Below are positions 1 to 64,000 of a stretch of 64,000 nucleotides of DNA, piece after piece. The position numbers and the translations under genes were made by a program. The stretch spans positions 62,001 to 126,000 of the forward strand of contig NZ_FNVU01000007.1 in assembly GCF_900107965.1 (NCBI RefSeq), written 5' to 3'. Within the stretch, counting starts at the first letter, position 1. The number at the start of each line of letters is the position of its first letter. A model generated the notes under the pieces. That model saw only the letters and a program-made list of their open reading frames with translations. It was not told the DNA's origin and ran no database searches. The stretch is from Actinacidiphila yanglinensis. Its GTDB lineage: Bacteria; Actinomycetota; Actinomycetes; Streptomycetales; Streptomycetaceae.

Positions 1-1023
1 GCCGACCGGCTGGACGCGCGCAAGGTGGCCCTGACCACCGACCTCGTCCGGTGCGCCGCCCAGCTCCTGGTGGGGCTCGAACTCATCGGCGGGACACCGC
101 GGTTGGCGCACATCGCGGTGGCCGAGGCGATCGGCGGCAGCGCGTCCGCCTTCGCGATGCCGACCACGGCGCCCCTGGTCAACGGCACCGTGGGAGCCGC
201 CGGGCTGCTGCGCGCCAACGCGCTGACCGCATCCGCGGCGAACGCCACCCGGCTGGCCGGCCCGGCCGTCGCGGGCGGGCTGATCTTCACCGCCGGGCCC
301 GGCTGGGCCTTCGTCCTGGACGCCGCCTCCTTCGCGGCCAGCGCCTCGATGCTCGCGGTGATCCGCATCCGCCGGGAGCGGATACCCGCGCGGTCGATCC
401 GCGCGGACCTGGTCCAGGGCTGGAGCGAGGTGCGCTCACGCGACTGGTACTGGACCAGCCTCGTGGCGCACGGGATCTGGAACGGCGCGGCAGCCGTCCT
501 GGCCACGCTCGGCCCGCTGGTGGCGCACCGCAGGGCCGGCGGCGACGGGGTCTGGGTGGCGGTCCTGGAGGCCGGCTCGGTCGGGCTGCTCCTCGGGTCG
601 CTGCTGGCCTCCCGGGCCCGGCCGCGCCGGCCGATCCTCACCGGCAACCTCGGCCTGGCCACGTACGCGCTGCCGCTGGCACTGCTCGCCGCCGGCGCGC
701 CCGCGTGGCTGCTGATCGCCTCCTACGGCCTCGCCCTGGCCGCCCTCGGCTTCCTCACGCCGGTCTGGGAGACCTACGTCTACGCGTCCGTGCCCGCGGG
801 GGTACTCGCCCGCGTCACCTCCTACGACTGGCTGCTGTCGCTGGCCGCGATGCCGGTCGGGTACGCCGTCGCGCCCTTCGCCGCCGGCTCCTTCGGCCCG
901 GCCGCGCCCCTGTACGTCTCGGCCGCCCTCGTCGCCGCCGCGTGCCTGGGCACCGCCGCCGTACCGGGCGTCCGCGCCGCCCGCGCGCTGCCCGCCCCCG
1001 AGGTGCGCGTACCCGCCGCCTGA
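1..1023 (+). CDS. MFS transporter, 3' part (5' end outside window)
   Basis: The open frame runs in from base 1 (A-D-R-L-D-A-R-K), so the start lies upstream of the window. D-R-x-D-x-R-K is the cytoplasmic loop 2-3 signature of major facilitator transporters. The visible 340 residues hold about nine or ten hydrophobic segments and a central basic loop (IRIRRERIPARS), matching the last two thirds of a 12-helix permease. Substrate cannot be read from sequence; the Ala-rich helices resemble the enterobactin-exporter-like (EntS-type) MFS group, which is only a guess. It ends 41 bp before the convergent stop of the histidine kinase gene. Confidence 0.85.
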   Translation, partial: ADRLDARKVALTTDLVRCAAQLLVGLELIGGTPRLAHIAVAEAIGGSASAFAMPTTAPLVNGTVGAAGLLRANALTASAANATRLAGPAVAGGLIFTAGPGWAFVLDAASFAASASMLAVIRIRRERIPARSIRADLVQGWSEVRSRDWYWTSLVAHGIWNGAAAVLATLGPLVAHRRAGGDGVWVAVLEAGSVGLLLGSLLASRARPRRPILTGNLGLATYALPLALLAAGAPAWLLIASYGLALAALGFLTPVWETYVYASVPAGVLARVTSYDWLLSLAAMPVGYAVAPFAAGSFGPAAPLYVSAALVAAACLGTAAVPGVRAARALPAPEVRVPAA

Positions 1024-1064
1024 CCGGCGGTACGGACCGGCCGGCGCGCGGGCGGACGGGCCCG

Positions 1065-2564
1065 CTACACCGGGGCGAGGTGCCGGCTCACCACCGGCAG
1101 CGTCACCCGCACCGTCAGGCCGGCGCCGGGCGCCGTCTCCAGGCGGACCGAGCCGTGGTGGGCCTGGACCAGGGCGTGGACGATGGACATGCCGAGGCCG
1201 GCGCCACCGGTGTCCCGGGCCCGGTCCGGGGCGGCGCGGAAGAACCGGTCGAAGACGCGTGCGGCGTCGGCGGACGCGAGCCCGGGCCCGCCGTCGCTGA
1301 CGGTGAGATGGATCCCGTCGTCGCCCTCCGCCCCGACCTCGACGGTGAGCGGGGCGTCGGCGGGCGTGTGCACGCGGACGTTGCCGAGCAGGTTGCCGAC
1401 GACCTGCCGCAGCCCCGCCTCGTCGCCGAGCACCGCCGCGTCCTCGGACACCCGTATCGTCACCGGCCGTTCGGGCTGCTGCGCGGCGAGGTCGGCGACG
1501 GACTCCCGCACCAGGCAGGCGAGGTCGACCGGGCCGAAGCGCAGGGCAGGACGGTCGTCGAGCCGTGCGAGCGCGAGGAGTTCGTCGACCAGGCGGCTCA
1601 TCCGCAGCGCCTCGGCGGACACCCGGCGCAGCGCCCGGTCCTGCTCGTCGGCGTCGAGCATGCCCTTCTCGTAGAGCTGGAGGTAGCCGCGGACCGACGC
1701 CAGCGGGGTGCGCAGCTCGTGCGAGGCGTCGGCGAGGAACTGCCGGAGCTGGGCGCTGGCGCGCTCGCTGTCGGTGACGGCGGTCTCGATCTGCTGGAGC
1801 ATCGCGTTGAGCGAGCCGCTGAGCTGCTCGACCTCCTCCGAGCCGTTGCGGGCGGTCGGTTCGGGCACCCGCCGGGACAGGTCGCCCTCGGAGATCGCGG
1901 AGGCGGTCTCCACCATGTCCTCCAGCGGGCTGAGCCGGCGCCGGGCCGCGGTCAGCGAGCCGACCGCGAGCAGCGCCAGCAGCACCACCCCGACGCAGCC
2001 CTCCACGACCAGGAGCGTGCCGACCGCGTGCTCCACCCCGTTCATCCGCATGCCCTTGACCACGATGGTGCCGTCGGCCAGCCGCACCGCGACCACCCGG
2101 TACTTCTTGCTGCCGCTGTGCACGGTGACCGCGCCGCCCTGGGCCAGCTTGTCCGGGTTCGGCAACGCGGCGGCCAGTGCCCGCTGTTCGGCGTCGATCG
2201 GCGCCGCGCCGTTCTCGCACACCGCGGCGGGCGTGCCGCGCCGGTCCAGCACGATCAGCATGTCCTGCTGGAACGCCTTGGCGACCGCCGAGCCGTCCTT
2301 GCTGCCGAGCAGGTCCGCGAGCGTGCACAACTGCCGCAGTCCGCGCGCGTCGAGGGAGGTCTGCGCGATGGCCGACCGCGACGACTGCAGCGAGCCGTCG
2401 ATCTCCCCGATCAGCACCATGTACGTGGCGGCGATGCTGGCCGCGGCGGCGAGCACCAGGCCGACGGCGAGGAAGGACACGTTGGCGATGGTGAACCGGC
2501 CGCGCAGCGACTGCGGTCGCGGCCAGAAGCCGCAGCGCGCCCGTACCGCCGGTGCGGCCCTCAT
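1065..2564 (-). CDS. OmpR-family-partner sensor histidine kinase
   Basis: Membrane sensor kinase of 499 residues. An N-terminal transmembrane helix (about 27-50) is followed by an extracytoplasmic sensor of about 100 residues, a second helix (about 170-195) and a HAMP linker. The dimerisation domain carries the phospho-acceptor His282 in ASHELRTPL. The C-terminal HATPase has N-box NLLGNVRVHTP and G-box DGGPGLA. The ATG start overlaps the TGA of the upstream response regulator (ATGA), so the pair is translationally coupled and this frame needs no independent ribosome site. A divergent MMPL exporter next to the pair makes it a plausible target, but that is inference. Confidence 0.93.
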   Translation of the reverse strand: MRAAPAVRARCGFWPRPQSLRGRFTIANVSFLAVGLVLAAAASIAATYMVLIGEIDGSLQSSRSAIAQTSLDARGLRQLCTLADLLGSKDGSAVAKAFQQDMLIVLDRRGTPAAVCENGAAPIDAEQRALAAALPNPDKLAQGGAVTVHSGSKKYRVVAVRLADGTIVVKGMRMNGVEHAVGTLLVVEGCVGVVLLALLAVGSLTAARRRLSPLEDMVETASAISEGDLSRRVPEPTARNGSEEVEQLSGSLNAMLQQIETAVTDSERASAQLRQFLADASHELRTPLASVRGYLQLYEKGMLDADEQDRALRRVSAEALRMSRLVDELLALARLDDRPALRFGPVDLACLVRESVADLAAQQPERPVTIRVSEDAAVLGDEAGLRQVVGNLLGNVRVHTPADAPLTVEVGAEGDDGIHLTVSDGGPGLASADAARVFDRFFRAAPDRARDTGGAGLGMSIVHALVQAHHGSVRLETAPGAGLTVRVTLPVVSRHLAPV

Positions 2565-3409
2565 GCGGCACCCCCGGTCGCGGAGACGCCGCGAGCCCCG
2601 TGCGCCGGGGGCGGCTCCGACGGGTCCGACCCGTGCGGGACCTCGCGCGCCTCGGATGTCCCGGCTCCCGCGGTGGTCGGCGAGGGGGCCGGGTGGTCCG
2701 CGCAGATGCCGTAGCCGACCCCGCGCCGGGTCTGGATCAGCGGCGGCCCGAGGCGGTCCAACTTCCGCCGCAGGTAGGAGATGTAGGTCTCGACGACGGT
2801 GGAGGACACCGCGGTGTCGTACCGCCACACGTGCTGGAGCAGCTGGTCCTTGGTGAGGATGCGGCCGGCGTTGCGCAGCAGGTGCCGCAGCAGGTTGTAC
2901 TCCGTGGGGGTGAGTTCGACCAGCTGGCCGGCCCGGCGGGCGGTGTAGGTCGCCTCGTCGAGTTCCAGGTCGCCGTGGCGCAACACCCGTGCCGGGGGCA
3001 GCGGATGGCGGCGGGTGCGGCGCAGCACGGCGTGCACCCGGGCCACCACCTCGTCGACGCCGAACGGCTTGGTGATGTAGTCGTCGCCGCCGATCGCGAG
3101 CCCGGCCACCACGTCGCGCGGGGCGTCGCGGGCGGTGACGAAGATGACCGCGAGGTCGTCGGGCTCATCGGCCGGGCCGGTGCCCTCGGCGGCACGCTCC
3201 TCGCGCAGCGTGCGGCACACCTCCCAGCCGTTGCCGTCGGGCAGCATCACGTCGAGCAGCACCAGGTCGGGCCGGTGCTCACGGGCGATGGACAGCGCCT
3301 GCCGGCCGGTGGCGGCCTCGTAGACTGTGAAACCGTTGTATTTCAGGGTGATTCGCAGGATGTCGGCGATACCCGGTTCGTCCTCGACGATGAGCACGGT
3401 GGCGTCCAT
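2561..3409 (-). CDS. OmpR/PhoB-type response regulator
   Basis: The N-terminal receiver domain has an acidic pocket from ED at 9-10, phospho-acceptor Asp53 in LLDVMLP, and K-P-F near residue 107. It is followed by a winged-helix DNA-binding domain (about 135-235; LTPTEYNLLRHLLRN, VETYISYLRRKLD). At 282 residues it is longer than the usual 225-240. The excess is a Pro/Ala/Gly/Ser tail of about 45 residues after the winged helix, which looks disordered. It is the first gene of a two-gene operon with the kinase (4-nt overlap) and is divergent from the MMPL gene, sharing a control region of about 167 bp. Confidence 0.95.
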   Translation of the reverse strand: MDATVLIVEDEPGIADILRITLKYNGFTVYEAATGRQALSIAREHRPDLVLLDVMLPDGNGWEVCRTLREERAAEGTGPADEPDDLAVIFVTARDAPRDVVAGLAIGGDDYITKPFGVDEVVARVHAVLRRTRRHPLPPARVLRHGDLELDEATYTARRAGQLVELTPTEYNLLRHLLRNAGRILTKDQLLQHVWRYDTAVSSTVVETYISYLRRKLDRLGPPLIQTRRGVGYGICADHPAPSPTTAGAGTSEAREVPHGSDPSEPPPAHGARGVSATGGAA

Positions 3410-3576
3410 GCCCCTCAGTATCCGCGCGCCGAGGAGCGGGCGGGCGGCGGAGAACTTTGGAGTTCCTTGAGAGAACGCGGTTCGGCTTGGTGGCCGGGTG
3501 GACGGCCACGGACGCTGAAGGGGAGAACCACGTCCGGGTGCCCCGGACGATCTCCGACGAGATGGGGGACAGGACC

Positions 3577-6327
3577 GTGGCAGGTGTGGCGCGTTGGTGC
3601 TTCCGGCACAAGTGGTGGGTGATCCTGCTGTGGCTGGCCGCGCTGCTGAGCGTGGGCGGCGCGGGCCGGGCGGCCGGGGAGGCGTACTCCAACGCGTTCT
3701 CGCTGAAGGGCACCGAGTCCGCGAAGGTGCTCGACCTCCTGGACAAGGCGGTGCCCGCCCAGTCCGGTGAGGGCGACACCGTGGTGTGGCACGTGGACTC
3801 CGGCTCGGTGCGGGACGCCTCGGTGCGGGAGCGGATCACCCCGGTGCTGGCGCGGATCACGCACCAGAAGGACGTCGGCGCGGTGGTCAGCCCGTACGTC
3901 ACGGCGGGCGCGGCCCAGATCAGCAGGGACGGCCGGACCGCGTACGCCACCGTGACGTACACCAAGCTCGGCGGCGACCTGTCCAACGCCCAGGCGCAGT
4001 TGCTGATCGACACCGCGCACTCCGCGCGCGGACCGGGGTTGCAGGTGGAGGTCGGCGGCGCCAAGCCGGCGCAGGCCGAGCAGCCGCTGCCCGAACTCGC
4101 CGAGGGCATCGGCATCGCGGCGGCCGGGGTGGTGCTCTTCCTCGCGCTGGGCTCGCTGTTCGGGATGCTGCTGCCGATCATCACCGCACTGTTCGGGATC
4201 GGCATCTCCTCGTCGGCGATCATCCTGCTCAGCCACGGCATGGATATCGCCGACTTCGCCCCGCAGTTGGCGACGCTGGTGGGCCTGGGCGTCGGTATCG
4301 ACTACGCGCTGTTCATCGTCACCCGGCACCGGCGGGCGATCCTGCGCGGCCGCACCCCGGAGCAGGCGGCGGTGGTGGCGCTGAACACCTCCGGGCGGGC
4401 GGTGCTGTTCGCGGGCGGCACGGTGTGCATCGCGCTGCTCGGCATGTTCACGCTGCGGCTGACCATTCTCAACGGAGTCGCCGTGGCGGCCGCGTTGACC
4501 GTCATCATCACCGTCGCGGCGGCGGTCACCCTGCTGCCCGCGCTGCTGGGCCTGCTGGGCCTGCGCGTGCTCAGCCGCCGGCAGCGGCGCGCCCTGGCCG
4601 CGTCCGGGCCGCAGGTCGAGGCGGCCACCGGGCCGGCCGCGCGCTGGTCGGCGTTCCTCCAGCGGCACCCGCGCTCGCTCGCGGTGGTCGCGGTCGTGGT
4701 GATGGTGACCCTGGCGATCCCGGCGCTCTCGCTCCGGCTCGGCTCCTCCGACCAGGGCAACAACCCGGCCGGTACGACCACCCGCAAGGCCTACGACATG
4801 CTCGCGGACGGGTTCGGGCCGGGCTTCAACGGGCCGCTGACCATCCTCGCCGAAGTGCCCTCGGCCGCCGACCGGACCGCCCTGGACGGGCTGGTCACCT
4901 CCCTGCGCGCCACCCCCGGCATCGCCTACGCGGCCCAGGCGCCGATGAAGCCCGGCCAGACGGTCGCGCTGGTGGACGCGGTGCCGACCACCTCCCCGCA
5001 GGACAAGGCGACCTCCGACCTGATCGACCACCTGCGCGACGACGTGGTGCCCGCGGCCGAGCGGGGCAGCACCATGCGGGCCTACGTCGGCGGCCAGACG
5101 GCGATCTTCGAGGACTTCTCGACGGTGCTGTACGGCAAGCTGCCGCTCTTCGTCCTGGTGATCATCGCGCTCGGGTTCGTGCTGCTGCTGTTCGCGTTCC
5201 GCTCGCTGGTGGTGCCGCTGACCGCGGCGGTGATGAACCTGGTGGCGGCCGCGGCCTCCTTCGGGGTGCTGGTCGCGGTCTTCCAGTGGGGCTGGGGCGG
5301 CGCGCTCGCCGGACGGGCCGGGCCGGTGGACGCCTTCCTGCCGGTGATCATGCTGTCGCTGCTGTTCGGCCTGTCGATGGACTACCAGGTGTTCCTGGTC
5401 AGCCGGATGCACGAGGAGTGGATGCTCACCCGGGACAACGCGCGGGCGGTACGGGTCGGCCTCGCCGAGACCAGCCGGGTGATCAACTCGGCGGCGGTCA
5501 TCATGATCTGCGTCTTCGCCGCCTTCGTGCTCAGCGGGCAGCGGGTGCTGGCGATGTTCGGCATCGGCCTGGCCGGGGCGGTGGCGCTGGACGCGTTCAT
5601 CCTGCGCACGGTGCTGGTGCCGTCGCTGATGCACCAGTTCGGCGCCGCGAACTGGTGGCTGCCGCAGTGGCTGGGCCGGCGCCTGCCGCACCTGGCGGTG
5701 GAGCCCGCCGAGGAGGAGGCCGACGCTCCGGCGGCCGGTGACACCACGGGCGACCCGGCAGCGGGCTCCCCCGCCGGCGCGGACTCCGGCGGGGGTACGC
5801 CCGCGGGCGCGCTGGTGCGGGGGCGGGTGACCGGCTCCGCGGGACTGCCGGTGCCGCGCGCCGAGCTGACCCTGATCGCCTCCGACGGCCGCCAGGCGGG
5901 GCGGGCGCGGGCCACCCCGGAGGGCACCTTCTCCCTGCCGGTCCCGACCGGCGGCTCGTACGTCCTGGTCGCGGGCGCCCCCGGCCACCACCCGCAGACC
6001 GCGAGCGTGCTCACCGCGGGCAGCCCGGTCGACTGCGACCTGGTGCTGACCGGCACCGGCTCGCTCACCGGCACGGTGCGCCGCGCGAACGGCGCGCCCG
6101 TGGAGGACGCGAAGGTCGTCCTGCGCGACGCCGACGGCCACCAGGTCGCCGAGGTGCGCACCGGCAAGGACGGGTCGTACGCCTTCGCCAACCTCTATCC
6201 CGGCAGCTACACCCTGCTCACCATGGGCTACCCCCCCTTCCCCGCGACGGTGCGGCTGACCGACGGCGAGGAGGGCGGCGACGGCGACGGTGACGTCGAC
6301 CTGGAACTGAGCCACTCCTCCGACTGA
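3577..6327 (+). CDS. MMPL/RND-type exporter with two C-terminal carboxypeptidase-regulatory-like domains
   Basis: Large inner-membrane transporter of about 916 residues. It has two repeats of the MMPL fold, each with one helix, an extracytoplasmic loop, then five helices; conserved G-I-D-Y (GVGIDYALFIVTRHR) and S-M-D-Y (GLSMDYQVFLVSRMHEE) mark the proton relay of RND/MMPL proteins. After the last helix, a Pro/Gly linker leads to two tandem beta-sandwich domains of about 80 residues (about 746-825 and 826-905), of the carboxypeptidase-regulatory/CNA-B type (G-x-V-x(3)-G-x-P-x(2)-A, then D-G-S-Y-x-F). That fusion is unusual. GTG at 3577 is chosen because GGGGGAC lies 6 nt upstream; ATG 3562 is an alternative. 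Family members export lipids, siderophores or antibiotics. Confidence 0.88.
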   Translation: MAGVARWCFRHKWWVILLWLAALLSVGGAGRAAGEAYSNAFSLKGTESAKVLDLLDKAVPAQSGEGDTVVWHVDSGSVRDASVRERITPVLARITHQKDVGAVVSPYVTAGAAQISRDGRTAYATVTYTKLGGDLSNAQAQLLIDTAHSARGPGLQVEVGGAKPAQAEQPLPELAEGIGIAAAGVVLFLALGSLFGMLLPIITALFGIGISSSAIILLSHGMDIADFAPQLATLVGLGVGIDYALFIVTRHRRAILRGRTPEQAAVVALNTSGRAVLFAGGTVCIALLGMFTLRLTILNGVAVAAALTVIITVAAAVTLLPALLGLLGLRVLSRRQRRALAASGPQVEAATGPAARWSAFLQRHPRSLAVVAVVVMVTLAIPALSLRLGSSDQGNNPAGTTTRKAYDMLADGFGPGFNGPLTILAEVPSAADRTALDGLVTSLRATPGIAYAAQAPMKPGQTVALVDAVPTTSPQDKATSDLIDHLRDDVVPAAERGSTMRAYVGGQTAIFEDFSTVLYGKLPLFVLVIIALGFVLLLFAFRSLVVPLTAAVMNLVAAAASFGVLVAVFQWGWGGALAGRAGPVDAFLPVIMLSLLFGLSMDYQVFLVSRMHEEWMLTRDNARAVRVGLAETSRVINSAAVIMICVFAAFVLSGQRVLAMFGIGLAGAVALDAFILRTVLVPSLMHQFGAANWWLPQWLGRRLPHLAVEPAEEEADAPAAGDTTGDPAAGSPAGADSGGGTPAGALVRGRVTGSAGLPVPRAELTLIASDGRQAGRARATPEGTFSLPVPTGGSYVLVAGAPGHHPQTASVLTAGSPVDCDLVLTGTGSLTGTVRRANGAPVEDAKVVLRDADGHQVAEVRTGKDGSYAFANLYPGSYTLLTMGYPPFPATVRLTDGEEGGDGDGDVDLELSHSSD

Positions 6328-6369
6328 CACCACCCCGGCGCGGCCCCTCTCCCTCGCGCCCACCGAACC

Positions 6370-6407
6370 GGGCCCGGCTCCCTCCCCCGTAGGAGCCGGG
6401 CCCTTTC
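6370..6407 (+). terminator. Rho-independent terminator after the MMPL gene
   Basis: Perfect 12-bp stem: GGGCCCGGCTCC (6370-6381) pairs with 6392-6403 across a 10-nt loop, followed by TTTC. It separates the exporter transcript from the downstream operon promoter. Confidence 0.85.
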
Positions 6408-6468
6408 GCGTCCTCGCCGGCGCGTCCCGGCGCCCGGCCTCCGTCAAACGGGGGTCGTCCCCAATCAC

Positions 6469-6529
6469 TTGAACATGTTCAAAAACAGGTCTAGCATCCT
6501 TGCCGTCAGAGAGTTTTGAACACGTTCAA
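6469..6529 (+). promoter_or_regulatory. Promoter flanked by two TTGAAC-N2-GTTCAA operators
   Basis: Two near-identical inverted repeats sit at 6469-6482 (TTGAACATGTTCAA, perfect) and 6516-6529 (TTGAACACGTTCAA, arms perfect), with centres 47 bp apart. The left arm of the first doubles as a -35 box (TTGAAC, 6469-6474); 17 bp further is TAGCAT (6492-6497), a good -10. A repressor bound here would cover the -35 and the early transcribed region. The operon's own TetR protein is the obvious candidate. The palindrome resembles sites of actinobacterial TetR regulators such as KstR (AAC-N2-GTT core); assignment to this TetR is inference. Confidence 0.75.
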
Positions 6530-6558
6530 CAACACTCGCATCAGGGGTGGAATGCGCC

Positions 6559-6987
6559 ATGGACCTCACCGTCCTCGCCTATGTCATCTACCTGGCGATC
6601 AGCGTCACGCTGACCGTCTGGGTGGCCCGGACCCTCAGCTCCAACGGCAGGATCTTCCTGTCCGACGTGATGCACGGGGACGAGAAGCTCGCCGACGCCG
6701 TCAACCACCTGCTGGTGGTCGGCTTCTATCTGGTCAATCTCGGCTTTGTCGCGCTCTACCTGAAGACCACCGACACCATCGACGACGCCCGTGAGGTCTT
6801 CGAGGCGCTGTCGGTCAAGCTCGGCGTGGTGCTGCTGGTGCTCGGCGCCATGCACCTGGGCAACGTCTACGTCCTCAACCGCTTCCGGCGGCGCGGACTG
6901 AGCGACCGGGAGCAGTTCCCGCCGATCGACCCGGACGACAGCACACCCACCACGTGGGCGGTCGGACCGAAGACCGCCGGGGCCTGA
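6559..6987 (+). CDS. Small integral membrane protein, first gene of TetR operon
   Basis: Protein of 142 residues with three predicted membrane segments (about 3-22, 43-65, 84-106) and a hydrophilic C-terminus ending in a Pro/Asp/Thr tail. ATG 6559 is preferred over GTG 6547 because GGGGTGG ends 8 nt before it. The sequence is not one I can tie to a function. It heads an operon with a DCC-family thiol protein (1-bp gap) and a TetR regulator (10-bp gap), behind a double operator, so its expression is probably derepressed by the ligand of that TetR. A membrane partner for a DCC protein would be consistent with redox or lipid-modification roles; that is a guess. Confidence 0.8.
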   Translation: MDLTVLAYVIYLAISVTLTVWVARTLSSNGRIFLSDVMHGDEKLADAVNHLLVVGFYLVNLGFVALYLKTTDTIDDAREVFEALSVKLGVVLLVLGAMHLGNVYVLNRFRRRGLSDREQFPPIDPDDSTPTTWAVGPKTAGA

Positions 6988-6988
6988 G

Positions 6989-7549
6989 ATGACCGCCGCG
7001 CCCACCCGCAGGCACGCGGCGGCCGACCGCCGGCCGCTGCGCGCGCTGACCGTGCTGTACGACCCGCACTGCGGGTTGTGCGCCTTCGCCGCGGGCTGGC
7101 TCGCCCGCCAGCGCCAGCTCGTACCGCTCGTCCTGGTCCCGGCCGGATCGGCCGAGGCACGGACCCGGTTCCCGGAGCTGGACCACGCCGCCACCGCCAA
7201 GGACGTCACGGTGGTCGGCGACCACGGCCAGGTCTACCGGGGGGACAGCGCCTGGATCGTCTGCCTGTGGGCGCTCGCCGACCACCGCCGGTTCTCGCAC
7301 ACCCTGACCTCCCCGGCCGGGCGCCGGCTGGCCCGCGCCGCGGTGCTCGGCGCGGCGAAGTACCGCGGCGCGACCCGCCACGGCGCCCTCGCGCATCCGC
7401 CGGCCAGGCCGCCGGGCACCGAGACGTACCCGGTCGCGCCGGGCTGGACGTACGACCGCGTCACCGGGTGGAGCCAGGCACCGGGCCCCGCCGCGGCGGC
7501 GGACCGCGACGCCGCCTGCACGGACGGCTGCGGGCCCGACCCCGGATAG
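6989..7549 (+). CDS. DCC-family (DUF393) thiol-disulfide oxidoreductase-like protein
   Basis: 186 residues. The family signature D-P-x-C-x(2)-C is present as DPHCGLC at 25-31, right after a beta strand (LTVLY), as in DUF393 proteins, which have a predicted thioredoxin-like fold. The rest fits the family (RFPELD, VYRGDSAWIVCLWAL, then a basic stretch). No signal peptide, so cytoplasmic. ATG starts 1 nt after the stop of the membrane-protein gene. The C-terminal 40 residues are Pro/Ala/Asp rich and not part of the usual domain. The substrate is unknown; family members have been proposed as disulfide reductases from the CxxC motif alone. Confidence 0.85.
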   Translation: MTAAPTRRHAAADRRPLRALTVLYDPHCGLCAFAAGWLARQRQLVPLVLVPAGSAEARTRFPELDHAATAKDVTVVGDHGQVYRGDSAWIVCLWALADHRRFSHTLTSPAGRRLARAAVLGAAKYRGATRHGALAHPPARPPGTETYPVAPGWTYDRVTGWSQAPGPAAAADRDAACTDGCGPDPG

Positions 7550-7559
7550 GCTCACCCGG

Positions 7560-8402
7560 GTGGAGGACATGAACGACCGCACCACCGCGAACACCGCCCC
7601 GCAGACCGGCACGCAGGCCGACGCCGGCGAGGCCGAGCCGCTGCCCGGCGGCCGGGCCCGGCCGAAGACCGGCAAGAGCGAGCAGACCCGCGCGGCGATC
7701 CTGGACACGGCGATGCGGCTGTTCCAGGAGCGCGGGTACGACAAGACCACGATGCGGGCGATCGCCCAGGAGGCCGGGGTCTCGGTCGGCAACGCGTACT
7801 ACTACTTCGAGTCGAAGGAATTCCTGATCCAGGGGTTCTACGACCTGATGACGCACGACCACGCACGCGACGCGGCATCCCGCATGGAGGGGGAGCGGGA
7901 TTTCGCGCGCCGCCTGGAGATCGCCCTGATCTCCTGGCTGGACTGCGCGGCGGACTACCACGAGTTCGCCGCGCAGTTCTTCCGTACCGCCGCCGACCCG
8001 GACAGCTCGCTCAGCCCGTTCTCGAACGAGTCCCACCCGGCCCGCGAGACCGCGGTCACCCTCTTCCGGGACGTCCTCACCGGCTCCGACCTCGCGCCCA
8101 AGCTCGACACCGAACTCGCCGAGCTGCTGCCCGACCTGCTGTGGCTGCACCTGATGGTCGTCGTCCTGTACTGGGTCTTCGACCGCACCGAGGACACCGC
8201 GCGCACCCGGGAGTTCGTCCGCCGCTCCACCCCGTTCGTGGCCCGGATCATCGCGCTGTCCCGCTACCGCGCGTTCCGCCCCCTGGTCCGCGACGCCAAG
8301 GGTCTGATCCAGGACTTCATACTCCCCACCATCGGCAAGACCCCGCTCCCCCGCGCGGAGAGCGCCCCGTCCCGCCCGGCCGGACGCAAACGCCGCGGCT
8401 GA
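7560..8402 (+). CDS. TetR/AcrR-family transcriptional regulator
   Basis: 280 residues. A 40-residue disordered Ala/Pro leader precedes the TetR helix-turn-helix (about 44-90: QTRAAILDTAMRLFQERGY, then TTMRAIAQEAGVSVGNAYYYF). A long all-helical ligand domain follows, then a basic tail (GRKRRG). GTG 7560 is used; ATG 7569, directly after GGAGGAC, is nearly as good and removes three residues. It is the last gene of the membrane protein-DCC-TetR operon and probably autoregulates it through the TTGAAC-N2-GTTCAA pair at 6469-6529. The inducer is unknown; the large hydrophobic C-terminal domain would suit a lipid or acyl ligand. Confidence 0.92.
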   Translation: MEDMNDRTTANTAPQTGTQADAGEAEPLPGGRARPKTGKSEQTRAAILDTAMRLFQERGYDKTTMRAIAQEAGVSVGNAYYYFESKEFLIQGFYDLMTHDHARDAASRMEGERDFARRLEIALISWLDCAADYHEFAAQFFRTAADPDSSLSPFSNESHPARETAVTLFRDVLTGSDLAPKLDTELAELLPDLLWLHLMVVVLYWVFDRTEDTARTREFVRRSTPFVARIIALSRYRAFRPLVRDAKGLIQDFILPTIGKTPLPRAESAPSRPAGRKRRG

Positions 8403-8456
8403 CCCGTGGCTCCCCGCGGGGATCGCTCGACGGGGGCGCTGCTCAGCGGGAAGCGC

Positions 8457-8804
8457 TCAGCGGGTGGCCGACCGCTCCTCGACCGGGGCGTCCGCCGACG
8501 AGACCGCCGCCGCTCCGTCCGCCGCGTCACCCGCCGCCTGCTGCCGCCCGGCACCGTCCCGTTCCGGGCGCAGCGCGCGCAGCCCGCGGATGCCGAGGAC
8601 GCCGATCGCCGTACCGAGGACCGTGGAGGTGATCGCGAGGGCGAGGTGGATCCAGAAGTACGCCGTCGGGTGGGAGTGGTCGCCGTGGTGGAAGGCGAGG
8701 CCGCTGGTGTCCTTCCAGAGGTTCTTCACGAACGTCGTCCAGACGATCCAACTCCACACGCCGAAGGCGACCAGGAACCAGGAGACGCGGCGGCTGAGCT
8801 TCAT
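8457..8804 (-). CDS. SCO4848-family membrane protein
   Basis: Small membrane protein of 115 residues starting M-K-L-S-R-R-V-S-W-F, with W-S-W, F-V-K-N-L-W-K-D, H-P-T-A-Y-F-W and a second hydrophobic helix. I recognise this as the SCO4848 family of Streptomyces. Two transmembrane helices (about 7-27 and 47-77, the latter possibly split) and an Ala/Asp/Glu-rich tail. Function is not known. Its divergence from a D-alanyl-D-alanine carboxypeptidase gene is conserved in streptomycetes (SCO4847 neighbour, from memory), hinting at an envelope role. The start is set by the first in-frame ATG (cat at 8802-8804). Confidence 0.88.
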   Translation of the reverse strand: MKLSRRVSWFLVAFGVWSWIVWTTFVKNLWKDTSGLAFHHGDHSHPTAYFWIHLALAITSTVLGTAIGVLGIRGLRALRPERDGAGRQQAAGDAADGAAAVSSADAPVEERSATR

Positions 8805-8943
8805 ACGTACCAGTATGGGCGGGTCGCCCGCGGCGGCGACGGCCGGGGGCGGGGGTCGCGGGCGGCGAGAGTGCGCAGGGTCACGTGGAGCGGGACGGGG
8901 CCCGGGGGCGCGGTGGGACGGCCGAGGCGGGTACGTTCTGCGG

Positions 8944-10332
8944 GTGGCCAAGAAAGCGACCTCCGCCCTGAAAGCGTCCGCTGCGTCCCTGACCGCCCTC
9001 CTGCTGGGGGGAAGCGTGCTGGCCGGCACCGCGCAGGCGGCGCCGGCACCGTCGAGGACACCCGCCCCGCCCGCGGTGATGTCCAAGGTCGGTGGTGACC
9101 GGCTGAGCCTGCCGGGCACGCAGGCGAACACCGGTGCGGGCATACCCGCGCTCCCGAAGGGACTCACCGCGCGCTCCTGGATCGTCACGGACGCCGAGAC
9201 CGGCGAGATCCTCGCGGAGCACAACGCGCACTGGAAGCTCGCCCCGGCCAGCACCCTGAAGATGCTGCTGGCCGACATGCTGATCCCCAAGCTGCCGCAG
9301 GCCGAGTCGCACAAGGTGGCGGCCTCGGACCTGAAGGGCATGGGCGAGGGCAGCAGCCTGGTCGGGATCAAGGAGAACCTGACCTACACCGTGAAGGACC
9401 TGTGGCTCGGGGTGTTCCTGCGCTCGGGAAACGACGCGGTGCACGTGCTGTCGGCGATGAACGGCGGCGTCCCCGCGACGGTGGCCGACATGAACGCCGA
9501 GGCGCACGAACTCCAGGCCGACGACACGCACGTGGTCTCCCCCGACGGCTACGACATGCCCGGGCAGGCCAGCAGCGCCTACGACCTGACGCTGTTCGCG
9601 CGCGCCGGGCTCCAGTTGCCCGAGTTCCGGGAGTACTGCTCGACGCCGACCGCGCAGTTCCCCGGCGACTACAAGAAGGTCGCGCACCCCAAGAAGGGCC
9701 AGCCGTCCAAGACCCGCGAGTCGTTCCAGATCCAGAACACCGACCGCCTGCTGACCGGCGACTACGACCTCAAGCCGTACCAGGGGATCGCCGGGGTGAA
9801 GAACGGCGACACGACGAACGCCGGTGCCACCTACACCGGGGTCGCGCAGCGCGGCGGGCGCAAGCTGCTGGTCACCGTGATGCACCCGGACCCGAAGTCC
9901 GGGCACAACGCGGTCTACCGCGAGGCGGCGTCCCTGCTGGACTGGGGCTTCAAGGCCGCGCCGAGCATCCAGCCGGTCGGCTCGCTGGTGCCGCCGCTGA
10001 GCCAGGTGACCGCGCCGGAGCCGTCGAAGCAGCCGGCCAAAACGTCCGCACGGCCGGTGGCCGCGGTCACCACGTCGTCGTCGTCCTCGCGCGGGCTGTG
10101 GACGGCGGCCGGCATCACCGCCGCGACCCTGGTGGTGCTCGCCGCGGTGATCATCGTCGTGCGGCGCCGCCGCCCGCTTCCGTCCGCGGTGGTTCCCAGC
10201 GGTGCGCGCCTCCCGGCGCAGCATCCGCAGCAGGCGCCGGACGAGGCGACTCCGCCGGATCAGGCGTCTTCGCCGGCTCCTTCCCCCCGTCCCGACCGTC
10301 GGCGCCGTCCCCGCTCGCTCCGGAGGCACTGA
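8944..10332 (+). CDS. D-alanyl-D-alanine carboxypeptidase (S11 family), membrane anchored
   Basis: 462 residues. Sec signal (1-32, KKATSALK then a hydrophobic core to AQA-A), then the S11 penicillin-binding fold: S-x-x-K is S103-T-L-K106, S-x-N is S161-G-N163. The third motif reads K286-N-G288 instead of the usual K-T-G; I believe this variant occurs in streptomycete homologues, but it should be confirmed by alignment. A C-terminal helix (about 380-402) followed by RRRR anchors it. It trims the terminal D-Ala of peptidoglycan stem peptides outside the cell. GTG 8944 is chosen because it begins the signal peptide. The last 60 residues overlap the convergent YihY gene by 182 bp and may reflect read-through past an ancestral stop. 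Confidence 0.92.
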   Translation: MAKKATSALKASAASLTALLLGGSVLAGTAQAAPAPSRTPAPPAVMSKVGGDRLSLPGTQANTGAGIPALPKGLTARSWIVTDAETGEILAEHNAHWKLAPASTLKMLLADMLIPKLPQAESHKVAASDLKGMGEGSSLVGIKENLTYTVKDLWLGVFLRSGNDAVHVLSAMNGGVPATVADMNAEAHELQADDTHVVSPDGYDMPGQASSAYDLTLFARAGLQLPEFREYCSTPTAQFPGDYKKVAHPKKGQPSKTRESFQIQNTDRLLTGDYDLKPYQGIAGVKNGDTTNAGATYTGVAQRGGRKLLVTVMHPDPKSGHNAVYREAASLLDWGFKAAPSIQPVGSLVPPLSQVTAPEPSKQPAKTSARPVAAVTTSSSSSRGLWTAAGITAATLVVLAAVIIVVRRRRPLPSAVVPSGARLPAQHPQQAPDEATPPDQASSPAPSPRPDRRRRPRSLRRH

Positions 10333-11200
10333 CGCCGCCGCCCGGCTCGGCCCCGCCGTCCTGCGTCGCGGTCCACGCGGCGCAGTACAGCAGCAGTTTC
10401 GCCATGAAGTTGAACCACAGCAGCAGCGCGATGGGCGTGCCGAAGGCGCCGTAGATGTTCTTGCCCGCGACCCCCCGCAGGTAGCCGCTGAGCGCGACCT
10501 TCAGCAGCTCGAAGCCGACCGCGCCGATCAGCGCGGCGACGGCGACGGCCCTGCGGGGCGGGTCCACGCCGGGCAGCAGCGTCAGCAGGTAGAGCAGGAT
10601 GAGGAAGTCGGCGACGACGGCGATCAGGTAGCCGACCACGGTGAGCAGGACGCGGCCCGGGTCGTGGTTGTCGAGCCCGGCCCGGTCGGCGGTCCAGTTG
10701 ACCGCGGCGGTGGCGAAGCCGGACGCGCCGAGCGAGACGAGGACCGCCCCGCCCAGGCCGAGCAGGACGAGCGCGTCGTGCAGCCGGCCGGTGACCGGGT
10801 TGCGCCCCTCGTCGTCCTTGTGCCACACCGCGCGCAGGCACTCCCGCAGCGAGGTGACCCAGCTGATACCGGTGAACACCAGGGCGACGGCGCCGATCAC
10901 GCCGATGGTGCCGGCGTTGGCGACCAGGCCGTTGATGTCGAGCTTGTCGGCGATCCCCGGGATCTGCTCGGTGATCTTGTTCTCCAGCTTGTCCAGCTGA
11001 CGGTCCGACAAGGTCGCGGCGCCGACCGCGGCGACCACGGCGAGCAGCGGGAAGAGCGACAGGAAGCTGGTGAACGTCATCGCCGCCGCCAGCCGCGACC
11101 AGTGCACGCTCTGCAGATGGGCGAAGGCCCGCCAGGCATGCGTGCGCATCGCCCTCGCGATCCGCGGGCCGATCCACGGCAATCCGGTCAGCCAGTCCAT
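10151..11200 (-). CDS. YihY/BrkB-family inner-membrane protein
   Basis: 349 residues. N-terminal amphipathic part, then six transmembrane helices with family landmarks: S-R-L-A-A-A-M-T-F in the first, FTGISWVTSLRECLRAVW in the loop, and Y-G-A-F-G-T-P-I-A-L-L-L-W before the last helix. Family members were once called ribonuclease BN, an assignment later withdrawn; some are proposed transporters. After the last helix there are about 65 residues of Gly/Ala/Pro/Ser-rich sequence that overlap, on the other strand, the end of the carboxypeptidase gene. Its start overlaps the end of the GtrA gene by 13 bp, so it may be the tail of the polyprenyl-arabinose operon. Confidence 0.9.
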   Translation of the reverse strand: MDWLTGLPWIGPRIARAMRTHAWRAFAHLQSVHWSRLAAAMTFTSFLSLFPLLAVVAAVGAATLSDRQLDKLENKITEQIPGIADKLDINGLVANAGTIGVIGAVALVFTGISWVTSLRECLRAVWHKDDEGRNPVTGRLHDALVLLGLGGAVLVSLGASGFATAAVNWTADRAGLDNHDPGRVLLTVVGYLIAVVADFLILLYLLTLLPGVDPPRRAVAVAALIGAVGFELLKVALSGYLRGVAGKNIYGAFGTPIALLLWFNFMAKLLLYCAAWTATQDGGAEPGGGVSASGASGDGADGRDGGKEPAKTPDPAESPRPAPAADAAPGGAHRWEPPRTEAGGGAARR

Positions 11201-11739
11201 GTCGGGCGGCTACCCTCCCCCGCCGTCCGCACGCCCGTGGCCTGCGCGGCTCCCCCGTCCGGACGAGGGAGCCGACGGTCGTCCGGCTCGACGCCGGCCC
11301 TGAACACCAGCGTTCGGGTGCCCCAGAACCGCAGCGCGGTGGCCAGAACCATCCCCACGCCCGCGCCGGAGACGATGTCGGCGCGGGCGGAGGTGCGGCC
11401 GAGGACGTAGTGCGAGAAGCCCAGGCACGCCAACTGCACCAGCGCCCCGGCCAGGTTCACCGCGAAGAACGCCCCGTACCGCCGCGCCCTGCCGCCGCCG
11501 GACCGGCCGCGGCCGCGGTAGGTGCCCAGCGCGTTGCCCAGGTACGCCACCGCGCAGCCGGCCAGGAATGACAGTGCCTTCGCGGTGAGCGGGCCCATCC
11601 CGGCCGGCCCGCGCAGCCAGACGAACAGTCCGAGGTCGGCGGCGTAGGCGGCGCCGCCGGCGAGCGCGAACCCCATCACCTCGGGCCACATCCCCGGCCG
11701 CGCTCCCCTCCTCACCGCCCGCACGAGCCGGCCCGCCAC
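11188..11739 (-). CDS. GtrA-family membrane protein, Rv3789-like
   Basis: 183 residues with four transmembrane helices (about 20-40, 50-72, 86-106, 118-140) in the GtrA pattern: F-x-L-A-G-G-x-A-Y-x-x-D-L, L-x-N-x-L-G-T-Y-R, R-Y-x-x-F-F-x-V-N, and R-F-W-G-T-R-T-L-V-F at the end. GtrA proteins move polyprenyl-phosphate-linked sugars across the membrane or scaffold the enzymes. In mycobacteria the GtrA protein Rv3789 lies beside dprE1/dprE2 and has been linked to decaprenyl-phospho-arabinose translocation. Here it sits downstream of the UbiA-type gene in the same operon (22-bp gap), supporting the same role. The C-terminal 35 residues are disordered. Confidence 0.87.
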   Translation of the reverse strand: MAGRLVRAVRRGARPGMWPEVMGFALAGGAAYAADLGLFVWLRGPAGMGPLTAKALSFLAGCAVAYLGNALGTYRGRGRSGGGRARRYGAFFAVNLAGALVQLACLGFSHYVLGRTSARADIVSGAGVGMVLATALRFWGTRTLVFRAGVEPDDRRLPRPDGGAAQATGVRTAGEGSRPTWTG

Positions 11740-11761
11740 GCGCCCGGCCCCCCGCGGCGGC

Positions 11762-12718
11762 TCACGAATTGACCATCGCGAGCACGTACAGCGCGCTCCA
11801 GCCCAGCGCGATCACCAGCAGCGGGCGGTCGCGCAGCACCACGTCCTCGGGCTCGCCCGCGGCGCCGGCGTCGGCGAAGACCGCGTAGCGCAGCACCGAC
11901 AGGGTGAAGGGGACCATGGACAACTGCCGCCAGGGCAGCAGGCCGTGCTCGCTGTGGCTGCTCTCCAGCGCCCACAGGCAGTAGCCGAGCACGGCCACGC
12001 CCGCCGCGAGCTGCCACACGAACCGCAGGTAGCCGATGGTGTACTCGCCCAGCAGCGCGCGGGTGGCGCCGACGTCGCCGTCGCGCTCGGACATCAGGAC
12101 GAGTTCGGAGTAGCGCTTGGCGGCGACCATGAACAGCGCGCCGAAGCCGGAGGTGATCAGGAACCAGCGGGAGAGGTGGATGTCCAGGGCGAGGCCGCCG
12201 GCCATGGCCCGCATCAGGAAGCCGGTGGTGACGATCACGAGGTCGACCACGAGCATGTGCTTCAGCCGCAGGCAGTAGGCGAGTTGCATCACCACGTAGG
12301 CGGCGAGCAGTGCGGCGGTGTGGCCGTTGCAGGCGAGCGCGCCGGTGGCCGGGGCGAGGACGGCGAGCAGGCCGCCCGCGGTGTAGGCGGCGGCGACCGG
12401 GACCTGGCCGCTGGCGACCGGGCGGCGGCACTTCACCGGGTGGGCGCGGTCCGCCTCGGCGTCCCGTGCGTCGTTGATCAGATAGACGGCGGCCGAGCAG
12501 GCGACGAAGAGCACCAGCGCGGTCGCGAGTCGTATCGCCCCGTCCATGTCCAGCAGCCGGCCGGCGGCGAGGGGCGCGGCGAGCACCAGGCCGTTCTTCA
12601 CCCACTGCCGGGGGCGGGCGGCCCGCAGCAGGCCGGTGGCGACGTCCCATCCGGTGCCGGGCGGCGCGACCGCGGCGGGCGCGGGCTTGTTGTCCATGAC
12701 GACGGCGGGTTCACTCAT
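11762..12718 (-). CDS. UbiA-type decaprenyl-phosphate phosphoribosyltransferase (DPPR synthase)
   Basis: 318 residues with about eight or nine transmembrane helices. The UbiA metal/pyrophosphate motif N-D-x-x-D-x-x-x-D is N82-D-A-R-D-A-E-A-D90, followed by H-P-V-K-C-R-R-P, which is characteristic of the 5-phosphoribose-transferring branch (Rv3806c) rather than menaquinone or haem prenyltransferases. Other family blocks: R-P-x-Q-W-x-K-N near 36-42, and G-F-x-x-R-A-x-A-G-G. It would transfer 5-phosphoribose from PRPP to polyprenyl phosphate. The ATG overlaps the stop of the PAP2 gene (ATGA), and the PAP2 enzyme would perform the next step. Confidence 0.9.
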   Translation of the reverse strand: MSEPAVVMDNKPAPAAVAPPGTGWDVATGLLRAARPRQWVKNGLVLAAPLAAGRLLDMDGAIRLATALVLFVACSAAVYLINDARDAEADRAHPVKCRRPVASGQVPVAAAYTAGGLLAVLAPATGALACNGHTAALLAAYVVMQLAYCLRLKHMLVVDLVIVTTGFLMRAMAGGLALDIHLSRWFLITSGFGALFMVAAKRYSELVLMSERDGDVGATRALLGEYTIGYLRFVWQLAAGVAVLGYCLWALESSHSEHGLLPWRQLSMVPFTLSVLRYAVFADAGAAGEPEDVVLRDRPLLVIALGWSALYVLAMVNS

Positions 12719-13224
12719 CGCACACCCCTGTGGGTCCAGTCGCGCCCGAGGCGGGCGGTGGTCGCACCGAGCAGAGCGCCGAAGGCGACGTCGGTCGGGT
12801 AGTGGACGCCCGCGACCAGCCGTGACAGGCAGATCGCGGTCGCGAGCGGGCGGAAGGGCGCGGCCGGGGCGAGGGCGCCGAAGGCGAGCGCGGCCGCGGC
12901 GGAGGAGGCCGCGTGCGAGCTGGGGAAGCTGTGCCGCCCCGCGGTGCGCACCAGGGGGGTGGCACCGGGCGGAAGCGGCGGCCGGGGCCGGCGCACCACC
13001 CGTTTGACGGCCATGCTCGCGGCGTGCGAGGCGGCGACCAGCGTGGTGGCACGCAGCCACGCGCGGCGGCGGGCGGGGTCGGCGGCGGCGCCGGCCAGGC
13101 CCGCGGCGAGCCACACCGCGCCGTGCTCTCCGGCCAGTGACAGGCCCTTGGCGGCGGCGGCACCGTACGGGTGCCGGCCGCAGCGGCGCAGCATGTCCAG
13201 CAGGTCGTGATCCGGGCGGAACAC
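12715..13224 (-). CDS. PAP2-family phosphatase, probable decaprenyl-phospho-phosphoribose 5-phosphatase
   Basis: 169 residues. Acid-phosphatase motifs are complete: K-x6-R-P in KRVVRRPRP, P-S-S-H in SFPSSHA, and S-R-x5-H-x3-D in SRLVAGVHYPTD. Hydrophobic helices flank them, so it is a membrane enzyme. In mycobacteria the PAP2 gene next to Rv3806c (Rv3807c) is the accepted candidate for removing the 5-phosphate of decaprenyl-phospho-phosphoribose. The start is placed at GTG 13224 because GAGGAGG ends 8 nt upstream; an upstream GTG at 13233 overlaps that ribosome site and is unlikely. It overlaps the UbiA gene by 4 nt. Confidence 0.86.
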   Translation of the reverse strand: MFRPDHDLLDMLRRCGRHPYGAAAAKGLSLAGEHGAVWLAAGLAGAAADPARRRAWLRATTLVAASHAASMAVKRVVRRPRPPLPPGATPLVRTAGRHSFPSSHAASSAAAALAFGALAPAAPFRPLATAICLSRLVAGVHYPTDVAFGALLGATTARLGRDWTHRGVR

Positions 13225-13283
13225 GGGCCGCACCTCCTCGCTCCCTCAGCCGCTTCCTCGTGCGTGGCCGGCGCGTGACGGGC

Positions 13284-13328
13284 GTCGTGCGCGTCGCATG
13301 CGTCATACGAGTCGTACGAGTCATACGA
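13284..13328. repeat. Five tandem 9-bp repeats in the PAP2/DprE1 divergent region
   Basis: Five consecutive 9-bp units begin at 13284, 13293, 13302, 13311 and 13320, consensus GTCRTACGA; units 3 and 5 are identical (GTCATACGA) and unit 4 is GTCGTACGA. They lie in the 249-bp region between the divergent PAP2 and DprE1 starts. They could be a regulator-binding array or a neutral tandem duplication; nothing in the sequence decides. Confidence 0.7.
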
Positions 13329-13473
13329 TTCGGCCACCTGACTGCGGATTCTTACCGTGCGACTCCCTCCCTTACCCCTCCCGATCGCCCGTTCCAGTGA
13401 GAAAAGCCGCAAACACTGACGTTCCACACCTCATCGGGCATTCCTTCGGGTTGGCCGGCGGTACGTTCGCGGC

Positions 13474-14841
13474 ATGCCCGTACCGCTCGCGCCGGCCATC
13501 ACCTCCGTCACCGGCTGGGGCCGCACCGCCCCGACCGCCGCCCGACTGCTGCGCCCGGGCACGTACGAGGAAGCCGTCGCGGCGGTACGGGCCGCTGACA
13601 ACCGTGGCGCGATCGCGCGGGGTCTGGGTCGGGCGTACGGCGACGCGGCGCAGAACGCGGGCGGCGTGGTGCTGGACATGACCGCCCTGGACCGCATCCA
13701 CGAGATCGACGTCGTCAACGGGGTCGTGACGTGCGACGCGGGGGTGTCGCTGCACCGCCTGATGGAGGTGCTGCTGCCGCTCGGGTGGTTCGTCCCGGTC
13801 ACGCCCGGGACCCGCTACGTCACCGTCGGCGGGGCGATCGGCGCCGACATCCACGGCAAGAACCACCACGTCTCCGGCTCCTTCAGCCGCCATGTGCGCG
13901 CCTTCGAACTGCTGACCGGCGACGGCGAGACCCGGCTGGTGACGCCCGAGACCGAACCGGACCTGTTCTGGGCGACGGCCGGCGGCATGGGCCTGACCGG
14001 CGTGCTGCTGGCCGCCACGATCCAACTGATGCCGGTCGAGACCTCGTTGATGACCGTCGACACCGAGCGGGCCACCGACCTCGACGACCTGATGGCGCGG
14101 CTGACCGCCACCGACCACCGCTACCGCTACTCGGTCGCCTGGATCGACCTGCTGGCCCGCGGCGCCCGCACCGGCCGCGCGGTGCTCACCCGCGGCGACC
14201 ACGCCCCGCTCGACGCCCTGCCGCGGCGGGCCCGCAACGCCCCGCTCGCCTTCCGGCCGCGCCGGCTGCCGGCCGCACCCCGCCCCGCGCCCGACGGCCT
14301 GCTCGGCCGCACCACCGTCGGGCTGTTCAACGAGTTCTGGTACCGCAGGGCCCCCCGCGAGCAGCGCGGCCGGCTGCAGAAGCTCGCCACCTTCTTCCAC
14401 CCGCTGGACGGCCTGCCGGACTGGAACCTGGTCTACGGCCGGGCCGGCTTCGTGCAGTACCAGTTCGTGGTCGGGCACGGCCAGGAGGACGCGCTGCGCT
14501 CGGTGGTGCGGCGGCTGAGCACCCGCGGCTGCCCGTCCTTCCTCGCGGTGCTCAAGCGGTTCGGCGCGGGCGATCCCGGCTGGCTCTCCTTCCCGATGGC
14601 CGGGTGGACCCTCGCCCTGGACATCCCCGCCGCGCTGCCGGGGCTCGGCGCGCTGCTCGACGAGTTGGACGAGGAGGTCGCGGGCGCGGGCGGGCGGGTC
14701 TACCTCGCCAAGGACTCCCGGCTACGGCCCGACATGCTCGGCCGGATGTACCCGCGGCTGGACGACTTCCGTTCCCTGCGCGCCCGTTACGACCCGCGCG
14801 GCGCCATCACCTCCGACCTGGCACGTCGACTCGCGCTGTGA
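13474..14841 (+). CDS. dprE1: DprE1-like decaprenylphosphoryl-beta-D-ribose 2'-oxidase (FAD)
   Basis: 455 residues of the VAO flavoprotein fold. The FAD domain (about 10-200) has R-G-x-G-R-x-Y-G-D-x-A, the P-G-T-x-x-V-T-V-G-G-A-I-G block and H-G-K-N-H-H, all diagnostic of DprE1. The substrate domain ends with A-K-D-S-R (active-site Lys) and Y-P-R-L-D. It oxidises C2' of polyprenyl-phospho-ribose to the 2-keto intermediate. The residue equivalent to M. tuberculosis Cys387, the covalent target of benzothiazinones, is Ala381 here (GWTLALDIP against GWNICVDFP in Mtb). The DprE2 gene follows after 16 bp. This gene is divergent from the UbiA/PAP2 half of the pathway. Confidence 0.92.
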   Translation: MPVPLAPAITSVTGWGRTAPTAARLLRPGTYEEAVAAVRAADNRGAIARGLGRAYGDAAQNAGGVVLDMTALDRIHEIDVVNGVVTCDAGVSLHRLMEVLLPLGWFVPVTPGTRYVTVGGAIGADIHGKNHHVSGSFSRHVRAFELLTGDGETRLVTPETEPDLFWATAGGMGLTGVLLAATIQLMPVETSLMTVDTERATDLDDLMARLTATDHRYRYSVAWIDLLARGARTGRAVLTRGDHAPLDALPRRARNAPLAFRPRRLPAAPRPAPDGLLGRTTVGLFNEFWYRRAPREQRGRLQKLATFFHPLDGLPDWNLVYGRAGFVQYQFVVGHGQEDALRSVVRRLSTRGCPSFLAVLKRFGAGDPGWLSFPMAGWTLALDIPAALPGLGALLDELDEEVAGAGGRVYLAKDSRLRPDMLGRMYPRLDDFRSLRARYDPRGAITSDLARRLAL

Positions 14842-14857
14842 CGTAGGGAGTTCGCTC

Positions 14858-15619
14858 ATGAAGGACGCGTTCGGGGCTCCCCAGTCCCTGCTGGTGCTCG
14901 GCGGCGGCTCCGAGATCGGGCTGGCCACCGCGCGCCGGCTGATCGCCCGCCGCACCCGGCGGGTGCACCTCGCCGGACGGCCCTCCCCCGCGCTCGACGC
15001 CGCCGCGGCCGAACTGACGGCGCTCGGGGCCGAGGTGCACGTCAGCGCGTTCGACGCGCTGGAACCCGGCACGCACGAGGAGGTGCTCGGCAAGATCTTC
15101 GCCGAGGGCGACATCGACATGGTGCTGCTCGCCTTCGGCGTGCTCGGGGACCAGGCGCGCGACGAGCAGGAGCCGACGGCCGCGGTGCGCGTCGTGACGA
15201 CCAACTACACGGGGGCGGTGTCCGCGTCGCTCGTCTGCGGCGCCGCGCTCCAGCGCCAGGGACACGGCTCCCTGGTCGTCCTCTCCTCCGTCGCCGGCGA
15301 GCGCGCCCGCCGGGAGAACTTCATCTACGGCAGCAGCAAGGCCGGGCTCGACGCGTTCACGCAGGGGCTCGGGGACGCGCTCCACCCCTGCGGGGTCCAT
15401 GTCATGGCGGTACGGCCCGGGTTCGTGCGGACGCGGATGACCGGGCATCTGCCTGCGGCGCCCTTCGCGACGACGCCGGAGGTGGTGGCCGCCGCGATCG
15501 AGGCCGGCCTGCGCCGGCGGGCCGAGGTGATCTGGGTGCCGGGGCGGCTGCGGCCGGTGATGGCTGCCTTGCGGCATTTGCCGAGGCCGCTCTTCCGTAG
15601 GGTCACCGCGGCGAGGTAG
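14858..15619 (+). CDS. dprE2: DprE2-like decaprenylphospho-2-keto-erythro-pentose reductase (SDR)
   Basis: 253 residues, short-chain dehydrogenase fold. Nucleotide motif GGGSEIG (15-21), L-A-F-G-V-L-G-D-Q characteristic of the DprE2 group, catalytic Ser in V-L-S-S-V-A-G and Y-x3-K as YGSSK, then R-P-G-F-V-R-T-x-M. With DprE1 it completes the epimerisation of polyprenyl-phospho-ribose to polyprenyl-phospho-arabinose using NADH. The ATG has a GTAGGGAG ribosome site. It ends at an intergenic palindromic repeat. Confidence 0.92.
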   Translation: MKDAFGAPQSLLVLGGGSEIGLATARRLIARRTRRVHLAGRPSPALDAAAAELTALGAEVHVSAFDALEPGTHEEVLGKIFAEGDIDMVLLAFGVLGDQARDEQEPTAAVRVVTTNYTGAVSASLVCGAALQRQGHGSLVVLSSVAGERARRENFIYGSSKAGLDAFTQGLGDALHPCGVHVMAVRPGFVRTRMTGHLPAAPFATTPEVVAAAIEAGLRRRAEVIWVPGRLRPVMAALRHLPRPLFRRVTAAR

Positions 15620-15621
15620 TC

Positions 15622-15773
15622 GGCGCCCCTGTCCCCCCGGGCTGCCCCGTCCTGCCGGTTGAGGGACCACCTCACGGTGGCGGGTCGCGCGCGCAGTTCT
15701 CCCCCAGCCTGGCGGCTGGGAGGTGCCCCCACGCGCCCCTGGTGGGTGCGGGTACTCCCGGGTCAGGAACGGG
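15622..15773. repeat. Dispersed palindromic intergenic repeat, copy A (left arm only)
   Basis: Contains CTGCCCCGTCCTGCCGGTTG, then GCGCAGTT, then an inserted hairpin module (CCCAGCC 15703-15709 with GGCTGGG 15714-15720), then CGCGCCCCTGG. The mirror-image right arm seen in copies B-D is missing. It lies between the convergent dprE2 and 2H-phosphoesterase genes. Confidence 0.85.
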
Positions 15774-16346
15774 TCAGCGTGGAGCCGTCACGCGGCGGGT
15801 GTGCTGGTGGGGGAGGGCGGGGGGCTCTTCCGTGGCGAAGGGGTAGACGCGGAGCTGACGCCAGACGTCGTCGGGGCCCTGCTCGTAGAGGGCGAAGCCG
15901 GACGCCGTCCACTCCGCGGAGAACCCCGCCAGCTCCAGCTGCGCGCGGTCCATCGCCTCCTCGGCGATGCCGTGCGCGACGGTGACGTGCGGGTGGTAGG
16001 GGAACTGGAGCTCCCGGGCCACCGGCCCGGACCGCACCTGCTCCTGGAGCTCGCCGCACGCGGCGTCCCCCTCGGCGACCCGCACGTACACCACCGGCGA
16101 GACCGGCCGGAAGGTCGCGGTGCCGTCCAGCCGCATGACGAACGGCCGGCCGCCCGCGGCGACCCGGGCGAGGTGCCGGTCGAGGCCGGGCAGGTCCTCG
16201 CGGAGCACCTCGGTCGGCGGGAGGAGGGTGATGTGTGTGGGGATCGCGTGCGCCGCCGGGTCGCCGAACCCGGCCCTGCGGTCCTGGAGCAGCCGGCCGT
16301 AGGGCTCCGGGACCGCGATGGACACGCCGATGATCGTGACACCCAC
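15774..16346 (-). CDS. 2'-5' RNA ligase-like 2H phosphoesterase
   Basis: 190 residues. Both H-x-T/V-x signature motifs of the 2H superfamily are present: H-I-T-L (PTHITLLPP) and H-V-T-V (YHPHVTVAHG), separated by about 95 residues. Members hydrolyse or ligate 2',5'-phosphodiesters or 2',3'-cyclic phosphates; the in vivo substrate of streptomycete versions is unknown. GTG 16346 is chosen because GGAAGGGG lies 9 nt upstream and because the protein then begins at the first strand; GTG 16355 overlaps the ribosome site. It is monocistronic, 192 bp downstream of trpS on the same strand. That gap holds short TTCGG-type direct repeats and nothing I can name. Confidence 0.85.
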   Translation of the reverse strand: MGVTIIGVSIAVPEPYGRLLQDRRAGFGDPAAHAIPTHITLLPPTEVLREDLPGLDRHLARVAAGGRPFVMRLDGTATFRPVSPVVYVRVAEGDAACGELQEQVRSGPVARELQFPYHPHVTVAHGIAEEAMDRAQLELAGFSAEWTASGFALYEQGPDDVWRQLRVYPFATEEPPALPHQHTRRVTAPR

Positions 16347-16538
16347 TGCGTTCACCCCTTCCCGGGTCGCCTCGCGGCCGCGCTCGTGTGCTGTGTGCCG
16401 CGTGTGATGCGTGCTCGTCGTCCAGCTCAGTGTCGCGCGCATGCGTACGAACCGGACAGCGACGTGTGTCACAGCCCGATCCGTTCCGCGCCCGACCCTC
16501 GGTTCTTCGGTTCTTCCGTGCTCTGGTGCTGCGGTTCC

Positions 16539-17564
<1,026 letters not shown>

Positions 17565-17741
17565 TCAGGCCGCCGGGCCGCTCCCACACCCCTGTGCGAT
17601 GCCGTCGGCCCGGTGCACAGGTGCAGGTCCGCGGGACGTTTCACCGGCCCGGCGGTGAGCGACGATAGAGGGAAGGGGCATCACCCCCGCCCCGCTCCAG
17701 GCCCGGCCTGGCTCCTGACGCACGACGAACGGAGTGAGCAC

Positions 17742-18995
17742 GTGACGATCCACCCCGGCATCCCGGATTCCGGCGGCGCCCCGGCTCCCGGCACCACCGC
17801 GACCGACCGCGAGATCGCGGCCGTCGAGGAGCACAGCGCGCACAACTACCACCCGCTGCCCGTCGTCATCTCCTCCGCCGAGGGCGCGTGGGTGACCGAT
17901 GTCGACGGCCGCCGGTACGTCGACATGCTCGCCGGGTACTCGGCGCTGAACTTCGGCCACGGCAATCCGCGGCTGATCGCCGCCGCCAAGGCCCAGCTCG
18001 ACCGGGTGACCCTCACCTCGCGGGCCTTCCACCACGACCGGTTCGCGGAGTTCTGCCAGGCCCTGGCCGAGCTGTGCGGCAAGGAGATGGTGCTGCCGAT
18101 GAACACCGGGGCGGAGGCGGTGGAGACCGCCGTCAAGACCGCCCGCAAGTGGGGCTACCAGGTCAAGGGCGTGCCCGACGGCCGGGCGAAGATCGTGGTG
18201 GCCGAGGGCAACTTCCACGGCCGCACCACGACGATCGTCAGCTTCTCCACCGACCCCGAGGCCCGCGCGGACTTCGGCCCGTACACGCCCGGCTTCACCG
18301 TCGTCCCCTACGGCGACCTCGCCGCCATGGAGGCCGCGGTCGACGAGGACACGGTGGCCGTGCTGATCGAGCCGATCCAGGGCGAGGCCGGCGTCCTCGT
18401 ACCGCCGCCCGGCTACCTCGCCGGGGTGCGGCGGCTCACTCGCGAGCGCGGGGTGCTCCTCGTCGCCGACGAGATCCAGTCCGGCCTGGGCCGCACCGGC
18501 CGCACCTTCGCCTGCGAGCACGAGGACGTCGTCCCCGACGTGTACGTCCTCGGCAAGGCGCTCGGCGGCGGTGTCGTCCCCGTCTCCGCGGTCGTCGCCT
18601 CCCGCGAGGTGCTCGGTGTCTTCCGCCCGGGCGAGCACGGGTCCACCTTCGGCGGGAACCCGATGGCCTGCGCGGTCGGCATCGAGGTGGTCGCCATGCT
18701 GCGGACCGGGGAGTTCCAGCAGCGGGCCACCGAGCTCGGCGACCACCTGCACCGCGAGCTCGCCGCGATCGCCTCCGGCGGGGCGATCAGGGAGGTGCGC
18801 GGGCGCGGGCTCTGGGCCGGGATCGACGTCGATCCCGCGATCGGGTCCGGGCGCGCGCTGACCGAGCGGCTCCTCCGGCGGGGGGTCCTCGCCAAGGACA
18901 CCCACGGGTCCACGATTCGGCTCGCGCCCCCGCTGACCATTTCCAAGGAGGACCTCGACTGGTCCCTCGCTCGCCTGCGGGAGGCGCTGGCCTGA
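17742..18995 (+). CDS. rocD: Ornithine--oxo-acid aminotransferase (class III, PLP)
   Basis: 417 residues. Class III aminotransferase: the phosphate-binding N-T-G-A-E-A-V-E-T-A block, E-P-I-Q-G-E-A-G-V, D-E-I-Q-S-G-L-G-R-T-G, PLP lysine K272 in LGKALGGG, and S-T-F-G-G-N-P. The start region A-H-N-Y-H-P-L-P-V-V and Y-S-A-L-N-F-G-H are typical of ornithine delta-aminotransferases, which convert ornithine plus 2-oxoglutarate to glutamate semialdehyde. GTG 17742 has GGAG 8 nt upstream. It is divergent from trpS (about 189 bp apart) and monocistronic, ending in repeat copy B. Confidence 0.9.
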   Translation: MTIHPGIPDSGGAPAPGTTATDREIAAVEEHSAHNYHPLPVVISSAEGAWVTDVDGRRYVDMLAGYSALNFGHGNPRLIAAAKAQLDRVTLTSRAFHHDRFAEFCQALAELCGKEMVLPMNTGAEAVETAVKTARKWGYQVKGVPDGRAKIVVAEGNFHGRTTTIVSFSTDPEARADFGPYTPGFTVVPYGDLAAMEAAVDEDTVAVLIEPIQGEAGVLVPPPGYLAGVRRLTRERGVLLVADEIQSGLGRTGRTFACEHEDVVPDVYVLGKALGGGVVPVSAVVASREVLGVFRPGEHGSTFGGNPMACAVGIEVVAMLRTGEFQQRATELGDHLHRELAAIASGGAIREVRGRGLWAGIDVDPAIGSGRALTERLLRRGVLAKDTHGSTIRLAPPLTISKEDLDWSLARLREALA

Positions 18996-19240
18996 CCCCT
19001 CAGGCTGCCCCGTCCTGCCGGTCACGGGACCTTGCGGTCCGGCCGTGGTTGTTCGCGCAGTTCCCCGCGCCCCTGGTTCTGTGCGGCTCCTTCCGCGGAA
19101 AGAGGGTCACCTACCAAGGGGCGCGTGGGGGCACCTCCCAGCCGCCAGGCTGGGGGAGAACTGCGCGGCGAACCCCCACCGGCAGGTGGTCCCTCAACCG
19201 GCAGGACGGGGCAGCCGGGCGGGTCAGGGGCGCCCTGGAC
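18996..19240. repeat. Dispersed palindromic intergenic repeat, copy B (full)
   Basis: Two arms in mirror image: CTGCCCCGTCCTGCCGGT on the left returns as its complement at about 19193-19211; GCGCAGTTCCCCGCGCCCCT on the left returns as AAGGGGCGCG and AACTGCGCG on the right. In the right arm the two parts are separated by the hairpin module (CCCAGCC-N4-GGCTGGG, 19137-19154). It lies between the convergent rocD and AhpD-family genes and could also serve as a bidirectional terminator. Confidence 0.88.
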
Positions 19241-19738
19241 TCAGGGGCGCGCCGCGGGGCTGAGCCGGCACGTCACGCCGATACGATTCCACGCGTTCAT
19301 CGTGACGCACATCGCGAGGAGCCGAGCCATCTCCGCCTCGTCGAAAAGCCCCGCAGCCTCGTCGTAGACCGCGTCGGCGACCCCGTGGGCGCCGAGGTGG
19401 GTGACCGCTTCCGCCAGCGCGAGAGCGGCCCGCTCGCGCGCGGTGAAGAAGGGCGTCTCGCGCCACACCGTCACACCGGTGAGCTTCTGCTCGCTCACCC
19501 CGTGCGTGCGCGCGTCCGCGCTGTGCTTGTCGACGCAGAACGCGCAGCCGTTGAGCTGCGAGGTACGCACCCGCACCAGCTCGCGGACGACCGGGTCGAG
19601 CCCGGCGGCGGCGGCCTTGTCGAGGGCGAACATGGCCTGGTAGAAGTCCGGTGCCTGCGCGCGAAGGTCGATCCGGGGCGGAGGCGGGGCCACGGTGTCC
19701 TCGGTGGTGGTGGCGGGAGTCTGTTCGGCTGTGGTCAT
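19241..19738 (-). CDS. AhpD/carboxymuconolactone-decarboxylase-family protein
   Basis: 165 residues. The alkylhydroperoxidase motif C-x2-C-x3-H is present as C65-A-F-C68 with H72, embedded in R-T-S-Q-L-N-G-C, the core of the AhpD domain; it is a helical thiol peroxidase-type fold. These small enzymes usually reduce peroxides or act in detoxification. Start ATG 19738, 50 bp from the divergent MocR regulator, a pairing I have often seen in Streptomyces. It is probably controlled by that regulator through the IR at 19758-19783. Confidence 0.9.
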   Translation of the reverse strand: MTTAEQTPATTTEDTVAPPPPRIDLRAQAPDFYQAMFALDKAAAAGLDPVVRELVRVRTSQLNGCAFCVDKHSADARTHGVSEQKLTGVTVWRETPFFTARERAALALAEAVTHLGAHGVADAVYDEAAGLFDEAEMARLLAMCVTMNAWNRIGVTCRLSPAARP

Positions 19739-19757
19739 GCCCCCAAACGTAGCTGCG

Positions 19758-19783
19758 AAGTGGCTCCGTCCCGTGGTCCACTT
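19758..19783. promoter_or_regulatory. Inverted repeat in the AhpD/MocR divergent promoter
   Basis: AAGTGG (19758-19763) and CCACTT (19778-19783) form an inverted repeat in the 50-bp region between the two start codons; GTGG-type half sites also recur within it. It fits a MocR-family operator that could repress or activate both genes. Assignment to the adjacent MocR is inference. Confidence 0.55.
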
Positions 19784-19788
19784 GAACC

Positions 19789-21267
19789 ATGAACGCACGG
19801 GCCAATTCGGGCCACCGGGATCAGCCCTCCGAGTCGGGGCGCGCCGGCGGGTACGACCTGCTGCTGGATCTCGCGGTCGGCCGGGACCGGCGGGTCGGGG
19901 CGCGCGCCGGGCTGGAGGCGGCGCTGCGGGAGGCGGTGCGGGACGGGCGGCTCGCACCGGGGACCCTGCTGCCGTCGAGCCGCACCCTCGCCCGCGACCT
20001 GGGACTCGCCCGGAACACCGTCGCCGACGCGTACGGGCAGCTCGTCGCCGAGGGCTGGCTGACCGCGCGGCAGGGGTCGGGGACGAGGGTCGCGGCGCGG
20101 CAGGGCGTGACGGCGGTCCCGGCCGCGGCCGCCGCGCCGCGCGGCGGCGGCACCGAGCACGGCATGGTGCCGGACCCGGTGCGGCTGCCGTACTCGCTGT
20201 GGCCCGGCTCGCCGGACGTCTCGGCCTTCCCCCGGGCCGCCTGGAGCGCCGCCGCGCGCCGGGCGCTGACCGCGGCGCCGAGCGAGGCGTTCGGGTACTC
20301 CGATCCGCGCGGGCGGCCCGAGCTGCGGGAGGCGCTCGCGGCGTACCTGGCGCGGGTGCGGGGGGTGCGGGTCGACCCCGAGCTGCTGGTGATCTGCACC
20401 GGCTTCGTCCAGGCGATCGGCCTGCTGGCGCGGGTGCTGTACGCCCGCGGCGGCCGCCGGATCGCGGTGGAGGAGCTGGGCTTCCCCGACACCCGCACGC
20501 TGCTGCGGGTGTCGGGGCTGAAGACCGTGCCGCTGGCGCTGGACGCCGACGGCGCCCGGGTGGACGGTCTCGGCGACGCGGACGCGGTCCTGCTCACGCC
20601 GGCGCACCAGTTCCCGACCGGCGTCCCGCTGTCGCCCGAGCGGCGCACCGCCGTCGTGGACTGGGCCCGCGCGACCGGCGGCCTGGTGATCGAGGACGAC
20701 TACGACGGCGAGTTCCGCTACGACCGGCAGCCCGTGGGCGCGCTGCAGGGTCTGGCTCCCGAGCACGTGGTGTACGCGGGCACCGCCAGCAAGAGCCTGG
20801 CCCCCGGGCTGCGGCTGGCGTGGATCACGGTGCCACCGCACCTGAGGGACGCGGTGGTCCGGGAGAAGCGGATGGCCGACCACCACTCGCCCGTGATCGA
20901 CCAGTTGACGCTGGCGGAGTTCATCGGGTCCGGCGCCCACGACCGGCACGTGCGGCGGATGCGGCTGCGCTACCGGGCCCGCCGGGACCGGCTGGTGGCC
21001 ACGCTCGGCGAACGCGTCCCCTCGGTGCGGGTCTCCGGCATCGCGGCCGGACTGCACGCCGTCGTCGAACTCCCCCCGGCGGCGGGCCCGTTGGACGCGC
21101 TGGTCGCCCGGGCCCGGGAACGCGGGCTGGCGCTGGGCGACGTGGACCTGCTGGGTGCCCCGGAGTCCGGCACGGCTCTGGTGATCGGCTACGCGACCCC
21201 GCCCGACCACGCGTTCGGGGGCGCGCTGGACCTGCTGTGCGAGGTGCTGGCGGAGTTCTGCCGCTGA
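19789..21267 (+). CDS. MocR-family (GntR-HTH plus aminotransferase-like) transcriptional regulator
   Basis: 492 residues. N-terminal GntR winged helix (about 25-98; L-P-S-S-R-T-L-A-R-D-L-G-L-A-R-N-T-V), a low-complexity linker, then a fold-type I aminotransferase domain (about 130-490). PLP-site features are intact: Y-x-D-P-R-G motif (GYSDPRG), D-D-Y-D-G-E-F-R-Y, and the Schiff-base lysine in GTASKSLAPGLRLAW. Such proteins sense PLP or amino acids. Divergent from the AhpD-family gene. The ATG lies only 6 nt after the right arm of the candidate operator and has no strong ribosome site, so a leaderless or autoregulated transcript is possible. Confidence 0.93.
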   Translation: MNARANSGHRDQPSESGRAGGYDLLLDLAVGRDRRVGARAGLEAALREAVRDGRLAPGTLLPSSRTLARDLGLARNTVADAYGQLVAEGWLTARQGSGTRVAARQGVTAVPAAAAAPRGGGTEHGMVPDPVRLPYSLWPGSPDVSAFPRAAWSAAARRALTAAPSEAFGYSDPRGRPELREALAAYLARVRGVRVDPELLVICTGFVQAIGLLARVLYARGGRRIAVEELGFPDTRTLLRVSGLKTVPLALDADGARVDGLGDADAVLLTPAHQFPTGVPLSPERRTAVVDWARATGGLVIEDDYDGEFRYDRQPVGALQGLAPEHVVYAGTASKSLAPGLRLAWITVPPHLRDAVVREKRMADHHSPVIDQLTLAEFIGSGAHDRHVRRMRLRYRARRDRLVATLGERVPSVRVSGIAAGLHAVVELPPAAGPLDALVARARERGLALGDVDLLGAPESGTALVIGYATPPDHAFGGALDLLCEVLAEFCR

Positions 21268-21300
21268 GCGGGGACACCGTCCGCTCCCCCGCGCGCCACC

Positions 21301-21332
21301 CGGGTCCGGGCCCTCTCCCGGCCCCGGACCCG
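21301..21332. terminator. Bidirectional terminator between MocR and LCP genes
   Basis: CGGGTCCGGG (21301-21310) pairs perfectly with 21323-21332 across a 12-nt loop. It lies in the 76-bp gap between two convergent genes. Confidence 0.75.
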
Positions 21333-21343
21333 CGTCGACTCCG

Positions 21344-23044
21344 CTACGGCGCGGAGTCCTTGACGTTCGAGCTGAGCGCGTAGGCGCGGGTCGGCGAGAC
21401 GCTGCCGTAGGTGTGGTCGGAGGAGGTGGGCCGCCCCTGCGCGTTGAGGCCTATGACGTCGTCGAACGTGCTGACGTGGGCGCACTTGCTGAGCTTGGAG
21501 TTGGCGCCGTCGAGGGCCTGCTTGGTGTCGGCCGGGGTCGAACCCGCCTTGCCGCCGGGGAACACGGTGCCGGTGGTCCAGTCGTTGCCGATCAGCAGCA
21601 CGATCCCGGTGCCCGTGCCCTGCTTGACCGCCTTCGAGGGCAGCCCGAGCGCTTTGGCCACGCTCTGGGCCTGCGCCTGCTCACCGGCCGGGTAGCTCAG
21701 CAAGGTGGTCGCGGCGGAGGCGCCGTTGCCCGAGGTGGTCTGCTGGCTGAAGCCCTTGTCGATCAGCTCCTGCGCGATCGCGCCGGCCCGGCCGCCGGTC
21801 TCCGTGCCGTTCTGCACCGTCACGGCGATAGTGCTCGGCGGCACCGTCGGCGCGGCGGACGCCTTGGTCTTCCCGCCGCTCGCGGTGGTGAGGGACTGGT
21901 CGTCGATGATGGTCTTGAAGAGCGCGGGGGCGCTCGGCTTGCTGATCAGGGTCTCCGAGACGCCGTTCACCGTGGTGTCGTACGTCTGCAGGGTGGCGTA
22001 GGTGATGCGGTTCTGCGGGACCTTGTTGAGGTCGTTCGCGAGGCCGATCAGCTTGGACGGGGAGTCCAGGGAGTTGTCCACGGTCAGCGCGGAGGTGGCC
22101 GCGTTGGCGAGCTTCCACAGCTTCGTCGGGCTGCTCAGCGTGCCGTGGCTCTTGAGGGTGCCGACCAGGGAGTTGAGGTAGATGTGCTGCGCGACCGTAC
22201 GGCCGCGGCTGTCGCTGGAGTCCCCGAAGCCGTGCCGGGTGCGGAGGAACTCCAGGGCGGCGTCGCCCTTGAGGGTGTGGTCGCCCTTCTTCAGCTTCAG
22301 GTGGCTGTAGGGGTCGTAGACGTTGTTGTCGACGCATATGGGGACCCCGCCCACCGCGTTGGACATCTTCACCACGCCGTCGAAGTCGACCATCATGAAG
22401 TGGTCGATGGTTATCCCGGTGAGCTGGTGGACGGCGTCCACGCTGCACCCGGGACCGCCGTTGAGCGCCGCGTTGATCTTCTGGTCGGTCTGCGGCCCCA
22501 TCGAGGCGTGGCCCTTGTCGTGGCAGCCGCTCCAACTGGCCACCAGGTCGCGCGGGATGCTCATCACCGTCGCGTTGGAACGGTCGGCGGATATGTGCAG
22601 CACCATCTCCACGTCGGCACGGGCGCCGCTGGAGTCTGCGGCGCCGCCGAGCTTCTTGTCGGCCGCGTCGGCCCGCGCGTCCGACCCGATCACCAGGATG
22701 TTGATCGGGGTGCGGCCGAACGCGTCGGGCTTCTCCTTGCCCGCGCCGTTCTTGCCGTTCGCGGACAGGTCGTCGGACTTGATGTTGCCGGTCAGCTTGA
22801 AGTACGCGTACGCGCCCGCGCCGCAGCCGACCAGCAGGAGGAATCCCATGGTCAGGCCGACGATCTTCAGGGCACGCCGGCCGCCGCCGCGCTTCCCCCG
22901 GCCCCTGCTCCTGCGCGCCGCCGCGCGCCCGCCCGGCCCCGGCCCCGCTCCCGGCCCCGTTCCCGGTATCGGACCAGAGGGCGGGGGAGCCTCTCCGGGC
23001 CTCCTCGCGCCATGCCTCCGGGAACCATGGGAGGACCTGGTCAT
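21344..23044 (-). CDS. LytR-CpsA-Psr (LCP) family cell-wall polymer ligase
   Basis: 566 residues. A basic, Pro/Gly-rich cytoplasmic N-terminus (1-58), a transmembrane helix (about 60-82), then the extracytoplasmic LCP domain (about 115-300): I-N-I-L-V-I-G-S-D-A-R, S-I-P-R-D-L, and F-L-R-T-R-H-x8-R-G-R with Q. Then a LytR_C domain (about 395-485; V-T-V-Q-N-G-T and Y). LCP enzymes transfer anionic polymers from polyprenyl pyrophosphate to peptidoglycan. ATG 23044 has GGGGAAG 6-7 nt upstream. The mdh gene upstream is separated by a strong terminator, so this is its own transcription unit. Confidence 0.93.
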   Translation of the reverse strand: MTRSSHGSRRHGARRPGEAPPPSGPIPGTGPGAGPGPGGRAAARRSRGRGKRGGGRRALKIVGLTMGFLLLVGCGAGAYAYFKLTGNIKSDDLSANGKNGAGKEKPDAFGRTPINILVIGSDARADAADKKLGGAADSSGARADVEMVLHISADRSNATVMSIPRDLVASWSGCHDKGHASMGPQTDQKINAALNGGPGCSVDAVHQLTGITIDHFMMVDFDGVVKMSNAVGGVPICVDNNVYDPYSHLKLKKGDHTLKGDAALEFLRTRHGFGDSSDSRGRTVAQHIYLNSLVGTLKSHGTLSSPTKLWKLANAATSALTVDNSLDSPSKLIGLANDLNKVPQNRITYATLQTYDTTVNGVSETLISKPSAPALFKTIIDDQSLTTASGGKTKASAAPTVPPSTIAVTVQNGTETGGRAGAIAQELIDKGFSQQTTSGNGASAATTLLSYPAGEQAQAQSVAKALGLPSKAVKQGTGTGIVLLIGNDWTTGTVFPGGKAGSTPADTKQALDGANSKLSKCAHVSTFDDVIGLNAQGRPTSSDHTYGSVSPTRAYALSSNVKDSAP

Positions 23045-23257
23045 ACGCACTTCCCCGCTACCTCGAGCCGATGGCACCTGTCTGGAACGCCTACTGAGAC
23101 CTAGCAAACCCCCGTCAGGTTGCAGTCGGCTTACAACCTCACAGCGATTCTTCACCGCAACCCCGTGCACGACTGCGGCGTTCGGTGCGATTGCGGTCAC
23201 ACCGCCCCACCGGTGTGACGCGCCCCACACCGATCGGCACCGTGCCGCGCCGTACGC

Positions 23258-23299
23258 GTACGGCCCCTCCGCTCATCGACGTGAGCGGCGGGGCCGTAC
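23258..23299 (-). terminator. Terminator downstream of mdh
   Basis: 18-bp stem with one mismatch: 23258-23275 (GTACGGCCCC...) pairs with 23282-23299 (...GGGGCCGTAC) around a 6-nt TCGACG loop. It starts 28 bp past the mdh stop codon. Confidence 0.85.
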
Positions 23300-23326
23300 C
23301 GGACCGGGCCGACGGGCCCGGGTGGA

Positions 23327-24429
<1,103 letters not shown>

Positions 24430-24557
24430 GCCGTCCGCCAGGCTATCGCGCGCCGGACCGGGAGATGACGCGGCCTCCTGTGGCCCGGGTCACCGGAGGG
24501 ACACGGCGGGTCGTGCGGGCCGGGCGGGGTCCGGCGGCACCGGGTGCGCCGGTCCCG

Positions 24558-25430
24558 TCAGCCGACGCAGACGCCGAGCAGGATCAGGCCGATGCACAGC
24601 TGCGACGGCGACGCGCTCGGCGACGGGGACGGGGTGGTGCTCGGCGGCGCGGAGGACGCCGGAGGCCCGGAGGTGCCGGTGGACGTGCCGCCGCTTCCGC
24701 TTCCGCCGCCGGTGGACGGCGTGGTGGCCGGGCCGCCGGCGCCCTTCCCGCCCGGCGTGCCGGAGGCCGGCGTGCCGCTCGTGCTGCCCGCGGCGGTGCC
24801 GGACGCCGACGGCTCGTCCGTCCCCGAGAGGGGCTGGTCCATGGCGGCGGGGTCCTGCGCGCCCGGGTCCGCGGTGGCGCCCGGCCCGGTCGCCCGGGGC
24901 GAACCGCCCTGGTGCCGCTGCCCCGGTGCGGAGGTGCCGGGCCCGGCGGGCGCCGACGCCGACGGGTTCGCCTCGCCCGCGGGCGCCCGGCCGGTGCTCG
25001 GGCCCGCGGTCAGCAGCACCGCGATCAGCGCGCCCACCGCGAGCAGGCCGATCCCACCCAGCAGCAGGAACCGCCGCCCCTTGCCGGGCAGCCCCTCCTC
25101 CGCGCCCAGCGGGTCCAGCGGATCGGGGGACGGCACCGGCCGCCCCCTGCCGCGGTCCCCCGTGCCGTGGCTCGCCTTCTCCGCGAGCCGCCACAACGCG
25201 CCGATCCGGTCGTAGTCCGCGCCGCTCGCCTGCGCCAGCACCTCCACCGCGTCCAGCGGCGGCAACTGGCGCCCGGCCAGGGCCCGTTCCCAGGTCTGGG
25301 CGGACTGGGCGGTCCGCGCGGCCAGCGCCGGCACGGTGAGTCCGCTGCGGTCCTTCATCCGGCGAAGCTGCGTGGCGAGCCGCCGCATGTCCAACGGAAT
25401 GCGGTCCGCCAACGGCTCCCACTGCGCCAC
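24558..25430 (-). CDS. XRE-HTH membrane-anchored protein with Cys-containing C-terminal tail
   Basis: 290 residues. N-terminal XRE/Cro helix-turn-helix (about 15-75; L-A-A-R-T-A-Q-S-A-Q-T-W-E-R-A-L), a transmembrane helix at 121-142, then about 135 residues of extracytoplasmic low-complexity Gly/Ser/Thr/Pro/Ala sequence, ending in a short hydrophobic tail LCIGLILLGVCVG (278-290) with two cysteines. The architecture resembles RodZ-like or DUF2690-type streptomycete regulators that join DNA to the envelope, but the tail matches no domain I know. GTG 25430 has GAGGGG 5-6 nt upstream. Function unknown. Confidence 0.8.
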   Translation of the reverse strand: MAQWEPLADRIPLDMRRLATQLRRMKDRSGLTVPALAARTAQSAQTWERALAGRQLPPLDAVEVLAQASGADYDRIGALWRLAEKASHGTGDRGRGRPVPSPDPLDPLGAEEGLPGKGRRFLLLGGIGLLAVGALIAVLLTAGPSTGRAPAGEANPSASAPAGPGTSAPGQRHQGGSPRATGPGATADPGAQDPAAMDQPLSGTDEPSASGTAAGSTSGTPASGTPGGKGAGGPATTPSTGGGSGSGGTSTGTSGPPASSAPPSTTPSPSPSASPSQLCIGLILLGVCVG

Positions 25431-25555
25431 GGCAACCCCTCGCCCTCACCCGCGCCCTACTCCCGGTCCACGCTAGGACGAAGTTCCCCCAAGAGAAGGG
25501 GTTTCGGCCGAATTCCCGTGGAATGGGCACGCCCGTGGTAGGGGGACCCAACGAA

Positions 25556-25775
25556 GAGGTGCGTTCTGCCGGTTGAGGGACCACCTCCGGTGGGGGTTCG
25601 CCGCGCAGTTCCCCGCGCCCCTGGTGGGTGACCCTCCTTACGCGGAGGGAGCCGCACTTACCCAGGGGCGCCTGGGGGCACCTCCCAGCCGCCAGGCTGG
25701 GGGAGAACTGCGCGAGAAGCCACCCGCTCACGGGTGGTCCCTCGACCGGCAGGACGGGGCAGCCTGGAGGGTCCG
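25556..25775. repeat. Dispersed palindromic intergenic repeat, copy C (full)
   Basis: Both arms present: GCGCAGTTCCCCGCGCCCCTGG on the left in abbreviated form, and CAGGGGCGC, the hairpin module CCCAGCC-N4-GGCTGGG (25684-25701) and GAACTGCGCG on the right; outer arms are CTGCCGGTTGAGGGACCACC and its counterpart ending CCGGCAGGACGGGGCAG. It lies just after the DUF3017 stop and upstream of the XRE gene, both on the minus strand, so it is not restricted to convergent gene pairs. Confidence 0.85.
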
Positions 25776-26225
25776 CTAGCGAACCGAGAAGTGGATGATG
25801 TCCTCGAGGAAGGGGATGCGGATCAACGGGTCCGGCTGCGCCATGAGCGCGAGCAGCACGATCGCGGCCCCGAGTATCCCGTAGGTGATCACATCAGTGA
25901 ACCTGCTGCGGATCGCGAGCATCCCGACGTTGGTGAGCGCCCACCGCAGGACCGCCCCGAGCAGCAGCGCCGCACCGATCAGGAGCGTGCCTGCACGAAA
26001 CGCCCCGGTCGCCGTGACGATGAGCCCGATGATCGCGCCGGCGATGACGACGATGATCGGCCACTGCCGCGCGGGGGCCGGAGCGTCGCCGCCGGCCGCG
26101 CGGCCGCCGCCCTCGGGCCGCGCGGTGCTGCGGGTGATCGCGGGCCGGCCGCCCGGCTCGCGGGGCGCCGCGTTCGCGGTGCCGTCCGGCACGTCTGCGG
26201 GCCCGCCCGCCGCCTCAGCCGACAT
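25776..26225 (-). CDS. DUF3017 membrane protein
   Basis: 149 residues: a disordered 50-residue N-terminus then three transmembrane helices (about 55-77, 79-97, 108-128), with W-P-I-I-V-V and R[17 protein letters not shown] conserved in DUF3017. The gene overlaps the 3' end of folD by 11 bp, a linkage typical of actinobacteria, and is co-transcribed with it. Function is not known. Confidence 0.9.
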
Positions 26226-27081
26226 GGCCCGCCGCCGCGCGCTCGGCCGCTTCCACGACGTTCTGCAGGAGGAGCGCGCGGGTCATCGGCCCGACCCCGC
26301 CCGGGTTCGGCGAGAGCCAGCCGGCCACCTCGGCCACGCCCGGGTGGACGTCGCCGACGATCTTGCCGTCCTCGTCGCGGCTGACGCCGACATCCAGCAC
26401 CGCCGCACCGGGCTTGACGTCCTGCGGCTTGACGATGTGCGGCACGCCCGCCGCGGCCACGATGATGTCGGCCTGCCGCAGCTGCGCCGACAGGTCCCGG
26501 GTACCGGTGTGGCAGAGCGTCACCGTGGCGTTCTCGGACTTGCGGGTGAGCAGCAGCCCGATCGACCGGCCCACGGTGATGCCGCGGCCGACCACGACCA
26601 CGTGCGCCCCGTTGATCTCGACGCCGTGCCGCCGGAGCAGTTCCACGATGCCGTTGGGCGTGCAGGGCAGCGGTCCGGGGACACCGAGCACCAGACGGCC
26701 CAGGCTCATCGGGTGCAGCCCGTCCGCGTCCTTCTCTGGGTCCATCAACTCCAGCACCCGGTTGGTGTCGATGCCCTTGGGCAGCGGGAGTTGGACGATG
26801 TAACCCGTGCACGCCGGGTCGGCGTTGAGCTCGTGGACGACCGCCTCGATCTCCTCCTGCGTGGCGGTGGCGGGCAGCTCGCGCTGGATGGAGCCGATGC
26901 CCACCTGCGCGCAGTCGCGGTGCTTGCCCGCGACGTACCACTTGCTGCCCGGGTCGTCGCCGACCAGCAGGGTGCCGAGGCCGGGCTGGACCCCGCGGTC
27001 CTTGAGCGCCTGGACGCGGACGGTCAACTCGGACTTGATCGCGGCGGACGTGGCCTTGCCATCGAGAATCTGGGCGGTCAT
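26215..27081 (-). CDS. folD: Bifunctional methylene-THF dehydrogenase / methenyl-THF cyclohydrolase
   Basis: 288 residues. Catalytic Lys in the Y-x3-K motif (YVAGK), [10 protein letters not shown]-x-D-G-L-H-P folate site, [10 protein letters not shown] for NADP, and the C-terminal P-G-G-V-G-P-M-T signature. It interconverts 5,10-methylene-, methenyl- and 10-formyl-THF, feeding one-carbon units to purN and purH encoded about 3 kb away. ATG 27081 is used because homologues begin [11 protein letters not shown] 27105 is an alternative. Confidence 0.96.
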
Positions 27082-27304
27082 ACCCCCATACTCGCGGATC
27101 GACACACCGGCCGACCAATCCGCCCGCGAACCGGACGCTTCCCGGAGGACGACCCGGCATCAACCGGCACCGACCCGGCACCGACGTGACGGCGTACCGG
27201 CGCCGAACCAGGCAACCGTGCCCCTTGCGCGGCTGCCCGCCCGGGCCCGACGATGTGCGCGCACGCCCCGTCCCCCGCCGCTCCAGCCGCCAAGGAACCC
27301 GCTC

Positions 27305-28003
27305 GTGAGCCAGCCCCCCGGTCCTGCCGACCCGTACGGTCCACCGCCCCCGCAGCCCTACGGCCCGCCGCCCTCCGGCGCCCAGCCGCCGTACGGGCCG
27401 GGCCCGTACCCCCAGGGCGGCCCGCAGCCGCCCCACCCGCAGGCGTACGGCGCCGGGCCGGGCTACCAGGCGGGGCCGTACGGCTACCCGCCGGCGGGCA
27501 ACCTGCCGCAGGGCATGCCCCCGACGGCGAGCTGGGGCGCGCGCCTCGGCGCCCTCCTGCTGGACACCCTGATGTTCAACCTCATACCGAGCGGGCTGTT
27601 CTTCGCCGGGTACGGGCGCTTCGTGGGCAAGGTGCTCGACGCGTGGCAGACCTGCGACGACCACAACATCGACCGGGCCGACTGCACGACCCCGCACATC
27701 CCCGCCAGCTCGGTCCTGCTCATGGTGATCGGCTCGGTGCTCTCGCTCGCCGCGTTCCTCTTCCTCTGCTACCGCGAGGGTTCCACCGGGCAGACGCCCG
27801 GCAAGCGCATCGTCGGCATCCGGCTGCTGCGCGAGGCGGACGGTTCCGCCCTCGGCTTCGGGCTCGCCTTCGGCCGCCGCATCCTGCACGGCCTCGACGC
27901 GCTCCCCTGCTGCCTCGGCTACCTCTGGCCCCTGTGGGACGAGAAGCGCCAGACCTGGGCGGACAAGATGGTGCATACGGTGGTTGTCCGCGACGACGCG
28001 TAG
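27305..28003 (+). CDS. RDD-family membrane protein
   Basis: 232 residues. A Pro/Tyr/Gly-rich cytoplasmic N-terminus of about 70 residues (Y-G-P-P repeats), then an RDD domain with three or four hydrophobic helices: A-R-L-G-A-L-L-L-D-T-L carries the R and first D of the family, followed by T-G-Q-T-P-G-K-R-I-V-G-I-R and the final T-W-A-D-K-M-V-H-T-V-V-V. Function of RDD proteins is mostly unknown; some are ion transporters. GTG 27305 has AAGGAA 8 nt upstream. It is divergent from folD and ends in repeat copy D. Confidence 0.9.
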   Translation: MSQPPGPADPYGPPPPQPYGPPPSGAQPPYGPGPYPQGGPQPPHPQAYGAGPGYQAGPYGYPPAGNLPQGMPPTASWGARLGALLLDTLMFNLIPSGLFFAGYGRFVGKVLDAWQTCDDHNIDRADCTTPHIPASSVLLMVIGSVLSLAAFLFLCYREGSTGQTPGKRIVGIRLLREADGSALGFGLAFGRRILHGLDALPCCLGYLWPLWDEKRQTWADKMVHTVVVRDDA

Positions 28004-28007
28004 CGGG

Positions 28008-28228
28008 GTGCCCCTGACCCCCCAGGGTGCCCCTGGCCGCCGGTTGCGGGACCTTGCGGTCCGCGGTGGTTGTTCGCGCAGTTCCCCGCGCCCCTGGTTT
28101 GTGCGGGTCCCTCCGCGAGAAGAGGGTCACCACCAAGGGGCGCGGGGAACTGCGCGGCGAACCCCCACCGGCAGGTGGTCCCTCCACCGGGGGACGGGGC
28201 ACCCTGGGGGGTCAGGGCACCCCGGACC
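28008..28228. repeat. Dispersed palindromic intergenic repeat, copy D (full, without the hairpin insert)
   Basis: The cleanest copy: GCGCAGTTCCCCGCGCCCCT on the left at about 28077 is answered by AAGGGGCGCGGGGAACTGCG on the right (about 28135-28155), with no inserted module. Outer arms pair CCACCGGCAGGTGG-type sequences and GGTGCCCCTG with CAGGGCACC. It lies between the convergent RDD and purH genes. Confidence 0.88.
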
Positions 28229-28230
28229 GC

Positions 28231-29814
28231 TCAGTGGAAGAAGTGGCGGGTGGAGGTGAAGTACATGGTCACGCCGGCCTCGCGGGCGGCCTCGACCACG
28301 GCCTCGTCGCGGATCGAGCCGCCAGGCTGAGCCACCGCCTTGACGCCGGCGGCAGTCAGCACCTCCAACCCGTCCGGGAACGGAAAGAACGCGTCGGACG
28401 CCGCGTACGAACCCGCGGAGCGCTCCGCCCCGGCCCGCTCCACCGCGAGCTTCGCCGAGTCGACGCGGTTGACCTGGCCCATGCCGACCCCGACGGTCGC
28501 GCCGTCCTTGGCCAGCAGGATCGCGTTGGACTTGACCGCTCGGCAGGCCCGCCAGGCGAAGGCGAGGTCGGCCAGGGCGTCCTCGGACAGCGGCTCGCCG
28601 GTCGCGAGGGTCCAGGTGGACGGGTCGTCGCCGTCGGCCTGGAGGCGGTCCTTGGCCTGGACGAGGACGCCGCCCTCGATCGGGCGGTACTCCGTCGTGG
28701 CGGCGGGCGCGTCCGCGCAGCGCAGCACGCGGATGTTCTTCTTGCGGGCCAGCACCTCGACGGCGCCGTCCTCGTAGGCCGGCGCGACGATCACCTCGGT
28801 GAAGATCTCCGCGACCTGCTCGGCCATCGCCACGGACACCGGGCGGTTGACCGCGATGACACCGCCGAACGCGGAGAGCGGGTCGCAGGCGTGCGCCTTG
28901 CGGTGCGCCTCGGCGACGTCCGCGCCGACCGCGATCCCGCACGGGTTGGCGTGCTTGATGATCGCCACGCAGGTGCCGTCGTGGTCGTAGGCGGCCCGGC
29001 GGGCGGCCTCGGTGTCGACGTAGTTGTTGTACGACATCTCCTTGCCGTGCAACTGCTCCGCGCCCGCCAGGCCCGTACCGCTGCCGTCGGTGTAGAGCGC
29101 GGCGCCCTGGTGCGGGTTCTCGCCGTAGCGAAGGGTGTTGAGGCGGGTGTAGGTGGCGCCGGTGAAGGCGGGGAACTCGTCGTCCGCGCTGTAGCCGTCC
29201 AGGAACCAGGAGGCCACCGCCACGTCGTAGGCGGCGGTGTGCTGGAACGCCTCGGCGGCCAGGCCCTTGCGGGCCGCGAGGTCGAAGCCGCCGTCGTTGA
29301 CCGCGGCGAGCACGTCGGCATAGCGGGCGGGGCTGGTGACGACCGCGACGGAGGGATGGTTCTTGGCGGCGGCGCGGACCATGGAGGGGCCGCCGATGTC
29401 GATCTGCTCGACGCACTCGTCGGGGCTCGCGCCCGAGGCGACGGTCTCACGGAAGGGGTAGAGGTTCACCACGACCAGCTCGAACGGCTTGACGTCCAGC
29501 TCCTCGAGCTGCCGCCGGTGGTCCTCCAGGCGCAGGTCGGCGAGGATGCCGGCGTGCACGCGCGGGTGCAGGGTCTTCACCCGGCCGTCCAGGCACTCGG
29601 GGAAGCCGGTCAGCTCCTCGACCTTGGTGACGGGGACGCCGGCGGCGGCGATCCGCCCGGCGGTCGACCCGGTCGAGACCAGTTCGACCCCGGCCGCGTG
29701 CAGGCCGCGGGCCAGGTCCTCCAACCCGGTCTTGTCGTAGACGCTGATCAGCGCGCGGCGGATCGGCCGCTTCGTTCCGTTCCCCTGGGGAGTGTCCTGG
29801 GAGGTGGCGCTCAT
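28231..29814 (-). CDS. purH: Bifunctional AICAR formyltransferase / IMP cyclohydrolase
   Basis: 527 residues. N-terminal MGS-like IMP cyclohydrolase domain (about 17-160; S-V-Y-D-K-T-G and S-T-G-S-T-A) and C-terminal AICAR transformylase (about 165-527) with [15 protein letters not shown] and the terminal P-G-G-S-I-R-D-E. It performs the last two steps of de novo IMP synthesis using 10-formyl-THF. The start overlaps the purN stop by 4 nt (ATGA). Confidence 0.97.
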
Positions 29815-30434
29815 GCCGGAATCAGTACCTTTCGTCCCTCAATGCGGTAGCCGTCGCGCGACAGGCGTCCCACCACGTCGACGAGCAGCCGTCGCTCGAC
29901 TTCCTTGATGCGCTCGTGGAGCGCTTCCTCCGTGTCGTCCGGCCGGACCTCGACCACGCCCTGGGCGATGACCGGGCCGGTGTCGACGCCGTCGTCGACG
30001 AAGTGGACGGTGCACCCGGTGACCTTGGCGCCGTAGGCGAGCGCGTCGCGCACGCCGTGCGCCCCCGGGAAGCTGGGCAGCAGCGCCGGGTGCGTGTTGA
30101 CGAACCGGCCGCCGAACGAGGCCAGGAACGTCGCGCCGACGATCTTCATGAAGCCGGCCGAGACCACCAGGTCCGGGTCGTACGCCGCGGTGGCCTCGGT
30201 GAGGGCGGCGTCCCAGCCGGCCCGGTCGGCGTGGTCCCGCAGCCGCACGGTGAACGTGGGCAGTCCGGCGCGCTCGGCGCGCTCCAGGCCCTCGATCCCG
30301 TCGCGGTCCGCGCCGACCGCCACGATCCGCGCCCCGTACCCGGGGTCGGCGTCGATCGCGTCGAGCAGGGCCTGGAGGTTCGTGCCGGAACCGGAGACGA
30401 GGACGACAAGGCGGGCGGGAGTGCGGGCGGCCAC
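29811..30434 (-). CDS. purN: Phosphoribosylglycinamide formyltransferase
   Basis: 207 residues. G-S-G-T-N-L-Q phosphate loop near 14, the catalytic [10 protein letters not shown] block with Asn and His, and D-x-G-V-D-T-G-P-V-I with the catalytic Asp. It formylates GAR in purine synthesis. First gene of purN-purH. GTG 30434 is preceded by GAGAGAGG; any longer frame would run upstream without family similarity. The 237 bp upstream contain the divergent start region of the next gene and no riboswitch I can recognise. Confidence 0.96.
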
Positions 30435-30671
30435 GGACGGGGCCTCTCTCGGGCGTGCGGGAATCCCGCGAACGGGGACCCTGGCGGCTGTATTTCGGGC
30501 TGCTTGGATGTTTCTATGAGACCGGGACCGTTCGAATTCGGGGAACCCTACGAGAGCGCCGGCCGTCAGCAACGATACCGGCACTCCGGACAGCCCCCAC
30601 GGGACGGGGGAGCGTGCGGGCGGTAGCGTCTGCGGGAGAACACGTACGCGACAGGAGTCGAGCCCAAGGGG

Positions 30672-31565
30672 ATGGCGCATCACATCATGAGCAGCGGTCG
30701 CATGGAACTCGCGCTGCGCGCGCCCGAGGGCGATCGGCGGGACAACCCGTTCGCGCCGCCCCCTGAGGGCGCTCCGGACCGTCCGTGGCAGCCGCGGCGG
30801 CCGTCCGGTGACGCGGGCGAGGGGTCGGGAGCGGGTGGCGGGCACGCGTCCGGTTCCGGCGGCGGGTCCGGATCGGGTTCCGGCAGCGGGTCCGGATCGG
30901 GCTCCGGCGGCGACGGCTCAGGCTCAGGTGACGACTCGGGTTCGGGCGACTCCGGGCAGCAGGGTCAGCCCCCTCCCCCGCACGGCGCGCCCCAGGCGTG
31001 GGGCCATCAGTGGAGCAGCCGCCAGCCGCAGTCCGGACGCCCCGACCCGTTCGCCCGCCGGCCCGACAGCCAGCAGGGGCCGAACGGACCGCAGGGCCAG
31101 GGCCCGCGCTTCGACCCGACCGACCCGGCGCAGCGCCGCTCGCGCTACTCGCTGGTGTGCGGCGGCTGGGGCCTGATCTTCTCGCTGCTCGGCTGGACCC
31201 CGGTGGGCCTGCTGCTCGGCGCGCTCGCCCTCTACTGGGGCATCAGCGCGATGCGGATGTCCCCGGAGGACCGCGCCAACGCCCGCGCCCAGGCCGCCTC
31301 CGCGCTCGCCGACGCCACCCAGACCCCCCGCCCGGCGCCGCCCGCGCCCGGCCCGGACGCCCAGCGCTCCTTCCTCACCGCGGCCTGGACCGGCATCGTC
31401 ACCAGCGCGCTCACCCTCGCCATCGTCGGCGCCACCTACGGCTTCCAGATCGCCTACCGCGACTACTACGACTGCAAGGCCGACGCGCTGACCGCCCCGG
31501 CCTCGCACGCCTGCCAGAAGCTCCTCCCCTCGCCGCTGCGCGGCCTGCCGGCCCTGAAGGACTAG
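30672..31565 (+). CDS. Membrane protein with Gly/Ser-rich N-terminus, function unknown
   Basis: 297 residues. The N-terminal 160 residues are disordered: Pro-rich, then a Gly-Ser tract (about 53-95, nearly pure G/S/D), then Gln/Pro-rich sequence. Two hydrophobic regions (about 163-190 and 240-262) surround a cytoplasmic loop with M-S-P-E-D-R-A. It ends with an extracytoplasmic stretch holding two cysteines (Y-D-C and H-A-C) that could form a disulfide. The helices resemble DUF4190-type small membrane proteins. ATG 30672 abuts AAGGGG, so ATG 30687 or 30702 may be the true start. Streptomycete cores carry a similar gene beside purN. Confidence 0.72.
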   Translation: MAHHIMSSGRMELALRAPEGDRRDNPFAPPPEGAPDRPWQPRRPSGDAGEGSGAGGGHASGSGGGSGSGSGSGSGSGSGGDGSGSGDDSGSGDSGQQGQPPPPHGAPQAWGHQWSSRQPQSGRPDPFARRPDSQQGPNGPQGQGPRFDPTDPAQRRSRYSLVCGGWGLIFSLLGWTPVGLLLGALALYWGISAMRMSPEDRANARAQAASALADATQTPRPAPPAPGPDAQRSFLTAAWTGIVTSALTLAIVGATYGFQIAYRDYYDCKADALTAPASHACQKLLPSPLRGLPALKD

Positions 31566-31586
31566 GCGAGGGCGCCCCAAAGGCAC

Positions 31587-31654
31587 GTCCACGGCCCGGC
31601 GGGGGCGGTCCCCCACCGGGCCGTCCCGCGTGCCGCCCCCGCCGGGCCGTGGAC
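31587..31654. terminator. Perfect 22-bp inverted repeat, convergent terminator
   Basis: 31587-31608 (GTCCACGGCCCGGCGGGGGC...) is the exact complement of 31633-31654, with a 24-nt loop. An alternative internal hairpin GGCCCGG/CCGGGCC (31593-31599 with about 31616-31622) is mutually exclusive with it. It lies between convergent genes. Confidence 0.85.
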
Positions 31655-31688
31655 CTCGTTCGGCCCAAGCGGCGCGCACGGTCGTCCC

Positions 31689-32594
31689 TCAGCAGGGCGA
31701 ACGCGATCCGCTGCGCCGGCGGCTCGGCAGGGTCGCCTGCACGCAGCCCGCGTCGGAGTGCCCCGTGCCGGCCGCGGCCGCGGATCTGCCCGCGTCCGGC
31801 GACCGGTGCACGGAGCCGGCGGCCGGGCTGCCCGCGGTGACGGCGAGGATGACCCGGATGCCCTCGGCGAAGTGCCGCTGCGGGACCGGGATCTCGTAGC
31901 CGTCGTCCCGCACGTAGCCGACCGCGCCGGGCGCGTAGTCCATGACGGCGTCCACGAGTTCGGTACGCGGCCGGCCGGCGCGCCCGGCGCGGCCCGCGAG
32001 CAGCCCGAGGATGCGCAGCACGGTCGGCGTGCTCGCGTCCGCGTCGTACACCTGCTGCGCCTCCTGGTAGGAGACGGTCACCCCGCGCCGCGCGGGGAGC
32101 GCTGCGCCGCTGCGCGAGGGCGGGGTGTCGAGGCGGGTCCGGCCGCGCCACAGGGACGCCAGGTCGGTCTCCCCCAGCGAACGGTGGTGCAGGTAGAGGC
32201 AGTAGGACGCGGTGCCGTTCCCGGCCCCGGCGGCGTACTGCCACCAGAAGCGCGCGCCGTCCTCGTCCGCGGCGAGCTGCAGGATGCAGGCCAGGACGTT
32301 CGCGCCCTGCGGGGCCGGAAGATGCTCGGCCTCGAAGTCCTCCAGCGCGGTGGCGGTGTGCGCGACGACCGCCTCGCACAGCGTCCGCAGGTCGTGCCCC
32401 GCGGCGTCGCTGTCGTGCCAGCCCTCGGGGATCGGCGCCGGCCAGCCCTGGCCGTGCGCGGCGGAGGCCGTCGCTCCCGCGGCCCGGCCGGCGGCGGGCG
32501 CCTCACGCGGGACCGCGGGGTCGTCCAGGAGCAGGGCGCGGGACAGCAGGACGTCGACGGGAGCCGGCGGGGTCTTCGGAGTCGGCGGAGTCAC
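31689..32594 (-). CDS. Hypothetical protein, third gene of XRE-sigma operon
   Basis: 301 residues, no signal peptide or membrane helix. A helical, Ala-rich N-terminal half holds A-C-I-L-Q-L-A-A-D-E-D-G-A-R-F-W-W-Q-Y-A-A-G-A-G and S-Y-C-L-Y-L-H-H-R-S-L-G-E, spaced like TPR or SEL1-type helical repeats; I have seen similar sequences next to XRE/sigma-like genes in streptomycetes. The second half ends in a Ser/Arg-rich tail. GTG 32594 overlaps the TGA of the upstream gene (GTGA), so translation is coupled. Function unknown; perhaps a partner of the sigma-like protein. Confidence 0.75.
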   Translation of the reverse strand: MTPPTPKTPPAPVDVLLSRALLLDDPAVPREAPAAGRAAGATASAAHGQGWPAPIPEGWHDSDAAGHDLRTLCEAVVAHTATALEDFEAEHLPAPQGANVLACILQLAADEDGARFWWQYAAGAGNGTASYCLYLHHRSLGETDLASLWRGRTRLDTPPSRSGAALPARRGVTVSYQEAQQVYDADASTPTVLRILGLLAGRAGRAGRPRTELVDAVMDYAPGAVGYVRDDGYEIPVPQRHFAEGIRVILAVTAGSPAAGSVHRSPDAGRSAAAAGTGHSDAGCVQATLPSRRRSGSRSPC

Positions 32595-33502
32595 TGGGTT
32601 CCTCCCGGGTGGTGCTGGTCGAGAATGTGGGCCAGGCGCCGCCTGGCGTAGCGGTCGGCGTGGAGCACCGACGCGAGCGGCACGCCCAGGACCTCGGCGA
32701 CGACGTCGTCGGGCAGGCCGCGCAGGTGCTTGAGGACCGCGACATCGAGCTGCTGGTCGGGCAGGGCGCCCACCGCGTGGAAGAGCCGCATGGACTCCTC
32801 GATCTGCGCGAGCTGCCCCCCGGGCGGGGTGCGGCTGAGCACTTCGGTGCCGAACCCGGCGGCCCGCAGGTCGGGGCGGCCGTCGCCGGTGCACGGGGTG
32901 CGCGCCATCACGGACTGCCGCAGCACCCGCCAGCCGTACCGCCGGATGTCGGGGCTGGCGAGGGCTTCGTCCCAGCGCAGCCAGAGGATGTCGAAGGTCT
33001 CGGTGACGACCTGCTCGGCCTGCTCGGCATCGGCCAGGAAGACCCGCGCGTAGAGCGTGTAGCGGCGGCCGTTGAGCTGGGTGAAGCCCCGGTGGTCCAC
33101 CGGCGGCAGGTCGGGGCGCGGGTCGGCGGCGGCCTTCCTGGCGACGGCCTTCTGCGCGTCGATCCAGTCCCGCTTCTTGTTCGCCTCGACCGCGGCCGTC
33201 GCCCACAGCCGCAGCACGGGGGGCGTGGGTATGCCGAGCACCACGAGCACGCTGCAGGTGATCTCCCAGCGCGGGTAGAGCCCTGTCCCGCGCAGGAGTT
33301 CGGAGATCTTCGACTTCGCGTAGTTGGTGCGCTCGCTCAGGTCGCCCACCGTCATCCCGCTGGCGAGGAAGCAGTCGCGGACCGGCTCCAGCCAGGCCCG
33401 GTGCGCGACCCCCACCTCCGGTGCGACGGGGCCGAGTTTGCGGCCCGGCCTACTGGGGGGCTCCCCCTCCGGCTGCTCGGAGAGCACCGAACGCGGGGTC
33501 AC
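32591..33502 (-). CDS. XRE-type HTH fused to sigma-70-like regions
   Basis: 303 residues. Helix-turn-helix of XRE type at about 35-85 (L-A-S-G-M-T-V-G-D-L-S-E-R-T-N-Y-A-K-S-K-I), a basic linker, then a helical block at 140-200 resembling sigma region 2 (R-Y-T-L-Y-A-R-V-F-L, then D-I-L-W-L-R-W-D-E-A) and one at 240-300 resembling sigma region 4 (L-P-D-Q-Q-L-D-V-A-V-L, L-P-D-D-V-V-A-E-V-L-G-V). This could be an ECF-like sigma factor with its own operator-binding domain. GTG 33502 overlaps the stop of the small membrane gene (GTGA). Confidence 0.78.
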   Translation of the reverse strand: MTPRSVLSEQPEGEPPSRPGRKLGPVAPEVGVAHRAWLEPVRDCFLASGMTVGDLSERTNYAKSKISELLRGTGLYPRWEITCSVLVVLGIPTPPVLRLWATAAVEANKKRDWIDAQKAVARKAAADPRPDLPPVDHRGFTQLNGRRYTLYARVFLADAEQAEQVVTETFDILWLRWDEALASPDIRRYGWRVLRQSVMARTPCTGDGRPDLRAAGFGTEVLSRTPPGGQLAQIEESMRLFHAVGALPDQQLDVAVLKHLRGLPDDVVAEVLGVPLASVLHADRYARRRLAHILDQHHPGGTQ

Positions 33503-33765
33503 CTGGTGCGCTCCTCGTCCGGGGCCGCCACCGGCGCGGGCGCCGGGGTGGGCGCGGGCGCGGGAACCGGGGCGGGCGGCGGAACCTGCGCCGCGGGCCG
33601 CTTCGTACCGCCGTCGGTCAGCGCCTTGACGACCTGCTGGGCGAGCAGGCCGACGGACGGGACCAGGGTCGCGATCGCGGCGACCTGGCCGAGTGCGGCC
33701 ATCACCACGCTCCATGCGAGGACCGTCACCAGCCCGATGACGACCAGCACCTGATTTGTGAACAT
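33499..33765 (-). CDS. Small membrane protein, first gene of XRE-sigma operon
   Basis: 88 residues: two transmembrane helices (about 4-25 and 27-48) then a Pro/Ala-rich cytoplasmic tail (P-A-P repeats) ending E-E-R-T-R. ATG 33765 has GGAAGG 4-5 nt upstream. It is joined by a GTGA overlap to the XRE-sigma gene. A small membrane protein coupled to a sigma-like regulator suggests an anchor or anti-sigma-like partner, but there is no sequence match to known anti-sigma domains. Confidence 0.72.
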   Translation of the reverse strand: MFTNQVLVVIGLVTVLAWSVVMAALGQVAAIATLVPSVGLLAQQVVKALTDGGTKRPAAQVPPPAPVPAPAPTPAPAPVAAPDEERTR

Positions 33766-34197
33766 CTGACCTTCCCACGTGCCGTACGAATGTCCGGAAG
33801 GGGCTTCCGGGGGCGGTGCCGACGCGCCGTCAGGAAGCCGGGGAGCCAGCATGATGGGAAGGCGGGCGGATACGCCACGTGATCATGGGATCACGGAACA
33901 TTGGGTGCGCGGGCGCGGGGGCGCACGGTACCGCCGATGCCCCGACGGCGCGGGCGGAACGGCCGGTTGACGCCCCGTGAGGGGTGAAGTCCCCTGCTTT
34001 CGTTGCGCGTTGGGGCGAGGTCGGCGCCAATGGGAGGACAGGCGCCGTCGGCGCCGACCTTCCTGTCCGGAAGGCCGCGCGGTCCCTCCGTGCCGATACG
34101 AGGGGGGACGCGCTGCGTTCCCGCCCGGCCGCACCAGGTGCGGGCCGGGCGGGAGCGGTGAACGGGAGCAGCGCGCGGGGTCGGCTCGGCCGGTGGG
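33766..34197. other. 432-bp intergenic region with operator-like and terminator-like repeats
   Basis: No credible gene. It holds CGTGATC-N4-GATCACG (33878-33895), an operator-like palindrome about 113 bp upstream of the small membrane gene, and a hairpin GGTCGGCGCC (34019-34028) / GGCGCCGACC (34050-34059) that probably terminates the DUF6350 transcript. Confidence 0.6.
33878..33895 (-). promoter_or_regulatory. Palindrome, candidate operator of the XRE-sigma operon
   Basis: CGTGATCATGGGATCACG: 7-bp arms with a 4-bp centre, upstream of the three-gene operon that encodes an XRE-type HTH. Binding by that protein is inference. Confidence 0.5.
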
Positions 34198-36138
34198 CTA
34201 CGCGGGCTCCTCCGGCGGCTCGGGCGCCGGGGCCGTTTCCTTCGCGGGTGTCCCGTCCGCAGGCGCCACGTCCTTCGGCGCGATGTCCGAGGGCGCGGGC
34301 GGTTCGGGGAGCGCCTCGACGGGGGGTTCAGTGGGCAGTTCCGCCGGGGGTTCCGCGGGCGGGCCGGCCGGAGGCTCCGCCGCCGGCTCGGGCGGGGGAC
34401 CGGCCGGCGGTTCCGACGGGGGCTCCTCGGGGCGGGGCGGGATCGGGGTCGGGGGCGCCGCTGGGGACACCGGCGGGGTCGGGGGCGCGGACGGCGGCAG
34501 GTCCGGCAGCGGCGGCGGGAAGAGCGGCAGCGGGGCCGGGCTGGGCCAGGGCAGCGGATCGGAGTGCGCCGGGCCTGGCCCGTGCAGGGGGAACCCGGCC
34601 GACGGCGCGGCAGCGCCCGCTCCCCCGTACCCGGGCGGGCCCGCGGGCGCCGCCGGCACCGTACCGCCGGGTTCGTCCGGGCCGGCCGGGCGCACCGCCG
34701 ACCTCCGCAGCCGCGGCCAGGGCACGTCCGGCATCCGCGGCCGGGGAACCCGCATCCCTCCGACCAACGCCCGCCACGGGTGCGGCGGATGGGCCACGTG
34801 GTAGCGCATGACCAGCGCCGCCGGCACCGCGATCACCAGGGTCCACCCGGTCGCCGCCGCCCCCGCCAGCCACCAGCGCGGCCCGAAGTCGGCGAGGCGG
34901 TGCAGGCCGATCGGCCCGCCCGACCAGGCGGCGAGCACGGCGACACCGATGCCCAGGAACAGCGTGGCGCCCGCCGTGACGCGGACCGTGCTCCACACCG
35001 GCCAGGCGTCGTTCCCGACACACCAGGCCAGCCCGAGCGCGGCGAGCACGGGCAGCGCGAGCGTGGTCCAGCCGACCCAGCACGTCCCGCTGTGCGGCAG
35101 CGCGGCCAGCAGCGGGAACCCGGGCAGCAGCAGGTAGCCCGAGGCGCCGGCCGGGGCCACCGCACTGCCCGCGCCGACCGAGAAGCCGACGCCCAGCGCG
35201 TACGCCGACGCCCACACGACGAGGTTCGGCACCAGTCCGACGGCCAGCAGCAGCACCGAGACCCGCCCCACCAGCGGCCCGCTGAGCTGCTGGAACGACC
35301 GCCCGACCGCGCCGCCGTGCCACGCCAGCGCGATCGCCCCGATCAGTGCCCCGCCGGCCAGCAGCAGCCCGCAGGCCAGGGCGGCGGCCCGCAGCGCCGC
35401 GCCGGCCTCCTCGGCGTACGCGCGGTGCAGCCGGTGCACCCGCGCGCTCCGGACGCGGCCGAGCGGCAGCCGCTCCGCGCCCGGCCGCCCGCAGCCGGCC
35501 CACGCGCCGCACCCGGCCGCGGCGGCCGCGAACACCGGCACGTACAGGGCGCTCAGGGGGTCGACGTGGACCGTGCCGCCGGTCGCGTAGACCACGGCGA
35601 TCACGGCGAGGGTGAGGTAGCCCGCGAGCACCCAGCCGGCCACCGTGAGCGCGACGTGCAGCCGGGCCTGACCGGAGAGGCGGCCGTCGGGATCGCCGCC
35701 GCCCCCGGCACGGTCCGGCCCGCCGGCGAACTCCCGTCCTCCGGCGCCGGGAGACCCGCCGGAGCCGTCGGGTGCGTCGGCGTCCTTGCCGTCGACCGCG
35801 GCGGCCACCGCCGCGGCCGTGCCGCGGAAGACCAGCCACGCGGGCAGCGCGCTGAGCAGCAGCGGCGCCACGTCGACGGGAGCAGGGTCACCGGAGAGGG
35901 TCTCGGTGCGCACCAGGTCCGCGCCCTGCGCGAGCAGCCAGAGCCCGGCCCCCACGTGCAGAGCGCCGCCGAGCCCGCTGTCGGGGTAGGGCGAGCCGAT
36001 CCACAGCAGCAGCACGGCGGCGGCGATCCCGCCGAGCCCGAGCCCGGCGGCGACCGCGCCCGTGGCCAGCCCGGACACGCGGAGGGCGGCCCAGCGCGGC
36101 GGCGGGGCGGATACGGAAGCGGTCAGCGGCTCGCTCAT
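34198..36138 (-). CDS. DUF6350 (PerM-like) polytopic membrane protein
   Basis: 646 residues with about ten transmembrane helices between 20 and 435, interrupted by a Gly/Asp-rich loop (about 120-155), and a proline-rich cytoplasmic tail of about 170 residues with many P-E-P and E-P-P-A-G-P units. Landmarks: R-V-S-G-L-A-T-G-A, F-Q-Q-L-S-G-P-L-V-G-R, W-A-S-A-Y-A-L-G-V-G-F, P-A-G-A-S-G-Y-L-L-L-P-G-F-P-L-L-A-A-L-P, as in actinobacterial DUF6350 proteins (annotated as cell-division/PerM-like). It sits in the conserved purN to sucD interval. ATG 36138 is preferred to 36165 because homologues begin near here. It is divergent from the sigma-like gene at 36303. Confidence 0.85.
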   Translation of the reverse strand: MSEPLTASVSAPPPRWAALRVSGLATGAVAAGLGLGGIAAAVLLLWIGSPYPDSGLGGALHVGAGLWLLAQGADLVRTETLSGDPAPVDVAPLLLSALPAWLVFRGTAAAVAAAVDGKDADAPDGSGGSPGAGGREFAGGPDRAGGGGDPDGRLSGQARLHVALTVAGWVLAGYLTLAVIAVVYATGGTVHVDPLSALYVPVFAAAAAGCGAWAGCGRPGAERLPLGRVRSARVHRLHRAYAEEAGAALRAAALACGLLLAGGALIGAIALAWHGGAVGRSFQQLSGPLVGRVSVLLLAVGLVPNLVVWASAYALGVGFSVGAGSAVAPAGASGYLLLPGFPLLAALPHSGTCWVGWTTLALPVLAALGLAWCVGNDAWPVWSTVRVTAGATLFLGIGVAVLAAWSGGPIGLHRLADFGPRWWLAGAAATGWTLVIAVPAALVMRYHVAHPPHPWRALVGGMRVPRPRMPDVPWPRLRRSAVRPAGPDEPGGTVPAAPAGPPGYGGAGAAAPSAGFPLHGPGPAHSDPLPWPSPAPLPLFPPPLPDLPPSAPPTPPVSPAAPPTPIPPRPEEPPSEPPAGPPPEPAAEPPAGPPAEPPAELPTEPPVEALPEPPAPSDIAPKDVAPADGTPAKETAPAPEPPEEPA

Positions 36139-36302
36139 CTGCGTCACGGCGACCCATGGTGTCATTTGGACCCGTTTCGCCCCGGGAGAAGGCAGAAAGT
36201 CGACGTGTCGGTCACTATGGCCGTTATGTGTCTTTTTATCGGACCGTCACGTCAGCGGATGGACGCCACCGGAATGGCGCAGGCCCGGCAGGAGGCGGAC
36301 CG

Positions 36303-37460
36303 ATGAGTTCACGGCGCAGGTCCCGCAAGCGCTCCACGGCCGGAGGGACGGCGCGGACCCCGCGGCCGCCCCGCGCCCCCCGCACTCCGGGCGCCTCGGG
36401 CAGCCCGGCCGCACCCACCGCCCTCGCCGACCCCGCGGGCGCCCGTCCCGCCGCACCCTCGGCCGCAGGCCACGCCCCCGCTACGGCCGGGCACCCCAGG
36501 ACCACCGCCGCCCCGGGTGCGGCCACGCTCGTGGCCGCCACCGCTCCGACCTCCATCGGCGCCCCCACCAGGACGGCCACGGAGGCACCCGCGCCCGCAG
36601 CCCCGGACGCGACCACGGCACCTTCACCGGCACCGGCACCGGCACCCGCTGACGCGACCGCGGCACCCGCACCCGCACCCGCACGAACGCCCCCGCCCGC
36701 CCTGGCCCTTGGGCTGCCCGACGACGCCACCCCCGAGAACGCTTTCGACGCCCTCTACACGCACGCGGCCGGCCCGCTGCTGCACCAGGTGGAGCTGCTG
36801 ACCGGTGACACGGTGCGCGCCCGGCAGTCCGTGGCACACGCCTTCGATCTGGCCTGGCAGCGCTGGGAGGAGGTGGCGCAGGACAGCGACCCGGTGGGGT
36901 GGGTGCGCGCGACGGCGTACGAGCACGCGCTCGCGCCCTGGCAGCGGTGGGTGCCGTCGTGGGCGGGCGGGCACCGGCCGCGGCCGCGGATCCCCGCGGA
37001 CCCGCTGGCGGCGGCCCTGCTCACGCTGCCCCCGGTCCGCCGCAAGGCGGTCCTGCTCCATGACGGCCTGGGGCTCGACCTGCCCGCGACGGCCGCGGAG
37101 GCGGAGGCAGGCGAGGAGGCGGCCGCGGCGCGGATCGCCGGCGCCCGCGAGGCGCTGACCGAGGCGGTGCCCGACCTCTCGGCCGAGGCGCTGCCGGTGC
37201 GGCTGGGCGCCCTGCTCGACGGCGGCGCAGGTACCGAGCCGGAGCCGCCGGACCGCCCGGAGGGCGTGCGGGACGCGAGCCGGCGGGGTGCCCGGCGCCG
37301 TACCTTCGGGGCGTACGCGCTCACCGCGGCGATTGCGGTGGCCACCACCGCGGCGGTGATCCTCACCCCGGCCCACCAGTCGTCCCGCCGGCCGGTCCGG
37401 CCCGGACCGGCAGCGACGGTGCACGCACCCGCCCGTACCGGCGGTCAGGGCTCCCCCTGA
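36303..37460 (+). CDS. Sigma-70-like protein with C-terminal transmembrane helix
   Basis: 385 residues. A disordered Pro/Ala/Thr N-terminus (1-138), a sigma region 2-like helical block (about 140-215; F-D-A-L-Y-T-H-A-A, then A-R-Q-S-V-A-H-A-F-D-L-A-W-Q-R-W), and a region 4-like block (about 225-285; L-L-T-L-P-P-V-R-R-K-A-V-L-L-H-D-G-L-G-L-D-L-P-A-T-A) in which the -35-recognising helix is degenerate. A transmembrane helix follows (about 334-358). Sigma-like protein tethered to the membrane; it may not bind promoters at all. ATG 36303 has AGGAGG 6 nt upstream. The gene lies in the conserved sucD neighbourhood. Confidence 0.7.
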   Translation: MSSRRRSRKRSTAGGTARTPRPPRAPRTPGASGSPAAPTALADPAGARPAAPSAAGHAPATAGHPRTTAAPGAATLVAATAPTSIGAPTRTATEAPAPAAPDATTAPSPAPAPAPADATAAPAPAPARTPPPALALGLPDDATPENAFDALYTHAAGPLLHQVELLTGDTVRARQSVAHAFDLAWQRWEEVAQDSDPVGWVRATAYEHALAPWQRWVPSWAGGHRPRPRIPADPLAAALLTLPPVRRKAVLLHDGLGLDLPATAAEAEAGEEAAAARIAGAREALTEAVPDLSAEALPVRLGALLDGGAGTEPEPPDRPEGVRDASRRGARRRTFGAYALTAAIAVATTAAVILTPAHQSSRRPVRPGPAATVHAPARTGGQGSP

Positions 37461-37465
37461 CATGC

Positions 37466-37510
37466 GGCGGCGCGGGCCCGCTCCCCTCCGGGAGACGGAC
37501 CCGCGCCGCC
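37466..37510. terminator. Convergent terminator between sigma-like gene and sucD
   Basis: GGCGGCGCGGG (37466-37476) pairs with CCCGCGCCGCC (37500-37510), with further partial pairing inside. It lies between the stops of the convergent genes. Confidence 0.8.
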
Positions 37511-37572
37511 GTGGATCACCGGGCCCGGCCTGGGCCGGACCCGGGGTGGTCCGGCCGGGGCCGGACCTGTGG

Positions 37573-38457
37573 TCAGCCCGCGAGGATGGACCGGGCCAGG
37601 CGTGCGGTCTCCGACGGCGTCTTGCCGACCTTGACGCCCGCGGCCTCCAGGGCCTCCTTCTTGGCCTGCGCGGTGCCGGAGGAGCCGGAGACGATGGCGC
37701 CCGCGTGGCCCATGGTCCTGCCCTCGGGCGCGGTGAAGCCGGCGACGTAGCCGACGACCGGCTTGGTCACGTTCTTCTCGATGAAGGCCGCGGCCCGCTC
37801 CTCGGCGTCGCCGCCGATCTCGCCGATCATCACGATCAGGTCGGTGTCGGGGTCGGCCTCGAACGCGGCGAGCGCGTCGATGTGGGTGGTGCCGATGATC
37901 GGGTCGCCGCCGATGCCGACCGCGGACGAGAAGCCGATGTCGCGCAGCTCGTACATCATCTGGTAGGTCAGCGTGCCCGACTTGGAGACCAGGCCGATCC
38001 GGCCCGGCTTGGTGATGTCGCCGGGGATGATGCCCGCGTTCGACTGGCCGGGGGTGATCAGGCCGGGGCAGTTCGGGCCGATGATCCGGGTCTTGTTGCC
38101 CTTGGCCTGGGCGAGCGCCCAGAACACGGCGGAGTCGTGGACGGCGACGCCCTCGGTGATCACGACCGCGAGCGGGATCTCGGCCTCGATCGCCTCGACC
38201 ACCGCGCTCTTGGTGAACTTCTCCGGGACGAAGATGACGGTCACGTCCGCGCCGGTGGCCTCCATGGCCTCCTTGACGGAGCCGAAGACCGGGACCTCAC
38301 CCTGCTCGAAGGTGACGCTGGTGCCGGCCTTGCGGGGGTTGACGCCGCCGACGATGTTGGTGCCGTCCGCCAGCATCAGGGTGGTGTGCTTCATGCCGGT
38401 GGCACCGGTCATGCCCTGGACGATGACCTTGCTGTCCTTGGTGAGGAAGATAGCCAT
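37573..38457 (-). CDS. sucD: Succinyl-CoA synthetase, alpha subunit
   Basis: 294 residues. CoA-binding domain (V-Q-G-M-T-G-A-T-G), then [10 protein letters not shown] and the phospho-histidine in [13 protein letters not shown]. It makes the catalytic half of the TCA-cycle enzyme that couples succinyl-CoA cleavage to ATP or GTP synthesis. It follows sucC by 21 bp in the same operon. Confidence 0.97.
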
Positions 38458-38478
38458 GGTGTCTTGAGTCCCTCTTCC

Positions 38479-39651
38479 TTACTTCGCAGCCAGCTCGGCG
38501 GCCTTGTCGGCCGCGCCGTCCATGGTGTCGACGCGCTGCACCAGCGGGTGGGCGGCGTCCGAGAGGATCTTGCGACCCAGCTCCGCGTTGTTGCCGTCCA
38601 GGCGGACGACCAGCGGCTTGTTGACGTCCTCGCCCTTGGAGGCGAGCAGGGCCAGCGCCTGCACGATGCCGTTGGCGACCTCGTCGCAGGCGGTGATGCC
38701 GCCGAAGACGTTGACGAACACGGACTTCACGTCCGGGTCGCCGAGGATGATCTCCAGGCCGTTGGCCATCACCTCGGCGGAGGCGCCGCCACCGATGTCG
38801 AGGAAGTTGGCGGGCTTGACGCCGCCGTGCGCCTCACCGGCGTAGGCGACGACATCGAGGGTCGACATGACCAGGCCCGCGCCGTTGCCGATGATGCCGA
38901 CCTGGCCGTCGAGCTTGACGTAGTTGAGGCCCTTGGCCTTGGCGGCGGCCTCCAGCGGGTTGGCGGCGGCCTTGTCCTCCAGCGCCTCGTGCTCCGGCTG
39001 CCGGAAGGCGGCGTTCTCGTCCAGCGAGACCTTGCCGTCGAGCGCGATGATCTGCCCGTCACCGGTCTTGACCAGCGGGTTGACCTCGACCAGCAGGGCG
39101 TCTTCCTTGACGAAGACGGTCCACAGCTTCTGGAGCACGTCCGCGACCTGGTCGGCGATCTCCGCCGGGAACTTCGCGGCCGCGACGATCTCGGCGGCCT
39201 TCTCCGGGGTCACGCCCTCCAGCGCGTCCACCGGGACCTTGGCCAGCGCGTCGGGGTTCTCCTCGGCGACGACCTCGATCTCGACGCCGCCCTGGACGGA
39301 CGCCATCGCGAGGAAGGTGCGGTTGGTGCGGTCCAGCAGGAAGGAGACGTAGTACTCCTCCTTGATGTCCGCGGTCTGGGCGAGCATGACCTTGTGGACC
39401 GTGTGGCCCTTGATGTCCATCCCGAGGATCGCGTCGGCCTTCGCCACGGCGTCGGCGGGGTCGGCGGCCAGCTTCACGCCGCCCGCCTTGCCGCGGCCGC
39501 CCACCTTGACTTGCGCCTTGACGACCGCACGGCCGCCCAGTCGCTCCGCCACCGCGCGCGCCGCCTCAGGCGTGTCGATGACTTCACCGGCCAGCACCGG
39601 TACACCGTGCTTGGCGAAGAGGTCCCTCGCCTGGTACTCGAACAGGTCCAC
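38479..39651 (-). CDS. sucC: Succinyl-CoA synthetase, beta subunit
   Basis: 390 residues. ATP-grasp domain (about 1-220) and C-terminal CoA-ligase domain; V-K-A-Q-V[10 protein letters not shown], [18 protein letters not shown] and N-F-L-D-I-G-G are diagnostic. GTG 39651 begins M-D-L-F-E-Y-Q-A-R, the standard N-terminus. First gene of sucC-sucD. Confidence 0.97.
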
Positions 39652-39969
39652 GCGCGTCCGTCTCCCTTTTGGTTTCCTGGATTCCTCGGGCTTGCCCGGA
39701 ATTCAGCGTCTCGCAGGCGGCTGCCGCCGGAAGTGCAGCGCCGCCTGATCGGCTGGGCGTGCCGCTACGGGCAGGGCGACTGTGCGCAGTCACAAGGGAA
39801 GCGCACACGGTGACCGAGTACGCGGCATGTCCGTCTTGCAGGTTATCGCCGCGGGCCGTGGCGTCCTAAATCGCACCTCACATGCGGGCGGTGAGAACGG
39901 TCACAACCTTCCCCGGGATCGGCCCGCCCGCCGCGGGCCCCGGGACGCCCCACCGGGAGTCGCCCCGGG
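39652..39969 (-). other. 318-bp gap upstream of sucC
   Basis: No gene seen. It holds the sucCD promoter region (no confident -35/-10 pair) and, at the VWA end, a GGCCCGC (39921-39927) / GCGGGCC (39933-39939) hairpin that probably terminates the MoxR-DUF5682-VWA operon. Confidence 0.55.
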
Positions 39970-41145
39970 TCAGGGCTCCGGGACGGGAAGCGGCCGCTTC
40001 TCGATCGCGGCGGCCATGATCTCCGGGAACAGGTCGGGAGTGCACGCGAAGGCGGGCGCGCCCAACGCGGCGAGCGCGGCGGCGTGCTCCCGGTCGTACG
40101 CCGGCGCACCCTCGTCGGACAGCGCCAGCAGTGCCACGAACTGCACACCGGACGCCTTCATCGCCGCGACCCGCTTGAGCATCTCGTCGCGGATACCGCC
40201 TTCGTACAGGTCGCTGATCAGCACCACGACGGTCTCGGCCGGCCGCGTGATCAGCGACTGGCAGTACGCCAGCGCCCGGTTGATGTCGGTGCCGCCGCCG
40301 AGCTGGGTGCCGAAGAGGACGTCGACCGGGTCGTCGAGCGCGTCGGTCAGGTCGACCACCGCGGTGTCGAAGACCACGAGCTTGGTGTCGATCGAGCGCA
40401 TCGAGGCGAGCACCGCCCCGAAGACGGAGGCGAAGACGACGGACGCGGCCATCGACCCGGACTGGTCGATGCACAGCACGACGTCCTTCTTCACCGCCTG
40501 GTCCGCGCGGCCGTACCCGACCAGCCGCTCGGGGACGATGGTGCCGTGCTCGGGAAGGTAGTGCCGGAGGTTGGCCCGGATGGTGCGGTCCCAGTCGATG
40601 TCGCGATGGCGCGGCCGGAAGGTCTTCGCCGAACGGTCCAGCGCCCCGGTCAGCGTCGCCCGGGTCCGGGTGGCGAGCCGCTTCTCCAGGTCGTCCACCA
40701 CCTTGCGCACCACGGCCCGCGCGGTGTCCTTGGTGGTCTCCGGCATCGCCCGGTTCAGCGAGAGCAGGGTGCCCACCAGGTGCACGTCCGCCTCGACCGC
40801 CTCCAGCATCTCCGGTTCCAGCAACAGGGCCGACAGGCCCAGCCGGTCGATCGCGTCGCGCTGCATCACCGAGACGACGGAACTCGGGAAGTAGGTGCGG
40901 ATGTCGCCCAGCCAGCGGGCCACCCGCGGCGCGGAACCGCCCAGCCCCGCCGACCGCTCCGCCCCTTTCTCGCCCCGCCCGCTCCCGCCGCCGCTGCCGT
41001 AGAGCGCGCCGAGCGTACGGTCCATCGCCTCGTCCCGCCCGGTCAGCTCGCAGCCGGTGCCGTCGGCCGCGCCGCCGAGGACGAGCCGCCAGCGCCTCAT
41101 CCGCTCGTCGGCGTCCGCTTCCCGCCGGGTGCCGCTGGTGTTCAT
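39970..41145 (-). CDS. VWA-domain protein of the MoxR-DUF5682-VWA operon
   Basis: 391 residues. An N-terminal helical region (1-215) with W-L-G-D-I-R-T-Y-F-P, then a von Willebrand A domain with a complete MIDAS: D227-Q-S-G-S, the Thr in GGGTDINRAL, and Asp in V-L-I-S-D-L-Y-E-G-G. No signal peptide or membrane helix, so intracellular, as for chelatase-like MoxR partners. It probably links the AAA ATPase to a substrate, by analogy with the CoxE/BchD-type pairs. The ATG overlaps the stop of DUF5682 (ATGA) and has GGGGGAG 7 nt upstream. Confidence 0.92.
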   Translation of the reverse strand: MNTSGTRREADADERMRRWRLVLGGAADGTGCELTGRDEAMDRTLGALYGSGGGSGRGEKGAERSAGLGGSAPRVARWLGDIRTYFPSSVVSVMQRDAIDRLGLSALLLEPEMLEAVEADVHLVGTLLSLNRAMPETTKDTARAVVRKVVDDLEKRLATRTRATLTGALDRSAKTFRPRHRDIDWDRTIRANLRHYLPEHGTIVPERLVGYGRADQAVKKDVVLCIDQSGSMAASVVFASVFGAVLASMRSIDTKLVVFDTAVVDLTDALDDPVDVLFGTQLGGGTDINRALAYCQSLITRPAETVVVLISDLYEGGIRDEMLKRVAAMKASGVQFVALLALSDEGAPAYDREHAAALAALGAPAFACTPDLFPEIMAAAIEKRPLPVPEP

Positions 41146-43934
41146 CGGTGTGCTCCCCCTTGGTCGTCCCGCTCCGCCGGGTCGCCGTGGTCCTCCCACT
41201 CGCCCGGTCCTGTGGTGCTGCCGCGCCCGAGCAGCAGCCGGACGGTCCTGGCCGCGGTGTTCGCCCGGACCCGATCCAGGTCCGGCCCGAAACCGGGCAG
41301 TCCCGTCTCACCGGTGGCGGCCGATGCCCGCGGACGGCGCACCGCGGCAGGCCCGCGCCGCACCAACTCGCCGACCGAGCGGCGCACTCCGGGCTCGAAC
41401 TCCGCGAACGTCCGCCGCAGCAGCGGGAGTACGTCGGTGAACGCCTCCCGCGGCACCCCCGCCAGCCATCCGTCCACCAGCCCGAGCAGCCGCTCGTCGT
41501 GCAGCAGGAGCATCCCGCCGCCCGCGAGGAAGCCCTCGATCCAGCCGGCCGCCTCCGCGGGGCCGGTACCCGGCGAGAGCGCGAGCCCCATCAGCCGGGC
41601 GGCTTCCGCGGCGTCCAACCGGCCCTCGTCCAACAGCAGTCGGGCCGCGGCGCCCCGCAGCAGTCCCGGCACCGCGCCGTCCCGCTCGGCGAGTGCCCGC
41701 AGCATCCCGGCCCACCGGTCCCGGAGACCGCCCGATGCGGGCGCGCCGCCGGATGCGGGCTCCCTGCCGGACGCGGGTTCGCCGCCGGACGCGGGCCGCT
41801 CGGCCCCGGTCGTCGGTCCGGCCTCCGACGGGGACTCGGGGAGCAGGGCGATCGCGCGGTGCACCTCGTCCATACGGGCGCGGAGCGCGGCGGCGCCGTC
41901 CTGGTCGAGATTGACGCAGGCCGGGGGGAAGCCGATCCGGATCCGCTCGGCGAGACCCGCCGCGACCCGGGTGAGCGCGGTGGAGTCGGTGCCGCGGACG
42001 TCGCCGTACCGGACCGCGCGGACCAGGGCGGGCAGTGCGGCGGCGAGGTGGCCGACGTCGGCGTCCAGCGCGGCACGGTCGGCGAGTACCCGCATCACCG
42101 TCGGCAGCGCGTCGGACAACCCGGCCAGCAGGCACACTTCGGCGAGCGAGGTGACCTCGGCGAGGGTGGCCGCGGCGACCGCCGCCTCCTGGGCGCGGGT
42201 GCCGGCCGCCGCCCGCACGGTGGTGCCCCAGATCCCCGCCTCGGCGACACGGATCGCCGACTCCGGCTCCCAGCGCAGTCTCCAGCTCTCCCGGAAGGTG
42301 CCCTTGCCGCCGCGTCCGGCGGTCGGCTCGCCCCAGCCGATGCCCAGCAGCCGCAGCCGGTGCAGGAGTTGGCTGCGGCCGGCGTCGATCTCCTTGCGCA
42401 GGTCGAGCTCCAGCTCGCGCTCCAGCGCCTCGGGCTTCAGCCGCAGCCGACGCTGCTCCCGGGCGAGGTCGCGGGCGAGCGGTACGGCGGGGGCGTCCGG
42501 CGGGACCTCGCCGAGCACGTCCCCCACCACCAGGCGGTCCTGGATCAGCGCGAGCGGCACGTCGGAGCCGTCGCACATCACCGCCCGCACCGCGTCGACG
42601 GTCTCGCCGAGACCGGCCAGCGGGCGGCCGCGCATCGTGGCGAGCGTGTCGGCCAGCCGCACCGACTCGATGACGTGGGCCGAGGAGACCGGCAGGTCCT
42701 CGTCGCGCAGCAGCCCGGCGACCTTCGTCATCCACCGGGTGACCGGGCGGTCCGGCGCGGTGAACAGGTGCTGGTACCAGCCGGGCGAGTCGATCCCCGC
42801 GCCGTACCCGCCGGCGCGGGCGAGCCTGCGGTGGGTCCACGGCACCCAGGTCGTCTCGACCTTCGCCTTCGGCAGTCCCTTGAGCAACTGCCGGTCGGCC
42901 GCGGCCGGTACGGCGTCGGCGAGCGCCGGGACGTGCCACGCCCCGCACACGACGGCGGTGCGGGCGTACCCGCGTCGCGCCTCGCGCAGCCGCAACCGCA
43001 TGTGCGCCTCCCGCAGCGGGTCGCGGTCGTCACCCCCGTCGCCGTAGGTCGCCCGGATCGCGGCCATCGCCTCCGCGACCGCGGCGAACGGCAGCAGCGG
43101 ATCGGTCTCCTCGGCGCCGCCCCGGTGCTCGACCGCGTCCTCCCACCAGCGCTCCGGGTCGTCGTACCCCGCGGTCTCGGCGAGCACCGCCAGCGGGTCG
43201 ACCCGGACGTCGGCGTCTCCGCCCGGGGGTGCCGGGTGGCGATCGGGTACGGGTACGGGTTCGCCGTCGGCACCCGGCAGCCCGTCCGCGCCGTCGCGAT
43301 CGGCCGCGCGCAGCGCCAGGGTGTGGGCGGCCGGGAGGTCGATGAAGCGCACGGGCACGCCGGCCGCGGCCGCCCACCGCATCGCCACCCACTCCGGGGA
43401 GAACTCGGCGAACGGCCAGAACGCGGCGCGTGCCGGGTCGTCCACCACGTGGGCGAGCAGCGCGACCGGCGGCCGCATCGCGGGGTCCGCGGCCAGCGCG
43501 GTCAGCTCATCGGCCTCCGGCGGCCCCTCGATCAGCACGACCTCCGGGCGGTACGCGTTCAGCGCGGCACGCACCGCGCGCGCCGAGCCGGGCCCGTGGT
43601 GCCGCACTCCCAGCAGCACCACGTCGTCCGACCGGCCGGAGGAGGGCCGGCGCCGCACCGCTCCCACTGCTCCGCCGGGCGCGTGGCCCTTCTCCGGCGT
43701 GGCGGAGGACGGCGCGGCTCCCGCCTCCGCACCGGAGACGGTCAGGGCCGCGGACCGGACCGCGGACCCCGCCCCGCCACCGACCGCGTGCGGCTCGCGC
43801 GCGGAGACCGGACCGGGGGCCCGGCTCCCGGGCACCTCAGGCTCACCGTCCGCAGCGCCGATTGCCGCACGGGGCACGGCGTGTGAGAGCCGGACGCCGG
43901 CGAGCGCCGCGCCGCCGGAGGAGGCCGCCCTCAT
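41142..43934 (-). CDS. DUF5682 protein with TraB/ChaN-like motifs
   Basis: 930 residues. The first 100 are Ala/Gly/Pro low-complexity and may be an optional extension. The core opens with V-V-L-L-G-V-R-H-H-G-P-G-S (105-117), E-V-V-L-I-E-G-P-P-E about 20 residues later, and V-V-C-G-A-W-H (H334). A G-x-x-H / IEGP / G-x-x-H layout resembles the TraB/TIKI/ChaN/EreA esterase-protease superfamily; this is my inference from motifs. The C-terminal 500 residues are helical, with an acidic/Ala-rich low-complexity insert with A-S-G-G-x-P repeats around 705-735. It overlaps both neighbours by 4 nt. Known only as a domain of unknown function. Confidence 0.85.
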   Translation of the reverse strand: MRAASSGGAALAGVRLSHAVPRAAIGAADGEPEVPGSRAPGPVSAREPHAVGGGAGSAVRSAALTVSGAEAGAAPSSATPEKGHAPGGAVGAVRRRPSSGRSDDVVLLGVRHHGPGSARAVRAALNAYRPEVVLIEGPPEADELTALAADPAMRPPVALLAHVVDDPARAAFWPFAEFSPEWVAMRWAAAAGVPVRFIDLPAAHTLALRAADRDGADGLPGADGEPVPVPDRHPAPPGGDADVRVDPLAVLAETAGYDDPERWWEDAVEHRGGAEETDPLLPFAAVAEAMAAIRATYGDGGDDRDPLREAHMRLRLREARRGYARTAVVCGAWHVPALADAVPAAADRQLLKGLPKAKVETTWVPWTHRRLARAGGYGAGIDSPGWYQHLFTAPDRPVTRWMTKVAGLLRDEDLPVSSAHVIESVRLADTLATMRGRPLAGLGETVDAVRAVMCDGSDVPLALIQDRLVVGDVLGEVPPDAPAVPLARDLAREQRRLRLKPEALERELELDLRKEIDAGRSQLLHRLRLLGIGWGEPTAGRGGKGTFRESWRLRWEPESAIRVAEAGIWGTTVRAAAGTRAQEAAVAAATLAEVTSLAEVCLLAGLSDALPTVMRVLADRAALDADVGHLAAALPALVRAVRYGDVRGTDSTALTRVAAGLAERIRIGFPPACVNLDQDGAAALRARMDEVHRAIALLPESPSEAGPTTGAERPASGGEPASGREPASGGAPASGGLRDRWAGMLRALAERDGAVPGLLRGAAARLLLDEGRLDAAEAARLMGLALSPGTGPAEAAGWIEGFLAGGGMLLLHDERLLGLVDGWLAGVPREAFTDVLPLLRRTFAEFEPGVRRSVGELVRRGPAAVRRPRASAATGETGLPGFGPDLDRVRANTAARTVRLLLGRGSTTGPGEWEDHGDPAERDDQGGAHR

Positions 43935-45130
43935 GCGGACACCTCACGGCAGGCCCGGTAGAAGTCCTTCCAGCCGTCGCGCTGGCGGACCACCGTCTCC
44001 AGGTACTCCTGCCAGACCAGCCGGTCCGCGGCCGGGTCGCGGACGACCGCGCCGAGGATGCCGGCCGCGGTGTCGCCCGCCCGCAGCACCCCGTCGCCGA
44101 AGTGCGCGGCGAGCGCGAGACCGCCGGTGACGACCGAGATCGCCTCGGCCGTGGAGAGCGTCCCCGAGGGCGACTTGACCTTGGTGCGGCCGTCCTCGGT
44201 GACGCCGGCGCGCAGCTCGCGGAAGACGGTGACCACCCGGCGGATCTCCTCGGCGCCGCGCGGCGCGACCGGCAGGTCCAGGCCGCGGCCGAGCTGGTCG
44301 ACCCGCCGGGAGACGATGTCCACCTCTTCTTCCGCGGTGGCGGGCAGTGGCAGCACGACGGTGTTGAACCGGCGGCGCAGCGCGCTCGACAGTTCGTTCA
44401 CCCCGCGGTCGCGGTCGTTGGCGGTCGCGATCAGGTTGAAGCCGCGCACGGCCTGGGTCTCGCTGCCCAACTCCGGTATCGGCAGCGTCTTCTCGGACAG
44501 GATGGTGATGAGGGTGTCCTGTACGTCCGCCGGGATGCGGGTCAGCTCCTCGACCCGGGCGATCCGGCCCTCGGCCATCGCCCGCATCACCGGGCTGTGC
44601 ACGAGGGCGTCGGTGCTGGGGCCGTGGGTGAGCAACTGCGCGTAGTTCCACCCGTAGCGGATCGCCTCCTCCGGGGTCCCGGCGGTGCCCTGGACGAGGA
44701 GGGTGGAGTCGCCGCTGATCGCGGCGGCCAGGTGCTCGGAGAGCCAGGTCTTGGCGGTGCCCGGCACGCCGAGCAGCAGCAGCGCGCGGTCGGTGGCGAG
44801 GGTGGTGACCGCGACCTCCACGATGCGGCGCGGGCCGACGTACTTCGGGGTGATCACGGTGCCGTCCGGCAGGGTCCCGCCGAGGAGGTACGTGGCGACC
44901 GCCCACGGCGAGAGCTTCCATCGGGCCGGGCGGGTGCGGTCGTCGGCGGCGGCGAGCGCAACGAGTTCGTCCGCGAAGGAGTCTTCCGCGTGCGGGCGCA
45001 GCGCCTGCTCGGCGCTCGGCGCGGCGCCGGGCGCGGCCGGCCCAGAACCGGTCGGCCCAGAACCGGTCGGCCCGGAACCGGTCGGCTCGGAACCGGCGGT
45101 GGTGCTGCTGGGTGCGGACAAAAGCGACAC
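43931..45130 (-). CDS. MoxR-type AAA ATPase
   Basis: 399 residues. Walker A G-V-P-G-T-A-K-T (121-128). The Walker B position reads A-R-V-E-E-L (193-196 for VEEL), with Glu in place of the usual first Asp while the catalytic Glu remains. Sensor 1 is L-I-A-T-A-N-D-R-D-R-G-V-N, followed by S-S-A-L-R-R-R-F-N. MoxR ATPases remodel or activate proteins with VWA partners. GTG 45130 is chosen because GGGGGAG lies 5 nt upstream. The N-terminus carries P-T-G-S-G repeats from a 15-bp tandem repeat. First gene of the operon, driven by a RecA-NDp-like promoter. Confidence 0.93.
   Translation of the reverse strand: MSLLSAPSSTTAGSEPTGSGPTGSGPTGSGPAAPGAAPSAEQALRPHAEDSFADELVALAAADDRTRPARWKLSPWAVATYLLGGTLPDGTVITPKYVGPRRIVEVAVTTLATDRALLLLGVPGTAKTWLSEHLAAAISGDSTLLVQGTAGTPEEAIRYGWNYAQLLTHGPSTDALVHSPVMRAMAEGRIARVEELTRIPADVQDTLITILSEKTLPIPELGSETQAVRGFNLIATANDRDRGVNELSSALRRRFNTVVLPLPATAEEEVDIVSRRVDQLGRGLDLPVAPRGAEEIRRVVTVFRELRAGVTEDGRTKVKSPSGTLSTAEAISVVTGGLALAAHFGDGVLRAGDTAAGILGAVVRDPAADRLVWQEYLETVVRQRDGWKDFYRACREVSA
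45039..45098. repeat. Four tandem 15-bp repeats in the MoxR gene
   Basis: Units begin at 45039, 45054, 45069 and 45084 (GGCCMGAACCGGTC-like; the last two diverge slightly). They encode the P-T-G-S-G repeats of the ATPase N-terminus and remain in frame, so length variation between strains is likely. Confidence 0.85.
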
Positions 45131-45205
45131 GATTCTCCCCCACTCGCTTGCGCGGAGCCCTTCGACCCCGTGCTCGTTCGGTGTGCTTCCCACGATGCAC
45201 CCGAC

Positions 45206-45273
45206 CACTGACAATCCGTCACCCAGCGCTATTTCCGCAGCTCATGGCGATTGTCAGTGCCGGGACCTACGGT
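45206..45273. promoter_or_regulatory. Divergent RecA-NDp (PafBC-type) DNA-damage promoters for the MoxR and SWIM operons
   Basis: CACTGACAATC (45206-45216) and GATTGTCAGTG (45249-45259) form a perfect 11-bp inverted repeat. Plus strand: TTGTCAGTG (45251-45259), 8 nt, TACGGT (45268-45273), exactly the published RecA-NDp consensus TTGTCRGTG-N8-TANNNT; the ATG of the SWIM gene follows 7 nt later, predicting a leaderless mRNA. Minus strand: TTGTCAGTG (45214-45206), 8 nt, CATCGT (45197-45192), matching except for T to C at the first -10 base. In mycobacteria such promoters need the PafBC activator and respond to DNA damage independently of LexA. Confidence 0.82.
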
Positions 45274-45280
45274 CTGGGAC

Positions 45281-46654
45281 ATGGAGACGGAAACGCGCTG
45301 GACGGTGGATCAGGTGCTCGCGCTGGCGCCCGACGCCGCATCACGCACGGCGGGCGCGAAGCTCGCCCAACCCGCGCCGTGGTCCGGCACGGGGGCGGCG
45401 GGGACCGCCGTGTGGGGGCTGTGCAAAGGCAGCGGCAGCAAGCCGTACCAGACGGCGGTGGACACCCGCGGGCCCGCGTACCGCTGCACCTGCCCGAGCC
45501 GGAAGTTCCCGTGCAAGCACGCGCTGGCGCTGCTGCTCCTGTGGGCCGGGGGCGCGGACGGGCCGATCGCCGCGGCGGGGGCCGCGGGCGCCAGCGCGGA
45601 GCCGGAGTGGGTGGAGCAGTGGACGGCCGCGCGGCGCAAGAAGGAGGAGTCCGGAGCGGGAGGCGCCGCCGGTGCCGACGCGCCGCGCGCCGCGGGCCCC
45701 GCGGACCCGGGGGCGGCCAGGAAGCGGGCCGACCGGCGTGCGGTGCGGGTCGAGGGCGGCGCCGCCGAGCTGGAGCAGCGGCTCGCCGACCTGCTGCGCG
45801 GCGGGCTGGCCGGGGCGGACACCGCCGGACACAAGGCGTTCGACGAGACGGCCGCCCGCATGGTGGACGCCCAGGCGCCCGGACTCGCCGCGCGGGTGCG
45901 GGAGTTGGGCGCGATACCCGCGACCGGCGGCGATTGGCCGTCCCGCATGCTGGAGGAGACGGCGCTGCTGCATCTGCTCGCGCGCGGGTTCCTCGGCCGC
46001 GAGGGGTTGCCGGAGCCGCTGGTGGACACCGTCCGGGCCAGGATCGGCTTCACCGTCGACAGCGCGGATCTACTGGCCGGTCCGACCGTGCACGGGCAGT
46101 GGCTGGTCCTCGCGCAGTACGACACGACCGACGACCTGACCACCCGCCGGATATGGCTCCATGACGCTGCGGCCGGACGGTTCGCCCTGGTGCTGTCCTT
46201 CGGCGCGGCCGGTCGCGCCCCCCAACTCGCGCTGCCGGTGGGCCTCGTGGTGGAGGCCGAGCTCGCCTACCACCCGTCGGCGGTGCCGCTGCGGGCAGCT
46301 CTCGGCGCGCACCGCGCCAGCGTGGAGGCCCCGGGCACCATCCCGCCGGGCACCGCCATCGGCCCGGCGCTCGATGCCTACGGTGCCGCTCTCGCCGACG
46401 ATCCCTGGCTCGATGCCTGGCCCGTCCTGCTGACCGACGTCGTCCCCGTGCCGGGGCCCGACCGCTGGCAGCTCGCCGACGTCGCCGGCCCCGACGCGGT
46501 CCCCCTCACCGGCCCGGCCCCGTGGCGGCTGGCCGCGCTGTCCGGCGGCCATCCCCTCACCCTCTTCGCCGAACTCACCCCCACCGGAGCCCGGCCGCTC
46601 ACCGCATGGTCCCCGTCCTCTCCCGCACCCGCGCCCACACCGGTCCTCGCCTGA
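45281..46654 (+). CDS. SWIM zinc-finger protein
   Basis: 457 residues. The SWIM motif C-x-C-x(n)-C-x-H is present as C69-T-C71 and C78-K-H80 (YRCTCPSRKFPCKH). N-terminal W-T-V-D-Q-V-L-A-L-A-P-D and G-L-C-K-G-S-G-S-K-P-Y precede it. The zinc domain is followed by an acidic/Ala-rich linker and a 300-residue region of unknown fold. SWIM domains bind DNA or proteins. ATG 45281 coincides with the predicted transcription start. The gene pairs with DUF5691 downstream, and the pair is divergent from MoxR-DUF5682-VWA. Confidence 0.9.
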   Translation: METETRWTVDQVLALAPDAASRTAGAKLAQPAPWSGTGAAGTAVWGLCKGSGSKPYQTAVDTRGPAYRCTCPSRKFPCKHALALLLLWAGGADGPIAAAGAAGASAEPEWVEQWTAARRKKEESGAGGAAGADAPRAAGPADPGAARKRADRRAVRVEGGAAELEQRLADLLRGGLAGADTAGHKAFDETAARMVDAQAPGLAARVRELGAIPATGGDWPSRMLEETALLHLLARGFLGREGLPEPLVDTVRARIGFTVDSADLLAGPTVHGQWLVLAQYDTTDDLTTRRIWLHDAAAGRFALVLSFGAAGRAPQLALPVGLVVEAELAYHPSAVPLRAALGAHRASVEAPGTIPPGTAIGPALDAYGAALADDPWLDAWPVLLTDVVPVPGPDRWQLADVAGPDAVPLTGPAPWRLAALSGGHPLTLFAELTPTGARPLTAWSPSSPAPAPTPVLA

Positions 46655-46701
46655 CCGCCGCCGGCGGGCGCCGGAGGGGGGCGTCCACCGGCGGCGGTCA
46701 G
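46651..46701 (+). terminator. Hairpin between SWIM and DUF5691 genes
   Basis: CTGACCGCCGCCGG (46651-46664) is the exact complement of 46688-46701, with a 23-nt loop. The left arm includes the SWIM stop codon. No T tract follows, so it may be an attenuator or mRNA-processing/stability hairpin rather than a full stop. Confidence 0.6.
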
Positions 46702-46808
46702 CCGTTTCCCGGAAGGCAGGAAGCACGAGACGCGCGGGCACCGGAGCACCCGGGCGTGGCGACAGGGACACACCAGCGACCCGAAGGACGAAGGGAAAGG
46801 GGCACACG

Positions 46809-48374
46809 ATGGGTGGGACGTGGGACGACCTGGTGGGGAGCGCGCTGCTGGGGACGGAGCGGCGCCGCCCCACGGGAGTCGTGGGGGACGCGCAGGAGGC
46901 GGCCGTCGGGCTGCTCGACGCGGCGGCGGTCGGGGTGGTGCGACGGCGGGCGGGCCTGCGGCCGGGAGTCGCCGGGGAGCGACCGAAGCCGGTGGCGCCC
47001 GACCCGCGCCCGGAGGTGCCGGACGCCGCCCGCCGCCGGCTGGAGATGATGCTGACCGAGGGCGGCCGCGGCCGGCAGGGTTCGGCGCCGAGCCTGCTGG
47101 AGCTGCTGCCCCAGTGGCTGGCGGCGGCCCGCCGTCGGGGTTTCGCCCTGCCGCCCGCGCTGCTGCCCGCGCTGCTGGACACCGCCAGGGCGCGTACGGA
47201 CCTGCGCGCGGACGCCTTGGCCGTCGCGGGACCGCGGGCGCTGTGGCTGGCGGAGCTGAATCCCGAGTGGAAGTTCGCGCTGCGGGCGGGCAGCGGCGCG
47301 GTAAGCACGGCCGCGGCCGCCGAGGACGCGGCGGCCCGCGAACGGCTCTGGGAGGAGGGCCTGTTCGCGGAACGCGTCGCCCTGCTGACCCGGTTGCGGC
47401 AGTCCGATCCGGCCGGTGCGCTGGCCCTGCTGCGCTCGACGTGGCGGGCCGAACGCGCCGAGGACCGGCTGATGTTCGTGGACGCGCTGCGTACCGGGCT
47501 GTCCCCGGCGGACGAGCCGTTCCTGGAGGAGTCGTTGGCGGACCGCAGCCGCAATGTCCGTTCGACGGCTGCCGAGTTGCTCTCCGCGCTGCCCTCGTCC
47601 GCGCTGGCCGCACGGATGGCGGCCCGGGCGCGCACCTGCGTGTCGCTCGGCGCCGACGGGATCACCGTCGAGGCACCGTACGAGTGCGACGCCGCCATGG
47701 AGCGGGACGGCGTGGCCCCGCAGCCGCCCAGCGGAAGAGGTGAACGCTCGTGGTGGATGGGCCAGTTGGTGGACGCGGCCCCGCTGTCGGTGTGGCCGGG
47801 GCGGTTCCGCGGGCGGACCCCTGAGCAGATCATCGCCCTCCCGGTGCTGGACGAATGGCAGCCCGACCTGCACGCGGCGTGGTGTCGGGCGGCGGTACGC
47901 CAGCGGGACCGCGGCTGGGCGCGCGCGCTGCTCGGCGCGCCGTCGGCCCGCGGCGGCCCGGTGGCGGCGATCGGCGATCCCGCGAAGCTGCTCGCGATCC
48001 TGCCCGCGGGCGAACGCGCCGACTGGGTCGCGGAGTTCGTCGCCGTGCACGGCCTGTCGGAGGCGTTCCAGATGCTGGGGGTGTGCGCGGTGCCCTGGAG
48101 CGGGCCGCTCGGCCGGGCGGTGGTGGACGCGCTGGACATCGCGCGGGACGGCGGGAGTTACCCGTGGAGCTTCAGCGGGGTGATGGGGCTGGCCGAGCGC
48201 TGCCTCGATCCGGCCGCCGCGGACCAGGTGGGCGTGCTGAGCGCTGCCGCCGAGGAGGCGCCGAACGGTTCGCCGGGGGCGAGTGCGTACTGGTCGGAGG
48301 CGTTCCAGCGGTTGACCGGCACGCTGCGGTTGCGCGCGTTGATGCTCACGGAGCTCGGTGAGACGGCGCCCTGA
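46809..48374 (+). CDS. DUF5691 protein
   Basis: 521 residues, soluble and largely helical, with HEAT-like segments (about 150-300; A-E-R-A-E-D-R-L-M-F-V-D-A-L, E-S-L-A-D-R-S-R-N-V-R-S-T-A-A-E-L-L). The N-terminus M-G-G-T-W-D-D-L-V-G-S-A-L-L-G-T-E-R-R is a family hallmark. Function unknown; always seen with SWIM and MoxR/VWA genes in streptomycetes, to my memory. ATG 46809 has AAAGGGG 8 nt upstream. It ends at repeat copy E. Confidence 0.87.
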   Translation: MGGTWDDLVGSALLGTERRRPTGVVGDAQEAAVGLLDAAAVGVVRRRAGLRPGVAGERPKPVAPDPRPEVPDAARRRLEMMLTEGGRGRQGSAPSLLELLPQWLAAARRRGFALPPALLPALLDTARARTDLRADALAVAGPRALWLAELNPEWKFALRAGSGAVSTAAAAEDAAARERLWEEGLFAERVALLTRLRQSDPAGALALLRSTWRAERAEDRLMFVDALRTGLSPADEPFLEESLADRSRNVRSTAAELLSALPSSALAARMAARARTCVSLGADGITVEAPYECDAAMERDGVAPQPPSGRGERSWWMGQLVDAAPLSVWPGRFRGRTPEQIIALPVLDEWQPDLHAAWCRAAVRQRDRGWARALLGAPSARGGPVAAIGDPAKLLAILPAGERADWVAEFVAVHGLSEAFQMLGVCAVPWSGPLGRAVVDALDIARDGGSYPWSFSGVMGLAERCLDPAAADQVGVLSAAAEEAPNGSPGASAYWSEAFQRLTGTLRLRALMLTELGETAP

Positions 48375-48375
48375 C

Positions 48376-48553
48376 CCCCAGGTTGCCCTGACCCCCCGGG
48401 CTGCCCCGTCCTGCCACTACGGGACCTTGCGGTCCCGCTGTGGTTGCTCGCGCAGTTCTCCCCCAGCCTGGCGGCTGGGAGGTGCCCCCACGCGCCCCTC
48501 GTTTGTGCGGCTCTCTCCGCGAAAAAAGGGCCACCAACCAAGGCGCCCTGGAG
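48376..48553. repeat. Dispersed palindromic intergenic repeat, copy E (left arm plus part of right)
   Basis: CTGCCCCGTCCTGCC, GCGCAGTT, hairpin module (CCCAGCC 48462-48468 with GGCTGGG 48473-48479) and CACGCGCCCCT in order, then a truncated right arm (AACCAAGGCGCCCTGGAGGG). It lies between the convergent DUF5691 and icmB-like genes. Confidence 0.85.
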
Positions 48554-48555
48554 GG

Positions 48556-48963
48556 TCAGGCGGCTTGACCCACGTTCTGCTTGACCCAGGCCACGACGTC
48601 CCCCGTGGGCGTGCCCGGGGTGAAGATCGCGGCGACGCCGAGTTCGGTGAGCGGGGGGATGTCCGCCTCGGGGATGATCCCGCCGCCGAAAACGGTGATG
48701 TCCTCCGCGTCACGCTCGCGCAGCAGCTCCACCACCTTGGCGAAGAGCGTCATGTGGGCGCCGGAGAGGATGGAGAGCCCGATCGCGTCGGCGTCCTCCT
48801 GGATCGCGGTGTCCACCACCTGTTCGGGGGTCTGGTGCAACCCGGTGTAGATGACCTCCATGCCGGCGTCACGGAGAGCACGCGCGATCACTTTTGCACC
48901 GCGGTCATGGCCGTCGAGCCCCGGCTTGGCGACCACCACGCGGATCGGTCCGGACACTCCCAT
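48556..48963 (-). CDS. icmB: Cobalamin-binding small subunit of acyl-CoA mutase, IcmB-type
   Basis: 135 residues forming only a B12-binding domain: [16 protein letters not shown] with D17-G-H19-D-R-G22 supplying the lower-axial histidine, G-L-S-I-L-S-G-A-H, and G-G-G-I-I-P-E for the nucleotide tail. Stand-alone domains of this kind are small subunits of isobutyryl-CoA mutase (IcmB), whose large subunit IcmA is encoded elsewhere in streptomycetes. ATG 48963 has GGAGG 5 nt upstream. Monocistronic. Confidence 0.9.
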
Positions 48964-49322
48964 TACTGCCTCCATGATCCCTGGCACAGGACTCACCTGG
49001 CGCCGTTGCGCAGAGTGAGCGAGCTACCGCGTAAACGAACGTTAGCGCCAGCTCGCCGCGCCCGACAGTTTTACGCGGGGCAGGGAGGGGGAAATCACAC
49101 AGTGGGACACATGCACAAGGGTCGGGGCTGCCCACGGTGCCCGGTGCGGGACACACCGGAAGCCGCGGGGACGCCCGGCTCGTTCCTTCGAGAGCCGCAG
49201 TCAGGACGCCGCATCGCCGCGTATCGAGCCGCAGGGCGCGGGGATGCGGCATCCGCTCCGGCTCCCGCTGAGGGCACCCGGGGTCGATGACGACCCCGCG
49301 GCGCCGCGACGGGAGGTGGGCC
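48964..49322. other. 359-bp divergent intergenic region
   Basis: No gene. On the minus strand CTGTCG, 18 bp, TAACGT is a possible promoter for the icmB-like gene. No cobalamin riboswitch features were seen. A clear promoter for the lipase was not found. Confidence 0.4.
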
Positions 49323-50309
49323 ATGACAGCCCAGTCCTCGGAAAGCGAGCCGGACCCCGAGCCGGGCCCGACACCGGGCCCGACACCGGGCGGGGCCCCC
49401 GGTGGGAGCCCCTGGAGCCGTATCCCCGGCCGCGCGCTGTGGAGCGGAGCCCTGTGGAACGGGCACACGGCGGAGCTGGCCAAGGCCACCGCCATCGACG
49501 TGGCCGTGCTCGCCGGGCACCTGCTGCTGTATCCGACCGGAATCCTGCCCGAGCGCATCGCCGCGCCGCCGCACCAGGCGGACGGCCAGGACCCGCAGGA
49601 CCCCCAGGACTCGCAGCACAGGGCGCCCGGTGCCACCGGAAAGGCCCGTTCGGACCCCGCCCTCCTGCCCACCGAAGGCCGCTCCCACCCCCCGGTGCTG
49701 CTGCTGCACGGCTTCGTCGACAACCGCTCGGCCTTCGCCCTGCTGCGCCGTTCCCTGCTCCGCAACGGCTGGACCCGCGTCCAGGCGCTGAACTACTCCC
49801 CGCTGACCGGCGACATCCGCACCGCCGCGGCCATGCTGGGCCCGCACATCGAGCGGGTCTGCGCGGAGTCCGGGCACTCCCGGGTGGACATCGTCGGCCA
49901 CAGCCTGGGCGGTCTCGTCGCCCGCTACTACGTCCAGTGCCTGGGGGGTGACGCCCGGGTCCGCACCCTGGTCACCATGGGCACACCCCACTCCGGCACC
50001 CGCGCGGTGCCGGCCCTGGCCCCGCATCCGCTGGCCCGCCAGATGCGGCCCGGCTCGCCGGTCCTGGAGGAGCTGGCACGGCCGGCGCCCGGCTGCCGGA
50101 CCCGGTTCGTGGCCTTCTGGAGCGACCTCGACGAGCTCATGATCCCCGCCGAGGCGGCGTGCCTCGAACACCCGGACCTTTCCACCTCCAACATCAAGGT
50201 GCGCGGTGTGGGCCATCTCGCGCTGCCCGTGCACGGCTCGGTGGCCGCGGAGATCAGGCGTGCCCTGTCCGGGCCGGGGCCGCTGCCGGGCGCGATCGAC
50301 GCCGCATAA
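49323..50309 (+). CDS. Lipase/alpha-beta-hydrolase, class 2-like
   Basis: 328 residues. Alpha/beta hydrolase: oxyanion H-G-F-V-D (LLLHGFVDNRSAF), nucleophile elbow G-H-S194-L-G-G, Asp in W-S-D-L-D and terminal H-x-G-x-L-x-L-P (GHLALPVHG) supplying the acid and base. An N-terminal hydrophobic segment (about 45-65) may be a membrane anchor, with a disordered 40-residue leader. It probably hydrolyses ester lipids. ATG 49323 has GGGAGG 6-8 nt upstream; ATG 49287 is possible. Confidence 0.85.
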   Translation: MTAQSSESEPDPEPGPTPGPTPGGAPGGSPWSRIPGRALWSGALWNGHTAELAKATAIDVAVLAGHLLLYPTGILPERIAAPPHQADGQDPQDPQDSQHRAPGATGKARSDPALLPTEGRSHPPVLLLHGFVDNRSAFALLRRSLLRNGWTRVQALNYSPLTGDIRTAAAMLGPHIERVCAESGHSRVDIVGHSLGGLVARYYVQCLGGDARVRTLVTMGTPHSGTRAVPALAPHPLARQMRPGSPVLEELARPAPGCRTRFVAFWSDLDELMIPAEAACLEHPDLSTSNIKVRGVGHLALPVHGSVAAEIRRALSGPGPLPGAIDAA

Positions 50310-50448
50310 CGGACACATAACGGTCGAATATCGACCGAACACCGGGCAAGGCGGACGCCAGCTCCGGACAGAAGATTGTCTGCGCCCCGTACGGAGGGCT
50401 ACAGTCGCCGCTAATTCTCCTGCTGCCTAGGCGAAAGAGAAGCTGGCG

Positions 50449-51981
50449 GTGAACCAACGTCACCCGTCGGAGTACTCCTCCGACTACGACGCCCACGCGT
50501 ACGACGCCTATTCCTCGGGCTCCTACCCGACCCTCGGCACCACCTACGCGGACGACACGACCGGCAGCCATGCCTACGGCCACATCCCGCAGCAGGCCGC
50601 GCCGTACGACCAGCAGTACGCCTACGGTTACGACCAGGGCACGGCGCAGCAGGGCTACGACCAGAGCGGGTACGACACCGGGAGCTACGCCACCGGTACG
50701 TACGCCACGGGCACGTACGAAACCGGCAGCTACGAGACCGGCGGGTACGCCACGGGCACGTACGACACGGGCGGTTACGCCGTCCACGACCCGTACGCGG
50801 CCACGGCGACCACGACCGGCACAGGCGCCACGTACTACGACACCGGGACGTACGACACCACGGCCTGGCAGACCCCGCAGCAGCCCGCCTTCCCGCAGCA
50901 GCAGGAGTGGGACTCCGGCGCCTACCCGACCTACGGGTACGGCTACGGGTACGACAGCAACGGCGACACCGGGCTGTACGAGCAGGTGTCCGTCCCCTTC
51001 GAGGCCACCGGGAGCACCGGGACCGCCGAGGCGTACGACACGCCGCCCGGCGGGTACCCCGGCGCCGAGTACGCGAGCGGGTACGGCGAGCCCGAGGCGG
51101 GCACGGCGACCGCGACCGGCACGACGCCGTTCGCCGCGCCGGTGGCGCCCGAGCCGGAGCCCGACGACACCGCCCTGCTCGGCGAGGAGTACACGTTCGG
51201 CACGCCGGCCGACGACGAACCGGTACGGCACGAGTTCGCCGTCGACGAGGTGCCCACCGCGCGCAGCCGCCGCCGGAAGCCGGCCAAGCGCTCGGCGCTG
51301 CTGACCGTCGGGGTGCCGTCGGTGGCCGTGATGGGCGTGGCCGCGGTCGGCGCGGCGGCCGTCGGCGGGGTCGGGATGGCCCAGGGCACCTCGAAGTCGA
51401 CGACCGACGCGTCGGGGAAGGCCCCGACCACCCAACTCGACCGGCAGCTCAGCGGGGTGAGCCAGGACGCCGACGACTTCGCCACCCGCGCCAGCCGCTC
51501 CCAGGAGCGGGTGGACCTCAAGGACCGGCAGGCCGCGGCGAAGAAGGCGGCGGCGGAGGCCGCGGCCCGCAAGGAGGCGCTGCGGCCCAAGTTCGTGCTG
51601 CCGGTGAAGCAGAAGGGCCTGAGCGCGTACTTCGGGCAGTCCGGCGAGCACTGGATGGCCCTGCACACCGGGATCGACTTCCCGGTGCAGGTCGGCACCC
51701 CGGTGATGGCGGTGACCGACGGCACCGTGCGCACCCAGTGGAACAGCTCCTACGGCAACATGGCGATCGTCACCGCGCCCGACGGCACCGAGACCTGGTA
51801 CTGCCACCTGAGCAGCACGAAGATCCGCTCCGGCACGGTGAAGGCCGGCACGGTCATCGCCTACTCGGGCAACACCGGCAACACCACGGGCCCGCACCTC
51901 CACCTCGAGGTGCGCCCGCACGGAGGGTCACCGATCGACCCGCTGCCCTGGCTGCTCTCCCACGGGCTGGACCCGCGCTAG
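50449..51981 (+). CDS. M23-family (LytM) peptidase with Tyr/Thr/Gly repeats
   Basis: 510 residues. The N-terminal region (1-175) is low complexity, with about ten Y-x-T-G units between residues 74 and 114. A transmembrane helix (about 283-311) precedes a coiled-coil segment (about 320-375), then the zinc peptidase domain: H-T-G-I-D (HxxxD), W-Y-C-H-L, and H-L-H-L-E-V. It cleaves peptidoglycan cross-links outside the cell. The long tyrosine-rich stretch is therefore cytoplasmic by topology. GTG 50449 has GAGAAG 7 nt upstream. Confidence 0.9.
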   Translation: MNQRHPSEYSSDYDAHAYDAYSSGSYPTLGTTYADDTTGSHAYGHIPQQAAPYDQQYAYGYDQGTAQQGYDQSGYDTGSYATGTYATGTYETGSYETGGYATGTYDTGGYAVHDPYAATATTTGTGATYYDTGTYDTTAWQTPQQPAFPQQQEWDSGAYPTYGYGYGYDSNGDTGLYEQVSVPFEATGSTGTAEAYDTPPGGYPGAEYASGYGEPEAGTATATGTTPFAAPVAPEPEPDDTALLGEEYTFGTPADDEPVRHEFAVDEVPTARSRRRKPAKRSALLTVGVPSVAVMGVAAVGAAAVGGVGMAQGTSKSTTDASGKAPTTQLDRQLSGVSQDADDFATRASRSQERVDLKDRQAAAKKAAAEAAARKEALRPKFVLPVKQKGLSAYFGQSGEHWMALHTGIDFPVQVGTPVMAVTDGTVRTQWNSSYGNMAIVTAPDGTETWYCHLSSTKIRSGTVKAGTVIAYSGNTGNTTGPHLHLEVRPHGGSPIDPLPWLLSHGLDPR

Positions 51982-51983
51982 GA

Positions 51984-52019
51984 GTACTGACCCGCAGGGT
52001 CGTTGACGCGGGTCAGTAC
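51984..52019. terminator. Bidirectional terminator between M23 and pcrA genes
   Basis: GTACTGACCCGC (51984-51995) pairs perfectly with GCGGGTCAGTAC (52008-52019) across a 12-nt loop, between convergent stops. Confidence 0.85.
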
Positions 52020-52029
52020 GGCTGGGACC

Positions 52030-54525
52030 TCAGAGCTTCTCGACCGGGGCGTAGCGCAGCAGGAGTTGCTTGGGGCGCTCGTCACCGAAGTCGATGGTGG
52101 CCTTCTCGTCGCCCGGGCGGCCGGTGACCGCGACCACGGTGCCGAGGCCGAACTGGTCGTGGGTGACCCGGTCGCCGACGGCGAGCGAGATCACCGGACG
52201 GTCCCCGGTGGAGCGCCGGGTGGCGAACCCGCCGGTCCCCGAGCGCCCGCGCGCGGCGATCGACGAGGAGAGCGAGGCCGCGGCCTTGGATCCCGAGCCA
52301 CCGCCGGGCTGCCCGGTCCGCTTCCACTCTATGAGCGCGTCGGGGATCTCCTCCAGGAACCGGGAGGGCGGGTTGTAGGCGGGCTGTCCCCAGGCGCTGC
52401 GCATCATCGACCGGGTGACGTAGAGCCGCTGGCGGGCACGGGTGATGCCCACGTAGGCGAGCCGGCGCTCCTCCTCCAGCTCCTTGACCTGGCCGAGGGC
52501 CCGCATGTGCGGGAAGACGCCGTCCTCCATGCCGGTGAGGAACACCACGGGGAACTCCAGGCCCTTGGCGGTGTGCAGCGTCATCAGGGTGATCACGCCC
52601 CCGGTGTCCTCCTCGCCGTCGGGCGAGTCGGGGATCTGGTCGGAGTCGGCGACGAGGGCGACGCGCTCCAGGAACTCGGCGAGCGAACCGGTCTCCTCCC
52701 CTTCCCGCTCCTGCTCGAACTCCAGGGCGACGGCTGCGAGTTCCTGGAGGTTCTCGACCCGGGTCTCGTCCTGCGGGTCGGTGGACGCCTGCAACTCCGC
52801 GAGGTAGCCGGTGCGTTCGAGCACCGCCTCCAGGACGACGGCGGGTCCCGCGCCGGACTCCACGACGGTGCGCAGGTCGTCCATGAGCGTGTTGAAGCGC
52901 TTGACCGCGTTCGCCGAACGCGCCGCCATGCCGTACGCCTCGTCGACGCGGCGCAGGGCCTGCGGGAAGGAGATCCGCTCGCGCTGGCCGAGGGCGTCGA
53001 TCATCGCCTCGGCGCGCTCACCGATGCCGCGCTTGGGCACGTTGAGGATGCGGCGCAGCGGCACGGCGTCCTCGGGGTTGGCCAGGACGCGCAGGTAGGC
53101 GAGGACGTCACGGACCTCGCGACGCTCGTAGAAGCGGACGCCGCCGACGACCTTGTAGGGCAGGCCGACCCGGATGAAGACCTCTTCGAAGACACGGGAC
53201 TGGGCGTTGGTGCGGTAGAAGACCGCGACGTCACCGGGACGGGCGTCGCCGGCGTCGGTGAGCCGGTCGATCTCGTCGGCGACGAACTGCGCCTCGTCGT
53301 GCTCCTGGTCGGCGACGTAGCCGGTGATGACCGGGCCCTGGCCGGACTCGGTCCACAGGTTCTTCGCGCGGCGGCCGGCGTTGCGCTCGATGACGGCGTT
53401 GGCGGCGTTGAGGATGTTCTGGGTGGAGCGGTAGTTCTGCTCCAGCAGGATGGTGCGGGCCTGCGGGTAGTCCTCCTCGAACTGGAGGATGTTGCGGATC
53501 GTCGCGCCGCGGAAGGCGTAGATCGACTGGTCGGCGTCGCCGACGACGCAGAGTTCGGCGGTGGGGACGGCGTCCGGGGCGGATTCCTCGGAGGGGTCCG
53601 CGGCGGGGTCCTCGGTGCCGACCAGCTCGCGCACCAGGGTGTACTGGGCGTGGTTGGTGTCCTGGTACTCGTCGACCAGGACGTGCCGGAAGCGCCGCCG
53701 GTAGTGCGCGGCGACCTCGGGGAACGCCTGCAGCAGGTTGACCGTGGTCATGATGATGTCGTCGAAGTCCAGCGCGTTGGCGTCGCGCAGCCGGGCCTGG
53801 TAGAGCGCGTACGCCTCGGCGAGCTTCTTCTCGAAGCCGTTCTCCGCCTTCGCGGCGAACGTCTCGTGGTCGACCAGCTCGTTCTTGAGGTTGGAGACCT
53901 GGGCGCTGAACGACTTCGGCGGGTACTGCTTGGGGTCGAGGTCCAGGTCGCGGCAGACCAGGGCCATCAGCCGGCGCGAGTCGGTCGCGTCGTAGATCGA
54001 GAACGACGAGGTGAAGCCGAGCGTCTTGGACTCGCGGCGCAGGATGCGCACGCACGCGCTGTGGAAGGTCGACACCCACATCACGTTGGCCCGCGGCCCG
54101 ACCAGCTCCTCGACGCGCTCCTTCATCTCGCCCGCGGCCTTGTTGGTGAAGGTGATGGCGAGGATGGAGCCCGGGTGGACGTCGCGGGCGCCGAGCAGGT
54201 AGGCGATGCGGTGGGTGAGCACGCGGGTCTTGCCGGAGCCGGCGCCCGCGACGATGAGCAGCGGCCCGCCGTGGTGCTCGACGGCGGCGCGCTGCTGCTC
54301 GTTGAGACCCACGAGGAGCTGGGCGGGGTCGGCGACGGGACGCGCCGCGCCGTTGCGGTACTGCGCGTCGTGGGCCGGCGGGCCGTCGTACCGGCCGTGG
54401 AACAGGTCGTGCGGGACGTCCTCGCCGCCGGGGCCGTCCTCCGGGGGCGGGGGCTGCTCACCGTCGGAGGGGCCGTGGGCCGCGTCCATACCGGCCAGGA
54501 AGCTGTCGTCAAAGAGGCTGCTCAT
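52030..54525 (-). CDS. pcrA: ATP-dependent DNA helicase PcrA/UvrD
   Basis: 831 residues, superfamily 1A. Walker A A-G-A-G-S-G-K-T, V-D-E-Y-Q-D-T-N (motif II), Y-A-F-R-G (motif III), Q-N-Y-R-S motif IV, and L-M-T-L-H-T-A-K-G-L-E-F (motif V) and V-G-I-T-R-A (motif VI). It unwinds DNA 3' to 5' in repair and replication. The first 60 residues are Asp/Gly/Pro-rich, as in actinobacterial PcrA. I looked for LexA or RecA-NDp sites upstream and saw none. Start ATG 54525. Confidence 0.97.
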   Translation of the reverse strand: MSSLFDDSFLAGMDAAHGPSDGEQPPPPEDGPGGEDVPHDLFHGRYDGPPAHDAQYRNGAARPVADPAQLLVGLNEQQRAAVEHHGGPLLIVAGAGSGKTRVLTHRIAYLLGARDVHPGSILAITFTNKAAGEMKERVEELVGPRANVMWVSTFHSACVRILRRESKTLGFTSSFSIYDATDSRRLMALVCRDLDLDPKQYPPKSFSAQVSNLKNELVDHETFAAKAENGFEKKLAEAYALYQARLRDANALDFDDIIMTTVNLLQAFPEVAAHYRRRFRHVLVDEYQDTNHAQYTLVRELVGTEDPAADPSEESAPDAVPTAELCVVGDADQSIYAFRGATIRNILQFEEDYPQARTILLEQNYRSTQNILNAANAVIERNAGRRAKNLWTESGQGPVITGYVADQEHDEAQFVADEIDRLTDAGDARPGDVAVFYRTNAQSRVFEEVFIRVGLPYKVVGGVRFYERREVRDVLAYLRVLANPEDAVPLRRILNVPKRGIGERAEAMIDALGQRERISFPQALRRVDEAYGMAARSANAVKRFNTLMDDLRTVVESGAGPAVVLEAVLERTGYLAELQASTDPQDETRVENLQELAAVALEFEQEREGEETGSLAEFLERVALVADSDQIPDSPDGEEDTGGVITLMTLHTAKGLEFPVVFLTGMEDGVFPHMRALGQVKELEEERRLAYVGITRARQRLYVTRSMMRSAWGQPAYNPPSRFLEEIPDALIEWKRTGQPGGGSGSKAAASLSSSIAARGRSGTGGFATRRSTGDRPVISLAVGDRVTHDQFGLGTVVAVTGRPGDEKATIDFGDERPKQLLLRYAPVEKL

Positions 54526-54748
54526 CGCCTCCCGAGTCTAGGCGCCCGCGGGGACACTCCACCGCCGTCCGCGGAAGTCGCCGCGTGGGTAGCCCGGATA
54601 CCACGCTGGGTGACGATGCGGCCGCTTCGGCAAAACATTACGAAAAGGTATCGGGCCTATCGGACATCGCCCTTCCCAGCCGTACCAGGCATTGGCTAGC
54701 GTGCCGCACCAGCCGGATCCGGCAGCGTCCGAGAGGAGTCCGTCCGCC

Positions 54749-55873
54749 ATGGCGACGCACCGTAAGGCCCGTACCGCGATACTCAGCACGCCCGGCCCCC
54801 GCGCGGCCGTCGGGATCACCACGGCCGCGCTGGCGACCGTGACACTGCTCAGCGAGAGCGCGAGCGCCACTCCCGCCTCCCCCAAGCCCAAGCAGCCGTC
54901 GATCAGCACGGTCAAGAAGCAGGTCGACTCCCTCAACCAGCAGGCCGAGGCGGCGACGCAGCGGTTCGACCAGGCGCAGGAGCAGACCGACCAGCAGAAC
55001 ACCAAGGTCAACAAGCTGCTCACGCAGGTCGCCCAGAAGACGCAGAAGCTCAACGACTCGCGGCGCGTGCTCGGCGAGTTCGCGGCGGCGCAGTACCGCA
55101 GCGGCGGCGACCTCACCACCAGCCGCTACCTGCTGTCGAACAACCCGCAGGACCTCGCCGACGAGGTGCACCTCACCGACGTGATGGGCAAGCGGGAGCA
55201 GGCGGCGGTCGAGAGCTACCGGACCCAGCAGGCCGCGGTCACCCAGCAGCGGATCGAGGCGGCCAAGAGCCTGGCCACGCTGACCACCAAGCAGGGCGAG
55301 CTCAAGTCCGCCAAGCAGGACGTCCAGACCAAGCTCGGCGCCGCGCAGAAGCTGCTCAACGGCCTCAACGCGCAGGAGAAGAAGCGGCTGGCGGAACTCC
55401 AGGCCAAGCAGGAGGCCGAGGCGAAGGCGAAGGCGAAGAAGCTCGCCGAGCAGGAGCAGGCCAAGCAGGCCGCCGCCGCGAAGACCGCGGCCAAGGGCGC
55501 CGACGCGCCCGTCGTGGCGTCCAACTCCTCGGCCGCCGAACAGGCCATCGCCTTCGCGCGGAACCAGATCGGCAAGCCGTACGTGTGGGGCGCGACCGGC
55601 CCGGACTCCTACGACTGCTCGGGGCTGACCCAGGCCGCGTACAAGGCCGCCGGGATCGACCTGCCGCGCACCACCTACGACCAGGTGAACGTCGGCACCC
55701 GGGTCTCCGAGGCCGACCTCCAGCCGGGCGACCTGATCTTCTTCTACAGCGACGTCAGCCACGTCGGGCTGTACATCGGCGACGGCGAGATGATCCACGC
55801 CCCGCACACCGGCACCGTGGTCAAGATCGCCCCGATCACCGAGATGCCCTTCTACGGGGCGGTCCGTCCGTAA
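54749..55873 (+). CDS. NlpC/P60 cell-wall hydrolase, paralogue 1
   Basis: 374 residues. Sec signal (1-40), a long coiled coil (about 50-250), and a C-terminal NlpC/P60 domain (about 265-374) with Cys290 in Y-D-C-S-G-L, His in S-H-V-G-L-Y-I-G and a polar third residue in the H-A-P-H-T block. Typical of RipA-like peptidoglycan endopeptidases that cleave D-Glu to mDAP. Two near paralogues follow. ATG 54749 has GAGGAG about 10 nt upstream. Confidence 0.92.
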   Translation: MATHRKARTAILSTPGPRAAVGITTAALATVTLLSESASATPASPKPKQPSISTVKKQVDSLNQQAEAATQRFDQAQEQTDQQNTKVNKLLTQVAQKTQKLNDSRRVLGEFAAAQYRSGGDLTTSRYLLSNNPQDLADEVHLTDVMGKREQAAVESYRTQQAAVTQQRIEAAKSLATLTTKQGELKSAKQDVQTKLGAAQKLLNGLNAQEKKRLAELQAKQEAEAKAKAKKLAEQEQAKQAAAAKTAAKGADAPVVASNSSAAEQAIAFARNQIGKPYVWGATGPDSYDCSGLTQAAYKAAGIDLPRTTYDQVNVGTRVSEADLQPGDLIFFYSDVSHVGLYIGDGEMIHAPHTGTVVKIAPITEMPFYGAVRP

Positions 55874-56050
55874 TGATGCCGCCTGCCCGTGTCGCCACCA
55901 CACGGGCCTTTTCCACCGTTAAAGCGCACGGCAAAACCCCAGGTCACAAAGCGATTTCGGTCACATTGCAATCCAAACTTCCCATCACTCGGCGAAGTTG
56001 ACTACGGTAGCCCGCTAGGTGGTACGCCTCCCGTCGGCAACGGTCCGGCA

Positions 56051-56192
56051 GCGCACCACCTCTGCCTAATCCGGCCGGCGGCCGGAGCCGGGGACCCACA
56101 GGCACATCGGGGTGAATCGGGACAGACGCACCCGCGTCCGTCCGGTAGGGCGACCTTTCCCGCCCGAACCCGTCAGCTAACCCGGTCGGCGG
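56051..56192 (+). ncRNA. ydaO/yuaA-type c-di-AMP riboswitch
   Basis: Conserved blocks in the right order: G-GAGCCGGGGACCC (about 56083-56097), GGGGTGAATC (56109-56118), GGTAGGGCGACC (about 56143-56154), and CCCGAACCCGTCAGCTAACC (56163-56182). This order is diagnostic of the RF00379 family, common upstream of streptomycete cell-wall hydrolases. It ends 6 nt before the AAGGAG of NlpC/P60 paralogue 2. High c-di-AMP usually turns such genes off. TTGACT at 55998-56003 may be a -35. Confidence 0.88.
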
Positions 56193-56212
56193 TCCACGGA
56201 AGGAGCGCCTCC

Positions 56213-57250
56213 TTGGCGTCGCACCGCAAGCCGCGTACCCGGATACTCGCGATGACCGCCCCGCGGGCGGCCGTCGGTATCACCACCGCGGCCCTGGCGT
56301 CGGTCACCCTGATGAGCGAGACCGCGAACGCGGCACCTGCCAAGCCCTCGATCAGCGAGGTCAAGAAGCAGGTCGACTCCCTCAACCAGCAGGCCGAGGT
56401 CGCCACGCAGCAGTACGACCAGGCCAAGGAGAAGACGGCGACGCAGCGCACCAAGACCAACCAGCTGCTCGCCGACGTCGCCGACAAGACCGAGAAGATG
56501 AACGAGTCCCGCCGCGTGCTGGGCCAGTTCGCCGCCGAGCAGTACCGCACCGGCGGTTTCGGTGCCACCACGCAGCTGCTGTTCTCCAACGACCCGCAGA
56601 GCTTCCTGTCGCAGAACCACCTGCTGGACCGGATGACCGCCACGCAGGAGCAGGCGCTCAAGTCGTTCAAGATCCAGCAGGAGCAGGCGTCGGTCCAGCG
56701 CGCCCAGGCCACCGCGAGCCTCCAGCAGCTGACCAGCTCGCAGAGCAAGCTCGCCACCCAGAAGAAGAACGCGCAGACCAAGCTCGCCGCCGCGCAGAAG
56801 CTGCTCAACAGCCTCAACGCCGAGCAGAAGAAGAAGCTCGCGGCGCTGCAGCCCAAGGCGCCGGCCTCCAGCGCGACGTACAAGTACAGCGGGCCCGCCT
56901 CCGGCCGCGTCGCCACCGCGATCCAGTTCGCCCTCGCCCAGCGCGGCAAGCCGTACGTCTCCGGCGCCACCGGCCCCAACTCGTACGACTGCTCGGGGCT
57001 GACCCAGGCCGCCTACCGCGCGGCCGGCATCACCATCGGCCGCACCACCTGGGACCAGGTCAAGGACGGCACGGCCGTGTCCGAGTCCGACCTCCAGCCG
57101 GGCGACCTGGTCTTCTTCTACTCCGGCATCAGCCACGTCGGCATCTACATCGGCAACGGCAACGTCGTGCACGCCCCACACACGGGCGCGTCGGTGGAGA
57201 TCGCACCGATGGACTGGATGCCGTTCGCCGCGGCCCGCCGCATCGCCTGA
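56213..57250 (+). CDS. NlpC/P60 cell-wall hydrolase, paralogue 2 (TTG start, riboswitch controlled)
   Basis: 345 residues, same layout as paralogue 1: signal peptide (1-42), coiled coil (about 50-220), NlpC/P60 domain with Cys260 in Y-D-C-S-G-L and H-V-G-I-Y-I-G. The usual W after P-Y-V is Ser here (PYVSGATGP). TTG 56213 is taken as start because GGAAGGAG (56198-56205) is 7 nt upstream; ATG or GTG in-frame choices would lose the signal peptide or include the riboswitch. Expression is predicted to fall with c-di-AMP. Confidence 0.9.
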   Translation: MASHRKPRTRILAMTAPRAAVGITTAALASVTLMSETANAAPAKPSISEVKKQVDSLNQQAEVATQQYDQAKEKTATQRTKTNQLLADVADKTEKMNESRRVLGQFAAEQYRTGGFGATTQLLFSNDPQSFLSQNHLLDRMTATQEQALKSFKIQQEQASVQRAQATASLQQLTSSQSKLATQKKNAQTKLAAAQKLLNSLNAEQKKKLAALQPKAPASSATYKYSGPASGRVATAIQFALAQRGKPYVSGATGPNSYDCSGLTQAAYRAAGITIGRTTWDQVKDGTAVSESDLQPGDLVFFYSGISHVGIYIGNGNVVHAPHTGASVEIAPMDWMPFAAARRIA

Positions 57251-57296
57251 CGCCCTGAACGCCTGACGGCGAGCCCGCGCCTGGGCGCCCGGGCCC

Positions 57297-57324
57297 GGGC
57301 GCTCAGGCCCGGGCGCTCAGGCCC
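57297..57324. repeat. Two tandem 14-bp GGGCGCTCAGGCCC repeats
   Basis: Identical units at 57297-57310 and 57311-57324, with shorter GCTCA repeats to 57356. It lies between convergent genes and may contribute to termination. Confidence 0.7.
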
Positions 57325-57352
57325 GGGGCCACGTGCTCAGGCGCTCAAGCGC

Positions 57353-58102
57353 TCAAGCCAGGACCAGCAGGTCCATCCAGCTGACCGCGGGCTCCGCCGG
57401 GTCTGCCGCGCGCAGCCGCGCCATGCCGCGTGCGAACTCCTCGTCGCTCAGCGCGCGCAGCTTCGTGTCGGTGTCCCGGCGCAGCAGGTCCGCGTACTGC
57501 CCGAGGCCCGGCGCGCTCTCCTGCGGTATGGCGGCCAGCTCGCGCGGTTCGAATCCGGCGGTCGCGAAGTCGGCGCAGACACGGTCCACCGTCGGGTAGC
57601 CGTCGACCACCGCCGCCGTCTCGGGGAAGAAGCGCACCCTCAGGTCGCGTTCGGCCCGGCCGGGGAAGAGGTTGCGGATCAGCACGGGTGCGCCCGGCTT
57701 CAGGGCGCGGCGCAACTCCCGTGCGGCGGCGGGCAGATCCGGGATGTGGTGCAGCACGGAGCCGAGCCAGGCCGCGTCGGCGCTCCCGTCCGGCACCGGC
57801 AGTGCGTCGGCACGGCCGTCCAGGGCCTCGATCCCGGATCCGCCGGCGGTCACGGGAACGACCGGGATCAGCGCGCGCATCGCCTCGGCGGGTTCGACCG
57901 CGACGACGTGGACGCCGAACCAGTCGTGCAGCGCGGCCGCGAATCCGCCGGTACCGGCGCCCACGTCGAGGACGGTCGTGCCGGGCGCGAGTCCGGCCGC
58001 CTCCTCGATCGCCGCCTGCCATGCGGCCAGCCCCGCGCGCGGGACCTCGCGGGCGAGTCGGTACTGCTCGGCGGTGGCGCGGTCGTACGAGATGCCGGTC
58101 AT
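57353..58102 (-). CDS. SAM-dependent methyltransferase
   Basis: 249 residues, class I fold: V-L-D-V-G-A-G-T-G (motif I, about 43-51), V-V-A-V-E-P (motif II), and S-V-L-H-H-I-P-D-L. The absence of a nearby pathway leaves the substrate open. ATG 58102 lies in a region without a strong ribosome site; the first methionine of the domain. Convergent with NlpC/P60 paralogue 2. Confidence 0.85.
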   Translation of the reverse strand: MTGISYDRATAEQYRLAREVPRAGLAAWQAAIEEAAGLAPGTTVLDVGAGTGGFAAALHDWFGVHVVAVEPAEAMRALIPVVPVTAGGSGIEALDGRADALPVPDGSADAAWLGSVLHHIPDLPAAARELRRALKPGAPVLIRNLFPGRAERDLRVRFFPETAAVVDGYPTVDRVCADFATAGFEPRELAAIPQESAPGLGQYADLLRRDTDTKLRALSDEEFARGMARLRAADPAEPAVSWMDLLVLA

Positions 58103-58168
58103 CGCGGTTCTCCCTGCGGACGGGGTGGGTGACGGGGGTGGGGTGGGTTCAGGTGCGTGCGGCCGCGC

Positions 58169-58528
58169 TCAGGTCCACAGCACCGCGATGAAGATGTTCA
58201 CGGCGGTCAGGCCGCCCACCGCGCCGAAGGACACCGCGTCGACCTTCTCCTCGTCGCGCTTGACGTAGACCAGGCCCAGGATCACCAGCAGCACCACCAG
58301 CTTGATGCCGAGCTTCACGTTGCTCGGGTGCCGGCCGTCGGCGTGCGAGAGGCCGACCAGGGTCACGCCAGTGACCAGCATCGTCGCGGCGCCGTAGAGC
58401 ATGCCGGGGACGAACCTGGGCTCGGCGCTGCCGCGGCCCATCGCCTTGAGCTGGGTGAGGAAGCCGCCCAGCAGCGCCGCGATGCCGATGATGTGCAGCC
58501 CGACAAACACATTGATGAGGGTGTCCAT
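58169..58528 (-). CDS. Small integral membrane protein, 119 residues
   Basis: Four transmembrane helices (about 5-25, 42-62, 70-90, 98-117), with H-I-I-G-I-A-A-L-L-G-G-F, M-L-Y-G-A-A-T-M-L-V-T-G and K-L-G-I-K-L-V-V-L-L-V-I-L-G. Similar to a streptomycete family of unknown function found near NlpC/P60 genes. ATG 58528, downstream of no close neighbour. Confidence 0.82.
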   Translation of the reverse strand: MDTLINVFVGLHIIGIAALLGGFLTQLKAMGRGSAEPRFVPGMLYGAATMLVTGVTLVGLSHADGRHPSNVKLGIKLVVLLVILGLVYVKRDEEKVDAVSFGAVGGLTAVNIFIAVLWT

Positions 58529-58843
58529 GGGCGGGACCCTACGGCGCGTAGCACACAGGACCCCGGGCGGGGTGCCCGATCGCGGGCATCGGTCGGCCGG
58601 CGCCGCGATGCGGGCGGGTCACCCGTCGAACGGCGGTCGGATCCGGTCGGTCACGGCGGAAAGGGGTCAGTCCCGAACACCCGGCCCGTGCGCCCCCGGG
58701 CGCAGGTTTAGCGTCCTTGGCGGTGGCCGATCCCATCGCCGTCGACACGCTCGCGGCGCGGTCGCCTCCACCGAAGTCCGGTGGCGCCGCGTCCCCCCGT
58801 GCGCGGTGCCGCCGGGCCTCCCTGCCGAAGGAGTGTCGGCCGC
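58529..58843. other. 315-bp divergent intergenic region
   Basis: No gene seen. TAGCGT near 58711-58716 may be a -10 for NlpC/P60 paralogue 3; no riboswitch-like block of the kind at 56051 is present. Confidence 0.4.
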
Positions 58844-59995
58844 ATGGCCTCGCACAGTCGCCACAGTCGCCGCCCGGCCGATCGCATCACCCGGCCGCCC
58901 CTCACCTCCCGGACCACCGCCCGCGCGGCGCTGTCGCTGGCCCTCGTCTCGGCCGCCTCCGTCAGCCTGCTCGGCAGGACCGCGCAGGCCGAGCCGGGAC
59001 CGGCCGCCCCCGCCGACTCCGCGGACACGGCCGGCTCCGACGGCGCGCCCGGCGCGCCCGGATCGGTCGCGCAGGTCAGGGCCGAGGTCGACGCGCTGTA
59101 CCGGAAGGCGGAGGCCGCCACGCAGCAGTACGACGGCGCGCGGCAGAAGGCCGACGCGGCCCGCTCGGCGGTCACCGACCTCCAGGCCGAACTCGCCCGC
59201 AAGACCGCCGGGATGAACGCGACCCGCGACGAACTGGGCGGGATCGCGGCCGCGCAGTACCGCTCGGGCACGCTGGACCCGACCCTCCAACTCGCCCTGA
59301 GCTCCTCCCCCGAGACATATCTCGACCAGATCGGCGCGCTCGACCGGATCGGCGACCGGCAGGCGGCAGCACTCGCGCGGCTCGCCGGGCAGCGGCGCGA
59401 CATCGAGCAGACCCGCGCCGAGGCGGACGGCAAGCTGGCCTCGCTCAAGGCCGCGCAGACCACGCTCGCCTCCCGGAAGCACACCGTGCAGTCCGAACTG
59501 CGGCGGGCCCAGGCGCTGCTGGCCTCCCTCACCCCTGCGCAGCGCGCCACCGTCGACCCCCCGGACGGCACGGACATCGCGCTCAGCGACGCGGCCGCCA
59601 CCCGCGGCACGTCCCGCACCCCGCTCGGCACCGACGCCGCGCCCTCCGCACGCGCCGCCCGTGCCGTCGCCTTCGCCTACCGGGCCATCGGCCTGCCCTA
59701 CGTCTGGGGCGCCACCGGTCCTGGCGCGTACGACTGCTCCGGGCTCACCCAGGCGGCGTGGAAGGCCGCGGGGGTCTCGCTGCCGCGCACCACCTACACC
59801 CAGATCAACGCCGGCACGCGGGTCGGAGAGTCCGAACTGCGCCCGGGCGACCTGGTCTTCTTCTACTCCGGCATCTCCCACGTCGGCCTCTACATCGGCC
59901 ACGGCGAGATGATCCACGCCCCGCACCCGGGCGCCCCGGTCCAGATCGCCCCCGTCTCGGAGATGCCCTTCGCGGGCGCGACCCGCCCGGCCTGA
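58844..59995 (+). CDS. NlpC/P60 cell-wall hydrolase, paralogue 3
   Basis: 383 residues with a twin-Arg-like basic start, signal peptide (1-46), coiled coil (about 75-225), and NlpC/P60 domain with Cys298 in Y-D-C-S-G-L. It is more divergent from paralogues 1 and 2 than they are from each other. ATG 58844 lies 11 nt after AAGGAG. Same orientation as the other two but separated from them by two minus-strand genes. Confidence 0.9.
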   Translation: MASHSRHSRRPADRITRPPLTSRTTARAALSLALVSAASVSLLGRTAQAEPGPAAPADSADTAGSDGAPGAPGSVAQVRAEVDALYRKAEAATQQYDGARQKADAARSAVTDLQAELARKTAGMNATRDELGGIAAAQYRSGTLDPTLQLALSSSPETYLDQIGALDRIGDRQAAALARLAGQRRDIEQTRAEADGKLASLKAAQTTLASRKHTVQSELRRAQALLASLTPAQRATVDPPDGTDIALSDAAATRGTSRTPLGTDAAPSARAARAVAFAYRAIGLPYVWGATGPGAYDCSGLTQAAWKAAGVSLPRTTYTQINAGTRVGESELRPGDLVFFYSGISHVGLYIGHGEMIHAPHPGAPVQIAPVSEMPFAGATRPA

Positions 59996-60081
59996 GACCG
60001 CCCTTCGATCCGGCTCGGCCCGCACCCGGGCGGCACCTGGGCACGGCCACGTCGTACCGCTCCGCCACGGGGCGGAGCAGG

Positions 60082-60990
60082 TCAGCGCAGGGTGACGCGG
60101 GTGGGGCCGTTGAAGCTCGACAGGGACATCACCGTGGCCGGGGTGCGCAGGCCGTCGTGGGACGCGAAGAGGGCGCGGGCCTCGTCGAACGGCACGTCGC
60201 CGCAGGTGGCGCGGGCGGCGAGGTCGTAGAGGTCGCGGATGTCGTCGGTCATCGCTCCGTCGTCGCCCGCCCCGATGCCCCAGACGTCCCAGAGCAGGGT
60301 CTCGACCTTGTTCAGGGCCGCCAGGTCGAGCCGGATGTTGCCGGCCACGAAGAACTCCCCCACCATCGGCCCCTCCGGCAGGTGCAGCCCGAAGGACTTC
60401 GGGTCGGCCTTGCCCGCGCGGATGAGCTGCCACGCCTCGCTCGCGACCAGGAACCGGTCCCTGGGCACGTCGGTCGGCTCGAACGGCATCGGGTACCACG
60501 CGGTGTCCGCTATCTGCGCGTCGGCCAGCAGCCAGCCGCGCTCGTCGTCCCAGTACTCGGTGACGACATGGTCGAAGTGGAAGCCGTCGTTCCCGAAGTA
60601 GGAGGCGAACCCGGAGCGGAGCCGGGCCGGGATGCCGACGTGGCGCAGCAGGGAGACGTGCAGGAGGGTGAAGTCGCGGCAGATGCCGACGAAACGGTCC
60701 GCGAACTCCCGCCGCTCCACCAGCGGGGCGCCGTCGCGCTCCACCACGAGCCGCAGGATGTCGTCGACGTAGCGGGTCTCCGCGTCGCCGCGCATCCGGT
60801 CCTCGGCGATCGGCACCCCGAACTGCCCGCCCTCGACCCGGTGGATCATCACGTCCCGCACCACCCGGGCGAGCGCGCCGACGTCCCTGGGCAGATCGGT
60901 GTACCAGCCGACGAGCTCGCCGGGGTCGGAGAAGGTGCTCTGCGAGGTGTAGAAGCCGGCCACTTCGGGGGCGAGACGGTGTGCGGTCAT
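60082..60990 (-). CDS. Transglutaminase-like domain protein
   Basis: 302 residues. Catalytic Cys104 in G-I-C-R-D-F-T-L-L, His in H-F-D-H-V-V-T-E and Asp in L-A-D-A-Q, the papain-like transglutaminase triad. No signal peptide, so cytoplasmic. Members are proteases or transglutaminases; the substrate is unknown. ATG 60990 is the first of M-T-A-H-R. Confidence 0.88.
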   Translation of the reverse strand: MTAHRLAPEVAGFYTSQSTFSDPGELVGWYTDLPRDVGALARVVRDVMIHRVEGGQFGVPIAEDRMRGDAETRYVDDILRLVVERDGAPLVERREFADRFVGICRDFTLLHVSLLRHVGIPARLRSGFASYFGNDGFHFDHVVTEYWDDERGWLLADAQIADTAWYPMPFEPTDVPRDRFLVASEAWQLIRAGKADPKSFGLHLPEGPMVGEFFVAGNIRLDLAALNKVETLLWDVWGIGAGDDGAMTDDIRDLYDLAARATCGDVPFDEARALFASHDGLRTPATVMSLSSFNGPTRVTLR

Positions 60991-61137
60991 GGTGGGGTCC
61001 CCTGCCTGCCGCACTCGGCCACCGCGTCGGCGGCCGGCGACGTAAGCGAACTGCGCGTCGGAGCACCCCACCGTGCCAAAACCCGGCCCGCACTGTCCAG
61101 GGTTTTGCGCGCGCCGGCCGCCAGGACCGAACACGGC

Positions 61138-61184
61138 GGGGCCGCCCGTGCGTTGCCCGCTGTCGCGAGTGCACGGGCGGCCCC
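61138..61184 (-). terminator. Terminator after the secreted-protein gene
   Basis: GGGGCCGCCCGTGC (61138-61151) pairs perfectly with GCACGGGCGGCCCC (61171-61184), 90 bp past the stop of the minus-strand gene. Confidence 0.75.
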
Positions 61185-61273
61185 GGTCGTACGGGCCGGC
61201 CGGTGGCGGGCCCCCCCGTCTCCGCAGGGAGCTCAGGACGGCTCGCGCGGACCGGATTCAGCCCGGTCCGGGC

Positions 61274-62251
61274 TCACTTGACGTCGACGTAGTCCCCCGC
61301 CGCGGTGGCGGCCGGGGTGGTCGAGGTGCCGGCGAACGTGTAGCGCCAGTAGCCGTCGACCGACGCCTTGTACGTGGTCTTCAGGTTGCCGTGGCTGTCC
61401 GTCTTCAGCGTCTTGAGCGTGGTGTAGGTGCTGCTGGTCTTCTTGCGGAACTGCAGCTTGACCGACTGGCCGGTGTAGCCCGCGTAGACGTGGGTGTCCC
61501 AGTTGGCGCGGCTGAGCTTGCCGGTGATGGTCACCGTCGCGCCCTTCTTCACCGGCTCGGGTGCCGCGTTCACGGTCAGCGTCGAGTAGCGCTGGAGGGC
61601 GGGTGCGGCCAGGCCGGTGTGGTCGGCCTCGCCGATCTTGCTCTCGTCCGGGTTGTCACCGTCCTGCCCGTTGAGCGCGACCGCCCAGGCCACCGAGTGC
61701 CAGCCCGTGCCCGGGTCGCTCAGGGTCAGGTCCTCACGCGGGTAGATGTCGATGGTCCCCTTGCAGCTCTCCACCGTGACCACACCGGTCGACGAGCTGG
61801 TGGAGGAGGTGACCGTGCAGGTCGGCGCGTTGTCGCCGTACAGGTCGTTGGCGGGGTCGGTCGCCGAGCCGCGGTAGAGGTCCACACCGGCGATGAAGTC
61901 GTCCGCGCTGACGTCGACGTCGGTGGCGGTGAGGGTGAAGCTGTAAGGGACGTGCACCGTGTTCGTCGTGCCGACGACCACGGCGGGCTTGCCGCTGTCG
62001 ACCTTCACGTTCGAGAAGGCCACGGCGAGCTGGTACGGCTGGCCCGAGGCCGGCTCGGCGGCCGTGCCGCTGGTCCGGGCGCCGAACGTGGTCGCCGCCG
62101 ATCGCGCGGTGCCTGCCGCCAGGCGGTGGGCGGCCGCCCAACCGTCCTGGGCAGAGGAGGTGCCGGTCGCCTGCGCGGCCGGGATCACGGCGGCAGTCAG
62201 GGCCAGGGCCCCCGAGACGACTGCGACAGCCGCGGTTGCGCGTATACGCAT
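61274..62251 (-). CDS. Secreted protein, beta-rich, function unknown
   Basis: 325 residues. Sec signal (1-28, AQA cleavage). The mature protein is Ser/Thr/Gly/Asp-rich with about two Ig-like or bacterial-surface sandwich regions (about 70-190 and 215-325; T-L-T-V-N-A-A-P-E-P-V-K-K-G-A-T-V-T-I-T-G at the second), similar to streptomycete calcium-binding or bacterial Ig-like secreted proteins. Two cysteines in the first domain may form a disulfide. ATG 62251 has GGAGAATCC upstream. Confidence 0.82.
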   Translation of the reverse strand: MRIRATAAVAVVSGALALTAAVIPAAQATGTSSAQDGWAAAHRLAAGTARSAATTFGARTSGTAAEPASGQPYQLAVAFSNVKVDSGKPAVVVGTTNTVHVPYSFTLTATDVDVSADDFIAGVDLYRGSATDPANDLYGDNAPTCTVTSSTSSSTGVVTVESCKGTIDIYPREDLTLSDPGTGWHSVAWAVALNGQDGDNPDESKIGEADHTGLAAPALQRYSTLTVNAAPEPVKKGATVTITGKLSRANWDTHVYAGYTGQSVKLQFRKKTSSTYTTLKTLKTDSHGNLKTTYKASVDGYWRYTFAGTSTTPAATAAGDYVDVK

Positions 62252-62525
62252 GGATTCTCCGCTTGAGCAGCGTCGGGGCGGCCGGCTGACCGGTCGCCGC
62301 GACGAGAGGAATCATGAGCCTGCTGGCTCGCCTCCCTTGACGGTCGAAAGAGGCCGCACGTTGCACATCCTGTGAAATTTCTGTGCGCGATCTGCGCCAC
62401 AGTGACCCCGCCGCGTGATCCGCGGGAGGAGAAGGTCACGGTTCGGGGCATTCCGGCCACCGGCCGCCCCGCGGCGGCGTATTGTCGACGCTCGCCCGAT
62501 GAGCCGAACCGACGGGAGTACGGCG

Positions 62526-62843
62526 ATGCACGCCCTGACGGCGAGTTGGGAAGGCTGGATGGCGGCCTTCCAGCAGCACTACGACCGGTTGCCGGACACG
62601 GCGCCCGACGTGCGCTGCCCCAACTGCGGTGCCCGCAAGCTGAACCTGGCCTTCCAGGGCCTCTTCCCGGACCGGGTCGGCTACGCGTCCTTCTGGTGCG
62701 AGACCTGCCTGACCGGTATCCACCTCTCCCGCTGCCTGGTCCCCGAGGACGTCCCCATGGACTCCGTCCACACCCCGGTCGACCAGCGCACCGCCCGCGT
62801 CCCCAACTACAGCCTGGTCTGGCCGGCCGACGAGGACGGGTAG
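62526..62843 (+). CDS. Zinc-ribbon-like small protein
   Basis: 105 residues. C-P-N-C near 37-40 and C-E-T-C about 25 residues later form a zinc ribbon. The rest is hydrophilic. No domain name I can give with confidence. ATG 62526 has GGGAG 7 nt upstream; ATG 62499 is an alternative. Confidence 0.7.
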   Translation: MHALTASWEGWMAAFQQHYDRLPDTAPDVRCPNCGARKLNLAFQGLFPDRVGYASFWCETCLTGIHLSRCLVPEDVPMDSVHTPVDQRTARVPNYSLVWPADEDG

Positions 62844-62870
62844 GGGCGCCGCCGGCCCCGGCAACGACCC

Positions 62871-62908
62871 GACCAGGCGCGTCGGACCAGGCGCGTCAGA
62901 CCAGGCGG
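62871..62908. repeat. Three tandem GACCAGGCGCGTC-like 14-bp repeats
   Basis: Units begin at 62871, 62885 and 62899 (the third partial). They contain the stop codon of the response regulator (62896-62898), so the repeat has set its C-terminus. Confidence 0.6.
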
Positions 62909-63579
62909 CGGGCGGTCGCCCAGCGGGTCAGCTCGTGGCGGTTGGACAGCTGGAGCTTGCGCAGCACCGCCGAGACGTGGGACTCGACGGTCTTCACCGA
63001 GATGAACAGCTGCTTGGCGATCTCCTTGTAGGCGTAGCCGCGGGCGATCAGCCGCAGCACCTCGCGCTCGCGCTGCGTGAGCCGGTCGAGGTCCTCGTCG
63101 ACCGGCGGGGCGTCGGTGGAGGCGAACGCGTCGAGGACGAAGCCGGCCAGGCGGGGTGAGAACACCGCGTCGCCGTCGCGCACCCGGAAGATGGAGTTGA
63201 CCAGGTCCGGCCCGGTGATGGTCTTGGTGACGTAGCCGCGCGCACCGCCGCGGATCACGCCGATCACGTCCTCGGCCGCGTCGGAGACCGACAGGGCGAG
63301 GAAGCGCACCGGCCGGTCCGGGTCGGCGCTGAGCGCGGCGCACCGCCGCAGCACCTCGACCCCGCCGCCGCCGGGCAGGTGGACGTCGAGCAGCACGACC
63401 TCCGGACGGGTGGCGGTGACCACGGCGACCGCCTGGTCGACGTCGGCCGCCTCGCCGACCACCTCGACCCCGGTCTCGTCGGTGGCGCCGATCTCCGCCT
63501 GCACCCCGGTGCGGAACATGCGGTGGTCGTCGACGAGGACCACCCGGACCCGTCGTTCGTCTCCCGTGGGCGTAGTCAT
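62896..63579 (-). CDS. NarL/FixJ-type response regulator
   Basis: 227 residues. Receiver domain with Asp65 in LLDVHLP and K for the phosphate, then a LuxR-type HTH (about 165-225; L-T-Q-R-E-R-E-V-L-R-L-I-A-R-G, V-S-A-V-L-R-K-L). Its ATG overlaps the stop of the upstream kinase gene (ATGA), so the kinase-regulator pair is one operon. Confidence 0.94.
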   Translation of the reverse strand: MTTPTGDERRVRVVLVDDHRMFRTGVQAEIGATDETGVEVVGEAADVDQAVAVVTATRPEVVLLDVHLPGGGGVEVLRRCAALSADPDRPVRFLALSVSDAAEDVIGVIRGGARGYVTKTITGPDLVNSIFRVRDGDAVFSPRLAGFVLDAFASTDAPPVDEDLDRLTQREREVLRLIARGYAYKEIAKQLFISVKTVESHVSAVLRKLQLSNRHELTRWATARRLV

Positions 63580-64000
63580 GCCGCCGCCACCCTCTCCATC
63601 TCGAGTTCGACTTCCGTGCCGCCGCCGGGCGCGGCCCGCAGCCGGGCCTCACCGCCGTTGCGCCGCATCCGTCCGATGATCGATTCTCTTACGCCCATGC
63701 GGTCGTCGGGAACCTGGTCGAGGTCGAAACCCGCGCCGTGGTCGCGGACCGAGACGAACACCTTCGCCTCCTCGACCTCGGCGTAGACCTGGACCGCGCC
63801 CCCGTCGCCGCCGTACTTCGCCGCGTTGACCATCGCCTCGCGGGCGGCCTGCATCTGCGCGACCAGCCGGTCGTCGAGCGGGCAGTCCCCCACGCAGACC
63901 ACCTCGACGGGCACGCCGTGCGCGTCCTCCACCTCCGCGGCGGCGGCGCGCACCGCGTCGGCGAGCGTGGTCGGCTCGTCGTCGCGGCCGGTGCCCTCGG
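63576..64000 (-). CDS. Sensor histidine kinase of NarL/DesK type, C-terminal part (5' end outside window)
   Basis: The visible 141 residues are the ATP-binding HATPase domain: N-box E-A-M-V-N-A-A-K-Y-G, D-H-G-A-G-F-D, and G-G-G-T-E-V-E-L. The frame continues upstream past the window edge. It partners the adjacent NarL-type regulator. Streptomycete homologues often carry an N-terminal PspC domain; not visible here. Confidence 0.9.
   Translation of the reverse strand, partial: EGTGRDDEPTTLADAVRAAAAEVEDAHGVPVEVVCVGDCPLDDRLVAQMQAAREAMVNAAKYGGDGGAVQVYAEVEEAKVFVSVRDHGAGFDLDQVPDDRMGVRESIIGRMRRNGGEARLRAAPGGGTEVELEMERVAAA

Follow-up and report, generated by a model that had tools for sequence, protein, structure and literature searches.

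A mobile three-gene cassette of Streptomycetaceae encoding a putative autoregulator that joins an XRE-type helix-turn-helix to a degenerate sigma-factor body

Sigma factors of the ECF SigE family (NCBIfam TIGR02983) carry a sigma2 domain followed by a sigma4 domain. The second gene of a three-gene locus in Actinacidiphila yanglinensis (gene 2) encodes a protein with the same domain order and fold, and the family profile matches all 42 gene 2 family members, the window protein among them. This match falls far under the profile cut-off, however (46.2 against 141.55 bits for the window protein; E 4.5e-12, residues 141-295), and gene 2 further differs in its lost core-contact and -10 residues, its added N-terminal helix-turn-helix (HTH) and the lack of a recognised anti-sigma gene. 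PhyR-type sigma mimics, which belong to a different phylum from the gene 2 host, share with the gene 2 model a degenerate sigma2/sigma4 part in a compact form, but gene 2 has an XRE HTH in place of their receiver domain, and a putative operator of its own. XRE/HTH_31 autoregulators resemble it in having an HTH head and a palindrome beside their own promoter, whereas gene 2 has a sigma-derived C-terminal part and shares its operon with a membrane protein and a Sel1/TPR-like partner. ECF sigma factors with N-terminal extensions likewise combine a sigma-like protein with an extra N-terminal domain; a 2021 review states that nothing mechanistic is known about how such extensions exert regulation, and neither 'helix-turn-helix' nor 'XRE' occurs in its main text (PMC8103513). 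No mention of the three-gene module was noticed in the titles and opening lines of abstracts of the open-access literature searched.

The window, the whole 64,000-nucleotide stretch of A. yanglinensis DNA analysed here, carries the three genes on its minus strand: gene 1 (33499..33765; 88 aa, from translation and hydropathy), gene 2 (32591..33502; 303 aa, GTG start) and gene 3 (31689..32594; 301 aa, GTG start). The sequence-only reading had proposed an operon coupled by two GTGA overlaps, and its coordinates were confirmed, the overlaps lying at 33502-33499 (gene 1/gene 2) and 32594-32591 (gene 2/gene 3) and being conserved among relatives. A 4-nt overlap between genes 1 and 2 is found in 42 of 52 rows of a first locus set, with the window and the duplicate pair L080/L113 counted in. 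A second set comprised 60 previously unfetched loci, new in sequence but possibly close kin of the earlier ones, of which three with short upstream sequence were dropped. Among the remaining 57, 48 had a recognised hydrophobic small ORF, and at these the gene 1/gene 2 overlap is GTGA or ATGA in every case (48/48) and the gene 2/gene 3 overlap in all but two (46/48). Gene 3 adjoins gene 2 at each of the 58 second-set loci having enough downstream sequence. The three-gene operon is real and conserved. In pSV2, genes 2 and 3 are joined in one ORF, possibly through a sequencing frameshift.

Gene 1 had been described as encoding a small membrane protein, and hydropathy agrees: approximately residues 1-47 are hydrophobic, enough for two membrane helices, and are followed by a Pro/Ala-rich tail. 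Of 53 locus entries, 45 had a recognised hydrophobic ORF ahead of gene 2. Classical membrane anti-sigma partners carry a zinc-binding motif with His and Cys residues; because the gene 1 protein sequence contains neither His nor Cys, we rejected the idea that it is a conventional membrane anti-sigma factor. The modelled gene 3 protein has a helical, Sel1/TPR-like core (approximately residues 63-157), with a small alpha/beta part at its C terminus. Comparisons with the Sel1 repeat protein 6onw (Z 10.1, rmsd 1.9 over 75 aa) and with SEL1L (Z 9.6, rmsd 3.4 over 86 aa) yield scores that unrelated helical repeats may also attain. A Foldseek search with gene 3 returned nothing below its best match at E 0.99, and Sel1 was absent from the Pfam matches of 38 gene 3 family members.

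The claim that gene 2 fuses an XRE HTH to sigma-like regions was upheld by profile matches, an AlphaFold2 model and structural matches to ECF sigma factors. The XRE-type HTH spans approximately residues 32-106, the sigma2-like part 135-201 and the sigma4-like part 230-296. Pfam HTH_31 matches residues 47-93 below its cut-off (E 1.4e-4, 22.6 bits against 27), and 32 of the 42 family members match it at E<=0.01; the HTH also resembles YmfM (Z 8.2) and ClgR, the latter with a Foldseek probability of 1.0 but an E value of 0.15. The sigma2-then-sigma4 order and fold were evident both in the profiles and in comparisons of the model (pLDDT 90.1, pTM 0.84), which does contain the sigma-like helices that the sequence-only reading requires. 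It aligns with CnrH (Z 13.1, rmsd 5.3 over 143 aa) and SigW (Z 12.6, rmsd 5.2 over 142 aa).

The shape of the model bears on one alternative, in which gene 2 would be a PhyR-like sigma mimic: an anti-sigma factor would be titrated by its degenerate sigma part, its HTH would make it an autoregulator, and genes 1 and 3 would modulate it. Over sigma2 and sigma4 together, the compact model can be aligned both with sigma factors in complex with an anti-sigma factor and with PhyR itself (Z 11.2, rmsd 4.3 over 119 aa; Z 10.4, rmsd 4.7 over 125 aa). Its two-domain alignments with ECF sigma factors bound to RNA polymerase, by contrast, give rmsd >20, single-domain ones being good; the loss of DNA- and core-contact residues also fits a mimic. 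Against this, anti-sigma-bound SigK aligns poorly too (rmsd 12.4), the compact form may be the AlphaFold default for free sigma factors, and Z values up to approximately 13 can reflect no more than a common arrangement when the models are helical. A Pfam search of gene 2 up to E 1 found no receiver domain, the N-terminal part being the HTH, and no anti-sigma gene was recognised within the operon. We regard this alternative as unlikely.

The DLVQE motif of region 2.2 is the core-contact motif of sigma factors, and basic and polar residues of region 2.4 read the -10 element. In the gene 2 family the D of DLVQE is present in 0/107 proteins and the Q in 1/107, compared with 13/13 and 12/13 in the above-cut-off SigE-family proteins of the same genome (n=13). 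The region 2.4 N is likewise missing (0/42) and the second R nearly so (2/42), against 8/13 and 13/13 in the same-genome SigE proteins, and the region 4.2 R is found in 0/42 against 13/13. The D and Q of DLVQE being gone, gene 2 is unlikely to be an ordinary sigma factor. A working ECF-type sigma, in which the HTH would help or replace promoter choice and bring RNA polymerase core to the palindrome, could draw on the sigma2 and sigma4 folds, the CnrH and SigW matches, the Sigma70_r4_2 match at E<=0.01 in 30 of 42 members and the partly retained K/R of region 4.2 (21/42). These residue losses and an ordinary-type -35/-10 pair with 18-nt spacing in the conserved DNA argue against it, and we consider it distinctly unlikely; recruitment of RNA polymerase by gene 2 acting as a sigma factor is not supported. 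We take gene 2 to be a transcription factor or a mimic of sigma factors, assembled from sigma parts, and infer its function, its signal and its role as the operator binder.

The 107 proteins and elements were what remained after removal of L026, L109, L024 and L110, of loci without the element, with short upstream sequence or with a short protein, and finally of duplicates, which took the number from 116 to 107; another locus comparison left out L026, L109 and L024. Alignment A1 excluded L026, L024, L109, L110, L101, L098, L100, L115, L080 and L104, and alignment A4 additionally excluded L093 and five plasmid-record rows (L113, L114, L116-L118).

Upstream of gene 1, also on the minus strand, lies a composite control region. 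In order, it consists of a TGTTCC anchor at its upstream edge (33895..33900), a putative palindromic operator, CGTGATC-N4-GATCACG (33878..33895, sharing base 33895 with the anchor and lying at approximately -54 to -37 of the putative promoter), a putative -35 hexamer, TGGCGT (33872..33877), an 18-nt gap, a putative -10, CATGCT (33848..33853), and a leader hairpin with a conserved TCRGCAC loop (33802..33839) near the predicted transcript 5' end. Promoter and start site are predictions from sequence alone. This -35/-10 pair flanking the operator resembles a promoter of the ordinary type, read by another sigma factor. From TGTTCC to CATGCT or its variants the spacing is 41 nt in 91 and 40 nt in 16 of the 107 aligned elements, a set chosen for spacings of 39-42 and so uninformative on how frequent the element is; the frequency figure is 53 of the 57 second-set loci. 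Within the 107, the -35 hexamer is TGGCGT in 42, TTGAGT in 12 and another hexamer in the rest, and CATGCT is exact in 83. TGATC occurs inside the element at 32/57 second-set loci, the right half-site being less constant than both anchors. Analyses of the leader hairpin omitted L080 and L104 as near-duplicates and, in one case, L103, which has no GCAC; an Rfam search gave just a chance match, to mir-761 (E 0.94).

The exact palindrome occurs once in the window, and its near matches there (<=3 mismatches) are no more numerous than chance predicts (3 observed, 4.4 expected); it is conservation across relatives, not rarity in the window, that places it beyond chance. The composite element was found in 39 of 394 Streptomycetaceae genomes and its reversed-pattern control in 0/394. 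Of its 41 sites, 38 precede a same-strand gene 2 match by 300-483 nt, two lie ahead of gene 1 in broken modules and one (G390) has no module. The A. yanglinensis genome has one copy, ahead of the three-gene operon. The palindrome, earlier taken for one of several operator sites, is thus part of a real conserved element, but one with a single copy in the genome, and a genome-wide regulon of the composite element was rejected on that ground. The single copy ahead of its own operon points to autoregulation, as the palindrome adjoining the putative -35 also suggests. GGAACA, the reverse complement of TGTTCC, may resemble ECF -35 elements, a likeness that would favour a true sigma; we rejected an ECF promoter pointing the other way, with GGAACA read from the opposite strand, the left flank looking unconserved by eye. 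Several homologues have a palindrome, AGCACGGTGATGACCGTGCT, within gene 1, which we discounted because it is coding sequence.

HTH-less sister modules, for example on the Streptomyces anulatus plasmid NZ_CP109263, likewise contain a small ORF, a sigma-like gene and a gene 3 homologue, but they lack the HTH and the composite control element, partly retain region 2.4 and TVRS, and have a different ORF of 51-66 aa in place of gene 1. Neither the Q of DLVQE nor the region 4.2 R is present in the sister proteins (0/9 for each), so some of the sigma decay predates the HTH fusion. Seven HTH-less loci were left out of one comparison as copies. The composite element was found in none of 19 regions upstream of sister genes (from 18 loci, close kin such as L027/L028 included), which fits the HTH as its binder. 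TGATCA words occur in 8 of these 19 regions against approximately 3 expected, and could be read by another regulator. We rejected the claim that co-evolution of HTH and operator is proven: a partial Mantel scan of protein against operator did not single out HTH helix 3, the top windows starting at residues 88-94 and 163-172 for the right half-site and at 238, 166-172 and 70 for TGGCGT. Five of the 15 proteins with an unchanged AKSKISELLRG helix stand next to altered right half-sites. All eight proteins whose helix ends in RA lack TGATC, but they are drawn from few lineages.

Our preferred explanation, to which the balance of evidence inclines us slightly, is that the locus is a mobile, self-contained regulatory unit of Streptomycetaceae, often carried by linear plasmids and chromosome ends, in which gene 2 encodes an operator-bound autoregulator with an ex-sigma body and genes 1 and 3 its partners. 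Its established part comprises the conserved overlaps, a control region lying almost only ahead of gene 1, the lost sigma residues and, in A. yanglinensis, the insertion at a core locus. The gene 2 protein would bind the palindrome beside the weak -35 as a dimer, through its XRE head, and control its own promoter. The operator sits immediately upstream of the -35 and does not cover the -35/-10 pair, which makes activation likelier than repression. The sigma2/sigma4-like part, its ordinary sigma role lost, may now serve as a protein- and DNA-contact module, with RNA polymerase, another sigma factor, an anti-sigma factor or the gene 3 protein as candidate partners. The gene 3 protein would be a dedicated partner of gene 2, and the gene 1 membrane protein probably an anchor or signal input that determines the amount of free gene 2/gene 3 complex. 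A bolder form of this explanation, tentative and in our judgement unlikely, has the sigma-derived body, devoid of its own -10 and core-contact residues and tethered by its XRE domain at the palindrome beside the -35, act there on the resident HrdB holoenzyme, or else on an anti-sigma factor, by remodelling or loading it. Such a new way of selecting a promoter would move with gene 1, gene 3 and the structured leader on linear replicons. The module would constitute a compact and widespread natural experiment, a sigma factor seemingly turned operator-bound regulator, with the HTH-less sisters as a less-changed comparison.

Of 394 Streptomycetaceae genomes, 46 contain gene 2, which also has matches in 115 plasmid records, one of them an Embleya plasmid from outside the family; a search of phage records gave no match. 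A homologue on SAP1 of Streptomyces avermitilis MA-4680 is WP_011109741.1. A peptide-pattern scan of genome contigs with a single protein found no relative, whereas an alignment-based scan succeeded. The module offers a sharply defined cis element and may serve linear plasmids and chromosome arms as a control cassette. Its mobility and plasmid-rich distribution, a small hydrophobic first gene and a control element confined to one operon would also suit a plasmid-maintenance or phage-defence cassette, with gene 1 as a membrane-active toxin and genes 2 and 3 as a repressor/antitoxin complex. We think this very unlikely: the gene 1 position is held by a different ORF in the HTH-less sisters, Pfam and NCBIfam gave no toxin family above cut-off and a three-gene set with a sigma-like regulator would be unusual for a toxin-antitoxin pair.

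In A. yanglinensis the regulatory cassette occupies a core locus that is empty in 8/8 relatives fetched, where a DUF6350-like gene adjoins the ORF beginning at 30672. Compared with these, the inserted stretch runs from 31566 to 34287 (no strand assigned); its right border is imprecise, homology resuming at approximately 34287 and the DUF6350-like stop codon lying at 34198. Between the convergent gene 3 and ORF 30672-31565 sits a perfect 22-bp inverted repeat with 24 nt between its arms (31587..31654, no strand assigned), a possible terminator.

The most likely of the readings weighed is that of an autoregulated cassette: gene 2, an XRE-type HTH protein with sigma2- and sigma4-like parts, would act at its own HrdB-type promoter, its action tuned by a partner, gene 3, and a membrane protein, gene 1. 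The three genes lie on the minus strand and encode proteins of 88 (gene 1, 33765-33499), 303 (gene 2, 33502-32591) and 301 residues (gene 3, 32594-31689). The two GTGA overlaps proposed to couple them are present at both junctions, the start of gene 2 lying within the stop of gene 1 and that of gene 3 within the stop of gene 2. The sequence-only reading had also described an HTH joined to sigma-like regions in gene 2; this is borne out by matches of residues 47-93 to Pfam HTH_31 (E 1.4e-4) and of residues 141-295 to the NCBIfam SigE family (E 4.5e-12), both under the family cut-offs. Genes 1 and 3 gave no above-cut-off match in Pfam or NCBIfam. The genome holds 93 SigE-family matches, 13 of them above cut-off, and a second degenerate SigE-family protein is encoded in the window at 36156-37460 on the plus strand (TIGR02983, E 7.5e-15, under cut-off); its C-terminus probably holds a membrane segment, as judged by eye.

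Judging from gene order, the cassette here is an insert in a core locus. Its flanks are a gene at 36165-34198, which we take from synteny rather than a family search to be DUF6350-like, and an ORF at 30672-31565, beside which lies what is presumably purN. The DUF6350-like gene and the ORF are adjacent, with the cassette absent, in all eight relatives fetched. Close comparison of three of them puts the end of homology at about 31563-31566 and its restart no earlier than about 34287. G019 and G023, both among the eight, have a module at another site, which lies 468 kb from a contig end in the former and 55 kb in the latter. A perfect 22-bp inverted repeat (31587-31654) directly follows gene 3, and no additional gene was recognised in the insert beyond genes 1-3, the remaining ORFs being considered without a family search.

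Of 394 Streptomycetaceae genomes sampled, 46 encode a homologue of gene 2, complete or partial, at E<=1e-30. In PLSDB, 115 plasmid records match gene 2 (114 Streptomyces and one Embleya), 53 of them with at least 80% coverage; phage records gave no match. Among named genomes a scan turned up 124 relatives, and the 80 kept are titled Streptomyces (78, one uncultured), Actinacidiphila (one) and unclassified actinobacterium (one). On contigs longer than 5 Mb, with contig ends treated as chromosome ends, 8 of 12 gene 2 matches lie within 500 kb of an end and the other four at 0.9 to 3.4 Mb. Five of six plasmid stretches, including SAP1 and pSTRVI01, have the sigma-like gene together with gene 3 and an annotated small ORF, the sixth (NZ_CP108091) having no small ORF annotated directly ahead of the sigma-like gene. 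In the first locus set, which counts the window among its 52 rows, genes 1 and 2 share the 4-nt overlap in 42, and BLAST detected gene 3 in 43. The second set has 60 loci, new in sequence but possibly close kin of the first; here gene 3 adjoins gene 2 in all 58 with sufficient downstream sequence. A hydrophobic small ORF was found in 48 of 57; all 48 have a GTGA or ATGA overlap with gene 2, and 46 an overlap between genes 2 and 3.

The AlphaFold2 model of gene 2 (36-sequence alignment) has a pLDDT of 90.1 and pTM of 0.84. With Foldseek its sigma2 and sigma4 parts match ECF sigma factors, SigW (E 6.1e-4) being the sole match below 0.001, and its N-terminal part matches ClgR (probability 1.0, E 0.15). 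VIA-align gave Z scores of 13.1 for CnrH, 12.6 for SigW, 11.3 for SigG1 and 11.2/10.4 for PhyR, and 8.2 for YmfM with the HTH part; helical models may attain such values through arrangement alone, so that the sequence profile supports the sigma claim as much as the fold does. Less likely, but possible, readings are that gene 2 is a true sigma factor or that it is a PhyR-like mimic. Its residues were compared with the 13 above-cut-off SigE-family proteins of the same genome. The Asp of the DLVQE motif is kept in 0/107 HTH-fused members versus 13/13 SigE proteins and the Gln in 1/107 versus 12/13; the region 2.4 Asn in 0/42 versus 8/13, the second region 2.4 Arg in 2/42 versus 13/13, and the region 4.2 Lys/Arg in 21/42 versus 13/13. 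Nine sister proteins without an HTH are intermediate at some positions (Asp 4/9, Asn 5/9, Arg 7/9, Lys/Arg 9/9) and share with the HTH-fused family the loss of the DLVQE Gln (0/9) and a region 4.2 Arg (0/9). From these residues we infer that sigma decay was probably under way before the HTH branch arose, and that this branch may have shifted DNA reading to its new head and abandoned ordinary sigma work. The sigma-derived and XRE-type parts are each already known; in the portions of the surveyed literature available, including PMC8103513, PMC8999054 and PMC6662830, we noticed no mention of the two in combination, of the partners or of the control region.

The palindrome CGTGATC-N4-GATCACG (33878-33895), put forward earlier as an operator, proved to be the centre of a longer conserved element before gene 1. 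This comprises TGTTCC, nine bases, TGATCAC, G, a hexamer (TGGCGT in the window), 18 unconserved bases and CATGCT. The spacing of the hexamer and CATGCT resembles that of a -35/-10 pair; on this reading the palindrome would span about -54 to -37. A scan of the 394 genomes found 41 sites in 39 genomes, and none with a reversed-pattern control; 38 of these 39 belong to the 46 gene 2-bearing genomes. Of the sites, 38, two of them on apparent duplicate contigs of one genome (G355), lie 300-483 nt ahead of a same-strand gene 2 match. Those in G220 and G033 precede gene 1 of modules with a broken or cut gene 2, and that in G390 (L248, G390:C1:280675), with two mismatches and no gene 1-3 match downstream, may be what is left of a lost module. 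Among 43 regular-expression sites in the collected loci a gene-1-like ORF comes next in 41, the exceptions being the G390 site and a stray opposite-strand match in L096. In the second set, searched at 39-42 nt, TGTTCC and CATGCT or variants stand 40 or 41 nt apart in 53 of the 57 loci with sufficient upstream sequence, with TGATC between them in 32 of 57. One clade lacks TGATCAC and has the anchors 40 or 51 nt apart, a difference of about one helical turn.

The predicted reader of the operator is probably the gene 2 HTH. The composite element and the loop word TCRGCACC are both absent from the 19 stretches examined ahead of sigma-like genes lacking an HTH. In eight proteins the helix end is altered (RA), and none of them is accompanied by TGATC, which goes with 81 of the 99 others. 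The link is no more than probable because, against these counts, 8 of the 19 HTH-less genes are preceded by TGATCA words (about 3 expected), 5 of 15 proteins with the helix AKSKISELLRG have neither TGATCAC nor CGATCAC as right half, and a partial Mantel scan gave its highest values outside helix 3.

Downstream of CATGCT a GCAC/GCAA loop word is present in 42 of 43 loci examined, flanked by arms that vary in sequence yet pair; the hairpin would lie near the mRNA 5' end if the predicted promoter is right. Over the 42 loci folded, which contain near-identical ones, the mean z against shuffled arms was -2.5 (below -2 in 26, not in 16) and the mean folding energy -21.8 kcal/mol, versus -16.6 with swapped arms; the average native hairpin was better than 80% of its swaps, and 23 of 42 beat at least 90%. 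The loop word lies within 70 nt in 43 of 53 element-bearing second-set loci. An Rfam search gave no match.

Confidence in the gene 3 model is modest (pLDDT 70.5). The core is similar to Sel1 repeat proteins (Z 10.1, rmsd 1.9 over 75 residues), a resemblance that Foldseek E-values did not support. On pSV2 a single 529-residue ORF spans genes 2 and 3 (L119:4215-5804), which is either a genuine fusion or the product of a frameshift in the sequence record; unless a sequence error, it would support a physical partnership of the two proteins. Among 20 same-genus loci picked for gene 3 matches (L164-L183), 15 have a sigma-like match nearby as well, and two gave no gene 3 match in this co-occurrence search. 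HTH-less modules (L122:4106-5684, L164-L178) often combine a sigma-like gene and a homologue of gene 3 with an ORF of 51-66 residues, whose pattern was read by eye as ARxFxPDxRxLxRRxLAAGVRxGA; the composite element is absent from these modules. Some gene 3 homologues are annotated with a DUF6207 part (L116:6901-7890, L120:4992-5957), and Pfam DUF6207 was found in 3 of 38 members. Members of a gene family to which an annotated HNH endonuclease-family protein belongs were found close to the module in 9 of the 49 locus entries searched, and genes of this type also adjoin two HTH-less modules. A perfect palindrome, AGCACGGTGATGACCGTGCT, is present at the gene 1 coding sequence of L082, L085, L089, L091-L093, L095, L099, L101 and L110, and in L073 (G327:C1:36000-54000) a second module lies about 10 kb from the first, both having a control element of their own.
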